From IMG/VR virus record IMGVR_UViG_3300046167_000033, positions 1-43,675 of that record: a stretch of DNA of 43,675 nt; one strand, written 5' to 3'. Positions within the stretch are counted from its first letter, which is position 1. Each line of letters opens with the position of its first letter. Below the pieces are notes generated by a model. That model had not been told where the DNA came from and did no database searches. It saw only the letters and a program-made list of their open reading frames with translations. This document shows positions 1-43,675 of the stretch, piece by piece. The stretch is from a virus. Position numbers and translations under genes: made by a program.

Positions 1-2721
1 ATGAAAGAGTATCGCAATGCAGCAGGACAAACTTTAATTGTTCCTTTCATTGATGGTAAACCTATTTTCCCTATTCCAGAAGGGTACACTCTGTATGAGG
101 GCGGTGAGCCTGTAGGTGACACACAATTACCTGTAGAAGGTATTCCTGAAACGGGAGGTACACCTCAAAGAGATGATGATGATAGATCATCTTCAATGCA
201 AATACCTACTCCTGAAGCTATTATTTGGGAAGAACTTAATGATGATGATTTTTTAGCAGAAGCAAATGGTCGTATGGGTTTTGGCAGGACGTTGGCTGTA
301 GGTATTGCTACCGCTATTAATCCTATAATGGGTGTAGCTATTGGCGGTTTAATGCGCTATGAAGATTCTAAAGTATTAGAGTTAGCCAAAGAAAGACTTA
401 AATCTGGAGGTTTATCTAAGCAACAACGTGCAGAATATACTGCACTTGTAGAAAAATATGAAGCTAAAAATAAAGGACTTCTTGGTGGATTGCTATCTAA
501 AGTAATTGATAGTGTTGGTAATATGTTAGGTCTTACAAAAGAACAAAAAGTAAAAGCTCAAAAATCAGGGCTTATTCAAAGTATTAGACCTAAACTACGT
601 CCTGATGGAATTGTATCGCAAGCGGATGCAAATGAACTAGCATCAAATACAAATACCTTAACACTAAATGATGGTACTACTATACAAGTTTCAGACTACT
701 TAACTATTCAGGCAAACTTAGCTAGTAGCGATCCTGAAGTAGCTAATGCTGCTGCAGTAGCACTGGGTAATATTATTGTTAATAGTAATAGTACTGTAGA
801 TGCTATAGCGGTACTAGGAGAAGAGGCTCGTATTGATTTAGTGAATATTGCATATAAACCTGCATCACAAATAAAAGATATTTTAGACTCTGCTCCCGAT
901 GCTTTGCAGCAAGCACTAGGCTATCAAGCTGGTGGTTTAGATCCTGCTAAGGTACTAGAAGGAAGGCAAACTACAGAAGAAGGTTCTGTAGGTAGAATGG
1001 CAGTAGAAGCTGCTGTAGATGCTTATGGAATTAATAACTATTTAGATGTAGCTGATACTATACGAGAAGAAGTTTCTAGTTTACTACCCCCCACTATTCC
1101 TCGAACAGAAGCAGGAACAATAGATTTAGAAGCAGCTAACATACCTTCATTTACACCCACTCGTGATTTTACGCAGTTGCCTACTACGAGTCCTGTTGTA
1201 GTACCTAAAGTTTTAGAAACAATGCCATACACATCAGCAATGGAAGGGCCAGCGGGTCAGCCTGTTTCAGCACCCACTACTTTTGTAGAACCTACACAAA
1301 CTGGTTTAGAGGCACTAGAAGCACCAATGCCAGCAGCAATAAGCGGTTACGACGAGGCACCAGTAACAGCCACGACTACTCCTGTAGCAAGATCTCCTTC
1401 TGATTTTCAATACACTTCTACAACATCTACTTCTGTACCTACTACACAGGAACAAACGGCAGAAGATTATAGTGCAACACTAAGAGCACAAGGTATTGTT
1501 CCTACAGAGGCCGATATGGAAGCTGCAGGATTTAGTACTTCTGTACCTTCTACGGCAACTACTACTGCAGGTATCAGTACCTACGATGCTATTCCTACAG
1601 GTGAAGAACTTGTGATGTCTCAGCCTGTTGCACCTGCACGTACTGACGAAGAAGTTGTGATGTCTCAGCCTGTTGCACCTGCACAACAACCCGAAACACA
1701 AATTCAAACTAGCCCTAATCTAGTCTACGATAGAGATGCAGTTTCTGCTGGTGCAGACTATCTTCAGTCAGGATATGAAGAAGCTGCCTTTGGTGGGCCT
1801 ACCCCACCCGTTGAAAGTGCTAAAGTAGAAAGTACATTATCTTTTGATGACGCATTTGCACAAGCACGTGCAGCAGGAGAGAGTACTTTCACTTACGATG
1901 GGTCTTCTTTTACTACAGAAACTTCGGAAGAAAAACAAGATCGTGAGCAGACAACTACAACTGCCAGCACATCTGGTAGAGACTATATGCCAGCAGGTGC
2001 GGGATACACCACTATTGATGGTAGGTATCCTAATGCAGAAGAAAGACAAGAGCAACGTGACGCTGCCCATGCTGCAGCAAGCAATGACTCAGACCCACAA
2101 GCTGCAGTAAATCAAGTTGTTGCTACACAAAGAGATGATGATAGCGGCAGTCAAACTACAACTACATCAACGTCTTCTTCAAGAGATACGAGCACTTCCT
2201 CAAGAGATACTAATGTTGCTTCATCTGGACGTACTGAAACACAAGTACAAGCAGATATTAACGCAGCGTTAGATGCATCAGGAGGAGATTGGACAGAAGA
2301 ACTAAATGATCTTGTATCAGAACGTGATAGTGCTCGTTCAAACGAAGGTAGCTCTGGTGGTGATAGTGGTGGAGATAGTGGTGGTTCCGATGATGGAACG
2401 CATTGCTGTACAGCTTCACAAAAACGTGGTGATATGACTTTAACTGAAGTTAAAAAGCTACGCTCTTGGCATAGACAACAAAGTATTTATTGGCAAGAAG
2501 GATATGATATCTGGGGTAAAGTTATTGCGGATCACTTAGTTGCAAAATCTAAATGGCAATCAGATCGTGTTAGAGACTTTTACAATCATAAAATATATGG
2601 TAAACTAACACTAGGATCTGTGTATGCAGATATTGTAATATATCCTATGTCTTATATTATAGGTTTATATAAAGTACTATCCCCTAAAATAAAATCTGTA
2701 AAAACTACTAAGGAAATATAA
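1..2721 (+). CDS. Large Ser/Thr-rich virion-associated protein, function unknown
   Basis: I do not recognise a specific function. The 906-residue protein has a structured N-terminal third with a hydrophobic stretch near residues 93-117 (glycine- and alanine-rich, possibly membrane-interacting). A long low-complexity middle rich in Ser, Thr, Pro, Glu and Ala follows (about 370-790). A distinct C-terminal domain of about 105 residues begins with a Cys-Cys pair near 801 and contains many Trp, Tyr, Arg and Lys. A Cys motif opening a compact C-terminal domain recalls the CFI-box C-terminal domains of some phage proteins, but that link is tentative. It lies directly before scaffold and capsid genes, so a virion or head-associated role is inferred. 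The ATG is the first base of the window, so upstream signals cannot be judged. A 30-nt direct repeat lies in the low-complexity part. Confidence 0.7.
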   Translation: MKEYRNAAGQTLIVPFIDGKPIFPIPEGYTLYEGGEPVGDTQLPVEGIPETGGTPQRDDDDRSSSMQIPTPEAIIWEELNDDDFLAEANGRMGFGRTLAVGIATAINPIMGVAIGGLMRYEDSKVLELAKERLKSGGLSKQQRAEYTALVEKYEAKNKGLLGGLLSKVIDSVGNMLGLTKEQKVKAQKSGLIQSIRPKLRPDGIVSQADANELASNTNTLTLNDGTTIQVSDYLTIQANLASSDPEVANAAAVALGNIIVNSNSTVDAIAVLGEEARIDLVNIAYKPASQIKDILDSAPDALQQALGYQAGGLDPAKVLEGRQTTEEGSVGRMAVEAAVDAYGINNYLDVADTIREEVSSLLPPTIPRTEAGTIDLEAANIPSFTPTRDFTQLPTTSPVVVPKVLETMPYTSAMEGPAGQPVSAPTTFVEPTQTGLEALEAPMPAAISGYDEAPVTATTTPVARSPSDFQYTSTTSTSVPTTQEQTAEDYSATLRAQGIVPTEADMEAAGFSTSVPSTATTTAGISTYDAIPTGEELVMSQPVAPARTDEEVVMSQPVAPAQQPETQIQTSPNLVYDRDAVSAGADYLQSGYEEAAFGGPTPPVESAKVESTLSFDDAFAQARAAGESTFTYDGSSFTTETSEEKQDREQTTTTASTSGRDYMPAGAGYTTIDGRYPNAEERQEQRDAAHAAASNDSDPQAAVNQVVATQRDDDSGSQTTTTSTSSSRDTSTSSRDTNVASSGRTETQVQADINAALDASGGDWTEELNDLVSERDSARSNEGSSGGDSGGDSGGSDDGTHCCTASQKRGDMTLTEVKKLRSWHRQQSIYWQEGYDIWGKVIADHLVAKSKWQSDRVRDFYNHKIYGKLTLGSVYADIVIYPMSYIIGLYKVLSPKIKSVKTTKEI
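1610..1684 (+). repeat. Direct repeat, 30 nt twice, period 45 bp
   Basis: Positions 1610-1639 and 1655-1684 are identical. Each copy encodes the peptide VMSQPVAPA within the low-complexity middle of the first gene. The 45-bp period keeps the reading frame, consistent with slippage-driven expansion of a disordered linker. Confidence 0.85.
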
Positions 2722-2939
2722 TGGATAGAAAAGCTACATACGGAGAATATTTAAGCTCTGTAAATCAACGATACAATAAATTATCAGATGATGAAAAAGA
2801 TGTAATTCGTTCTATGCGAGGTACACAAGAAGGTTTAGTTCTCAGTAAGGTATTGGGAACTGAATTAGCACTTGCTGAACTGGGAAGAAAAACAAAACCT
2901 ACAGCATCTGTTAAGAAACGTGGGCTAGGTACACGATAA
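2721..2939 (+). CDS. Small hypothetical protein of the head module
   Basis: A 72-residue, lysine- and arginine-rich protein whose ATG overlaps the stop of the upstream gene (TAATG), indicating translational coupling. It has a charged N-terminal half (SDDEKDVI) and a basic C-terminus (KKRGLGTR). No domain is recognised. Its place between a large virion-associated gene and the scaffold gene suggests a role in head assembly or a minor structural role, which is inference only. Confidence 0.65.
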   Translation: MDRKATYGEYLSSVNQRYNKLSDDEKDVIRSMRGTQEGLVLSKVLGTELALAELGRKTKPTASVKKRGLGTR

Positions 2940-3009
2940 AAAACTTAGATGTGCTGGCTACTCATCCCCCATCCAACATGGCTACGGTGGCCCCAGTTAA
3001 GGAAATAAA

Positions 3010-3873
3010 ATGTCAGATACTATTATGGCTGAAGAAGTGAAGCCCGAAACAAAAGTAGCCTTTGCAAATCGCAAGTATACAAATGAAGAAAAAATTAAAC
3101 GTGATGAGGAAGAATTAGAAAAACTTATTGCAGAACAAAAGGGTGATACTACTGAAGAAGTTCAGGAAGAACAACCCACAAATGCAGAAGAAAAAAGTTT
3201 TAAGAAACGTTACGGTGACTTGCGCCGACACATGCAAGAAAAAGAAAAGTCTTGGGAAGATAAATTTAAACAGCTTGAGGGTCAATTAAAAGAAGTAACT
3301 CAAAAAGAAATTAAACTACCTAAGTCAGACGAAGATATTGAAGCATGGGCAACTAAATATCCTGATGTAGCAGCCATTGTAGAAACAATTGCAATTAAAA
3401 AAGCAAGAGAGCAAGCTGCAGGATTAGAGGATCGTGTAAAAGAAATTGATGAAATGCGAGCTACTGCTTCTCGTGAAAAAGCGGAAGCAGAACTTATGCA
3501 GGTACACCCCGACTTTGGTGAAATTCGTAACAGTGACGATTTTCATGAGTGGGCAGAAGAGCAGCCTAAGTGGGTACAAGATGCACTATATGAAAATGAT
3601 AGTGATGCACGTTCCGCAAGCCGTGCCATTGATCTGTACAAAGTAGATCGTAATATTAAAACACAGAAACCATCTAACAATAAAGATGCTGCACGTTCTG
3701 TGAATAGTCGTAGTAGTCGTTCTACACCTGACACAACTAAAGATGGAACAGTCTTTAAAGAGTCAGATGTAAACAAAATGAATACGCACGAATATGAAAA
3801 ATACTCAGACCAGATTATGGAAGCTATCCGTTCTGGTAAGTTTATTTATGATATGTCAGGAAATGCACGATAA
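3010..3873 (+). CDS. Capsid assembly scaffolding protein
   Basis: A 287-residue, highly charged protein dominated by Glu, Lys, Asp and Gln, with predicted coiled-coil between about residues 25 and 165 and a basic/polar C-terminal tail. This composition, and its position immediately before the major capsid gene, match scaffolding proteins of podoviruses (T7 gp9 position and type). Such proteins direct procapsid assembly and leave before DNA packaging. A Shine-Dalgarno-like AAGGAA precedes the ATG at 3010. A strong promoter starts just after its stop, so capsid can be expressed at higher level than scaffold. Confidence 0.85.
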   Translation: MSDTIMAEEVKPETKVAFANRKYTNEEKIKRDEEELEKLIAEQKGDTTEEVQEEQPTNAEEKSFKKRYGDLRRHMQEKEKSWEDKFKQLEGQLKEVTQKEIKLPKSDEDIEAWATKYPDVAAIVETIAIKKAREQAAGLEDRVKEIDEMRATASREKAEAELMQVHPDFGEIRNSDDFHEWAEEQPKWVQDALYENDSDARSASRAIDLYKVDRNIKTQKPSNNKDAARSVNSRSSRSTPDTTKDGTVFKESDVNKMNTHEYEKYSDQIMEAIRSGKFIYDMSGNAR

Positions 3874-3878
3874 AGGTG

Positions 3879-3906
3879 TTGACAACATAAATAATTATGG
3901 TATAAC
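3879..3906 (+). promoter_or_regulatory. Sigma70-like promoter for the capsid gene
   Basis: TTGACA at 3879-3884 and TATAAC at 3901-3906 are separated by 16 nt, just after the scaffold stop codon. The surrounding word AAGGTGTTGACA, followed by CATAAATAA, recurs at the promoter near 16344, suggesting a shared late-promoter family. It would give the capsid transcript a leader of about 210 nt. Confidence 0.75.
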
Positions 3907-3917
3907 TATATATAATG

Positions 3918-3961
3918 TTTACTAGAGTAGCCCCAGTGTTTGGATTACCTACTCTAGTAAA
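3918..3961 (+). other. Perfect 13-bp inverted repeat at the 5' end of the capsid leader
   Basis: TTTACTAGAGTAG (3918-3930) and its exact reverse complement (3949-3961) flank an 18-nt loop. It lies a few bases downstream of the predicted start of the capsid transcript. A 5'-terminal hairpin of this strength would be expected to protect the mRNA from decay or affect early elongation. It lacks a following U-run, so it is not a classic terminator. I see no tRNA cloverleaf in it. Confidence 0.7.
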
Positions 3962-4020
3962 TACCCTCCGCAAACAACAATACGCTTTCGGACAACCTAA
4001 TGTCTCATGGCCCGTTAGAC

Positions 4021-4040
4021 TAAGCATAGGCCAATGCTTA
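4021..4040 (+). other. Second leader hairpin before the capsid gene
   Basis: TAAGCAT and ATGCTTA form a perfect 7-bp stem around a 6-nt loop, about 85 nt before the capsid start. The rest of the 250-bp gap (3874-4124) contains no plausible gene. Confidence 0.5.
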
Positions 4041-4124
4041 TAATAACGCACCCTAGTAGAGTTAGCCTCTGTATAAACGATTGACGGTTTGCATCTGTAT
4101 CTTAATGCTTAAAGGAGAATTAAA

Positions 4125-5195
4125 ATGGCATTCGGAAGCGCAAACGGGTATACAAACTTACCTAACGGTAATTTTTCTCCCGTTATTTACAGCAAACAGG
4201 TGCAACTTGCATTTCGCAAATCTGCAGTCTGTGAAGCTATCACTAACTCCGATTATTTCGGGGAAATCGCTCAAATGGGTGACTCAGTAAAAATCATTAA
4301 AGAACCTGAGATTTCTGTGACAGCGTACCTACGTGGTACTACTATCTCAACTCAAGATCTTTCAGATAATGATTTTTCATTAACGATTGATAAAGCGAAC
4401 TATTTTGCTTTCAAAGTCGATGACATCGAAGAAGCACACTCCCATGTAAACTTCCAAAGTTTAGCTTCGGATCGTGCAGCATATCGTTTGGCTGATCAGT
4501 ATGACCAAGATGTTCTTGGTTACTTATCTGGTTACAAACAGGCTGCATTACATGCAAATGCTGGTACAGTAAATAATGTAGTAAATGGTACTAAAGCTAA
4601 CTCAGCGGCAGGTTCCGATGAACTACTTGCAGCAAACAAGCTTATCAAAGGTTCATTTGGTAACATTACAACAACTTCTGCTGGTGATCATTCGATTCCA
4701 GTTGCTGCACGTTTGCCCGGTGCTACTGCATTACCAACAGCTACTGTTTCACCAGCAATGGTTGTGGCTCGTATGAGCCGTTTGATGGATACTCAAAACG
4801 TTGATACTCAAGGTCGCTGGCTCGTAATTGATCCAGTGATGATGGAAATTCTTCGTGATGAAGATTCACGTTTGTTGAACGCCGACTTCGGTGGTTCTGG
4901 TCTTCAGAATGGAATGGTTTTGAACAATTTCCACGGTTTCCGTGTATATGTTTCAAATAATCTTCCTTCAGTTGGTACAGGCGCATCAACAACAGGAACA
5001 GCAAACCAGAACACTAACTATGGTGTGATTGTTGCTGGACATGACTCAGCCGTTGCAACTGCAGAGCAGATCAACAAAACTGAGACTTACCGTGATCCAG
5101 ATTCATTCGCTGACATTGTTCGTGGTATGCATCTATATGGTCGCAAAATCTTGCGTCCAGAAGCATTGGTTACAGCTAAGTACAACTTGGCGTAA
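4125..5195 (+). CDS. Major capsid protein
   Basis: A 356-residue protein that I recognise as a HK97-fold podovirus major capsid protein of the kind found in marine phages. The N-terminal half carries the typical segment about loading onto the shell (YSKQVQLAFRKSAV) followed by a beta-rich region. The C-terminal part contains SFADIVRGMHLYGRKILRPE, typical of the C-terminal strand region. The start follows a strong AAAGGAG with 7-nt spacing. It is placed between scaffold and tail-tube genes, as in T7. It has its own strong promoter and hairpin-rich leader and is followed by a GC-rich hairpin, consistent with high expression as an almost monocistronic message. Confidence 0.93.
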   Translation: MAFGSANGYTNLPNGNFSPVIYSKQVQLAFRKSAVCEAITNSDYFGEIAQMGDSVKIIKEPEISVTAYLRGTTISTQDLSDNDFSLTIDKANYFAFKVDDIEEAHSHVNFQSLASDRAAYRLADQYDQDVLGYLSGYKQAALHANAGTVNNVVNGTKANSAAGSDELLAANKLIKGSFGNITTTSAGDHSIPVAARLPGATALPTATVSPAMVVARMSRLMDTQNVDTQGRWLVIDPVMMEILRDEDSRLLNADFGGSGLQNGMVLNNFHGFRVYVSNNLPSVGTGASTTGTANQNTNYGVIVAGHDSAVATAEQINKTETYRDPDSFADIVRGMHLYGRKILRPEALVTAKYNLA

Positions 5196-5207
5196 AACTA
5201 AAAGTGA

Positions 5208-5233
5208 GGGGGCTGCTTCGGTGGCCCTCTTAC
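5208..5233 (+). terminator. Hairpin terminator after the capsid gene
   Basis: GAGGG (5208-5212) pairs with CCCTC (5227-5231) around a GC-rich loop containing TTCG, directly after the capsid stop. The following T-run is short and interrupted, so termination is probably partial, allowing read-through into tail genes. Confidence 0.6.
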
Positions 5234-5260
5234 TATATGTAAAATAACTTTAGGTGTGCT

Positions 5261-5956
5261 ATGTCTACATATGTAGAATTGACAAACGAATTATTGCGAA
5301 GGTTAAATGAAGTACCTGTAGATATTGCAGGTTCTGACTTTGCAGCATTACGTAATGTGCAAGCTACAGCTAAAGATGCTATTAACAGTAGCCTTCGTGA
5401 AATTTATCAATCGGGGCAAGAATGGCCTTTCTTAAAAAATTCGTATACTCAAACTCTTACCATAGGTACTCGTGAGTATTCTTTTCCCGCCACTTATTCT
5501 AGTGTAGACTGGGAAACTTTTTACCTTAAAAAACATAGTACACAAAATAATGATCCTACAGTGCTTAGACCTATTAGCTATGAAGAGTATATAAACTCTT
5601 ATAGATCTATGGATGATCAAGCAGATCCTGTAGCAGGAACTGGCGCACCAATAAAAGTATATCAAACCTTTGGTGATTCTTTTGGGGTAACACCGTTACC
5701 TAATGCTGATTATGAAATAGAGTATATTTATTGGTCTATACCTACATCATTGATAAATTATAATGATGTTTGTATTATACCTGAAAGATTTAATCATGTA
5801 ATTATTGACGGTGCTATGGTATACATGATGCATTTTAGAAGTAACGAACAAAGTGCTAATATGCACCAAGCTAAATTCCAACAAGGTATTAAAAGTATGA
5901 GACGTGTTTTGTTCGATGATGAATTAGGATTACGTTCTACAGTTATCGAAAGATAA
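5261..5956 (+). CDS. Tail tubular protein A (head-to-tail adaptor, T7 gp11-like)
   Basis: A 231-residue protein resembling podovirus tail tubular protein A. It has a helical N-terminus (ELTNELLRRLNEVP), a central beta region with YSFPATYSSVDWETFYL, and a C-terminal helical segment with RFNHVIIDGAMVYMM. In T7-type virions this protein forms the ring that joins the portal to the nozzle. It follows the capsid gene and is 2 nt from the next tail gene, matching the T7 order gp10-gp11-gp12. The ribosome-binding site is weak (TTTAGGTG), fitting a lower copy number than capsid. Confidence 0.85.
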   Translation: MSTYVELTNELLRRLNEVPVDIAGSDFAALRNVQATAKDAINSSLREIYQSGQEWPFLKNSYTQTLTIGTREYSFPATYSSVDWETFYLKKHSTQNNDPTVLRPISYEEYINSYRSMDDQADPVAGTGAPIKVYQTFGDSFGVTPLPNADYEIEYIYWSIPTSLINYNDVCIIPERFNHVIIDGAMVYMMHFRSNEQSANMHQAKFQQGIKSMRRVLFDDELGLRSTVIER

Positions 5957-5958
5957 AC

Positions 5959-7497
5959 ATGGATAGATTACGAACACATCTCACTGTTTGTTCAGGCGGT
6001 CTGATAACAAACGTAGATCCTTTAACACACGCTTCTGCACTAGGCGGTAGTGCTTTACGTATGATCAACTACGAACCTTCTTTGTCAGGTGGTTATCGTA
6101 GAATTAGCGGATACCAAAATGATTATGGTACAGTACCGGGAAATGGCCCTGTTGTAAGTGTGCATGTAAACGGTAATATGCATGACGGTATATTCGCTTG
6201 TAGAAAACCTATTTCAGGTTATAACTATTTACATAAATGGAACAATAGTACATCTTCTTGGGACACTATAACTTCTTCAGGAAATCCCGATATTACTAAT
6301 GCTAGTCGTATTAGATTTACAGACTATAACTGGACAGGAGAAATACTACTACTAACAGATGGGATTAATCCTGCTGCACTATATGATGGCACTAGCTATA
6401 CGCAGATTACGCACACTAATGCACCAGACAATCCTAAGTACTCAGAAGAGTTTGCATCACACATATTCTTAGCAGGTGACTCTAGTGAACCTTTTAATTT
6501 ATTTTTTAGTTCACCTCTTAATGCTACAGATTATAGTCCCGCAAATGGATCTGGCGTAATTAATGTAGGTTTTACTATCACAGCCATTAAAAAGTTTCGT
6601 AATACTTTATTTATATTTGGTGCTAATAACATTAAGAAGTTGACAGGTACAAACATTGCAGATTTTACATTAGAAAATGTTACATCTAATTTGGGTTGTG
6701 TTGCTCCTGACTCTGTGGTAGAATTTGGCGGTGACTTACTTTTTTTAGGGCCAGATGGCATTAGACCTATTTCCGCTACAGACCGTATTGGCGACATTGA
6801 ACTAGCACCTGTATCTAAAGAAATACAAGATATTTTTGATAACTATTATTTATCTGAACAAGTAACTGATATTAGTATCGTTGTTCTTAGAAAGAAATCA
6901 CAGTTTAGATTTTTCTTTAAGAATGATAGTTCACTATCCTTGATTGGTGCAATACGTAAAAGCCAAAATAAACAAAGTATCTTTGAATTTAGTCAGCTTA
7001 TTGGTATTGAAGCTAACTGTGTTGCAAGTGGATACTTAGGACAATTTGAATTTGTAATTCATGGAGACAGTTTAGGTAGAGTACATAGGCAAGAAAAAGG
7101 TACTTCTTTTGACGGATCTAGTATTTTTAGTTTGTATCAAACGCCTTACTTTTATATGGATGATCCTGAAGTTCGTAAGGTTGTTTATAAAGTAGATACA
7201 TATATGAAATCAGAAGGTAACACAGAAGTATTTACAGGCATATACTATGATTACGATGATATTCACACACTTAATCCAGCAACATATACTTTCTCTACAG
7301 AAGGTACTGCAGCGGAATATGGTACAGCCATATATGGATCAGGTGACATTTACGATGGAAACCCATCACCAAAAGCACTCACTAATATATCAGGATCAGG
7401 TAAATCAGTATCAGTGAGTTACGTTACAGAAAATACAAATGCAAGCCATACAATACAAGCAATAGCTATTACGTATGGTTTAGCCGACAGGAGATAG
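5959..7497 (+). CDS. Tail tubular protein B (nozzle, T7 gp12-like)
   Basis: A 512-residue, beta-rich protein that fits the nozzle position. It begins with MDRLRTHLTVCSGGLITNVD, typical of marine podovirus nozzle proteins, and contains repeated propeller-like blades (for example SEEFASHIFLAGDSSEPFNL and LLFLGPDGIRPIS). It is shorter than T7 gp12 (about 790 residues) but similar to nozzle proteins of other marine podoviruses. It starts 2 nt after tail tube A and ends 3 nt before the fibre gene, forming a tight tail operon. Confidence 0.8.
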   Translation: MDRLRTHLTVCSGGLITNVDPLTHASALGGSALRMINYEPSLSGGYRRISGYQNDYGTVPGNGPVVSVHVNGNMHDGIFACRKPISGYNYLHKWNNSTSSWDTITSSGNPDITNASRIRFTDYNWTGEILLLTDGINPAALYDGTSYTQITHTNAPDNPKYSEEFASHIFLAGDSSEPFNLFFSSPLNATDYSPANGSGVINVGFTITAIKKFRNTLFIFGANNIKKLTGTNIADFTLENVTSNLGCVAPDSVVEFGGDLLFLGPDGIRPISATDRIGDIELAPVSKEIQDIFDNYYLSEQVTDISIVVLRKKSQFRFFFKNDSSLSLIGAIRKSQNKQSIFEFSQLIGIEANCVASGYLGQFEFVIHGDSLGRVHRQEKGTSFDGSSIFSLYQTPYFYMDDPEVRKVVYKVDTYMKSEGNTEVFTGIYYDYDDIHTLNPATYTFSTEGTAAEYGTAIYGSGDIYDGNPSPKALTNISGSGKSVSVSYVTENTNASHTIQAIAITYGLADRR

Positions 7498-7500
7498 GCC

Positions 7501-10500
7501 GTGGCAGGTTACATTAGACAATCTACAGCAGACATTATTCCTACAGCTACAGTACGTGCTGCGCCTATTAACGCAGAGTATAACGCTTTAAGGGATGCAT
7601 TTTCTGCTACTGGTGGGCATAAACATGATGGCACCACAGGCGAAGGAGAATATATACCTCTTATAGCCGACTTAGATGCCTTAAATAAAGTTGTTATTGA
7701 CACAACAAATAATCGCATAGGTTTCTTTGTAGAAGTATCTAGTGCTGCAGTAGAGCAAGTACGCATTCAAGATGGTGTTATTCTTCCTGTAACTAACAAC
7801 GATATTGACTTGGGTTCTAATGGAGCTAAGTTTAAAAATCTATATATTCAAGGTACTGCTGACATTGGTACTGTAGATATTAATGCAGGTAATATTGATG
7901 GTACTATCATAGGTTCTAGTACTCCTGCAGCAGCAACATTTACAAGTGCTACATTAAACAATAATTTAAGTGTTACAGGTACATCTACTCTTGTGGGCAC
8001 AACTACTGTAACATCTATAGATCTTAACTCTGGTGCTATTGATAATACTACTATTGGTACAACAACACCTGTTGCAGGTACATTTACAACTTTAGCTGCT
8101 AATACAAGTCTTACAGCAGCTACTGCAGATATTAACGGTGGTACTTTAGATAATGCTGCTATTGGTTCATCTACACCTTCTACTGCAGCATTTACAACTT
8201 TAAGTGCTTCAGGTACAGCTACGTTAGCAACTGTTGATATTAACGCAGGTAATATTGATAACACAACTATAGGTGCATCTAATCCTGTTGCAGGTAGTTT
8301 TACTACTGTTTCAACTAGCGGTAATGCCACATTAGCTACGGCAAATATTAGTGGTGGTTCTATTAATGGTACTACGGTTGGGGCATCTTCACCTACTACA
8401 GGTGCCTTCACTACGTTATCTGCTTCTGGTGGAGTTACAGGTGATTTAACGGGTAATGTTACTGGTAATATTACGGGAGATGTAACTGGCGATCTAACTG
8501 GTAATGTTGCAGGTAACTTAACAGGTAATGTAACTTCTACAGGCACGTCTACGTTTAATAACGTAACCATTGATGGTACGTTAAATATGAACGCTGGCAC
8601 TACAGCTACAATTACTAACCTAACTGATCCTACAAATAATCAAGATGCGGCTACTAAAGCTTATGTGGATACTTCTGTAGCAAATCTAATTGATAGTGCA
8701 CCAGACAGTTTAAACACTCTTAATGAATTAGCTGCAGCACTTAATGACGATGATGATGCATTTAACACTTTAAATACTGCAATAGGCACTAAACTTCCTA
8801 AAGCTGGTGGTACTATGACAGGTGCTATTGCAATGGGCACTAATGTTATTACAGGTTTAGGTGACCCAAGTGCTGCACAAGATGCAGCTACAAAAAATTA
8901 CGTAGATACACAAGATGCTTTACAGGTTACTAAATCTGGCGATACAATGTCTGGTAATCTTGCAATGGGTAATAACAAGATTACTGGCTTGGGTACTCCT
9001 ACAGCTACAACAGATGCCACAAATAAAACTTATGTTGATGGCATCCTTGGTTCAGCTACTGCTGCGGCTTCCAGTGCATCAGCGGCGGCTACAAGTGCGT
9101 CAAATGCAGCTACAAGCGAAACTAATGCAGCTTCCTCTGCTTCGGCAGCGGCTGCGGATCGTGCTACTGTAGCATCACTATATGACAGCTTTGATGACCG
9201 CTACCTTGGGCCAAAGTCTTCTGCTCCTACTCAGGACAATGACGGAAATGCGTTGATTGTCGGTGCGTTATATTTTAACAGCACAAACAATATCATGTAC
9301 GTCTATGGCTCTGGTGGATGGCAAGCGGCTGGTTCCTCAGTCAATGGTACATCAGACAGACAGACTTATACAGCTACGGCTGGTCAAACGGTCTTCGCTG
9401 CTTCTTATGATGCAGGTTACGTGGATGTATATCTTAACGGCGTTAAGCTGTTAGCAGGTACAGACTTCACAGCCACTAACGGTACAAGCGTTACTCTGGC
9501 CTCTGGTGCTTCAGTCAATGACGTAGTGGACATTGTAGCTTATGGTACGTTTGTCCTAGCTGATCACCTCACGCAGACACAATCAGACGCACGTTATGTG
9601 AACCTTTCTGGCGATACCATGACGGGTGGGCTAAATATTACAGTTGGAGACAACTCACAGCTTACCCTAGAGGGTAATGACACAAATCCCACCACCATTA
9701 TGATGGACTATAACTCTACAGGTTCAACTGATAGGGTTCGCATCCAGAATGATGCTGGTGACATGAAGTTTGCAACTAGCAATGGTCAGGTGCGCCAGAC
9801 TATTACTAAGGCAGGTAACGTAGGGATTGGCACAGATTTGCCTACAGCCCCCCTTACAGTAGACAATACAACAAATAATCAAATTAGACTGCGTAGAACG
9901 GCGTCAGGCAACAATGTTTTAGCTGCTACTTTTAGTGACACAGGATCAACAGGTGAAACATATGTAGCGATTGGCTCTGATGGTGATGATCTGGTTATGC
10001 GCTCAGGTGGCTCAGAAGCCATGCGCCTCGACAGCAGCAATAACTTGCTGGTGGGGACTACTGACAAAAACATTCGTGACAGTTCTTCTGCAGAAGGCAT
10101 GGTGTATCGTAATGGAGACAGCTTAGATATTAACCGCAGTGCTGCACCACCTCTTATTGTCAATCGTGTAGGTAATTCTGATGGCGACTTAACTCTTTTC
10201 CGCAAAGACGGCGCCACTGTGGGGAGTATTGGGAGTGTAAGTGGGAGTGTTTCTTACATTGTCCTTGACCCTAGAACAAACGGCTCTGGTATTCGTGGCA
10301 CAACAAATGGCCTATTGCCTACAAACCAAGCAGGTACTGCAACTAACGATCATGTTGATTTGGGTTCAGACACTAACGCATTCAGAAACCTCTACCTCTC
10401 TGGCGGTGTATACCTTGGCGGCACTGGGTCGGCTAATAAGCTGACAGATTATGAAGAGGGAAGTTGGACACCTACAATTGGTTCTGGATCATTCACTTAC

Positions 10501-10836
10501 CAAAATGCAAGATATGTTAAGGTGGGTGACATGGTTACTGTTTGTGCAAACATTGCTGACATTACAGATAATACTTCAACATCAGACGTACAAGTAGGTG
10601 GGCTACCTTTTACTACAGTGGCTGCTAGTCAAACTGTAGGAAGTGTTATGTTTAGATATGTAGATGCTCCAACAAATATGATTCAATTAACACCTCTAGT
10701 AAATGCAAGCTCATCTACTCTGATTTTTTATTGGAGTAGTAGTACTGGAGCAACATGGGATGGTTTACAATATGCGAATGCAAAATACACAAATTGGGAT
10801 ATGATTATTTCAGTTACTTATAGAGCAGCAGGTTAA
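7501..10836 (+). CDS. Tail fibre / receptor-binding protein with tandem beta repeats
   Basis: An 1111-residue protein starting with GTG behind AGGAGATAG. The N-terminus (about 1-110) is probably the tail-attachment region. From about residue 118 to 320 there are tandem repeats of about 35 residues with the pattern DINxGxIDNTTIGxxTP. A stretch with GNVTGNITGDVTGDLTGN and two phage fibre repeats (AATKAYVD, ATKNYVD) follows. An Ala/Ser-rich coiled linker sits at about 520-560, and the C-terminal half is a separate receptor-binding region. Base composition becomes richer in GC from about 9050 on, suggesting that the C-terminal module was exchanged by recombination. Fibre function is well supported; the receptor is unknown. 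Confidence 0.85.
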   Translation: MAGYIRQSTADIIPTATVRAAPINAEYNALRDAFSATGGHKHDGTTGEGEYIPLIADLDALNKVVIDTTNNRIGFFVEVSSAAVEQVRIQDGVILPVTNNDIDLGSNGAKFKNLYIQGTADIGTVDINAGNIDGTIIGSSTPAAATFTSATLNNNLSVTGTSTLVGTTTVTSIDLNSGAIDNTTIGTTTPVAGTFTTLAANTSLTAATADINGGTLDNAAIGSSTPSTAAFTTLSASGTATLATVDINAGNIDNTTIGASNPVAGSFTTVSTSGNATLATANISGGSINGTTVGASSPTTGAFTTLSASGGVTGDLTGNVTGNITGDVTGDLTGNVAGNLTGNVTSTGTSTFNNVTIDGTLNMNAGTTATITNLTDPTNNQDAATKAYVDTSVANLIDSAPDSLNTLNELAAALNDDDDAFNTLNTAIGTKLPKAGGTMTGAIAMGTNVITGLGDPSAAQDAATKNYVDTQDALQVTKSGDTMSGNLAMGNNKITGLGTPTATTDATNKTYVDGILGSATAAASSASAAATSASNAATSETNAASSASAAAADRATVASLYDSFDDRYLGPKSSAPTQDNDGNALIVGALYFNSTNNIMYVYGSGGWQAAGSSVNGTSDRQTYTATAGQTVFAASYDAGYVDVYLNGVKLLAGTDFTATNGTSVTLASGASVNDVVDIVAYGTFVLADHLTQTQSDARYVNLSGDTMTGGLNITVGDNSQLTLEGNDTNPTTIMMDYNSTGSTDRVRIQNDAGDMKFATSNGQVRQTITKAGNVGIGTDLPTAPLTVDNTTNNQIRLRRTASGNNVLAATFSDTGSTGETYVAIGSDGDDLVMRSGGSEAMRLDSSNNLLVGTTDKNIRDSSSAEGMVYRNGDSLDINRSAAPPLIVNRVGNSDGDLTLFRKDGATVGSIGSVSGSVSYIVLDPRTNGSGIRGTTNGLLPTNQAGTATNDHVDLGSDTNAFRNLYLSGGVYLGGTGSANKLTDYEEGSWTPTIGSGSFTYQNARYVKVGDMVTVCANIADITDNTSTSDVQVGGLPFTTVAASQTVGSVMFRYVDAPTNMIQLTPLVNASSSTLIFYWSSSTGATWDGLQYANAKYTNWDMIISVTYRAAG

Positions 10837-10859
10837 TACCCCAGTTGGATTACTGGGTA
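10837..10859 (+). other. Stem-loop between fibre genes
   Basis: TACCC-AGT and ACTGGGTA form an 8-bp stem with one bulged C directly after the fibre stop. No T-run follows. The loop word CCCCAGT-TGGATTAC resembles the loop of the capsid-leader hairpin at 3931-3948, so the two may be related elements. Confidence 0.45.
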
Positions 10860-10888
10860 GTCAGTCCAAGCCATAAAGGAGATAAACG

Positions 10889-11143
10889 ATGGCACTAACA
10901 GAAGAAACAGTACAAGACAAAATAGAGATCGTAGGCGACTACAAGCATGTGCAAGTACGCACTGCCACGGTCATCAAGCGTGATGGCACAGAGATTAGCC
11001 GCAGCTTCTCACGCCATGTCGTTGCACCAGATGCAGACATTACAGGTGAAAGCACAGAGGTGCAAGCTATCTGTAATGCAGTTCACACGCAAGCAGTAAA
11101 AGACGCATACGCAGCCCATGTAGCGGCACAGACTGCAGAATAA
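10889..11143 (+). CDS. Conserved small protein of the fibre locus
   Basis: An 84-residue protein with a strong AAAGGAG site. It has a short beta-rich N-terminus (IVGDYKHVQVRTATVIKRDG) and a helical Ala-rich C-terminus. Proteins of this type are common beside fibre genes of marine phages, from my memory of the family; function is unknown. It lies between two large fibre/adhesin genes, so a fibre accessory or assembly role is likely but unproven. Confidence 0.7.
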   Translation: MALTEETVQDKIEIVGDYKHVQVRTATVIKRDGTEISRSFSRHVVAPDADITGESTEVQAICNAVHTQAVKDAYAAHVAAQTAE

Positions 11144-11159
11144 TTACGGGGAAACTTAA

Positions 11160-13859
11160 ATGTCAAAAGCACGGACACTAGCCGATTTTATTTCAGACGG
11201 TAGCGAGTTTGCTGACGGACAGATTTCCGTTGCAGAAGTCGTTGGCGCTGCTCCACTGGCTTCTCCTACTTTTACTGGTACGGTTACATCTACGGGTAAT
11301 ATCGCTTTAGGTGATGATGATGAGTTAGTATTAGGCAGCAATAGAATGCGCCTTTATTATTCTGCCAGTAATAATTACACGGTTTTAGACAGCAATGGCA
11401 CATCAGGATTTGTTTTTGATGGTGTTAACAATCTTTCAGTAAATATTGGGGGATCACTATCTGGCGCATTTACCGCTAATGGCGTGTCTTTATATAGTGG
11501 TGGTGCAGAGAAGCTACAGGTGTACGGTAGCGGTACAATAGCACTAGACGATATTAAGGTTAATGATGACGTAAAGATTGGCTTTGGTCAGTTTCATACA
11601 GACTTAGAACTGTATCATGATAGTGCTACATCCACTAACAAACTGGTTGGTGATGTTGTTCAGACAGGCAAGTTAACTACAGATGCTACTGATCTATCAG
11701 CCCTAGCAGCCACCATATCCGACACAGCCGTAGACATCTTTGTGTACGACACCCGCAAGGACAGTGATGGCGGTGCATGGCGTAAGCGCACACAGAATAC
11801 AAGCTGGTACAATGAGACACTGAACACTGCTACCCGTGGTTCTCGCCGTGAGTTCCCTGCTGTTGCTGTTATTGTGGCTGAGACTAATCAGGTTACGATC
11901 TACGATGGTGATGATCCTGACCTGCCTATGTGGATGGTGTTTAATTATAACTCAGGTGCTATTTATTATACTCACGCTGTTTCTTGTGTATCTATGCTTA
12001 ATGGCATTTTAACTATAGGTATTTCATCCACTTACGGAGTTAGCATTAGTAACTTTGTGACTGAAGATATCCAGAATATTAGAAATACTTTTGGTGTATA
12101 TACATACAATGGCAGTATCGTTGATAGAAACTCAAGCAGTGGACAAACACTAAACTCAGCCAATCCTCTTATAAACGGCGCAGTCAACGATGTAGCCATG
12201 ACCGTGCTACCCAACGCCCCGATTGATGCTGCTACAGGATTGCCTGTGCCGACGATTGCGGTGGCGACTGATGGTGGGGTTTCTGTTATCAAGGATGATG
12301 GGAACGTCTACGATATTACAGGACACGGTGCTGCCCCAAAAGATATTGGTTTTACTGAAGATTATAAATTGATAGGCCACGGGTATTGGAGAGAGGCTAT
12401 CCATATAATGGATATTCCAAACAGCGATGTTAGTATTGGTGGTCATTATGTCAAAATATATAACAACAGCACACCTCCGTATACAAGAGCGTGGCGCACT
12501 TGGGAAAGTTTAATTTCTTTTAAGAACGACACTCACGCTTTTGGTACAGATGATGGCGCAGAACCACTCCATGTAGCGCAGCAGAGTGATAATAACGGAC
12601 TGATGGCCTATGTTGGACATGACCACAACACAGGCTGGATGAACGGCGCAATCAAACTAGCCACCTTGTCCGACACCGATGATACTGACGTTACTGGCAG
12701 TGAGTTGGTGACCAATGGTACGTTTGATACTGATACGAGTGGGTGGACTGCGTACAATGATGGAACACTAAGCGTAGTTTCGGGCGCACTAAGGGTTACT
12801 CCTGATGCAGATGGTTCGGGTGCGCAGCAATCTATTGCAACAGTATCTGGCAAAAAGTATGTCCTTTCAGGAGAATTTACGGTTTCAGGTGGTCAGGGTA
12901 GGATTTCTGTCGAAACTTCGGGTGGTTCAACGATAACTAACTCAGGCAATGTTACTTCTTTTTTAGGAGGTCTGACTTTTACAGCGGGAAGTGCTACTAC
13001 TGTAGTTAAACTAAACTCAAATGGTGGTACGAGTTATACTGATTTCGACAACATCTCAGTACGCCTAGCCGAAGAAGACCGCAGTGTGAACGGCAACGGT
13101 CTACAAGTGTTTGGCACTGTGACCAAAAACCCTGTGGCTACTGGTGCGGATTTGGTGGCGTATAGTGGGTTTGGTACTAATAACTTCCTTAAACGGCCTC
13201 CCAACAGTGACTTAGCTTTTGGCAACGGCCCTTTTGCAGTAATGGGTTGGTTTAAAGGTGGAAGTGATACTGAAGTTCTATGTTCATTCGGCTCTGGATC
13301 ACAGATTTTTGATGTTCGTATCCACTCAAATAATCAAATTCTTACTCAAGTGACAGATGATACTTTTGCGACAAGGGCGATTATATCAGGACAAGGGCCA
13401 ACGGTTACTTCTGATGTTTGGAAGTGTATCGTTATTGTACGACAAAACAACAAGTTGAGTTACTATTTGAATGGCGATCACGTTCATACCTCTAGTGCAG
13501 TAGAAGCAAATCTGACTAACGATATGGTTTTACATTTAGGTGCTGAAAACTCAAATGGTGCAAAACCTGTTACAGGTTCTATGGCACTTTGGCGTGTAAG
13601 CGGCACAGCCCCATCCCCAGAACAGATCAAGAAAATCTACGAGGACGAGAAGGTGCTATTCCAAGAGAATGCCCAAGCCACGCTATACGGCGACAGTGAT
13701 GCGGTAACAGCTTTGGCCTACGACGATAGCACAGAGTTGCTTCATGTCGGTACAAGCGCAGGACGTTCAGTCTTCCAAGGGCTACGCAGAGTAGACAACA
13801 CAACCGATGCAGTCGGTGCAGCAATCAGTGCATCTAACGGCCTAGTGGCTGACGAATAA
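11160..13859 (+). CDS. Large adhesin-like tail protein with carbohydrate-binding and LamG-like domains
   Basis: An 899-residue protein. The N-terminus (SKARTLADFISDGSEFADG) is a recurrent opening of phage fibre proteins. A beta-rich region with VFDGVNNLSVNIGG follows. Residues about 515-640 look like a carbohydrate-binding beta-sandwich (ELVTNGTFDTDTSGWTAYN, ending in DFDNISVRL). Residues about 675-815 look like a LamG/concanavalin A-type lectin fold (AVMGWFKGGSDTEVLCSFG; MALWRVSGTAPSPEQIKKIY). The central 200-450 region resembles fibre proteins that carry host-surface-binding modules. It is probably a second receptor-binding or decoration protein. No clear catalytic residues for a depolymerase can be named. 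Confidence 0.78.
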   Translation: MSKARTLADFISDGSEFADGQISVAEVVGAAPLASPTFTGTVTSTGNIALGDDDELVLGSNRMRLYYSASNNYTVLDSNGTSGFVFDGVNNLSVNIGGSLSGAFTANGVSLYSGGAEKLQVYGSGTIALDDIKVNDDVKIGFGQFHTDLELYHDSATSTNKLVGDVVQTGKLTTDATDLSALAATISDTAVDIFVYDTRKDSDGGAWRKRTQNTSWYNETLNTATRGSRREFPAVAVIVAETNQVTIYDGDDPDLPMWMVFNYNSGAIYYTHAVSCVSMLNGILTIGISSTYGVSISNFVTEDIQNIRNTFGVYTYNGSIVDRNSSSGQTLNSANPLINGAVNDVAMTVLPNAPIDAATGLPVPTIAVATDGGVSVIKDDGNVYDITGHGAAPKDIGFTEDYKLIGHGYWREAIHIMDIPNSDVSIGGHYVKIYNNSTPPYTRAWRTWESLISFKNDTHAFGTDDGAEPLHVAQQSDNNGLMAYVGHDHNTGWMNGAIKLATLSDTDDTDVTGSELVTNGTFDTDTSGWTAYNDGTLSVVSGALRVTPDADGSGAQQSIATVSGKKYVLSGEFTVSGGQGRISVETSGGSTITNSGNVTSFLGGLTFTAGSATTVVKLNSNGGTSYTDFDNISVRLAEEDRSVNGNGLQVFGTVTKNPVATGADLVAYSGFGTNNFLKRPPNSDLAFGNGPFAVMGWFKGGSDTEVLCSFGSGSQIFDVRIHSNNQILTQVTDDTFATRAIISGQGPTVTSDVWKCIVIVRQNNKLSYYLNGDHVHTSSAVEANLTNDMVLHLGAENSNGAKPVTGSMALWRVSGTAPSPEQIKKIYEDEKVLFQENAQATLYGDSDAVTALAYDDSTELLHVGTSAGRSVFQGLRRVDNTTDAVGAAISASNGLVADE

Positions 13860-13869
13860 GGAGTGACAG

Positions 13870-15054
13870 ATGACAGTCAACGTATCTAAGCCAGCCATTA
13901 ACGTAAGAGAAAAGCTGGCAGAACTAGACAAACCCACAGGTATAGCTGGCGAGGCTATGCTTCGTGCTGAGACACCACAGGAACAACAGGCTTTAATAGG
14001 CATATCTGGTAGACGAAATCTTTTGCAAAATGGCGCAATGACTATATCCCAGAGAGATACTACGTTCACTTCGCCAGATAGCGGAACTTATACACTGGAT
14101 CGTTGGAAATATGAAAGGGGTGGTGGAGCCGCTTGTACCATTGAACAGTCCTCAGATGCGCCTAACGGATTTGAAAAAAGCATCAAGGTAACCGTAACGA
14201 CACCTGAAGGAAGTATTGGTGCGGGGGATTTTTCCCAGCTTTTGTATCAAATTGAAGGGCAAGATATTGCACCGTTAGCTTATGGCACAGCGGACGCAAA
14301 GCCTATGGCTTTTAGCTTCTGGGCTAAATCTTCTGTGACGGGCAGTTTCCCACTTAGTTTTCAAAACCACAATGGCACCAGAGTTTACCCTTTAACTTAT
14401 ACCATAAATCACGCCAACACTTGGGAATACAAGACGATCTATATAAAAGGTGATACGGGAGGAACTTGGGTTACGTCAGGAAATACTGTAGGATTGCGTT
14501 TTACTTTCTTGTGGGTTTCTGGAAGCAACTTTACCACAGGTGTAGACGGCGGCGGGTGGAAGGCCACATCAGGCTATTTAGGTCTTACTGCGCCTTATAC
14601 TGCGCCTATTGATGCTACAAATGCCACACTTCAAATCACAGGTGTCCAACTAGAACTAGGCAAAGTCGCCACGCCTTTTGAACACCGATCCTATGGCGAA
14701 GAACTGGCGTTGTGCCAGCGGTATGCAATCGTTTATGGCGGGGCCGAAACCAGACACCTTGGTACAGGTTCAATGTATAATGCGGCAAGTGTAAATTTCA
14801 GTATGCACACTCCTGTTCATATGAGAGTGCAACCCTCATTAATAAAAACAACAAATGGAGATGGAAACTGGCTACAGGTTTATGTTGGCGCTACGGGAAA
14901 TAACTCAAACCCAACCCCGCAATTGGGAGAAAATGGAGATACAAATACTTTTAGAATATATGCTCCAAATGTTGGCCTTAATCAGACAGTAGGTTTGGGT
15001 GCTTGGGTGCAAGTATTAAATGGTGCTTCCTTACTACTAGATGCGGAGTTATAA
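13870..15054 (+). CDS. Fibre-locus adhesin with carbohydrate-binding-like domain
   Basis: A 394-residue protein starting after AAGGAGTG. Residues 1-50 form a charged N-terminus typical of virion attachment. The remainder begins with RNLLQNGAMTISQRDTTF and includes LDRWKYERGGGA, FSFWAKSSVTGSF and LELGKVATPFEHRSYGEELA. This pattern recurs in marine phage fibre and structural proteins and is compatible with a carbohydrate-binding jelly roll. It is the third consecutive putative surface-binding gene, implying a composite or multi-receptor tail tip. Confidence 0.75.
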   Translation: MTVNVSKPAINVREKLAELDKPTGIAGEAMLRAETPQEQQALIGISGRRNLLQNGAMTISQRDTTFTSPDSGTYTLDRWKYERGGGAACTIEQSSDAPNGFEKSIKVTVTTPEGSIGAGDFSQLLYQIEGQDIAPLAYGTADAKPMAFSFWAKSSVTGSFPLSFQNHNGTRVYPLTYTINHANTWEYKTIYIKGDTGGTWVTSGNTVGLRFTFLWVSGSNFTTGVDGGGWKATSGYLGLTAPYTAPIDATNATLQITGVQLELGKVATPFEHRSYGEELALCQRYAIVYGGAETRHLGTGSMYNAASVNFSMHTPVHMRVQPSLIKTTNGDGNWLQVYVGATGNNSNPTPQLGENGDTNTFRIYAPNVGLNQTVGLGAWVQVLNGASLLLDAEL

Positions 15055-15594
15055 ATGTATACAATTTTAATCACACCTCCTTCAAATGATAACATCGGTA
15101 TATGCAAATTAACTGACGACAGTATATACATCCCACTAGACCCTGCAAACCGCCACTATCAGGAAGTCCTAGACGCAATCATTGAACAAGGCGCAGACTG
15201 CTTTGACGGTGATATTCCAGAAGACCTACAGGCAGCGGCAGACGAAAAGCAGTTCAACCAACAGCTTGCAGACTACCGTGTAGCTACAGCCCGACTAGCA
15301 CAGTACATCGTTGCAGATGGTCGTGCAGAGGTACGGGAAATGCAGCCTACTGGTGAACAGGTGTTCAACGAAGAAACAATGGAAATGGAAGACGTGATGC
15401 ATGAGGTTATCACAGTCACAGCCATTGAACCTGTTGAGCCTACAGTCACACGCATGGTGTACTCTGATGACATGGACGCAGAGCCTACAGAGGAAACCAT
15501 TGAGAACCCTCTGATTACTACTGACGTAGCTGAACGTGCAGCGGCACAGGCTGTAGTAGATGCTACACCACAACCAGTTAAGGATGCTGCCTAA
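15055..15594 (+). CDS. Acidic hypothetical protein of the fibre locus
   Basis: A 179-residue, strongly acidic protein rich in Glu, Asp, Ala and Val, starting right behind GGAGTTATAA. The N-terminal 50 residues may form a small beta domain (YTILITPPSNDNIGICKL). A helical Gln/Ala segment follows, then a Glu-rich tail. Position after the fibre genes suggests a fibre assembly chaperone or tail-tip accessory protein, which is inference from context. Confidence 0.6.
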   Translation: MYTILITPPSNDNIGICKLTDDSIYIPLDPANRHYQEVLDAIIEQGADCFDGDIPEDLQAAADEKQFNQQLADYRVATARLAQYIVADGRAEVREMQPTGEQVFNEETMEMEDVMHEVITVTAIEPVEPTVTRMVYSDDMDAEPTEETIENPLITTDVAERAAAQAVVDATPQPVKDAA

Positions 15595-15854
15595 TGTCTG
15601 AGGATAGCTGGCACTTGAGCAAGTCTGTACCGATTACACTAATCTTTGGCTTACTTGTTCAAGGAGCAGCTATCGTATGGACAGTCAGTATGATGATGTC
15701 TGACATAGAGAATAACAGAGAAGAGATCATCGTACTAGAAAAACGTATTGGACGCATAGAAGTGTCTGTACAAAATCAAGCAATATCACTTGCACGTATA
15801 GACGAAAACATAAAAGCAATAAGATCATCAGTAGAAAAGATGGCAAATGAATAA
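15594..15854 (+). CDS. Small membrane protein, holin candidate
   Basis: An 86-residue protein with one N-terminal transmembrane segment (about residues 9-34, PITLIFGLLVQGAAIVWTVS) and a charged coiled-coil C-terminus. Its ATG overlaps the previous stop (TAATG). Single-TM proteins of this size with a cytoplasmic or periplasmic coiled coil act as holins or holin-like pore/pinhole factors in many phages. The lysin itself lies far away on the other arm (38240-38623). An alternative is a virion membrane-interacting protein. Confidence 0.65.
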   Translation: MSEDSWHLSKSVPITLIFGLLVQGAAIVWTVSMMMSDIENNREEIIVLEKRIGRIEVSVQNQAISLARIDENIKAIRSSVEKMANE

Positions 15855-15871
15855 CAATAAGGTTTGCCATA

Positions 15872-16339
15872 ATGATAGAAGTATTAGCTTTAGCAGGTGC
15901 AGTTACTAAGATAGCTGGTGCAGTTAGTTCTGCAGTTAAAGCTGGCGGTGATGTAGCAGACTTACTGCCTCACTTTGGTAAGTTAGCAAAACTAGAAGCA
16001 GATATTAGTTTAGCTGAACAAGGTAGGCATAAAGGCCCACTAGGTAGACTGAGTTCATCTGAAGAAGAAGGCTTTGCAATTGCACAAGCTAAGATGAAAC
16101 ATAAAGAAGCACAGAACGAACTACGTGAAGTGTGCAGATTATATGGGCCTCCCGGCATGTGGGACTTGGTAGTTAAAGAGCAAGCTGCCGCTAGAGTTAG
16201 ACAAAAAGAAGCATTAGAAGAACAAGCTAAGGCAAGAGACAGATTATTCTGGGGTATATCACTAGCTATCGGAGTAGTATTATTCTTAGGTGGTACAGGT
16301 ATAATGATCTGGGGTCTAAATGAAGTAGTCAATGGATAA
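15872..16339 (+). CDS. Membrane protein with C-terminal anchor, lysis or virion accessory
   Basis: A 155-residue protein. The N-terminus is hydrophobic and Ala-rich (about 1-35, possibly amphipathic). A charged helical middle follows, then one clear transmembrane segment near the C-terminus (about 127-150, with SLAIGVVLFLGGTGIMIWGL). It follows the single-TM holin candidate with an 18-nt gap, so the pair may form a lysis or membrane-targeting cassette. No enzymatic motif is seen. A promoter follows immediately. Confidence 0.6.
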   Translation: MIEVLALAGAVTKIAGAVSSAVKAGGDVADLLPHFGKLAKLEADISLAEQGRHKGPLGRLSSSEEEGFAIAQAKMKHKEAQNELREVCRLYGPPGMWDLVVKEQAAARVRQKEALEEQAKARDRLFWGISLAIGVVLFLGGTGIMIWGLNEVVNG

Positions 16340-16343
16340 GGTG

Positions 16344-16372
16344 TTGACACATAAATAAACTAAGAGTATACT
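16344..16372 (+). promoter_or_regulatory. Sigma70-like promoter for the internal virion protein operon
   Basis: TTGACA at 16344-16349 and TATACT at 16367-16372 are 17 nt apart, directly after the stop of the upstream membrane protein. The extended context AAGGTGTTGACA then CATAAATAA closely matches the capsid promoter at 3879-3906. It would drive the genes from 16404 to 23713. Confidence 0.78.
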
Positions 16373-16403
16373 TTGTCTTATGACAATATTAAGGAAATAA
16401 GAA

Positions 16404-18311
16404 ATGATACAATTCCAAGGATTTAAGCCAGAAGCAATGCAGCGTATCGCTGGTACTTTAGGGTATCAGGGTGACATGTCTGGGTTCAATGACTACCTAA
16501 ATCAAAATCCTGATAAAATGAATCAGATGAATATGTATCAAAATACAGCCATGCAAATGGCTAAAGGTGGTATAGCACGTAAAAAATACAATGAGGGTGG
16601 CGTTGAAGATGGTGTAATGACACCTTTACAAACAAGTGGTCAAACACAGACTATTGGTGAAGAGTCTATTGAAAGATTATTTCAACCTGCACTTCCTTAT
16701 GGTGGACAAACACAAGCCGCAGGTATAGCAGAAACACCTGAGCAACTTATTAGTACAGATAGTGGTCAAGTATCGGGTGACGTTACAGCGCAAGTAACTG
16801 AAGCTACAACTACATTAGCACAGCAACCTACAGCTACAACTGTGTCCACAATAGATCCACGAGAAGTTGGCGCAGATGTAGAAACACAACTTGCTAAAAC
16901 GACTGCAGCTACTACTGCTCTAGCACCAGAAGCACAAGTTGCTGCACAAACTCAAGAAACTACTTCTATATCAAACATAGAAGCTGATCAGGGTGATGCT
17001 ATTCTTATGAATAACCCTGTACAGAGACAAATATCTGATGGTGAGATGATATCTGGTGTAGCTAATGCTGCGACTGCATCTCGTTTTAATGAACAAATAG
17101 AAGCTGCTACTGCGACACCCACTAAACAGTCTACTGTAAAAGGACAGCTAGAAGGCTTAATGCAAGACTTTGAGGGTGGACAAACACCAGCATGGGCAGC
17201 AGGAGCAATGAGAGCAGCGTCAGCAACTATGGCTGCACGTGGCTTAGGTGCAAGTAGCATGGCTGGACAGGCTGTTGTGCAAGCAGCTATGGAAGCCGCA
17301 CTACCTATAGCACAAGCAGATGCTGCTACACGTGCTGCATTTGAAGCTCAGAACCTAAGCAACAGACAAGAACGTGCAGTACTTGCAGCACAACAACGTG
17401 CAGCATTTATGGGCCAAGAGTTTGATCAAGCATTTCAGGCAAGAGTTGTTAATGCAAGTAAAATTAGTGATGTAGCTAATCAGAACTTTACCGCAGAACA
17501 ACAGATAGCCCTTGAAAATTCTCGTGCTGCCAATACAATTAATCTACAAAACTTAAATAATAGACAGGCTATTACTATGTCAGAGGCTGCGGCTTTATCA
17601 CAACTAGATATGGCTAACTTGTCCAATAGACAACAAGCTGCTGTACAAAATGCACAAAACTTTTTACAAGTTGACATGGCTAATTTATCTAACCAACAAC
17701 AAGTTGAAATGTTTTCTGCACAGCAGCGTCAGCAAGCTTTATTTACAGATCAAGCTGCTGTTAATGCTGCTAAACAATTTAATGCAACAAGCCAGAATCA
17801 AACAGATCAATTCTTTGCTAACTTACAAACACAGACTGCACAGTTTAATGCGGCTCAGTCTAATGCACAAGCACAATTTAATGCAGGTGAAGGTAATGTG
17901 ATTACTCGTTTTAATGCAGAGCTAATGAACCAACGTGATCAATTTAATGCACAAAACAGACTTGTAATTGATCAGAATAATGCACAATGGCGTAGAGAAA
18001 TTGCAACTGCAGATACTGCAGCAATTAATCGTGCTAATGAAATTAATGCTGCAGCAGTGCTGGATATATCTGATACAGCATATAACAATTTGTGGCAGTA
18101 TTATTCTGACAGCATGGAATTTTCATGGCAATCAGCAGAAAATGAACGAGATCGTATTAATCAATTAGCTATTACAAAACTAAACGCAGATGCAACTATG
18201 GATATTCAAGATCTTAAAAATGACTATGCATCTTCTTCTGCATTTGGTGGTTTAATTGCTACTATGCTAACAAGCGATCTAACTGGTAGTATCTTGGGTG
18301 GTATATTCTAA
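16404..18311 (+). CDS. Probable internal virion protein with repeated helical Asn/Gln-rich segments
   Basis: A 635-residue protein behind AAGGAAATAAGAA. Residues 1-60 are Met/Gln-rich; 60-240 are Thr/Ala/Gln-rich and probably disordered. From about 280 to 590 there are degenerate helical repeats with the word NLSNRQQA and FNAxxxNQxxQFNA, predicting long amphipathic helices. A hydrophobic C-terminal end (SSAFGGLIATMLTSDLTGS) may contact membrane. This matches the style of ejection proteins of marine podoviruses in the position of T7 gp14-gp16. Exact function is unproven. Confidence 0.68.
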   Translation: MIQFQGFKPEAMQRIAGTLGYQGDMSGFNDYLNQNPDKMNQMNMYQNTAMQMAKGGIARKKYNEGGVEDGVMTPLQTSGQTQTIGEESIERLFQPALPYGGQTQAAGIAETPEQLISTDSGQVSGDVTAQVTEATTTLAQQPTATTVSTIDPREVGADVETQLAKTTAATTALAPEAQVAAQTQETTSISNIEADQGDAILMNNPVQRQISDGEMISGVANAATASRFNEQIEAATATPTKQSTVKGQLEGLMQDFEGGQTPAWAAGAMRAASATMAARGLGASSMAGQAVVQAAMEAALPIAQADAATRAAFEAQNLSNRQERAVLAAQQRAAFMGQEFDQAFQARVVNASKISDVANQNFTAEQQIALENSRAANTINLQNLNNRQAITMSEAAALSQLDMANLSNRQQAAVQNAQNFLQVDMANLSNQQQVEMFSAQQRQQALFTDQAAVNAAKQFNATSQNQTDQFFANLQTQTAQFNAAQSNAQAQFNAGEGNVITRFNAELMNQRDQFNAQNRLVIDQNNAQWRREIATADTAAINRANEINAAAVLDISDTAYNNLWQYYSDSMEFSWQSAENERDRINQLAITKLNADATMDIQDLKNDYASSSAFGGLIATMLTSDLTGSILGGIF

Positions 18312-18517
18312 TGATGAATCAAGCTAAAAAATCATACTTAAATATAAATAAATATATTGAAAATGATGTTCCTGAAACAGAACAATCTTCTGGACTATTA
18401 GGTAGAACTAAAAAGAAAATAGATATGCCTAAAGGTCAACGTGAACCTAAAGAACGAATGGCACGTTTAGTAAAAAACATACGTGATGCACGAATGGAGA
18501 TACGTAATGGAACGTAA
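18311..18517 (+). CDS. Small basic hypothetical protein in the internal virion operon
   Basis: A 68-residue Lys/Arg-rich protein whose ATG overlaps the previous stop (TAATG). Contains SSGLLGRTKKKIDMPKGQRE and a helical basic C-terminus. Its stop lies 11 nt inside the next gene. No known domain; it may be a virion or DNA-associated peptide. Confidence 0.6.
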   Translation: MMNQAKKSYLNINKYIENDVPETEQSSGLLGRTKKKIDMPKGQREPKERMARLVKNIRDARMEIRNGT

Positions 18518-19019
18518 TACACCACCTCTTGATGGCCCTATTGCTGGACAATCACTTACTACTGAATTAGGTAATAGACCTTGGCAAAAACCTGCACAGT
18601 ATACTACTCCTGAACAGGCACTTGAATATTACTTACCAAGATTAAATGAGCCACAAGTTTATGATCAATTAATTGATGTAATGCGATTAGGCATTCCGCT
18701 TACAACTATAGCAGAGTCAATGCAGATTGGTGGTGTTATGCAAGGTATGCACAGTGTAGACGTAGGTATACTTATTATGCCTGTACTTATGGAAATGATG
18801 GCGTTCATTGGTGATGATGCAGGTATTGAATATAATTTAGGTATTGAAGAACGTATTGATGAAGATAAAATATCACAATCTACTATCGCTTTGGCTATGA
18901 AGAAAATGAAAGATCGTATTCCTGAAGTTGTAGAGGAAGCAAAAGAAGAAGAAGACACAGTTGAAGTTGAAGAAGAACAAACTGAACAGCTTAGTGGTCT
19001 TATGGCTCGGAGGGTGTAA
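18507..19019 (+). CDS. Virion operon protein with hydrophobic centre and acidic tail
   Basis: I place the start at ATG 18507, with GGAG 7 nt upstream, rather than an upstream GTG at 18483. The 170-residue product has a Pro/Gly-rich N-terminus and a hydrophobic, Met-rich middle (VGILIMPVLMEMMAFIGDD, about residues 84-102). A strongly acidic C-terminal tail (EEAKEEEDTVEVEEEQ) follows. It sits between internal virion genes and overlaps both neighbours, so a virion or assembly role is likely. Function is unknown. Confidence 0.65.
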   Translation: MERNTPPLDGPIAGQSLTTELGNRPWQKPAQYTTPEQALEYYLPRLNEPQVYDQLIDVMRLGIPLTTIAESMQIGGVMQGMHSVDVGILIMPVLMEMMAFIGDDAGIEYNLGIEERIDEDKISQSTIALAMKKMKDRIPEVVEEAKEEEDTVEVEEEQTEQLSGLMARRV

Positions 19020-20197
19020 TGGCATTTAATTTTGGTGGATTTGTTGGTGGCTTTTCAAGTAAAGTAGTTGAACGTTTTGAGGAAGAAGAACGTAGAGCGG
19101 AGGATCTTGCTAAAGAACAACGTTCTATTGCTACACGTCAACGTCTTGCACGTGAAGAAGAGAAACGTAGAAAAGAAATATTGGCAGAGGAATTATCAGG
19201 GCAACTTGGTATGTACTTTGATGAGTCGCAGGTTGAAGCCATAATGGGTAAAGGAGTAGGTGCCGCTAAGGAAGCTGTGTTGCTTGGGCAAAATGCTGCT
19301 GCAAAAGGTATGAGTCCTGCTGCACTGATTAATATACCTACTGCTGCTGACTTAACAGATACAGAAACTACAGCATTTGCAAATGATGTGATATCTACAT
19401 CTGATGCATTGCCTACTGTCACAACTTCTGTAATGGATGCGGATAGTTTAGAAGGTACAGAACGTCCTAAGACTTCTTCTGGCTTGTTTAACCTAGAATA
19501 CTATGGTAAAATTATGGCACCTGCAGATGACGAACAGGCGACACTAGATGCAGCATACGCTGTAGCTGTACAGAAATCTATAAATGGAAGTACCCCTGAT
19601 ATACGTGCTAAAAACGAAAAGTTAGCTGCTAGGTATCTTGAAAAAATTAAAGAAAAGGATGCTGCACTGTCTGATAAAGGAACTGATTCAAGTCCTTTTA
19701 GTAAGTCTAGTCTTGAAAGTATCCAGAAACAACAGATGAAACTCGCACTAGAAGAAAATGAATTTTCTGTAGATCTAGAAGGTAGACTTACACAAAAAGT
19801 AGGTAACAAAATACCTGAGTATAATGTTGCGGTACTTCAAGCAAATAGTAGAATGAGAACTTTAAATACAGGTGATGATGGTTTACCTATGAGTCCTCAG
19901 TTACACAACTTAACTAAAGATAATGTGCAGAATGCTGTAAAGAAAATACAACTTGACGCACGTAGACTAATTGCAAATCCTCAAAATAATCCTCGTGCAA
20001 ATAGACTTATTAATCCAACACAACCTATTGAACAATCACAACTACAAGCTAATGCAAATAGTGGAGAGTATAAGATTGGAGATATTATTTACGTACAACA
20101 AATGGAAAATGGTATGCCTGTAACACGCATTAAAGTATATACTGGCATTGTTTTATCTAGTACACACAATAATTTTATTGATGCAGGTAGAAAGTAA
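19019..20197 (+). CDS. Probable internal virion protein
   Basis: A 392-residue protein starting just after GGAGGGTGTA. A Gly/Phe-rich opening (AFNFGGFVGGFSSKVVERF) is followed by a long charged coiled coil (about 20-70, EEEERRAEDLAKEQ). The middle is Ala/Thr-rich. The C-terminal domain is beta-rich (KIGDIIYVQQMENGMPVTRI) and may be a small SH3-like fold. It lies between the 170-residue gene and the 1171-residue protein, without gaps. Position and composition suggest an ejected or core protein. Confidence 0.65.
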   Translation: MAFNFGGFVGGFSSKVVERFEEEERRAEDLAKEQRSIATRQRLAREEEKRRKEILAEELSGQLGMYFDESQVEAIMGKGVGAAKEAVLLGQNAAAKGMSPAALINIPTAADLTDTETTAFANDVISTSDALPTVTTSVMDADSLEGTERPKTSSGLFNLEYYGKIMAPADDEQATLDAAYAVAVQKSINGSTPDIRAKNEKLAARYLEKIKEKDAALSDKGTDSSPFSKSSLESIQKQQMKLALEENEFSVDLEGRLTQKVGNKIPEYNVAVLQANSRMRTLNTGDDGLPMSPQLHNLTKDNVQNAVKKIQLDARRLIANPQNNPRANRLINPTQPIEQSQLQANANSGEYKIGDIIYVQQMENGMPVTRIKVYTGIVLSSTHNNFIDAGRK

Positions 20198-23100
20198 ATG
20201 GATAATACCTTTTTGTTTGGTGACATTGAGGAAGAAGAAGTAGTAACAGAACCTAAAGTACCTGATCCACAAAGTTCTACTTCTCTCTTTAATGATCTAG
20301 ATGACGAATCAACATATATAGAAACTAAGCCAACACTGCCTTCTCAAGAGGGTAGTGCTTTTGGGTTTGAAGACATTAAAACTGATACTGACTTTGATTT
20401 TACAGTAGATCCAGCAGTAGAGGAACCTATACTTGAGCCTACAGACACTGTAGCAGAAACAGAAACGGTCAGTAATGTTCAGTCTATTGTAGATAAATTA
20501 TACAATGAGGATATTAATGCCGTTGATGAGAGAGTAGATAATGACTTTATACAAGTTCAACTAGACTTGGCACGTCAGCAAGTTCAAAAAGAACAAACAT
20601 TATTAAAGAATATAGCTACTGCAGGTAACATGACTGTAGAAGAAGTTATGGCTGATATGAAAGCAAAATATCCTAATTCTAATATGGGATTGACTGCAGA
20701 GGAACGTGTTAATCTTGTTGTAGCAGATCACTTTGGTAAGGCAGAATCACAAAGAGACAGACTAATTGAAAGATTAAATAGTAAAAACCTAGTTACAAGT
20801 GGTTTGTCTGCAAAACTATTACAGGCTGCAGAAGAAGGACACCTTAATCTACGGCAAATTAATGCTATTGTATTTGCGGATGAAGTTCTTAATCCAGCAA
20901 CGGCTGTAGCAGAGTTACCCCAGCACTGGACAAACATACAGGAACACGTCCGTGAAGGTAGTTATGGTAGTGCAGCAGCAGACGTAGGTTGGGCAGTACT
21001 TGATGCAGCCGCAGCTATACCTGTGGCAGGTGTACTTGCTAAGGGAATTACTAAAACATGGAAAACTGTAGGCAACGGCGGTGAATACAATCGTGTTCAA
21101 GATGCCATGCTCAATGAAACTAAACTTGGTGAAGATATAAAGAAACGAAACAAGGCTATAGCTAAAGCTAATGCAGATATTAAAAATGAATTAATTATAA
21201 ACTTCCAAAATCGTAATGATGTCGATATATCTTTTCAGAATAAGGCGGGTGATTTAACTATTGACCCAACTAAAGTACGTACTGCAGGTAAGACTAAGCT
21301 AAAAGAATACTATATTGATGACGTATATCAGGGTAATAGTGTAGACTCAGCTACAGTAAATCCATTAGATGAATTAGCTATCAACGATGAAGATGTGTTA
21401 GCAATACCTATGCTTAATCCAGAAAAACTAGATGCATTAGTTGGTGTTGTTAAAGATTTAAAAACAGAGAACCCCGATCTCTTAAAGTTAGGTACAGATA
21501 AACCTCTTGTAGATCAACTGTTTGAGTTGACAGTATCACAAGATTTACTTGCTGATGATACTTTATATAACATACTTAATAAACATGGCATGTCTTACGA
21601 AGAATACATGTTAGGTGTTGTAGGGTCTGCGTCACAAGCAGGGCGTTTACTTAATAGAGTAAGTCAGATGTCTCGCTTTAAACCAAAAGGTATTAAGGAA
21701 AGACAGGCTGAGAAAGCCAATCAAGCTACACAAAAAGGACTCGCTAAGTTTTGGTCTAATACAGTATTGCGTAGTGAGAATATACGTAGGGGTTTAATGG
21801 TATCATCACTTGCAACTGCTGCACGTAACCTTCAGTCTGGTATCATTAGAGCACCAGCAGAAGGACTTGCTAATGTATTTGACACAGCCCTTATTACATA
21901 TTCTAAAGCTGTACAAGAGGGCGATAGATTTCGTGGGGTAGTAGAGGCTACTAAAAATGTATTGCCTGTAGTGCGTGATGGTACGTATTCTAACGCATTC
22001 CGTAACATGAAATACATGTTTGCTGATCAAAATACAGCAGAACAATACACTAAATATATTTTAGATAGACCAGAACTTTCTCAACATTTTGATAGATTAA
22101 ACAGTAACATTGCCGAACTACAGGAACTAACTGGTAGGGGACAAGCTACTACTCGTGTGGGTCAAGGTTTAGATAAGATGGCATCACAACTTGAGGACGG
22201 TGTTGCATTTTTAAATGCCCCTAACCGTTGGCAAGAAATGATGTTACGACATACTACATTTTTTAGTGAAGTAGAACGGTTGACTAATGCAGAGTGGGGC
22301 ATTGACCTACGTAAGACATTAGATGAAGGTAGAATTAAAGATGTAATAAATGATGCGCCAGACTTACGTGGTAGTGATGGTAGATCTTTTATAGATATAA
22401 TGGACGAAGCTACTACAAAAGCATTAGATGTTACCTATGCCAAGCAGCCTGATTTCTACCCATTCAAAGTTATATCTGATACCATTACTAAGTCTGGTCT
22501 TACTGTCATTGTTCCCTTCCCTCGTTTTATGTTTAACTCACTAGAGTATATGGCACAGAATGTAGGTGGTGTAGGTATAATGGCTGCACGTAAAGCTATG
22601 TTTAAAGATACTCGTGGTGTGCTTACTCCAAGAGATAGACAAGATATATCAAGAAACCTTGTAGGTATTGGTGCTATCATGGGCATGTATCAATATAGAA
22701 CCTCTGAATTTGCAGGTGAACGCTATGAGTCTATGGAATATGAAGATAGTCAGGTAGACTTGACAGGCACATATCCTATGCGTCAAGTAGGTTGGATAGC
22801 TGAGTTTGAGAAGCGTAGGAAAGAAGGTACGTTAGACACTTGGTACGGTGCTGACATGGATCACATAGCGGAAACATGGCTGGGAACGTCTGCACGTACT
22901 GGTGTAGGCAACGTGATGATTGACGAAATACGTGATATCATTGTTGGCACAGATGATATTGTAGATAAGAACAGACGTGCTAAAGCAATTGGTGGTGCAG
23001 TAGGGCAATACGTAAACACATTTCTTACACCTTTGTTTCAGTTAGTAGAAGGACAACGTGCTGCAGGTATTAAGAGTGACGTGTACGTAGATGCTGCAAC

Positions 23101-23713
23101 AGATCCTACACTTAATGATGACTGGGGTACGTCATTCGGATCGGGGTTTAGTAGGTCACTAATACAACGAGGTGTTGCTGCCCCATCTTATGAAGAAGAA
23201 TTACCTAACAGAGTTGCTATTGATACTGGCGACATTAAAAGATATGATCCATTAAAGAAATTATTCTTTGGTCTTAACGTTAAGGCAGCAGATAATGACG
23301 TAACCGAATACCTACTTGAGATAGGTTTTGAAGATCCTACATATGAACTGGGAAGTAGATCTAAGATACCAGAAGAAAAACGTGCAGAAAATAAGTATCT
23401 ATCTTCTATATTACCCCTAGTTACTGACTTAGCTAAAGATTTATCAGGTAAGCAAGGTGATACTAAAAGTGAAGAACATAAGATAGCACGTAAGTTAGTA
23501 CGTGATATGTTGGCAGATGCTAAACAAGAGTTCCTTACAGATGGGTATGCGTCTCCATATGCTGTTGCGGTAGATGACTTGTCACGTGTTCCGTATGATG
23601 ACAGGCAGTATGCACAAATTATGTTTAAGAAATTTAATGACGGTAGGAGTCCTGATCCAAGATCCCTAGAGGATCTCATGCAACTGCTAGAGTTATCAGA
23701 TGACGCAATGTAA
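20198..23713 (+). CDS. Large internal virion / ejection protein
   Basis: An 1171-residue protein, the largest here and the last of the rightward arm, in the position of T7 gp16. An acidic disordered N-terminus (1-100) is followed by an Ala-rich helical region and a hydrophobic stretch near 270-290 (AVLDAAAAIPVAGVLAKG). A long helical body follows. A second hydrophobic part near 770-830 (TVIVPFPRFMFNSLEYMAQN; NLVGIGAIMGMYQYR) resembles membrane-inserting parts of ejection proteins. I see no transglycosylase catalytic motif, unlike T7 gp16. Terminated by a strong hairpin 2 nt after the stop. Confidence 0.72.
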   Translation: MDNTFLFGDIEEEEVVTEPKVPDPQSSTSLFNDLDDESTYIETKPTLPSQEGSAFGFEDIKTDTDFDFTVDPAVEEPILEPTDTVAETETVSNVQSIVDKLYNEDINAVDERVDNDFIQVQLDLARQQVQKEQTLLKNIATAGNMTVEEVMADMKAKYPNSNMGLTAEERVNLVVADHFGKAESQRDRLIERLNSKNLVTSGLSAKLLQAAEEGHLNLRQINAIVFADEVLNPATAVAELPQHWTNIQEHVREGSYGSAAADVGWAVLDAAAAIPVAGVLAKGITKTWKTVGNGGEYNRVQDAMLNETKLGEDIKKRNKAIAKANADIKNELIINFQNRNDVDISFQNKAGDLTIDPTKVRTAGKTKLKEYYIDDVYQGNSVDSATVNPLDELAINDEDVLAIPMLNPEKLDALVGVVKDLKTENPDLLKLGTDKPLVDQLFELTVSQDLLADDTLYNILNKHGMSYEEYMLGVVGSASQAGRLLNRVSQMSRFKPKGIKERQAEKANQATQKGLAKFWSNTVLRSENIRRGLMVSSLATAARNLQSGIIRAPAEGLANVFDTALITYSKAVQEGDRFRGVVEATKNVLPVVRDGTYSNAFRNMKYMFADQNTAEQYTKYILDRPELSQHFDRLNSNIAELQELTGRGQATTRVGQGLDKMASQLEDGVAFLNAPNRWQEMMLRHTTFFSEVERLTNAEWGIDLRKTLDEGRIKDVINDAPDLRGSDGRSFIDIMDEATTKALDVTYAKQPDFYPFKVISDTITKSGLTVIVPFPRFMFNSLEYMAQNVGGVGIMAARKAMFKDTRGVLTPRDRQDISRNLVGIGAIMGMYQYRTSEFAGERYESMEYEDSQVDLTGTYPMRQVGWIAEFEKRRKEGTLDTWYGADMDHIAETWLGTSARTGVGNVMIDEIRDIIVGTDDIVDKNRRAKAIGGAVGQYVNTFLTPLFQLVEGQRAAGIKSDVYVDAATDPTLNDDWGTSFGSGFSRSLIQRGVAAPSYEEELPNRVAIDTGDIKRYDPLKKLFFGLNVKAADNDVTEYLLEIGFEDPTYELGSRSKIPEEKRAENKYLSSILPLVTDLAKDLSGKQGDTKSEEHKIARKLVRDMLADAKQEFLTDGYASPYAVAVDDLSRVPYDDRQYAQIMFKKFNDGRSPDPRSLEDLMQLLELSDDAM

Positions 23714-23714
23714 A

Positions 23715-23744
23715 AGAGGGGGCAATTAAGCCCCCTTTATTTTT
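23715..23744. terminator. Bidirectional intrinsic terminator between the two arms
   Basis: GGGGGC (23718-23723) pairs with GCCCCC (23730-23735) around the loop AATTAA, extended by A-T pairs. It is followed on the plus strand by TTTATTTTT, with an A-rich left side giving U-runs on the minus strand. It lies in the 33-nt gap between convergent genes and should end transcription from both arms. Confidence 0.92.
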
Positions 23745-23746
23745 GT

Positions 23747-24076
23747 CTATCGTTTGTCTCCACTGCCACCTATTGTATTTGCGGTTTTCCTAGCACTTAA
23801 CTTTGCTTCATTCTGACCAGCTATCATGCCCAAGGTAAGATTAAGATCAGTAGCAAGTGCAGCACAGTACCACAGTACGTCACCTATCTCACTGGCTATC
23901 TGTTCTCGCCAGTCTTCTGGACGTTTATCAGGCCCATCACGTACAAGCTTCTTTACTTTGTTGGCTACCTCACCTGCTTCACCTGCTAGTCCTAGTGCAG
24001 GGTAAAGTATCTTGTGTTGATCAGGGTAAATAGCAGTTTTTGAGGCATTGCGTTGATACGAATTAAAGTCCGACAT
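23747..24076 (-). CDS. mazG: MazG-like nucleotide pyrophosphohydrolase
   Basis: A 109-residue protein with the MazG all-alpha NTP-PPase signature. The ExxE pair lies in LAGEAGEVANKVKK (about residues 27-40), followed by ExxD in SEIGDVLWYCAALA (about 64-77), which bind the Mg ions. Phage MazG hydrolyses (d)NTPs or alarmones and is common in marine phages. I choose the ATG at 24076, giving MSDFNSYQRN, because AAGGAG lies 9 nt upstream. A longer start at 24124 would sit deep inside the upstream gene. Last gene of the leftward arm. Confidence 0.9.
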   Translation of the reverse strand: MSDFNSYQRNASKTAIYPDQHKILYPALGLAGEAGEVANKVKKLVRDGPDKRPEDWREQIASEIGDVLWYCAALATDLNLTLGMIAGQNEAKLSARKTANTIGGSGDKR

Positions 24077-24317
24077 GTTGTACTTCTCCTTTAAGAATTG
24101 TTCCGCTTCCTCTTTTAGCTTCATATGTCTTTACCCTCTTTAAATTATCATAGAAGGCTTTGTTAAAACCCCTATGCCACTCACGATACTGCATAGTATC
24201 CTCATGGAAAGGGTTAATAAGTTTACCCCGCTTAAAGTTATCGTAACCCATCTGAAACTGTACTCTAAGTGGTGCGTCATACTTACCCAAACCACGTTCT
24301 GCTCTTGTCTTTTTCAT
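24063..24317 (-). CDS. Small basic hypothetical protein
   Basis: An 84-residue basic protein (KKTRAERGLGKYDAPLRVQF opening) with aromatic-rich centre (EWHRGFNKAFYDNL). Start follows TAAGGAGTATATCTT. It overlaps mazG by 14 nt, so the two are probably co-translated. The opening region with GYDNFKRGK and REWHRGFNKAF recalls ribosome-modulation-type or small phage replication accessory folds, but I cannot name the family. Confidence 0.65.
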   Translation of the reverse strand: MKKTRAERGLGKYDAPLRVQFQMGYDNFKRGKLINPFHEDTMQYREWHRGFNKAFYDNLKRVKTYEAKRGSGTILKGEVQHVGL

Positions 24318-24329
24318 AAGATATACTCC

Positions 24330-24764
24330 TTATGCTACGTTGATTAATGTTGCTTCTGTGTAAGGTACATGGTAAAACTGTTCACCCGCATATATGTTAC
24401 GTCCATATGCCTCACGTAGTTTATCATCTGTTAATAACCCACTGTCAATACACCAGCATTGCTTCATGTTATTACTGAATATATAAAATTGTAAGTTATT
24501 ATGTTTAGACAGTAACTTTTTCTTGCGCTCAAGAATACGTATGTCTGCCCAATTGGTAGGCCAGTCACCCTTCCACGCAGTCTTCACTTCTGCTTCACTG
24601 TAGTATTTTACTCCATCTTTTTGAGTTACAACATCTGCATCATATGACTCTGTGCTATCCACAAGTTCGTGACCCTCACCTATAAGGTGAGATATCAGTG
24701 CTTGCTTTGCTGCTTCATCATATTTAGCGTAAAGATTACGTGAGAAAGGTTTTCTATAGGCCAT
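24330..24764 (-). CDS. Hypothetical protein, possible PD-(D/E)XK nuclease fold
   Basis: A 144-residue protein beginning after GGAGTAAGAC. A possible PD-(D/E)XK core is visible: Asp in SYDADVV (about 42-46), then GVKYYSEAEVKTAW with the E-x-K pair (about 52-65), preceded by a helix. The fold would suit a small nuclease or DNA-end-binding protein. Its neighbours act in nucleotide metabolism and DNA processing. The assignment is an inference from motif spacing; no second line of evidence exists in the sequence. Confidence 0.6.
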   Translation of the reverse strand: MAYRKPFSRNLYAKYDEAAKQALISHLIGEGHELVDSTESYDADVVTQKDGVKYYSEAEVKTAWKGDWPTNWADIRILERKKKLLSKHNNLQFYIFSNNMKQCWCIDSGLLTDDKLREAYGRNIYAGEQFYHVPYTEATLINVA

Positions 24765-24767
24765 GTC

Positions 24768-24974
24768 TTACTCCTTTTCGGATGTAGTTTCAGTTTGTAG
24801 TGACTCTTTTAACTTACCAACAAGCAATTCACTTGATACTTTCAAGCTATTTGATTGATAGTTTAATTGAGATTGAAGATTATTATTATACGTGATCTCC
24901 TGTAGTAACTGTTTTTGTTCTTGAGTAAAGTCATCTGTCTCATACTCTACTTCGTCTAGTGTTAATGTTGCCAT
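24768..24974 (-). CDS. Small acidic coiled-coil protein, conserved phage type
   Basis: I choose ATG 24974 (MATLTLDEVEYETDDFT) because AAGGAG lies 7 nt upstream; a longer start at 25013 has no such signal. The 68-residue product has a short beta-like N-terminus and a heptad-rich helix containing QLNYQSNSLKVSSELL. Similar small proteins (DEVEYETDDFT-type) are frequent in marine phages from memory of the family; function unknown. Located between a small secreted-like gene and a nuclease-like gene. Confidence 0.65.
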   Translation of the reverse strand: MATLTLDEVEYETDDFTQEQKQLLQEITYNNNLQSQLNYQSNSLKVSSELLVGKLKESLQTETTSEKE

Positions 24975-24985
24975 ATCATTTCTCC

Positions 24986-25174
24986 TTATATAGATTTTGG
25001 TAACTGAAAGCAATACGTAACTGCTGTTGCTTCTGGCGATGGTTTAGTGCTCACTAATCTTTCTTCCATTGGTGCTGCTACTTTTCTACAACTGGCATAG
25101 TCTGTAAATAAAGTATGATACGCTTGTATTTTCATCTCACCTTGGAAGGTCATAATGAGCACTAACACATACAT
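24986..25174 (-). CDS. Small exported or membrane-anchored peptide
   Basis: A 62-residue protein with a short hydrophobic N-terminus (MYVLVLIMTF) followed by a soluble part with two Cys (ASCRKVAAPMEE; TYCFQLP). It may be a small signal-peptide-bearing or membrane-tethered protein. Its ATG overlaps the stop of the upstream 30-residue gene (TAATG). Function unknown. Confidence 0.5.
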   Translation of the reverse strand: MYVLVLIMTFQGEMKIQAYHTLFTDYASCRKVAAPMEERLVSTKPSPEATAVTYCFQLPKSI

Positions 25175-25266
25175 TAGAATATACCTGAGACTGTATCCAC
25201 TACCATTGGGATAACAAAGTCTGCCAATACTACCACACCTGCTACTGCTGTTAAAACTTCAAACAT
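25174..25266 (-). CDS. 30-residue hydrophobic peptide gene
   Basis: A short gene: ATG at 25266 behind a strong AAAGGAGATATAAT site and stop TAA at 25176-25174 overlapping the next ATG by one base. The product is one membrane-spanning helix (MFEVLTAVAGVVVLADFVIP opening). Ribosome-binding site and perfect TAATG coupling argue for a real gene. It could be a small membrane toxin, antiholin-like factor or signal-anchor partner of the next peptide. Confidence 0.6.
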   Translation of the reverse strand: MFEVLTAVAGVVVLADFVIPMVVDTVSGIF

Positions 25267-25278
25267 ATTATATCTCCT

Positions 25279-27200
25279 TTATGTTATATCTACCATTTCA
25301 CATACGTCACCAGAGCAAGCCATAGTTTGCATTGCTACAGTGTTATCGTCTTTCTCGTACTCAGACAGCCCAGCCCAATCAATCTTCTTAGGCATAGACT
25401 TTAGTAGCACGTTATAAGCTTCTTTGTCTACCTCTTGATAAGGTGCTTGCTGATAAGTATGCTCAGAGTGTGGTAAAAATGACACACCTGACATCTCATC
25501 AAAGTATTTGTACACAAATGCACCTACTTCCATCCACTCTTCCTCACGTACAGAGATTGTAACGCTAGGTTTGTGCTCACAGAAGTGTCGTTGATACATA
25601 AGCCACATCTCTAGTTGCTCAATCGCAGACATATCATTACGTGTCACTGACTTTGCTGGTGACTTAACAGGAAAACTAAACACTGTAGTCGTATCACCTT
25701 TCATTACGCATGGCTCACTAGGTATACCCTGATCCATCATAAACTGTGTTAATGGATCTTTATTATCACCACGGACAGTACGGATATAATGGGCACTGTG
25801 GCGAGCATGTATGCCAGAGGCACTATCCACCAACTGTGAGACTGTTCCCGAAGGTTTGACGCATGTAATTGCAGCAGCAACAGGTATACCAAGACGGTCA
25901 GCCCATTCAGCATTAGTAGATACAGCGACCCCACGAAGATGTTCAAGAGTACTCTCCAATCCTTTGTTACTTAATGTCATCAAGGGATTATCCATTATTC
26001 CTGTAAGCGACACACCCAACAAACGCTCCTCTTCTGTGTTCTTGCTCCACACCTTACGCAAGTATGGAAAGGTTTGTGAGCGATGATTGGATTGTTCCAA
26101 GGGATCGTTGCGATGCGAACCTTTCTTTCCAGATCCGCAAGAGTATCTGTGGCACGAATGACAACCTCTGTAAGGTTACAGAACTGATACGGCCTAAGTA
26201 TAATCTCACTACAAGGGTTAGTTCCAAACTCGTAGTTAGGATCACGCCTTTTATATTTCTTAGCTTGATTTTTACTTGCTTGTCTATTGAATACACCACG
26301 CTCTCCTGATTTACTTTCTACTAATGCTTGCCATTCACGCATGAATGTTTCCATGTCAGGCTTCTCTGTATAACTAACTGAGTTATTAGCTAACGCTCGC
26401 CAAGCTGCAGTCTCCCACCACTGGCCTGACTTAGCGTGACGCATACGATCATCAGAGAGGTTAGACAAACTAATCATAGCACTACGGCGTACACCACCTA
26501 CAACTACAATCTGTCCAATAAAGCACATCAAATCATGACATTCTAAACTAGATAGTTTACGGCCTTGTGCGTTTTTGAATGTTGTAATGGCGAAATTAAA
26601 CAACTCTACAAGGGGTGCAGGGCCGCTGGCTCTACCACCAAATACTTTTAGTCTTGCACCTGCAGGACGTACCTTAGAGACATCCCACTTGGGGATTTCA
26701 CCAGCCCATAGGAGAGCAAGAACTTGACGGAACGCTTTAGCCCAACCTTCCTTACTGTCTTTGACAACGATTACTGTGTCACTGTCGAACAACTGCGGGA
26801 CTTCAGGAAGCTTACTAATGAACTGCCGCTCAACACTGAAACCTACACCAGTACCACACAAGAGGATGAACATAGCCTCATCGAAGGACTTAGGGTCATC
26901 TACGGGTAGATAGCTACAGTTATACCCTGCAGTATTGTCACGCTCTAATGCCTTACCTGCGGTCATCATAGCTCTCATAGAGGGCATAACTTCTAAGCTA
27001 AGAATAGCCTGTTCAATATCATGAGCAACACTAAAGTCAGCCTCACTAGCCCCACTGTCAATTACAGGCTCAACTACGTTATTCATATAACGATCTACTG
27101 TTTCATCCCATGCTTCTCGTCTACCTTCTTCATCAAGCCATCGTGCATAACGTGACTTGTGAATAAAGGATTGATAGTCTGTGGGTAAATAATTATCCAT
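25279..27200 (-). pseudogene. Monomeric class II ribonucleotide reductase, frame broken by two +1 insertions
   Basis: Reduces ribonucleoside triphosphates using adenosylcobalamin, supplying dNTPs for phage replication. The first frame (27200 down to about 26100) holds the conserved Cys in GYNCSY (residue 95). It also holds the active-site box NPCSEI (C330, E332) with C341, a spacing that matches the Lactobacillus RTPR type. The remainder, from FPYLRKVW onward, continues in a second frame and ends with the redox pair CSGDVC. The join segment (LGTIQSSLTN) is in a third frame. Removing one base from GGG at 26101-26103 and one from GG at 26071-26072 restores one protein of about 640 residues. Start follows GGAG with 8-nt spacing. 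Homopolymer insertions suggest sequencing error rather than true decay. Confidence 0.88.
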
Positions 27201-27205
27201 GTTTG

Positions 27206-27364
27206 TTACTCCGTTATTGTTTTAATTGCTTTTATTTCCATACCATCTATGTCATAGATGAACTCTTGTATTGCCTCACGTACCTCTTCGTCAACAAAAC
27301 CATCTGCTGGCATAGGGTACTCGTCTTCGTCTACCTTGAGAGTGATGAATACTTTAACTATCAC
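27206..27364 (-). CDS. Small acidic protein upstream of ribonucleotide reductase
   Basis: A 52-residue gene starting with GTG at 27364, overlapping the end of the DUF3310 gene by 11 nt, and ending 5 nt before the reductase start. The product (MIVKVFITLKVDEDEYPMPA opening) has a beta strand, an acidic loop and an alpha/beta end. Small proteins of this composition are common in marine phage replication operons from memory; function unknown. The reductase ribosome-binding site lies at its 3' end. Confidence 0.65.
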   Translation of the reverse strand: MIVKVFITLKVDEDEYPMPADGFVDEEVREAIQEFIYDIDGMEIKAIKTITE

Positions 27365-27581
27365 CGTTCTCTTCCTCAATAAGTTGATTCAAGTACCATT
27401 GCGCTTTATACAAATCTTCTGAACCATTCTTATAGCGATATCGCCACAGGTATTTCATAATGTTACCTTGTAAGTAATACTGAAAACCTTCTTCTCCTGT
27501 TGCCGCACGAATAGCATCAATGCATTCTATGCCAGCAAAGTTGTAGTGCTCTGGTGAGTTTACCATATCTTTGTCTGTCAT
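27354..27581 (-). CDS. DUF3310 family protein (T7 gp1.7-related nucleotide metabolism)
   Basis: A 75-residue protein with the full DUF3310 pattern: VNSPEHYNFAGIECIDAI, then GFQYYLQGNIMKYLWRYRYK, then the ending DLYKAQWYLNQLIE. The family includes the region of T7 gp1.7 and is linked to nucleotide kinase or metabolism functions in phages. Start behind AAGGAGATACAC. It lies upstream of ribonucleotide reductase, fitting a nucleotide-supply cluster with MazG and ThyX. Confidence 0.88.
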   Translation of the reverse strand: MTDKDMVNSPEHYNFAGIECIDAIRAATGEEGFQYYLQGNIMKYLWRYRYKNGSEDLYKAQWYLNQLIEEENGDS

Positions 27582-27591
27582 GTGTATCTCC

Positions 27592-27924
27592 TTATTTGAA
27601 GTTTACTTTTATAACGTTATCATCTGTCTCTACAAGACGTAGTTTGGGTTTCTCTTCTTCTTGTTCTTCTAATGCATCTTCCGCATATTTAAGTAATGTA
27701 CTTCGCACTGTTTCATCTGATTCCATTGCGGGTATAGAAGCACATACCATATGTGTGATCTGCATTAGATTAACATAGTCCTCATCTGATACACTATTTT
27801 CATCTGTAGTGCAACTACCAACAAGCAATTCACCTGTCCAATTTCCTTTTTGGTCTAAGAATGGACTGATACGTATAACGAAATCATTAGGATCAAAGTC
27901 CATGTATATTTTATCTTCTGCCAC
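27592..27924 (-). CDS. Acidic hypothetical protein
   Basis: A 110-residue acidic protein that begins with GTG at 27924 behind GAGGAGATAAT, overlapping the stop of the endonuclease I gene. It has a beta-rich N-terminus (VIRISPFLDQKGNWTGELLV), a helical middle (VNLMQITHMVCASIPAM) and a Glu-rich tail ending in KLRLVETDDNVIKVNF. No known domain. Coupling to endonuclease I suggests a role in DNA processing or its control. Confidence 0.65.
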   Translation of the reverse strand: MAEDKIYMDFDPNDFVIRISPFLDQKGNWTGELLVGSCTTDENSVSDEDYVNLMQITHMVCASIPAMESDETVRSTLLKYAEDALEEQEEEKPKLRLVETDDNVIKVNFK

Positions 27925-27925
27925 A

Positions 27926-28378
27926 TTATCTCCTCTTCACTTTTTTATATGGAAAATGTATCAGATCAGGATGCATGTCCTTTCCTTTTTCATTTAACCA
28001 ATCTTCTGGTATGATCCTGTCGTAGTACGGGATCTTATTCTTTTCACACCACTGACCATAGGTAGTCTTAGCACCTTTACTCAGCTTACGTCTACTACTT
28101 TCAAACACAAACCTAATGTCTAGCTTGGGATGTTGCTTCTTGATAGCAGAGTGTTTTCTTCTATCATCCGCAGTGAACCTCCCTTTTGTTTCTATTATGA
28201 TCCCATTAGGTAATACAAAGTCTGGGGTATAGGTGCGGTACATAAGATCTTCCCATTCAATCTTGATGGCTTCGTACTTGACTGGAACATTACGCTCTAC
28301 CAAGTAGTCTTTTACTTTGATCTCTAGCCCACTCCTATACCCATGTTTAAGAGCAGCGGCAAACTGCTTGCCATTCAT
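27926..28378 (-). CDS. T7-type endonuclease I (Holliday-junction resolvase)
   Basis: About 150 residues, aligning by eye along its length with T7 gp3. SGLEIKVKDYL contains the first catalytic Glu (E19). YTPDFVLPNG gives Asp53, and IIIETKGRF gives E63 and K65, the PD-(D/E)XK core. LDIRFVFESSRRKLSKGAKTTYG matches the conserved second half. The enzyme resolves branched DNA and helps break down host DNA. I choose the ATG at 28378, which overlaps the upstream stop as TAATG. The start is right because residues correspond to the T7 N-terminus; the longer in-frame extension does not. Confidence 0.93.
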   Translation of the reverse strand: MNGKQFAAALKHGYRSGLEIKVKDYLVERNVPVKYEAIKIEWEDLMYRTYTPDFVLPNGIIIETKGRFTADDRRKHSAIKKQHPKLDIRFVFESSRRKLSKGAKTTYGQWCEKNKIPYYDRIIPEDWLNEKGKDMHPDLIHFPYKKVKRR

Positions 28379-28605
28379 TAGATACGCCACAACCCATTCC
28401 AAGGACTAGGCAAACTACTTACAGTAGATACCCCTAGTGATCGTAGCTCTTGTCGTACAGCATCTTCTGCCGCCTTACGTGCTTCCATAGCAGAACGTAA
28501 CCCTGCATACTTAGCCTCATGCAAGGCTTTCTTACGCTCAAGAAGATCCTGCTCCATAACATTGATCTGCTCTTGCATTTCTTTTATTTCATCATCACCT
28601 AACAT
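28378..28605 (-). CDS. Small coiled-coil hypothetical protein
   Basis: A 75-residue protein behind AAAGGAGTATTAA. The first 55 residues are a heptad-rich helix (EIKEMQEQINVMEQDLLERK); the end is Pro/Trp-containing (SLPSPWNGLWRI). Its stop overlaps the endonuclease I start (TAATG). It may be a partner of the adjacent nucleases, but no family is recognised. Confidence 0.65.
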   Translation of the reverse strand: MLGDDEIKEMQEQINVMEQDLLERKKALHEAKYAGLRSAMEARKAAEDAVRQELRSLGVSTVSSLPSPWNGLWRI

Positions 28606-29460
28606 TTAATACTCCTTTACTTCTATGTATGGTACAATGGGTTTTACCTTAGCCTGAGATACCTTAGATGGTAACTCTTGTAGCGTAGGGTAACACTCAA
28701 ACCTGTAGTCACAGAACTTACAGTTACCATTCAATACTTTGTTGCCTGATGTCTTACCCCTGAATGTCTCAGGTATAGGATCAAAACAACGCTTGAACTC
28801 GTTAGCATTTACTGTGTCAACAGTATCTTCTAATGTAGTAATTTCTGCGTCAATGTCAATACCCTCTGCTGGAACATATTTAATTCCACCGTTGGCTTTG
28901 TTGACTACCCACCAGCCACCTGCTTTCTTACCTGCAGCCTTAGCGTAGCCAGCCAGTTGACCTACGTAACCAAATGGATCACTGTCCTTCAGTGTTTGGA
29001 ATGATTCAAACTTGTTTCTGTATGACCAGTCCGATGCAGACTTAACGTCATCGACTGCCCCATCCATCACAAGATCGTATGATCCCTTTACAGTAGTCTC
29101 CCCTAGCTTTAGTTCAACAAAGTTGTCATCGTCTTCGTACTTAACTCCTGCTTCTGTTATGATACCCTTGAACGCTGCCTCTACGATGTCACCCATCAGC
29201 ATGTTCATTACGAATGTTGTTGGTTTAGGCAATGCCTTCTCTGGTTTATTCTTCTCAAACCAAAGCTGACAAGTCGGTCTGCCCACATTGGACATACGCA
29301 ACCGAAACTTGTCACGCTTATTGCCCCCACCAAACTGGCGTCTCACAGCATCCATTACATCTGTACCAATCTGTTTGATTGTTTCTTCCGACATTGTTGA
29401 TTTACCAGATGTAGCATCTTCAAGATACTGATTGATCGCCAGTTCAGCAGGATGGTTCAT
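28606..29460 (-). CDS. Cas4/RecB-like PD-(D/E)XK exonuclease with predicted 4Fe-4S cluster
   Basis: A 284-residue protein. The nuclease core shows GSYDLVMDGAVDDVKSAS, with D129, D138 and K140, followed by a QxxxY-type motif (GQLAGYAKA, Q168 to Y172). Four cysteines match the Fe-S layout of Cas4 and AddB nucleases: C64 (GRPTCQLW) plus C247, C250 and C256 (GNCKFCDYRFEC). Such enzymes resect DNA ends for recombination or degrade host DNA. It sits between an SSB-like gene and endonuclease I, so it probably plays the role of T7 gp6 or lambda Exo in recombination-linked replication. Its ATG overlaps the stop of the SSB-like gene (TAATG). Confidence 0.85.
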   Translation of the reverse strand: MNHPAELAINQYLEDATSGKSTMSEETIKQIGTDVMDAVRRQFGGGNKRDKFRLRMSNVGRPTCQLWFEKNKPEKALPKPTTFVMNMLMGDIVEAAFKGIITEAGVKYEDDDNFVELKLGETTVKGSYDLVMDGAVDDVKSASDWSYRNKFESFQTLKDSDPFGYVGQLAGYAKAAGKKAGGWWVVNKANGGIKYVPAEGIDIDAEITTLEDTVDTVNANEFKRCFDPIPETFRGKTSGNKVLNGNCKFCDYRFECYPTLQELPSKVSQAKVKPIVPYIEVKEY

Positions 29461-30354
29461 TAGACAAAATCCTCTGCGTCAATGTCTACGAACTCTTCCA
29501 CAGTACCTGTGTCAACCTCTTCATTCTTATGCATGTTCTCATCCCATGAGTTGAGGATATACGTATTGTAATTCTCAATCCATGCAATGAAGTTAGCAAA
29601 GTTCTCCTGTGCTTCATTGTCCATGTCCAAAGTATTGTTCAAGTCCAGTGAAGTGTTAGGCACATAGAAGCTGCTACCATTTGGTAACGGTACTTCTGTT
29701 GTGGTCATTGACACGTAGTGCTGTGGTGGCAAGCGGCGCATCTTTGACAGCTTAGTGAATACTTCACCCACTGTTTTAAATGCGTCACGGTTGTCAATCT
29801 CCCAGATGAATGGGGTGGACTCTACGTCAACAGAGTTACCTTGCTCATCTGTAGGATTGACCAGTTCAACGACACCAAACAAAGCACGAACACGCTTGAT
29901 TGATTTGATCAAGTCTTTTGTGCTATCTGGTAATGCAGCCCAGTCTTTGATAAAACCTGCAGGTTTACCACAGTTAAACCCACCATCATTATCCTTTCAT
30001 GTCATGATTGAGATCATTACCCATGACAGTTTTTACATAACGATTTGGTCGTGAGTCATTACCCATCACAAACTTCTTGTGCATAAAGCGTTGTAGGTAA
30101 GGACGAATAGACACACTCTCAGCGTAATACGTTGGCCCATCTGGTATTTCCAGTTTGTATGTACCACCACTTACAACTTCTACGTTCTTCATCTTACCAT
30201 TGATCTCTTGCTGACCCATGATAGGTGAGTGATGAATACGTAAACGTGCAAGTGTACTTGCTTTAGAGGACTGCTGTGCAGCATCTGCGTTCATGCCCAT
30301 TGCTTGGGCCATTGCTGAGAAATTGTTTGTGTCGATTGTTGATACTTGATTCAT
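29460..30354 (-). pseudogene. SSB-like protein, frame broken by one +1 insertion
   Basis: Two open frames (30354 down to about 29995, and about 29993 down to 29460) join into one protein of about 297 residues. This requires removing one base from CC at 29993-29994; the join then reads DMKDNDGGFNCGKPAGF. The N-terminal half (NGKMKNVEVVSGGTYKLEIP) is beta-rich and OB-like in pattern. The C-terminus is acidic and ends VDIDAEDFV, like the acidic tails through which single-strand binding proteins such as T7 gp2.5 contact polymerase and helicase. It lies next to the DNA polymerase gene. SSB function is inferred from the tail and context, not from a recognised family motif. The start follows AAAAGGAGACTTAAT. 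Confidence 0.6.
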
Positions 30355-30392
30355 ATTAAGTCTCCTTTTATTTTAGACGAATGGTGGTTATA

Positions 30393-32442
30393 TCATATTA
30401 CATCTTTTGTGTCAAGCCAGTTTGGGCCAATCTTTGCCTCTAATAATAGAGGTACATTGAAATCAATATCCCACTTGCGGTTGACGATTGCAATTAGTTT
30501 GTCATTAGCTGTGCTAATAACTCTTAGTACTTTGTCCTTCTCATCTGGGTGCACATCAATCACAACTGAGTCATGTACACTGTTTACTACACAACTGTGT
30601 AGCCTGTTTGCTGTTAGTAACCTATCTATGTATATCAAAGATAGTGGCACTATGTCAGCGGTTGCAAACGATTGTACTGGATAATTTTTGATCTGTGTGA
30701 AAAATGTCACACCACCAAAACGTCTACGTACAACGTCAGGGAAAGCAAACTCACGTCCAGATGGCGTAGTGATCTTGCCTGTGTTTAATGCTTCTTTGGC
30801 TAGTGCCTCATGCCACTTGGCAATACCAGAATACTTTGTCGTAAACTGTTGATAGTATGTCGCTTCTGCTTGTGACCTACCGAAACCACTGGCACCATAC
30901 AAGGGAGCAAACGTATGTGCCTTAGCTTCTTGACGTGACATAGGCTGACCTGCATCACTGATGACCTGTGCAGTGTAAGCATGTACATCAAAGCCTGTAG
31001 ACACTTCCTCAATGGCAGTAGTATCTTGTGCAAGGAACGCAGCAACTCTGAACTCTAACTGTGCCATGTCAGCTTCCATAATCTGACCGCCTTCCCAACG
31101 TGATGTGAAACACACGCTTGACAGGGAACGTACCACCACGTGGCATGTTCTGCATGTTAGGGTCTGCACCTGACAAACGTCCTGTGCCAGTGCGGTGTTG
31201 CAGTAAGCGTACATGCAAGCCTACCGTCACTCTTTACATGCGTTGCTATAGCCCTCTACAAAGCTGCTGAGATATGTTTCTACTGCAGACAATCTACGTA
31301 GGTTCTGTAAGAATAGCTCTGCCTCTCTCATACCCTTGGAACGTGCAATGCCCTCAAGGTACAGCAAGTTACCTTTGTCTGTACCAAAGCCATTGGAGCT
31401 TACCCATTTTGGCTGTAGGTGGTGAGAACTTTAGTCCTGCCAGAGTAGTGGTATCAGTGTATACAAAGCCAGCAGCATTACAAGCAGTGCATCTATTTGT
31501 CCTAGCGAATGGAGTGCCATCTTTCTTTACCTTTCTTACCTGTCCTGTGCCGTAACACTCTTTGCACTGATGTGCCTTCTGCTTGTACAACCTGTCACTG
31601 TGTAGTCGTACTGTACTGCGGTACTCTGTGTCAGGCATACGTTCATCAAACAAGTCTGCCCACACCTTCTTGTCATGTGGCCTACGACTGTAGATTACCC
31701 ATGACTTCTGCTCTGGGCTGTTGAGGATTGATGGGTCTGTCACCCATAAGATCTGCAACCTGTTCCTCTAGTGCAATTGAAAGTACATTACGTTCATGCT
31801 CAAACTCATCACGCACCTTCATCAATGCAGTCCATGTCTACCTGAAAGCCACGCTTGATAGATACGTGCAAGGTGTATTGCAAGCTGGTTGGTCAGAGTG
31901 ATCGTTGGCTCCAGTGAACTGCATTCCTCGTACTTGGTCTGCAAACGATTGAACAATTGCTGCGTAGCATGTAAGTCATGTGACAGATACTCTGACAATT
32001 CGTCATGCGGTATGTCACGAGTAGACAAGCCTTGCTTGAAGTATTCTTTGAGAGTGTCCTGCTTCTTAGTGTCAAGCTCATAGCGTTCTGCACATGCCTC
32101 AAGAGACAGTGCCTCTTTCTGTCCACGCTGCAGTACATACTCGCCTAGCATGGTATCAAAGATGTCACCGTCATAAGTAAAGCCTGACTCCCACAACCAT
32201 ACAAGATCGTGAGGGGCATTGTGTGCAACCAACAGGCGGGTAGAGTCCAGTGCATCCTGAACAATACGCCGCCCATCTGTGGTGGGTTGTTGCTCTGCGT
32301 GATCGAATGTTACAATAGTTTCGTTCATGTGATCATCCAGCATACCCACCATTACAAGTGTGTTATCGGGTTCAAACGGATCAAGGTGCATCTTGCCGTT
32401 GCGTTTAATTACTGTGTTTTCTACGTCAAGGGTCAGTATCAT
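30393..32442 (-). pseudogene. Family A DNA polymerase with DnaJ-type zinc insertion, broken by seven +1 insertions
   Basis: The phage replicase, with 3'-5' exonuclease and polymerase domains. Exonuclease: LDVENTV (D-x-E), LLVAHNAPHDLVWLW and YLSHD. Middle: a zinc module with CKECYGTG and CTACNAAGF (about 31566-31474), matching the DnaJ central-domain Cys pattern reported for the HMO-2011 polymerase. Polymerase: motif A EADMAQLEFRVAA, motif B RQEAKAHTFAPLYG with Phe at the position equivalent to E. coli Phe762, motif C VHDS. Restoring the frame needs removal of single bases near 31852, 31829, 31726, 31408, 31249, 31217 and 31106, giving about 680 residues. All are insertions, several in homopolymers, so sequencing or assembly error is likely. 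Start behind GTAGGAGACAAC. Confidence 0.9.
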
Positions 32443-32450
32443 GTTGTCTC

Positions 32451-32702
32451 CTACTTTATATCTCCATCGTGCCAGTCATCCCATGTATCTTCGTAAACAT
32501 TGTATGCCTTGTCAAGATCATCGTGAAACTTTTTATCTGTGGCATATGTATCTATGGCATCTACGCACTCTTCAAGTGTTAATTTATTACGTATCATTGC
32601 ATTGTGTAAGCGTATTTCAGCAATTGATTTTGATGTAGTCATGTTAGTAAGTCTCCTCTCAGTAGCACGTTCTCTTTCTTCTTGTGTCATTGGTCTAATC
32701 AT
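32451..32702 (-). CDS. Hypothetical helical protein upstream of polymerase
   Basis: An 83-residue, charged helical protein. ATG 32702 overlaps the previous stop (ATGA); an alternative start at 32642 (MTTSKSIAEIR) follows GAGGAG with 10-nt spacing. The N-terminus is Arg/Glu-rich, the C-terminus acidic (VYEDTWDDWHDGD). It lies 8 nt before the polymerase start. No family recognised. Confidence 0.6.
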   Translation of the reverse strand: MIRPMTQEERERATERRLTNMTTSKSIAEIRLHNAMIRNKLTLEECVDAIDTYATDKKFHDDLDKAYNVYEDTWDDWHDGDIK

Positions 32703-32920
32703 CTACCAGCTTCCTCTAAACAAAAGCCACATGTATCATTCTGCGCTGGGCCACCACAAGTTAAACACGTCTGCCACTTCTCATCTTCCAAACCTCTCTT
32801 TACTAATGTCACAAACCCTACGTTAAAGATAGCTGCGAATGTTTCAGGGTTACACTCTACTTGTAGAGTAGCACTACCATCCTCGTGTTCCTCTACCTCT
32901 GTTACTTTTATCTCACTCAT
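32699..32920 (-). CDS. Small zinc-ribbon protein
   Basis: A 73-residue protein with an acidic N-terminus and a C-terminal zinc ribbon, CLTCGG then CGFC (about residues 52-67). It starts after TAGGAGTAAGCA and overlaps both neighbours. Zinc ribbons of this kind bind nucleic acids or proteins; its place beside replication genes suggests a replication accessory, but no family is identified. Confidence 0.7.
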   Translation of the reverse strand: MSEIKVTEVEEHEDGSATLQVECNPETFAAIFNVGFVTLVKRGLEDEKWQTCLTCGGPAQNDTCGFCLEEAGR

Positions 32921-33068
32921 TGCTTACTCCTATACACGGTAATAAAATAGACAGCTTGCAGTACTTTGGATAGTCATCATACGTCATAGCTATCAGTACG
33001 GGTGGTGCAGCAATCAGTAAAGCTACAATAGCTGACGCCTTGATTGCACCGTCAATGTTACCTCTCAT
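32913..33068 (-). CDS. 51-residue single-span membrane protein
   Basis: An open frame from ATG 33068 to TGA at 32915-32913, behind GGGAG with 8-nt spacing. The product has a basic start (MRGNIDGAIKAS), one transmembrane helix (AIVALLIAAPPVLIAMTY, about 13-30) and a Cys-containing tail. It overlaps the stop of thyX and the start of the zinc-ribbon gene, so it fills the only gap there. Function unknown. Confidence 0.6.
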   Translation of the reverse strand: MRGNIDGAIKASAIVALLIAAPPVLIAMTYDDYPKYCKLSILLPCIGVSNE

Positions 33069-33721
33069 CATTCATTCTCCCTTAATGCTTTCCATGATAC
33101 AGGAAATAGTTTAGCCATCTCTGTGTCAATGTGCCCAGCTACAACCTGTGTCTCGTATTGTGTGTCGGGCTTACAACGTAGGTTACACATGTCTGCAAAC
33201 GCATCTAAGCTACCTGACCAGTACCACTCAGTGACCATGCTCTGTGGCAGTACCATACGTGCTTGTTCTGGGCAAATTCCTAAATCCAACAAGTACTCAT
33301 AGTCTTTTTTGGCTGAGTCTGCCATGTCTCTAGCTATGTCAGAAGACACTGTTATTTTACCCTTGCTACCCTGTTTAGCATCTACGCTACGTCCACGCCA
33401 TTCTGTTGGCTGATAGAACTCAGGCTCATGGTCAACATACCTACGGCTGATTTCATTCCAACGTAGGAACTTATGCTTGACTAGCTGCCTTGCTACAAAC
33501 ACGGGTGCTTTGACATGAAAGGTTACAAAACAGTGCCCAAAGGGGCTGGTGTGCTTGTGTTTGGCTAAGTAACGTATCAGCTTGGCGTCCTTGTCTTTCA
33601 ACTTGGGTGGCCCCCATACGTCACTTGTATCCATCTCACTACGCTTACCAAAGCTTACTCGTGCCGCATTAGCAACAGATAAGTCTGTACCCATGTGGTC
33701 TACATAGAATGTTTGTATCAT
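33068..33721 (-). CDS. thyX: Flavin-dependent thymidylate synthase ThyX
   Basis: A 217-residue protein that makes dTMP from dUMP using FAD/NADPH and methylene-THF. The N-terminal core contains TSPFGHCFVTFHV, and the family's RHRx7S motif appears as K82-H83-K84 followed by Ser92 (KHKFLRWNEISRRY). RCKPDTQYETQ near the C-terminus matches the dUMP-binding end. Thus both arginines of the motif are lysines, a conservative but unusual change. Start follows AAAGGAGATCGC. With ribonucleotide reductase, MazG and DUF3310 it forms a dNTP-supply set. Confidence 0.92.
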   Translation of the reverse strand: MIQTFYVDHMGTDLSVANAARVSFGKRSEMDTSDVWGPPKLKDKDAKLIRYLAKHKHTSPFGHCFVTFHVKAPVFVARQLVKHKFLRWNEISRRYVDHEPEFYQPTEWRGRSVDAKQGSKGKITVSSDIARDMADSAKKDYEYLLDLGICPEQARMVLPQSMVTEWYWSGSLDAFADMCNLRCKPDTQYETQVVAGHIDTEMAKLFPVSWKALRENE

Positions 33722-34197
33722 GCGATCTCCTTTAGTATATTCACTGCGTCTTTTTCTGTCAGTCTAAACCATTCACCATTGTCATGTTTATTCCAAGGAT
33801 GTTGTGTTTTAGATGCTGCCAACAGATGTGCTTTCTTTTCTGTCTTATATCTATTGTTTGTTTTTATCGCATACACAAGCTTGTAATCTCTGTGTGGGCT
33901 TGATGTGTTGTAGCTATTGCATCTGTCTACAGCATCAACAGCCATGCCTATCTTTACCCAGCCTTCCCACGCAGGATTAGTAATAACATACACATGACCG
34001 CCTATGTGTTTTTCATACAAAGCCATGACTTCTTTTTTAATTTCGATAGCCTTGTTTTCAATCAAACCCATAGCTTCATACACTGCAGCAAAGCCCTTTG
34101 ACTTGTATAGATCATAGAAAGGATGCTTGGGATTGCCAACCCTACATCTGTAACCGTTTATAGTCATACGTGTTTTATTTTCTAGTGTTCTACTCAT
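33718..34197 (-). CDS. GIY-YIG / T5orf172-like protein
   Basis: A 159-residue protein. Residues about 68-135 look like a T5orf172/MUG113 GIY-YIG-type domain: GHVYVITNPAWEGWVKIGMA, then VDRCNSYNTSSPHRDYKLVY, then a helix with KTEKKAH and the ending NGEWFRL. The N-terminal 60 residues (NGYRCRVGNPKHPFYDLYKS) may bind DNA or RNA. It may be a nuclease or homing-endonuclease relative. Start overlaps the helicase stop (ATGA). Confidence 0.72.
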   Translation of the reverse strand: MSRTLENKTRMTINGYRCRVGNPKHPFYDLYKSKGFAAVYEAMGLIENKAIEIKKEVMALYEKHIGGHVYVITNPAWEGWVKIGMAVDAVDRCNSYNTSSPHRDYKLVYAIKTNNRYKTEKKAHLLAASKTQHPWNKHDNGEWFRLTEKDAVNILKEIA

Positions 34198-35417
34198 GAT
34201 ACGTACCTCGCTATTTTATATTCAAGATCTGTGTGGACAATGCCGTGCCACCCAGACAATTTGTTTTTGACCACATTTATGTGGCGTTGGTTGTCTTCTT
34301 CATCTTGACCCTCAACTGTAGGGTTCTTGGAGATCATAATCATAAGGTCAGCTTCTGCTGCCTTACCTGTACGTGAGCCTTCCATCATAGCTTGGTTGAG
34401 TACAACCTTACCTTCTGCTTCTGCAGATAGCTGAGACATGTAGAACATGGCACACTCTTGCTGCTTGGCAATCTGACGTGCTTGTATGGCGTTAGCCTTG
34501 AGTGCCTCATCAGGACGTGAGAAGCCAGCAGTACGGGCAAACTTATCACCCATGTCTAGTATAACTACGTCAGGTTTGTACGACTTGCACACAGACTCAA
34601 CCCAGTTCATGTCACGTCCTGTTGCATCCTTGAACATGATCTTGTCACGTATCTGACCAAAGACACGCATGGCTTCCTGTTTGTTCTTCACGATCTCAAA
34701 CTTGTCCATTCCTGTAGCTGCCGTGATGTAACGGTGAGCCACACGGTGGTAGCCTTCTTCGTTACACAACACAACAACACGTGCACCCTGCCATGCAAAG
34801 CCGTTAGGCCCAGCCACAAGTGAGGCATGGAAGGATGTCTTGCCTGTGTTAGGACGTGCACCTACCTCAATCAAGTGACCAGCATTGATGCCCTCAACTT
34901 TACGTGTCAACGTGGGTATGTTGAATGTCCACTGTGACTCAAGGTCAGTCATGGCAAGAATAGTATCAAGGTCAATGTCTTCCCAATCAATACGTAGGTT
35001 GGGTGTGAAGTCATCCCCATACTGCTCAAGCATCTGACGTAATGGTTCTAGTGTAGACTTGCTACCGTTTACGTAGTCAAAGCCAAGGTTGGCAATGTCC
35101 TCACCAATCACCTGTTGAAACAGCTTAGATAGCACCTCTTGTGCTACATCACTGCCCATTGGCTGCTCCTTACTTACCTGCCCAAACAAGTGGCTGTAGG
35201 CAGTCTTCTGTGCAGTTGTGAGGGTAGGGTTGTTCGCCATAAACAATGCCTCAATCTCTGCTGGTGTAACTGTACGTTCATAACGATCCATAGCGGTGTC
35301 AATAGACTGCTTGATCTTGCGTACATCTTTACTGAATAGTCTGTCTGGACAACGTGCACCACGATGCTCGTCATAGAAGTCTTTGTCCATCAGACTACGT
35401 ATCAATGATAATTCCAT
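34194..35417 (-). CDS. Replicative DNA helicase, DnaB/T7 gp4 C-terminal type
   Basis: A 407-residue protein. Walker A is GARPNTGKT at 186-194, Walker B is VVILD at about 284-288, and a later motif near MFYMSQLSAEAEGK fits the DnaB-type sensor region. The N-terminal 150 residues are helical, likely for oligomer or primase contact. It unwinds the fork 5'-3' and works with the primase encoded just upstream. The T7 primase-helicase is thus split into two genes. Start behind AGGAGACACATA. Confidence 0.9.
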   Translation of the reverse strand: MELSLIRSLMDKDFYDEHRGARCPDRLFSKDVRKIKQSIDTAMDRYERTVTPAEIEALFMANNPTLTTAQKTAYSHLFGQVSKEQPMGSDVAQEVLSKLFQQVIGEDIANLGFDYVNGSKSTLEPLRQMLEQYGDDFTPNLRIDWEDIDLDTILAMTDLESQWTFNIPTLTRKVEGINAGHLIEVGARPNTGKTSFHASLVAGPNGFAWQGARVVVLCNEEGYHRVAHRYITAATGMDKFEIVKNKQEAMRVFGQIRDKIMFKDATGRDMNWVESVCKSYKPDVVILDMGDKFARTAGFSRPDEALKANAIQARQIAKQQECAMFYMSQLSAEAEGKVVLNQAMMEGSRTGKAAEADLMIMISKNPTVEGQDEEDNQRHINVVKNKLSGWHGIVHTDLEYKIARYVS

Positions 35418-36184
35418 TATGTGTCTCCTAGTGTTGTAAGGTTTTCAAAGTCGGTAGGGTTACGGTATTTTAAATCGTCACGCAAGTACAGGATCTTGAT
35501 AGTGTCCACGTACTGACGTAGCTCTCGTGCAAACTGCAGTGTCTTGGGTAACGCATCGGGGTCTAATGCAATTATTGCTGTTGAGAACTGCGATAAGTAC
35601 CTCTTGTGTCCATTGGACAATGATGTACCCAACACTGCGACCCCGACATATACACCACCATCACCTACAATAGCAGCACTTACGCAGTCCTCAACAACTA
35701 CAGCCGTTTTACCACGTCCAGAAGCGTATGGCAAGTCACTTTTACCATATCTTTTCCACTTAGGTATACGTTTACCTAGTGATCTGCCTGTGGCATCGAC
35801 TGTAACTCCACTGTGTACAACAGGGAACACCACACGATGTTCCTTAACGTCATACAACAGTCCTAAATCTTGTGGGTCTAGCTCCCACTGGTCACAGAAG
35901 TCTCTGATCTTTGCATCATCACGTACAAACCAATCTGGTTTTGAGAATGTTGATACGTGTGTCTCTTCTGCAACACTACCCAATGACTTACGTATGTCAT
36001 CAGCAGTAAGTTGAGTACGTGTGCCGCCTGACGCACTGCACCCAGCTTTGTAACAGTTCCATATGATCTTACCCATATTATTAGTAATAGTAAATGTATT
36101 CTTAGTATTACATGACGGGCATGTCATACGTTTAGTTTCACCATTAGCAAGTTCTAAATCATGTATAAGATCATTCATATTCAT
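35417..36184 (-). CDS. DNA primase with zinc-binding and TOPRIM domains
   Basis: A 255-residue protein corresponding to the primase half of T7 gp4. The N-terminal zinc ribbon uses C22, C25, C44 and C49 (CPSCNTKN; NCYKAGC). The TOPRIM part shows VVVEDCVSA with E165, and IIALDPDALPK with D208 and D210. It makes RNA primers for lagging-strand synthesis. It overlaps the integrase stop by ATGA and lies 1 nt from the helicase. A second in-frame ATG at codon 3 is the alternative start. Confidence 0.9.
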   Translation of the reverse strand: MNMNDLIHDLELANGETKRMTCPSCNTKNTFTITNNMGKIIWNCYKAGCSASGGTRTQLTADDIRKSLGSVAEETHVSTFSKPDWFVRDDAKIRDFCDQWELDPQDLGLLYDVKEHRVVFPVVHSGVTVDATGRSLGKRIPKWKRYGKSDLPYASGRGKTAVVVEDCVSAAIVGDGGVYVGVAVLGTSLSNGHKRYLSQFSTAIIALDPDALPKTLQFARELRQYVDTIKILYLRDDLKYRNPTDFENLTTLGDT

Positions 36185-37305
36185 ACTGTATCACTTTCTA
36201 TGTTGTTCGCTCCACTCAAGGATACACTTACGTTTCTCTGTGTCAAGGCACTATTTGCACTTGTGTAAGTATGTTTCATATATGGTTTCACAGAAGACAC
36301 ATGATTGTGTCCTGTCACCGCCATAACTTGGGGCAATGGTACACCTGCATCTACCATCTGTGTTACACCTGTCCTACGTAAGTCCATAAGACGTAACTCT
36401 TCGGGTAGTTTAGCTAGACGCATCACCCTTCTACCCACTTTGGATAGTCTCTCCATAGCATAAGGGTTGTACGAACCATCCGTAGGTCTAGGATGTGGGG
36501 CAACGTAGTCTTGAAAACCAAAGTCATTACGCTGTTCGTTCAACATATGTAATAGATCCTCTGATATTGGTAGCTCTACGTCAGCCCTACGTTTACTCTG
36601 CTCAAGAGTTAGTTTCTGAGTACGAAAGTCAATGTTATCCCAAGTCAACATACGCATGTCACCTAGTCGCTGACACCACTCGTATGCCATCTGTACAATC
36701 AGGCCAATGTTACGATACTCAAAGTCGCTGTATGCTACGTCAAGAAACTTGACAACATCATCATGTGTCCACACCACCTTACGCTGTGCAGCAGACTTAC
36801 GTTTGATGTTTGCCCAAGGATTGTACGTAGTATGCTCCATCTGTATCGCATAGTTGTACACCCTACTGGCACATGTTGCTGCATGATTAGCGAAACTGAT
36901 GCCACGTTTGACCCACTCTTCGTATGCTTGCTTTGCAACCTTAGAGGTAACGTGTTCATACTTACGCCACCCCATAGTCTGGTGCAGCACAGTCAGAAAG
37001 TACCTGTAGTCAACCTTAGTTGAGTGACGTAAAGCATTGAAATCATTAGACATATAGTAATAGTTAATGAGATCAGTAACTTTACTGCTAGACTTTATTC
37101 GTACAACCTGTGCTTGTTCTTCACGCCATGTGTCAATCGCCTTGTTGTGATCACGAACAATCTGACGCACTTGTTTTAAGTCTGTACCATACTCCTCACG
37201 TTTGACCACACCCTCATCGACAAGGTTTTGTGGCGGGTTAAAGCGGTATGAGATCACCCCAGAGGGTGAAGCTCGTTCTTGTACATAGCGTGGTAGCTTT
37301 GGCAT
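36181..37305 (-). CDS. int: Tyrosine recombinase / phage integrase
   Basis: A 374-residue protein with an N-terminal arm (about 1-70), a SAM-like core-binding domain (about 75-165) and a catalytic domain (about 180-350). Catalytic residues by spacing: R213 (CQRLGDMRML), K238 (EQSKRR), R310 (LMDLRRTG), H333 (TGHNH) and nucleophile Y342 (SVKPYMKHT). The usual His of H-x-x-R is Met307. The set suggests an active but slightly unusual integrase, hence potential lysogeny. It is co-oriented with primase and overlaps it. No attP core or tRNA fragment was seen beside it. Confidence 0.9.
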   Translation of the reverse strand: MPKLPRYVQERASPSGVISYRFNPPQNLVDEGVVKREEYGTDLKQVRQIVRDHNKAIDTWREEQAQVVRIKSSSKVTDLINYYYMSNDFNALRHSTKVDYRYFLTVLHQTMGWRKYEHVTSKVAKQAYEEWVKRGISFANHAATCASRVYNYAIQMEHTTYNPWANIKRKSAAQRKVVWTHDDVVKFLDVAYSDFEYRNIGLIVQMAYEWCQRLGDMRMLTWDNIDFRTQKLTLEQSKRRADVELPISEDLLHMLNEQRNDFGFQDYVAPHPRPTDGSYNPYAMERLSKVGRRVMRLAKLPEELRLMDLRRTGVTQMVDAGVPLPQVMAVTGHNHVSSVKPYMKHTYTSANSALTQRNVSVSLSGANNIESDTV

Positions 37306-37308
37306 GTG

Positions 37309-38157
37309 TTATGCAGCCTCCAAAGTAATAAACTTGTCATCACTAACCCACTTGCTTACCTCTTGCTCACGTGACCACATGCTTACGGCCTGTGTGTCGT
37401 TGCCAGTGTTACGAAGGTTGAAACCATTACGCTCATCAGCATACGATGCATAGTTGGTGAAGGCAGAATACAATGCCCACTTATTGTGACCACGCTGTGA
37501 AGCCTCTTGCATGTACAAGCTGTACATCTTCTCAGACTTACGCTTAGATGCAATCATGCTGTCAAGCAGTGAGCTTACATCTACGTACTTCAGGTCAGTC
37601 TGTGCCCACACTTGCATCTTGCTGGCTTCCTCATAGAAGTCCTTACGTGCTCGTGTCAGTTCGTAGATGAAACTTTCCATAGTAAAGTTAGATGTGTTCT
37701 TCTTACGCACTTTGTCATACTCCCCTCTAATCATTCCATTGGTACAAAAGAAATCAATGGCACCAAAGTACACCTGATTGCTGCACGATCCGTCAATACC
37801 ATGTAATGATATGATACGATTGCCAATCTCAGTGCTGTGTTTGTCTGTCTCAATGACAGTCTTCATGTTGGGCAGGGTAATGTCAAGCATAGCCCATGCC
37901 CCATTACGTGCAGTACGCCAATGTGTGTTGGCATTTGCTAACTCATGGTCAGACAATTCTTCTGTCACTGTGTCAAGGACACCACGGTAGAAGTCGCCAT
38001 GTGATGCACAAGTAAACGTGTTACCTACTACGCCAAGGTATTCACCTGATGTAGCATTGATGACGTACTTCTTGTCTTTCACCTTGGTAGGCTCAAAAGC
38101 TACGTCAAAGTCCATGTAATCAGGTACGATATCTGGGTGATTAAAATCAAAAGCCAT
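37309..38157 (-). CDS. DUF932-like phage protein
   Basis: About 282 residues, from ATG 38157 with AAGGAG upstream. A longer frame to 38226 lacks signals. N-terminal part VINATSGEYLGVVGNTFTCA and central part HGIDGSCSNQVYFGAIDFFCTNGMIRG match the general pattern of DUF932/TIGR03299 phage-plasmid proteins. That assignment is from memory and moderately sure. Function of the family is unknown; genes of this type lie beside replication and recombination genes. It ends 3 nt before the integrase start. Confidence 0.7.
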   Translation of the reverse strand: MAFDFNHPDIVPDYMDFDVAFEPTKVKDKKYVINATSGEYLGVVGNTFTCASHGDFYRGVLDTVTEELSDHELANANTHWRTARNGAWAMLDITLPNMKTVIETDKHSTEIGNRIISLHGIDGSCSNQVYFGAIDFFCTNGMIRGEYDKVRKKNTSNFTMESFIYELTRARKDFYEEASKMQVWAQTDLKYVDVSSLLDSMIASKRKSEKMYSLYMQEASQRGHNKWALYSAFTNYASYADERNGFNLRNTGNDTQAVSMWSREQEVSKWVSDDKFITLEAA

Positions 38158-38239
38158 ACTATTTTTCTCCTTATGATAAGTATGTGGCAACTGTGCCATA
38201 GTTATGTAAGATATACAATGCCCCACTAAGGGGTGTTAG

Positions 38240-38623
38240 TTATTTGTAGAACAGGTGTGACCCATAAGTCACAGTGTACTCTAGTTTGTCAGCCCAATAT
38301 GGACGTACATAGTTTGCGTGATAGTGCGTTGCACCTTGTGTCATGTCTATTGTGCCTTGCAGTACATCTACAGCTACCATCTGAGCATAAGCCCATGCAT
38401 ATGCCTCACGTGGCCTGTCACTTTTACCGTCACAGTACCAACTGAACTGACATGTGCCATCCTTGCGTGATTGTTTAACCACAGAGCACACGTCATTGGG
38501 AAACTTGTTGGACTGCACACGGTTCATGACTACCTGTGCTACGGCATACTGCCCAACCATACTATCGTTACGTGCCTCAAAGTATACGTTTAGTGCAAGG
38601 CACATCAATGCTGCTTCAATCAT
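38240..38623 (-). CDS. SleB/CwlJ-type cell wall hydrolase, probable endolysin
   Basis: A 127-residue hydrolase_2 family enzyme. The catalytic Glu is E16 in NVYFEARND, followed by GQYAVAQVVMNRV, FPNDVCSVVKQ and CQFSWYCDG, which match the family along nearly its whole length. It cleaves peptidoglycan and is the only lysin seen. No signal peptide is visible, so it needs a holin; candidates lie on the other arm at 15594-16339. Start behind AAAAGGAAAGACAA. It is transcribed with early genes, unusual for a lysin. Confidence 0.9.
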   Translation of the reverse strand: MIEAALMCLALNVYFEARNDSMVGQYAVAQVVMNRVQSNKFPNDVCSVVKQSRKDGTCQFSWYCDGKSDRPREAYAWAYAQMVAVDVLQGTIDMTQGATHYHANYVRPYWADKLEYTVTYGSHLFYK

Positions 38624-38685
38624 TTGTCTTTCCTTTTAGGTAAAGGTGTACCTGACCAATCATCACATGGATCATCAGGCGGCAT
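38620..38685 (-). CDS. Possible 21-residue microgene coupled to lysin
   Basis: ATG 38685 overlaps the stop region of the upstream gene, and its TGA overlaps the lysin start (ATGA). The product (MPPDDPCDDWSGTPLPKRKD) is short and acidic then basic. Couplings on both sides are the only evidence. Confidence 0.35.
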   Translation of the reverse strand: MPPDDPCDDWSGTPLPKRKDK

Positions 38686-39028
38686 CGGTTTCTGATCCAG
38701 ATGAGTAGACTGATATGAATATACGTGTACCATCGCCATCGCTTTCGCTGTCTGAGATGAGGCGTACTTCATTACCTGCATCGGCATATTGCTTTAGCTT
38801 TTGTATACTAAGCATCGTGTCACCACGACCTGATCGTCTGAAGAAGTTTATGTCTGCTTCCTCACCGTCTATGTACTCACCTATCACAGTGAGCTTGTTA
38901 CCTTGCTCAAAGAAAGGGTCAGTATATTTCATGCCAAAGTCATCCCACATGAACTGTTTTACAGTTTTGTTAGCATTGATCTCTGACTTGTTCAACATAC
39001 GTTCAGTTAGTTTTATATTAGCTGCCAT
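38675..39028 (-). CDS. Hypothetical protein of the early operon
   Basis: A 117-residue protein behind AGGAGAAAGCA. Alpha/beta pattern with a polar C-terminal end (RIFISVYSSGSETDAA). No domain recognised. It lies between a Cys-containing small protein and the lysin gene and is likely co-transcribed with both. Confidence 0.65.
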   Translation of the reverse strand: MAANIKLTERMLNKSEINANKTVKQFMWDDFGMKYTDPFFEQGNKLTVIGEYIDGEEADINFFRRSGRGDTMLSIQKLKQYADAGNEVRLISDSESDGDGTRIFISVYSSGSETDAA

Positions 39029-39037
39029 TGCTTTCTC

Positions 39038-39277
39038 CTATTGCAATACTACTGGTGCATCATAGACATAACCAATGTCTGCATACTCGTCTGCTTCGTA
39101 TTCTGCACATGATACGAACTCTACTTCTTTGTCAGGGTGAATGTGCTTTGCCATTAGGACTGCCATGCTGCAAGCACTTGCCCAGCTATCAATGGCAGGA
39201 AAGGTATCATCAAGTGTGATACAACTCTCCTGTCCATCAATCTCTAAGACAATTTCATATGCCTTAATGCTTGGCAT
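39038..39277 (-). CDS. Small acidic hypothetical protein
   Basis: I choose ATG 39277 (MPSIKAYEIVLEIDGQES), which overlaps the upstream gene's end by 14 nt. The longer frame to 39349 lies inside that gene. The 79-residue product is acidic with a beta start, an ASACSMAVLMAKH helix and an acidic end. Similar small proteins are common in marine phage early regions; function unknown. Confidence 0.62.
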   Translation of the reverse strand: MPSIKAYEIVLEIDGQESCITLDDTFPAIDSWASACSMAVLMAKHIHPDKEVEFVSCAEYEADEYADIGYVYDAPVVLQ

Positions 39278-39554
39278 TATAGTACCATGCACGATCATCA
39301 TTAGGCAGAACACATGGCTTCCAATGGCATGGTCTGTCCTCGTATTCATCGTGCTTTTGTGCCTTGAAACTAAATGTCTCCTTTAACGAATACGCTTTGT
39401 GCCGCAAGTCAGCTAACGTACTCAGGTTTACGTCAAACATTTCTGCTGCGTCATCTAGCATACGGTCTAACGCATTGTACAACTCAAGCATTTCTAATGC
39501 TTTGTCCTCTTGTAATAGGTATGTTACTGGCTCTTGTGTTTTTTTCTTAGTCAT
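39264..39554 (-). CDS. Helical hypothetical protein
   Basis: A 96-residue, mostly helical protein behind AAGGAGATCCAGAT. Includes ALEMLELYNALDRMLDDAAE and a C-terminal WKP-rich tail. Overlaps the following gene's chosen start by 14 nt. No domain recognised. Confidence 0.62.
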   Translation of the reverse strand: MTKKKTQEPVTYLLQEDKALEMLELYNALDRMLDDAAEMFDVNLSTLADLRHKAYSLKETFSFKAQKHDEYEDRPCHWKPCVLPNDDRAWYYNAKH

Positions 39555-39566
39555 ATCTGGATCTCC

Positions 39567-39788
39567 TTATCCTGCAAAATGAAATAGTTTGTTAGGGTTG
39601 TACGCATGTTCAACGTACAAGGTACGCTTGCCAAAGTGATAGGCGTTCATGCTATCCAATGGTTGATACTTAAACCATCCACGTGACGTTACCTTACGTT
39701 TACGGTACAAGCCCTTACGTCCAAGGACATTGAAACGAAAACCTTTTGTGCCATCATTCAATGGCTTAGTTGCGAATATTACAAACAT
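39567..39788 (-). CDS. Small basic hypothetical protein
   Basis: I choose ATG 39788 (MFVIFATKPLNDGTKGFRFN) because GGAG lies 7 nt upstream. The 73-residue product is basic and aromatic with a beta-rich pattern, possibly nucleic-acid-binding. It overlaps the stop of the preceding gene (39779) by 10 nt. Confidence 0.65.
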   Translation of the reverse strand: MFVIFATKPLNDGTKGFRFNVLGRKGLYRKRKVTSRGWFKYQPLDSMNAYHFGKRTLYVEHAYNPNKLFHFAG

Positions 39789-40150
39789 GTTTGTACTCCT
39801 TCTGCTTGTATTGTTGGTATCTTGTCGGTCACAGTTAGCCATGCCCGACTTGCTTCGTATACAGGTTCTTCTGTCTGCTTGTCAACAAAAGATGCATACT
39901 TGTATGGGTTGTAAGTTATAGTGTCCAACATTGGACGGTTTGTATAACGAAAAAATGTGGCATCACCACGCACAAAGGCATGGACATTTTTCCTGCCCTC
40001 ACTGAGTACACGATTACGCCCCGACTGACGCACTACAAACTTAGGGTTTTCAATGTGTACTTCGTCAGTGTGTACCATAACTCTGCCTGTCCTACATGAA
40101 CGAACAGAGAATGTTTTCTTATGTAGATTGAAGTATACTTCAACTCTCAT
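39779..40150 (-). CDS. Basic hypothetical protein containing a dyad site
   Basis: ATG 40150 is chosen because GAGGAG lies 7 nt upstream; the earlier in-frame ATG and the start at 40198 lie inside the preceding 50-residue gene. The 123-residue product has a basic beta-rich start (RVEVYFNLHKKTFSVRSC). The 14-bp dyad at 39923-39936 lies inside it and encodes RPMLDT. No family recognised. Confidence 0.6.
   Translation of the reverse strand: MRVEVYFNLHKKTFSVRSCRTGRVMVHTDEVHIENPKFVVRQSGRNRVLSEGRKNVHAFVRGDATFFRYTNRPMLDTITYNPYKYASFVDKQTEEPVYEASRAWLTVTDKIPTIQAEGVQTCL
39923..39936. promoter_or_regulatory. Dyad site 1, GTCCAACATTGGAC
   Basis: Inside the gene at 39779-40150, encoding RPMLDT on the minus strand. 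Flank GGTTT on the plus side matches other copies. Confidence 0.75.
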
Positions 40151-40292
40151 CATCACTCTCCTCAAACTCAACAGACAACGTAAAGGCAAAGTTGCCATCG
40201 TTTGTATATCCCATGTCTGTAATTTTTTCGTGTATCATCTCTGCCAAGAAATCAAACTCTTGGTTTGTGAAATCATTGAGAATTACTGTCAT
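40140..40292 (-). CDS. 50-residue acidic microgene
   Basis: ATG 40292 follows AAAGGTAAGTCTG; TGA ends at 40140 inside the next gene. The product starts MTVILNDFTNQEFDFLAEMI and ends in an acidic tail (EFEESDDES). The frame fills the only gap between two genes and overlaps both, arguing that it is real. Function unknown. Confidence 0.6.
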   Translation of the reverse strand: MTVILNDFTNQEFDFLAEMIHEKITDMGYTNDGNFAFTLSVEFEESDDES

Positions 40293-40467
40293 CAGACTTA
40301 CCTTTCAGTTTTGTTATCACAAATAAGTATACGTATATCTGAATGTATATACACCAGATAGTGAAGGTGTCCACACCTCTCACGTCATAGCCTACACTGT
40401 GCATGATTACAATAGTAATTAGCATAGCAAAGTAGCCAGCGAAAGGTGTGAACAATAGGTAGAGCAT
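40273..40467 (-). CDS. Small membrane protein with two hydrophobic helices
   Basis: A 64-residue protein with two likely transmembrane segments (about 3-25, LLFTPFAGYFAMLITIVIMH, and about 33-53, TFTIWCIYIQIYVYLFVI) and a short polar tail. Starts as TAATG overlap with the upstream HTH-like gene. Could be a superinfection-exclusion or lysis-control protein; no motif supports a choice. Confidence 0.6.
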   Translation of the reverse strand: MLYLLFTPFAGYFAMLITIVIMHSVGYDVRGVDTFTIWCIYIQIYVYLFVITKLKGKSDDSNSQ

Positions 40468-40799
40468 TAGCTATGCTGCGCCAACTTTGCGTCAATGTCC
40501 TGAATGAATGTTGCATACATTTTACGTTGACGTAGTAATGTTGCACGTTGATTTTTATTCTTAATCAAGCCAAGTGTTTTAAGAACACTAACACGGTACA
40601 CTACACGATTGTAATACTCATTTGTTTCATCAGCAATTTGACGATGCGTTTTAGTTTTCCAATTCGCAAGAATGTAATCATCTAACGGCGCATAGTTGTA
40701 CGTGTATTCTGTAGCACGTTTCATGTGAAAGGTGTGTTGTACATACAGGTTTGGGTTAGATGATTTTACTACGGGACGTGTTGATGTTGCGTTTGTCAT
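40467..40799 (-). CDS. Putative helix-turn-helix DNA-binding protein
   Basis: A 110-residue basic protein. Residues about 40-80 (LDDYILANWKTKTHRQIADE, then YYNRVVYRVSVLKTLGLI) look like a helix-turn-helix: a helix, turn and recognition-helix pattern with IADE as the positioning part. The C-terminal 30 residues are basic and helical. Start behind AGGAGCTAACACA. It lies among the dyad sites of this early region, so it is a candidate for the protein that binds them. Confidence 0.6.
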   Translation of the reverse strand: MTNATSTRPVVKSSNPNLYVQHTFHMKRATEYTYNYAPLDDYILANWKTKTHRQIADETNEYYNRVVYRVSVLKTLGLIKNKNQRATLLRQRKMYATFIQDIDAKLAQHS

Positions 40800-40810
40800 T
40801 GTGTTAGCTC

Positions 40811-40924
40811 CTATGCTACTTTTTTACGAAGGTTAAGTTTAGTTTGACGTGCTACTTTACGATCACGTTTCCAATCGTCGTTACGTTTAGACTGTCCAAC
40901 ATTGGACGGTTTTCGTTTAGTCAT
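40811..40924 (-). CDS. 37-residue basic microgene
   Basis: ATG 40924 overlaps the previous gene by 8 nt; stop TAG at 40813-40811. The product MTKRKPSNVGQSKRNDDWKR and its tail are strongly basic. It contains the dyad at 40894-40907. No clear ribosome-binding site, so translation would rely on coupling. Possibly a nucleic-acid-binding peptide. Confidence 0.5.
   Translation of the reverse strand: MTKRKPSNVGQSKRNDDWKRDRKVARQTKLNLRKKVA
40894..40907. promoter_or_regulatory. Dyad site 2, GTCCAACATTGGAC
   Basis: Inside the 37-residue gene at 40811-40924, encoding PSNVGQS on the minus strand, a different frame from site 1. Confidence 0.75.
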
Positions 40925-41087
40925 CTTGATAAAGTTTTGCATCTCGCATCGCATTGAGATTGTCCTTTCTTCGGTTGTGTTTAGCCTTGCTACCTTTCTT
41001 AGGCGGCACGACTTGTGGTGATTTACGCTCCTGTAACATTGCCTTTGCCACAGGGTTTCGGTATGTTACAGAAGTTTTCTTAGCCAT
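40917..41087 (-). CDS. Small basic protein, 56 residues
   Basis: ATG 41087 (MAKKTSVTYRNPVAKAMLQE) overlaps the upstream gene by 8 nt (ATGGCTAA). Product is rich in Lys, Arg and Asn with KHNRRKDNLNAMRD near the end. Basic composition suggests nucleic-acid binding. The alternative longer start at 41099 has no better signal. Confidence 0.55.
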   Translation of the reverse strand: MAKKTSVTYRNPVAKAMLQERKSPQVVPPKKGSKAKHNRRKDNLNAMRDAKLYQDD

Positions 41088-41709
41088 GTTCAAATCCATA
41101 TGTTATACATTCAACGTGGTAACGTGATACCACATCGCCAGTATCCAAGGCACGGTTGGCACGATTACCTGCCACGTATTTACACCATGTATTCCACCAG
41201 TATTCACTGCCCTCTTGCTGCGTCAGTTCGACATACTGCTCAACTTTCTTGCGTACTGTAGCGGGTTTCATGCCTGATGGCGGTGTCTTCACAAGGTTAG
41301 GTGATATACCCAATCGCTTGATATTGTGGCTGTCTATACATGCCACATTGAAGCCAAGGCATTGAGCTAGGAAGGCAGCTTTGACCATGCCAAGGTTAGG
41401 TACAGCCATGAACAATTGTATGACATCAGCACATGCTTCCACACTGTCATAACCTTTGGTGTCTACTATGTGGTACAGCTTGCCATACAAGAACTCTTTG
41501 TTCTCGTTTAGGTACTCGTAGCCATCAGCTTTCTTACCCCACAAGCAATCAGCTTGGTAGAAGTCACGTTCTACTTTGACCATGCTGCCACGGACTGTGG
41601 ACAAGCCAGCTTGGATTGTGAGCAGTACAAACAAGCCAGTGTTTACCAAGGCATCTGGGCCACGCCATTTTACGAAAGCTTTGATCTCATTTACATCACG
41701 TTGATACAT
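41080..41709 (-). CDS. Hypothetical protein with helix-hairpin-helix-like core
   Basis: A 209-residue protein behind AAAGGACGATACG. Residues about 101-128 (MAVPNLGMVKAAFLAQCLGF then VACIDSHN) resemble the helix-hairpin-helix and following Asp of HhH-GPD DNA glycosylases such as endonuclease III, although the family's iron-sulfur Cys set is absent. It could therefore be a DNA-base-flipping or structure-binding protein. Transcribed from a predicted promoter at 41826-41799, with the dyad and a hairpin in its leader. Confidence 0.65.
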   Translation of the reverse strand: MYQRDVNEIKAFVKWRGPDALVNTGLFVLLTIQAGLSTVRGSMVKVERDFYQADCLWGKKADGYEYLNENKEFLYGKLYHIVDTKGYDSVEACADVIQLFMAVPNLGMVKAAFLAQCLGFNVACIDSHNIKRLGISPNLVKTPPSGMKPATVRKKVEQYVELTQQEGSEYWWNTWCKYVAGNRANRALDTGDVVSRYHVECITYGFEHG

Positions 41710-41728
41710 CGTATCGTCCTTTTAAAGT

Positions 41729-41750
41729 GATAGCTAGCCTTACGGCTATC
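41729..41750 (-). promoter_or_regulatory. Alternative leader hairpins before the HhH-like gene
   Basis: GATAGC (41729-41734) and GCTATC (41745-41750) can pair; alternatively TAGCC (41735-41739) pairs with GGCTA (41744-41748). The two stems are mutually exclusive. They lie between the dyad and the ribosome-binding site of the gene starting at 41709, so a switch in leader structure is possible but unproven. Confidence 0.45.
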
Positions 41751-41753
41751 TTT

Positions 41754-41767
41754 GTCCAACATTGGAC
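41754..41767. promoter_or_regulatory. Dyad site 3, GTCCAACATTGGAC
   Basis: Lies in the leader of the gene at 41709, 31 nt downstream of the -10 box at 41799-41804. In the leftward sense it reads GTCCAATGTTGGAC. Confidence 0.8.
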
Positions 41768-41798
41768 GGTTTCAATTTGGTAGTTAGTATATGTATAT

Positions 41799-41826
41799 GT
41801 TATATATACTTTCACTAAAGTATCAA
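41799..41826 (-). promoter_or_regulatory. Leftward sigma70-like promoter with downstream dyad
   Basis: On the minus strand TTGATA (41826-41821) and TATAAC (41804-41799) are 16 nt apart. The -35 side lies in a 21-nt repeat shared with the promoter at 42130-42102. The dyad follows at about +25 to +38. Confidence 0.75.
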
Positions 41827-41842
41827 GTATATATAACTTATA

Positions 41843-42037
41843 CTATACATAAAGTTCAGCTTGCTCCGCTTCACTCATTCCTGTAATGAGGAACTCACGT
41901 TCCACTGCTGACAAGTTAGGCATTGCCTCTTGGATGAGCATACCCTCACGCCATAGCAAGTATTCATGCATGGTAACGTCAAGTTTCATTGTGTTTTTAA
42001 CACCAGAAACGATTGATCTACGAGTAATTTCCATCAT
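41843..42037 (-). CDS. Small hypothetical protein, 64 residues
   Basis: Short alpha-rich protein (LDVTMHEYLLWREGMLIQEA; LSAVEREFLITGMSEAEQAE). Starts at ATGATG 42037 or 42034 with no clear Shine-Dalgarno. The pattern recalls a small conserved marine-phage protein ending in acidic-aromatic residues, function unknown. It is the only gene after the promoter at 42130-42102. Confidence 0.62.
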   Translation of the reverse strand: MMEITRRSIVSGVKNTMKLDVTMHEYLLWREGMLIQEAMPNLSAVEREFLITGMSEAEQAELYV

Positions 42038-42057
42038 TTTTAAATCCCGTTTAAAGT

Positions 42058-42071
42058 GTCCAACATTGGAC
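42058..42071. promoter_or_regulatory. Dyad site 4, GTCCAACATTGGAC
   Basis: Intergenic, 30 nt downstream of the -10 box at 42102-42107 and about 20 nt before the start at 42037. Same spacing as site 3. Confidence 0.8.
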
Positions 42072-42101
42072 GGTTTCAGTTATCTTTAGTATTATACATA
42101 T

Positions 42102-42130
42102 GTTATATAACACTTTCACTAAAGTATCAA
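42102..42130 (-). promoter_or_regulatory. Leftward sigma70-like promoter with downstream dyad (second copy)
   Basis: On the minus strand TTGATA (42130-42125) and TATAAC (42107-42102) are 17 nt apart. Shares the 21-nt repeat with the promoter at 41826-41799, with the dyad about 30 nt downstream. Confidence 0.77.
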
Positions 42131-42152
42131 GTGTTTATATAACTATGTAATA

Positions 42153-42320
42153 CTACTTGTCAAGAGGACGTTCACAAATTGTGATAAACCCCAACATTGC
42201 AACGGGAACCGCAATGCCAATGAGTATGTGCAAGTGACCATTGAGTGATACAACGGCAATGGTCAAATAGGTAAGTAATACAAGTATTACAGACCAAGCA
42301 ATAGCGAGAATAATTTTCAT
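42153..42320 (-). CDS. Small membrane protein with two spans
   Basis: ATG 42320 (MKIILAIAWSVILVLLTYLT) is preferred: its ATGA overlaps the previous stop and AAGGA lies just upstream. The 55-residue protein has two hydrophobic helices (about 2-24 and 30-47) and a short charged end. Probable inner-membrane protein; function unknown. Confidence 0.62.
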   Translation of the reverse strand: MKIILAIAWSVILVLLTYLTIAVVSLNGHLHILIGIAVPVAMLGFITICERPLDK

Positions 42321-42517
42321 GATACATCCTTCCATCCACTATCGTAGATAAGTGTTGGTTCACGTTTCTTTAACTCTTTAGGAGTTAATGTGTTATCAAT
42401 CAAAGTGTCCAATGTTGGACGGTTCATGTCCTCTGCGAGTTCACAGAACTGTGACATAGCAGCGTCAAGCTGTGATTGCTCAACGCTGGCTTTGGTGTTA
42501 GGTACTTTGTACCTCAT
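42317..42517 (-). CDS. Small hypothetical protein containing a dyad site
   Basis: A 66-residue acidic helical protein whose ATG overlaps the previous stop (ATGA). The dyad at 42407-42420 lies inside and encodes RPTLDT in the frame also used at 39923. Ends GWKDVS. No family recognised. Confidence 0.6.
   Translation of the reverse strand: MRYKVPNTKASVEQSQLDAAMSQFCELAEDMNRPTLDTLIDNTLTPKELKKREPTLIYDSGWKDVS
42407..42420. promoter_or_regulatory. Dyad site 5, GTCCAATGTTGGAC
   Basis: Inside the gene at 42317-42517, in the inverted centre form (TG on the plus strand) but with the same outer flank GGTT. Encodes RPTLDT. Confidence 0.75.
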
Positions 42518-43089
42518 GCAGCAGCCTTTTGACGATCAGCCAATACCTCAAGTAAATCATTTATGATTTCTTCAAGGTCAACTTCGTTGAGTTCAGCCTG
42601 AGCAATAACAGCATTTACAATGGCTGTTTTGGAGTAACGCTGTTTAGGTGCATCAGCCTTTGGCTGTTCAGTAGGCTCAGACTGTCCAACATTGGACGCT
42701 TCACCTTCGGTGGTTTCAGCATCATCTGCTTTAGCAGCCTTACGCATTGCAGCTTGTAAAGCTGTCAGTGATGAACCTTTAAAATTGCCATTGGCAATAA
42801 ACTCACGACACTCTTTTTCGTTTTCAACGAACCACAAAGCCTCTGAACGACGGCGACGATCAATCTGCTGAATACCATGAGTCCGAAGGACATGTGTTGG
42901 TATTTGACCGCTGTCTACGGTAGACTGAGCCTTCAACTCTTGTAAGAGTTTACCCAACCTTGTATCAAAACCATTCTCTTTGATGGTTTGCTTGAGGCTG
43001 TTCACTTGACGCCAAATTGATCCAAGGGCTTTGCCCTCTTTTACCAATGCTGAGATTGAAGTACCTGAAGTCGTTGTTGAGTTTTTCAT
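42514..43089 (-). CDS. First early gene, hypothetical protein with basic centre
   Basis: A 191-residue protein behind AAAAGGATAAACCG. An N-terminal helical region (about 15-65) precedes a highly basic run QIDRRRRSEALWFVENEKE (about 74-92). A Glu/Pro/Ala-rich linker contains the dyad (encoding ASNVGQS), and an acidic helical C-terminus ends near LADRQ. As promoter-proximal gene of the leftward arm it may be an early regulator or host-takeover protein. The basic patch suggests nucleic-acid binding. No family recognised. Confidence 0.65.
   Translation of the reverse strand: MKNSTTTSGTSISALVKEGKALGSIWRQVNSLKQTIKENGFDTRLGKLLQELKAQSTVDSGQIPTHVLRTHGIQQIDRRRRSEALWFVENEKECREFIANGNFKGSSLTALQAAMRKAAKADDAETTEGEASNVGQSEPTEQPKADAPKQRYSKTAIVNAVIAQAELNEVDLEEIINDLLEVLADRQKAAA
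42684..42697. promoter_or_regulatory. Dyad site 6, GTCCAACATTGGAC
   Basis: Inside the first early gene (42514-43089), encoding ASNVGQS on the minus strand, the same frame as site 2. Confidence 0.75.
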
Positions 43090-43106
43090 CGGTTTATCCT
43101 TTTATC

Positions 43107-43185
43107 TATATTCTGTTTATATGAGAGAACCTATATCTCTCACAAATAGTGAGATATAGTTCTCTTTATAAACGAGTAGAATATA
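43107..43185. promoter_or_regulatory. Long imperfect inverted repeat before the first early gene
   Basis: The core GAGAAC..TATATCTC..CAC (43125-43143) pairs with GTGAGATATAGTTCTC (43149-43164) with two bulged bases. Outer arms GTTTATA/TATAAAC and TATATTCT/AGAATATA continue the symmetry. It lies in the leader or promoter of the gene starting at 43089. A TTGACA on the minus strand (43201-43196) is adjacent, but I see no well-spaced -10. Confidence 0.65.
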
Positions 43186-43210
43186 GTATAAGTTCTGTCA
43201 AGTCGGTTCT

Positions 43211-43474
43211 TCACATGTGATCCTCTGCGCCTGTCGTTTCCCGTATGACTGCAACGTAGTAGTTAGCACTAACTACGTAGTGAAGTTCGTGCGCTAAACT
43301 CGTGAGGCTAGTTTGGGTTGGGCAAACTGTTGGTGTTGCATATATATCACAGTTATACTGTGGCATGTCCAATGTTGGACACTGTTGGTTTGAATATAAT
43401 GTGACCATCACCATAGGTGGTAGGGTATATGTGCATCGGCACTGCAACACACCATCGGTGTCATAATACCCCAT
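43211..43474 (-). CDS. Doubtful 87-codon open frame
   Basis: The frame has ATG 43474 without a ribosome-binding site. Its product is rich in Thr, Tyr and Cys and resembles no family. It also spans several inverted repeats and dyad site 7. I list it so the region is covered; it is more likely non-coding regulatory DNA. Confidence 0.2.
   Translation of the reverse strand: MGYYDTDGVLQCRCTYTLPPMVMVTLYSNQQCPTLDMPQYNCDIYATPTVCPTQTSLTSLAHELHYVVSANYYVAVIRETTGAEDHM
43348..43362. promoter_or_regulatory. Perfect inverted repeat CACAGTTATACTGTG
   Basis: Six-base arms around TAT, overlapping a TATACT word that could be a rightward -10 box. Adjacent to dyad site 7, so it may be a second operator type. 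Confidence 0.5.
43367..43380. promoter_or_regulatory. Dyad site 7, GTCCAATGTTGGAC
   Basis: In the non-coding right end, 5 nt after a perfect 15-bp inverted repeat (43348-43362). Closest copy to the window end. Confidence 0.75.
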
Positions 43475-43560
43475 AATAATTCATACTTTAGTATGGCAAC
43501 TGATTACATAACAGTTGTCACCTTAGCATAAACCCTTGTTTTTGTTAGAGTTCCTCACAT

Positions 43561-43617
43561 GCTGGTGTAATGTGTGTCACATAATGCGTACACCAGCGAT
43601 GCAAGCACATGATGTGC
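43561..43617. other. Hairpin cluster at the right end
   Basis: GCTGGTGTA (43561-43569) pairs perfectly with TACACCAGC (43589-43597). ATGTG/CACAT (43570-43582) nests inside, and GCACAT-G-ATGTGC (43605-43617) follows. No gene with a ribosome-binding site is present. Confidence 0.55.
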
Positions 43618-43675
43618 GCTACACAGGCATGACATGTACGGGTGGGCAGGGGCCATGCGGGGGGTGTACGTTATA

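Follow-up and report, generated by a model that had tools for sequence, protein, structure and literature searches.

A predicted recognition helix and its probable DNA sites change together in HMO-2011-type ocean phages

Comparison of more than 100 related ocean phages shows that the predicted recognition helix of an unannotated early protein, which we name gp01, and a set of repeated DNA dyads change together. The window, i.e. the whole stretch of 43,675 nt analysed here, comes from a phage of the HMO-2011 type, with CRP-1 and CRP-345 of Roseobacter among its relatives; the preliminary description had assigned it to the same group. HMO-2011-type phages have been described as both widespread and dominant in the ocean (PMC9038755). 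Our comparisons indicate that gp01 probably encodes a dyad-binding, autoregulatory repressor acting on multiple operators of the early operon, with a specificity that often changes.

The dyad GTCCAANNTTGGAC occurs seven times in the window, all between positions 39923 and 43380 (Table 1), and exact and one-mismatch scans of the 43.7 kb retrieved no other copy; the coordinates of the preliminary description, and its report by eye of no full copy outside the early region, were thus correct. Only two matches with two mismatches were found, at 12605 and 27853; the nine matches with up to two mismatches compare with a mean of 1.7, and a maximum of 6, in 100 dinucleotide shuffles. The dyad was also the only family of repeated inverted repeats that a de novo scan (arms of 5–7, gaps of 0–8, at least four copies) identified in the window. 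Its arms are invariant in the seven copies, and variation is limited to the centre, CA or TG. Similar minus-strand flanks had been proposed, and indeed the base following GGAC is A in all seven copies and AACC precedes five of them, but it is missing at 42684 and 43367, with AGC and AGT, respectively. The arms had also been considered too tight for an RNA hairpin, which does not hold: the dyad could fold into five pairs with a 4-nt loop, and several copies appear in a list of terminator-like stems; a role as RNA is therefore not excluded by geometry alone.

Table 1. Positions in the window of the dyads, of gp01 and of associated structures.
Feature	Position	Strand	Remarks
Dyad 1, GTCCAATGTTGGAC	43367..43380	.	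Intergenic, ~280 bp upstream of gp01
Inverted repeat, gp01 leader	43092..43193 (approximate ends)	-	Long, AT-rich; read from sequence
gp01	42514..43089	-	191 aa; opens the leftward early operon; predicted dyad-binding regulator
Dyad 2	42684..42697	.	Within gp01; codes SNVGQ of the linker
Dyad 3	42407..42420	.	Within small ORF 42317-42517(-)
Hairpin 2	42102..42143	-	Apical part as hairpin 1, other compensating stem; upstream of dyad 4; read from sequence
Dyad 4	42058..42071	.	Intergenic, 21 nt before start of ORF 41843-42037(-), after hairpin 2
Hairpin 1	41799..41837	-	Conserved apical part CUUGAUACUUUAGUGAAAG, covarying AU stem; shortly before dyad 5
Dyad 5	41754..41767	.	Intergenic, 45 nt before start of ORF 41080-41709(-), after hairpin 1
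Dyad 6	40894..40907	.	Near start of small ORF 40811-40954(-)
Dyad 7	39923..39936	.	Within ORF 39779-40198(-)

The confinement to the early region noticed in the window extends to its relatives. Eighty gp01 loci contain 395 dyads, none of them in late genes upstream of about −500, and a search of the preceding 6.5–7 kb of late genes in these 80 loci did not detect any. Likewise, gp01 was found in nearly all loci with multiple dyads, and the gp01/HMO-2011 gp74 family, as defined here, comprises homologous proteins encoded by the first early gene, accompanied by at least three identical dyads between about −450 and +4 kb relative to it. A dyad lies inside gp01 in 70 of the 80 loci, and the upstream dyad, at about −230 to −440, is retained in nearly all loci reaching that far. 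GTCCGANNTCGGAC predominates among the dyads of 14 of the 126 distinct gp01s, whose sites have switched together in the same places; seven loci without early GTCCAA sites contain five or six copies of GTCCGANNTCGGAC at unchanged relative positions, or three in the case of one truncated contig. In relatives, the sites are either kept or switched in concert, at the same relative positions.

The constraint on the dyad acts at the DNA level. The SNVG of the gp01 linker is coded TCC AAY GTT GGA in 86 of 90 cases, so that synonymous codons are constrained, and where GTCCGA phages have SDVG the Val codon is GTC, which restores the palindrome. Over 494 unique sites the centre is CA/TG, CG, CC/GG or TA only, a DNA-like pattern, and it is seen in both orientations.

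Residue 109 of gp01 is the alignment column most tied to dyad type, with the highest normalised MI of all. In the 126 distinct gp01s from which we derived the code, Thr109 pairs with GTCCAA, Gln109 with GTCCTA and Ser109 plus Lys113 with GTCCGA (63/63 sites); Ser109 plus Arg113 pairs with mixed sites (17 GTCCAA and 14 hybrids). In a tree that omitted the specificity columns, at least nine independent switches fall on branches with good support, and nine out of nine independent pairs agree (p ~0.004). Ten further GTCCGA loci, found by their DNA alone, code for Ser109, and also for Lys113 where the sequence extends to residue 113. Among 20 protein families tested, only gp01 is so tied, and none of comparable sample size comes near. 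The preliminary description had proposed an unnamed dimeric DNA-binding protein; this residue-by-base covariation points to gp01 as the likely binder, for which direct binding is predicted. A code for position 1 has a basis of two genomes, with Gln79 and CCCCAA, and the rule that Gln79 means C at this position is weakened by Lys78-Gln79 proteins that keep G1; the tie of Arg78 and Lys78 to flank type could be phylogenetic.

An AF2 model of moderate confidence (pLDDT 78, pTM 0.54) gives gp01 helices at residues 65–71, 78–89 (the RRRR helix, including residues 78–79) and 108–124 (including 109 and 113), a disordered linker with the dyad (126–149) and a C-terminal helical pair (154–190). Because of this moderate confidence, and because no solved fold is alike, we use the label recognition helix on the basis of covariation. 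Searches of PDB sequences up to E 10 gave no match, fold searches no significant one (best PDB fold, E 0.6), and Pfam and PHROG only weak matches that could not be used as identity. HMO-2011 (GU557055) encodes in the equivalent genomic place a remote homologue, gp74 (hhalign 98.8%), which is annotated only as hypothetical and has a Lys aligned with gp01 residue 109. Its dyad, GTCCGACAGCGGAC, is present in five early copies with a spacing similar to that in gp01 loci and, unlike that of the window, departs from full symmetry at position 6; the hairpin element is shared with the window. Scanning for close relatives of gp74 retrieved only HMO-2011 itself.

Most of the 343 sites downstream (79%) have a Shine-Dalgarno sequence and a start within 60 nt (random, 30%), and 30% are inside ORFs of at least 60 aa (random, 76%). 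A conserved hairpin often precedes these dyads, which are then followed by the ribosome-binding site; the hairpin 2 type appears also in relatives. We considered the conserved TTGATACTTTAGTGA before dyads as a −35 box but no longer favour this as the main reading, since the arms on either side vary while remaining complementary and since promoter-like matches occur here at no higher rate than in shuffles. No Rfam family reaches the gathering score for the inverted repeat of the gp01 leader.

We propose that gp01 would bind the 14–16 bp dyads sequence-specifically, most likely as a dimer. In each half-site, position 5 would be recognised by residues 109 and 113, at the N-terminus of helix 108–124, and the outer bases (positions −1 and +1, approximately) by helix 78–89, with indirect readout of the central YR or CC step; bound gp01 could then block initiation or elongation at several early operators. 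An autoregulatory repressor is the most likely reading, since gp01 is the first early gene and has a site upstream, another in its own linker and others in leaders; across the family, the leaders of the next early genes hold most of the other sites, close ahead of the ribosome-binding site. A stoperator or immunity role, which the preliminary description had suggested, is possible; the frequent joint switching is what would be expected of immunity (homotypic repression) groups, and the dyads possibly belong to an immunity system. A search of 84,980 prokaryote species genomes found no gp01 homologue, hence no prophage carrying gp01, and lends no support to lysogeny and immunity.

It is rather unlikely that gp01 binds the dyads mainly for some other task, such as early or middle activation, replication loading, or ParB-like DNA organisation or partition. 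The sites spread over ca. 3.5 kb, one of them near the early/late boundary, and their placement before starts would suit an activator too, but the downstream leader positions fit a roadblock or repression better, and distances of ~200–1000 bp between sites are not iteron-like. ParB/Noc-parS systems have 14–16 bp palindromes near the gene and a small set of residues that switches specificity, both of which recall the gp01 system; against this kinship, Pfam and PDB searches found no ParB match or ParB-type domain in gp01, and none of the genes annotated in CRP-1 and CRP-345 is ParA-like. We consider it very unlikely that the dyad works as RNA, with gp01 or another protein binding the 5-bp hairpin in leaders to control translation. 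The palindrome is able to fold, and many sites are located between the conserved hairpin and the Shine-Dalgarno sequence; however, the variable centre follows a strand-symmetric YR/CC rule rather than that of a conserved loop, one site is upstream of gp01, and the hybrid GTCCAACGTCGGAC at −294 in locus L426 would leave the RNA of the gp01 strand with an A-C mismatch.

Two readings leave gp01 out of binding. The dyads might be bound by a regulator of the host or by a different phage protein, with gp01 covarying by linkage alone, as gp01 adjoins the sites and recombination would exchange both together. This appears very unlikely: the tie involves two residues of one helix, recurs at least nine times on divergent gp01 backbones, holds out of sample and is missing in neighbouring families, and phage-by-phage switching is not expected of a host regulator. 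The probability that the repeats arose by chance, or as a by-product of coding SNVGQ peptides, is practically nil. Two window sites do code for the identical peptide, dyad 6 doing so in a gene other than gp01, but the remaining sites are in other frames or between genes, with synonymous positions fixed, and the exact copies expected per genome by base count are far below one. Early confinement, concerted switching and codon constraint together refute the by-product reading.

As a multi-operator repressor, gp01 can be compared with two known systems. Lambdoid CI/Cro proteins bind symmetric operators, and one or two helix residues can switch their specificity, as in the gp01 system. However, lambdoid operators are clustered triplets at divergent promoters, whereas gp01 sites are single, scattered over 3.5 kb of operon and often before starts; the proteins are unrelated in Pfam and PHROG searches, and none of 39 gp01 family members had a Pfam match to an HTH_3-type domain. 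In Cluster A mycobacteriophages (L5, Bxb1, TipsytheTRex), stoperators are 13-bp sites, mostly oriented with transcription and numbering up to ~30 per genome (PMC6550527); their sequence is asymmetric, and the protein that binds it is a monomer containing two DNA-binding domains (PMC9283540). Both systems have a phage-encoded regulator and several near-identical sites inside and between genes, and in both the regulator and its sites change specificity together between relatives (PMC6550527). In contrast to stoperators, gp01 sites are palindromic instead of asymmetric and of one orientation, number about 5–9, and are restricted to the early region, with no dispersal over much of the genome in the window or in relatives; gp01 also showed no sequence or fold kinship to the solved stoperator repressor. 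L5-type repressors block the elongation of transcription and confer immunity, both of which gp01 might do as well.

The regulator, its operators and the residue-to-base code are all readable from sequence alone, and specificity groups can hence be assigned in uncultured phages. The repeated, coupled switching of one helix and 5–9 scattered operators is a natural experiment on the change of specificity of a whole set of sites. In the limited sample of literature on HMO-2011-type phage genomes, we did not find the word 'repressor'. More tentatively, and with somewhat less than even confidence, gp01 might represent a new family of DNA-binding regulators of phages, whose fold would be absent from the PDB and which, in HMO-2011-type phages, would run early-gene immunity through multiple operators. 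The specificity groups of this family (GTCCAA, GTCCGA, GTCCTA, CCCCAA and GTCCGACAGCGGAC) would turn over by changes of one or two residues coupled to the replacement of all 5–9 operators, with competition among marine phages that infect the same cell as the driving force.

Many HMO-2011-type phages carry an integrase, and GTCCAAGGTTGGAC is found in the integrase coding sequence of relatives. We rejected it as an additional site because it encodes the conserved MERLSKVGR and does not switch in GTCCGA genomes, two of which, with the sequence unswitched, served as a control.

The motif scan of the whole window returned exactly seven copies of the dyad GTCCAANNTTGGAC, all in the places where the preliminary description had located them, and none elsewhere at zero or one mismatch; a scan for repeated inverted repeats retrieved it as the sole repeated dyad of this kind. 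The closest cultured relatives of the window are the Roseobacter phages CRP-1 and CRP-345, which belong to the HMO-2011 type (PMC9038755, PMC6918029), as had been proposed for this phage. The window spans the whole of a virus record. This record appears incomplete at ends 1 and 43675; in relatives of 54–55 kb, further genes, among them those for terminase and lysis, lie outside the stretch that the window covers.

An exact scan of viral contigs with one form of the motif yielded many stretches, dozens of them with 3–10 copies. A single protein family, gp01, recurs in almost every multi-copy locus of sufficient extent; it is the product of the first leftward early gene. Homologues of gp01 occurred in viral contigs; a tblastn search of phage records gave CRP-1 and CRP-345 alone, and 84,980 species genomes of bacteria and archaea yielded none. 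With positions binned per 500 bp from the gp01 start, the 395 dyads of 80 gp01 loci were absent from −7000 to −500, reached 0.85–0.97 per bin and locus between −500 and +1500, then fell to zero by about +4 kb, which bears out their confinement to the early region. A small group at +5.5 to +7.5 kb is ascribed, at least in part, to a match within the integrase coding sequence.

The GTCCAA dyad was absent from the early region of seven of these 80 loci. A blind inverted-repeat search retrieved GTCCGANNTCGGAC instead, in five to six copies (three in one truncated contig) and at the same relative positions as the GTCCAA dyads of other loci. The sites of relatives are kept or switched together; conservation of sites was what the preliminary description had named as support. 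The dominant dyad among 126 distinct gp01s was GTCCAA in 104, GTCCGA in 14, CCCCAA in two and GTCCTA in one, with no type assigned for five. The CRP-1 record contains four GTCCAA dyads over its initial 49 kb plus one preceding the first gene, and that of CRP-345 five plus one more. The integrase match, GTCCAAGGTTGGAC, accounts for one in each; it encodes MERLSKVGR and was rejected as an additional site, probably not being one because it stays unswitched in two GTCCGA genomes.

Residue 109 topped all gp01 alignment columns in normalised mutual information (nMI) with dyad type. Thr109 proteins accompany GTCCAA/GTCCAA sites with a handful of exceptions, and Ser109 with Lys113 accompanies GTCCGA/GTCCGA in 63/63 sites. 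Ser109 with Arg113 goes with 17 GTCCAA/GTCCAA and 14 hybrid sites, Val109 with Arg113 with 11 GTCCAA sites, Gln109 with Arg113 with three GTCCTA sites and one hybrid, and Gln79, beside Asp78 or Ser78, with seven CCCCAA sites and one variant. Flank type, a pyrimidine or purine at −1, tracks Arg78 or Lys78 (73/76 and 39/42), which may reflect phylogeny. On a gp01 tree built leaving out columns 104–152, the A/G dyad label changed at least nine times on well-supported branches, and Ser109 plus Lys113 was concordant in 9/9 independent pairs (sign test, p ~0.004). The label was not significantly clustered on this tree (59/500 shuffles as low), and therefore specificity changes often. A last viral scan, on DNA alone, retrieved ten more GTCCGA loci carrying gp01; Ser109 and Lys113 are both present in nine, and in the tenth (L474), whose examined sequence stops short of 113, residue 109 is Ser. 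When 19 further protein families from the region were analysed in this way, none yielded a comparably strong column at a similar sample size; small families reached an nMI of up to 0.38, with just two GTCCGA members.

The dyads are genuine, selection acts on them as sites, and covariation strongly supports gp01 as their predicted binder. Within the gp01 linker, the peptide SNVG is encoded by TCC AAY GTT GGA in 86/90 cases, against backgrounds of 14% for TCC, 45% for GTT and 21% for GGA among their respective codons; in GTCCGA phages the Val codon is GTC instead, which restores the palindrome. The centres of 494 unique sites were CA/TG (345), CG (112), CC/GG (34) and TA (3), the other six classes being absent, a restriction that fits indirect readout of DNA.

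The AF2 model of gp01 is all-helical (pLDDT 78, pTM 0.54), with helices at 65–71, 78–89 and 108–124, then a disordered linker and, at the C-terminus, a pair of helices; neither fold nor sequence matches were found in the PDB. Its best viral model match, S4S2E1 (205 aa, E 8e-6), is equal in length to HMO-2011 gp74, and for this reason we infer that it is gp74 itself. Gp74 is a gp01 homologue (hhalign, 98.8%), and HMO-2011 carries dyads of type GTCCGACAGCGGAC at −290, +639, +1174, +2376 and +3041 of gp74. Early-region searches in CRP-2, CRP-603, CRP-207, CRP-738 and HTVC033P revealed no repeated dyad of this sort.

For 79% of the 343 unique sites located after gp01, a Shine-Dalgarno-like sequence with a start is no more than 60 nt away (30% for random positions); 30% of these sites fall inside an ORF of at least 60 aa (76% for random positions). 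A conserved hairpin with apical CUUGAUACUUUAGUGAAAG precedes the dyad by 40–65 bp in 61/72 cases at up to one mismatch, also in HMO-2011 (L465/L466) and many other loci. Its stem covaries, with double changes in 6/10 consensus pairs, and a version with a GC stem precedes gp01 in L342 and gp74 in HMO-2011. The hairpin, which has no Rfam match, may be a leader RNA, processing or antitermination element. Neither the dyad motif nor the hairpin sequence was mentioned in the literature searched.

Site placement, the hairpin, and the sites before and within gp01 suggest that the predicted regulator would be an autoregulatory repressor that controls the early operon at initiation or by forming a roadblock. 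Immunity groups would be expected to change specificity often and homoplasiously. Because gp01 heads the early operon and the 84,980 species genomes yielded no prophage that carries it, a role in lytic early shut-off has about the same likelihood as classical immunity. CRP-3, of another subgroup, integrates (PMC6918029).

Coordinates of the dyads, gp01 and neighbouring features
Feature	Location	Strand	Remark
Dyads GTCCAANNTTGGAC	window 39923-43380		seven copies
gp01	window 42514-43089	minus	191 aa
Hairpins, apical CUUGAUACUUUAGUGAAAG	window 41799-41837, 42102-42143	minus	upstream of dyads and start sites
Inverted repeat	window 43092-43193		gp01 leader; long, AT-rich
Small early ORF	window 42317-42517		DSGWKxP / DTGWxE peptide
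TTGTGATCACAA palindromes	L126 ~4790-4830 (CRP-1); L127 ~5465-5510 (CRP-345)		intergenic
Small conserved protein	L126:3900-4118 (CRP-1 gp67); CRP-345 gp81		heads divergent late operon

An inverted repeat analogous to that of the gp01 leader, TAACTTAT...ATAAGTTA, precedes gp01 in CRP-1. The TTGTGATCACAA palindromes, which resemble CRP/FNR-type sites, immediately adjoin the upstream dyad in CRP-1 and CRP-345. The gp67/gp81 gene adjoins the regulatory region; its product has weak similarity to DUF7076, and column analysis of this family gave no column tied to dyad type. The DSGWKxP / DTGWxE peptide recurs in CRP-1 gp02 and CRP-345 gp01, its carriers being small early proteins that differ otherwise.
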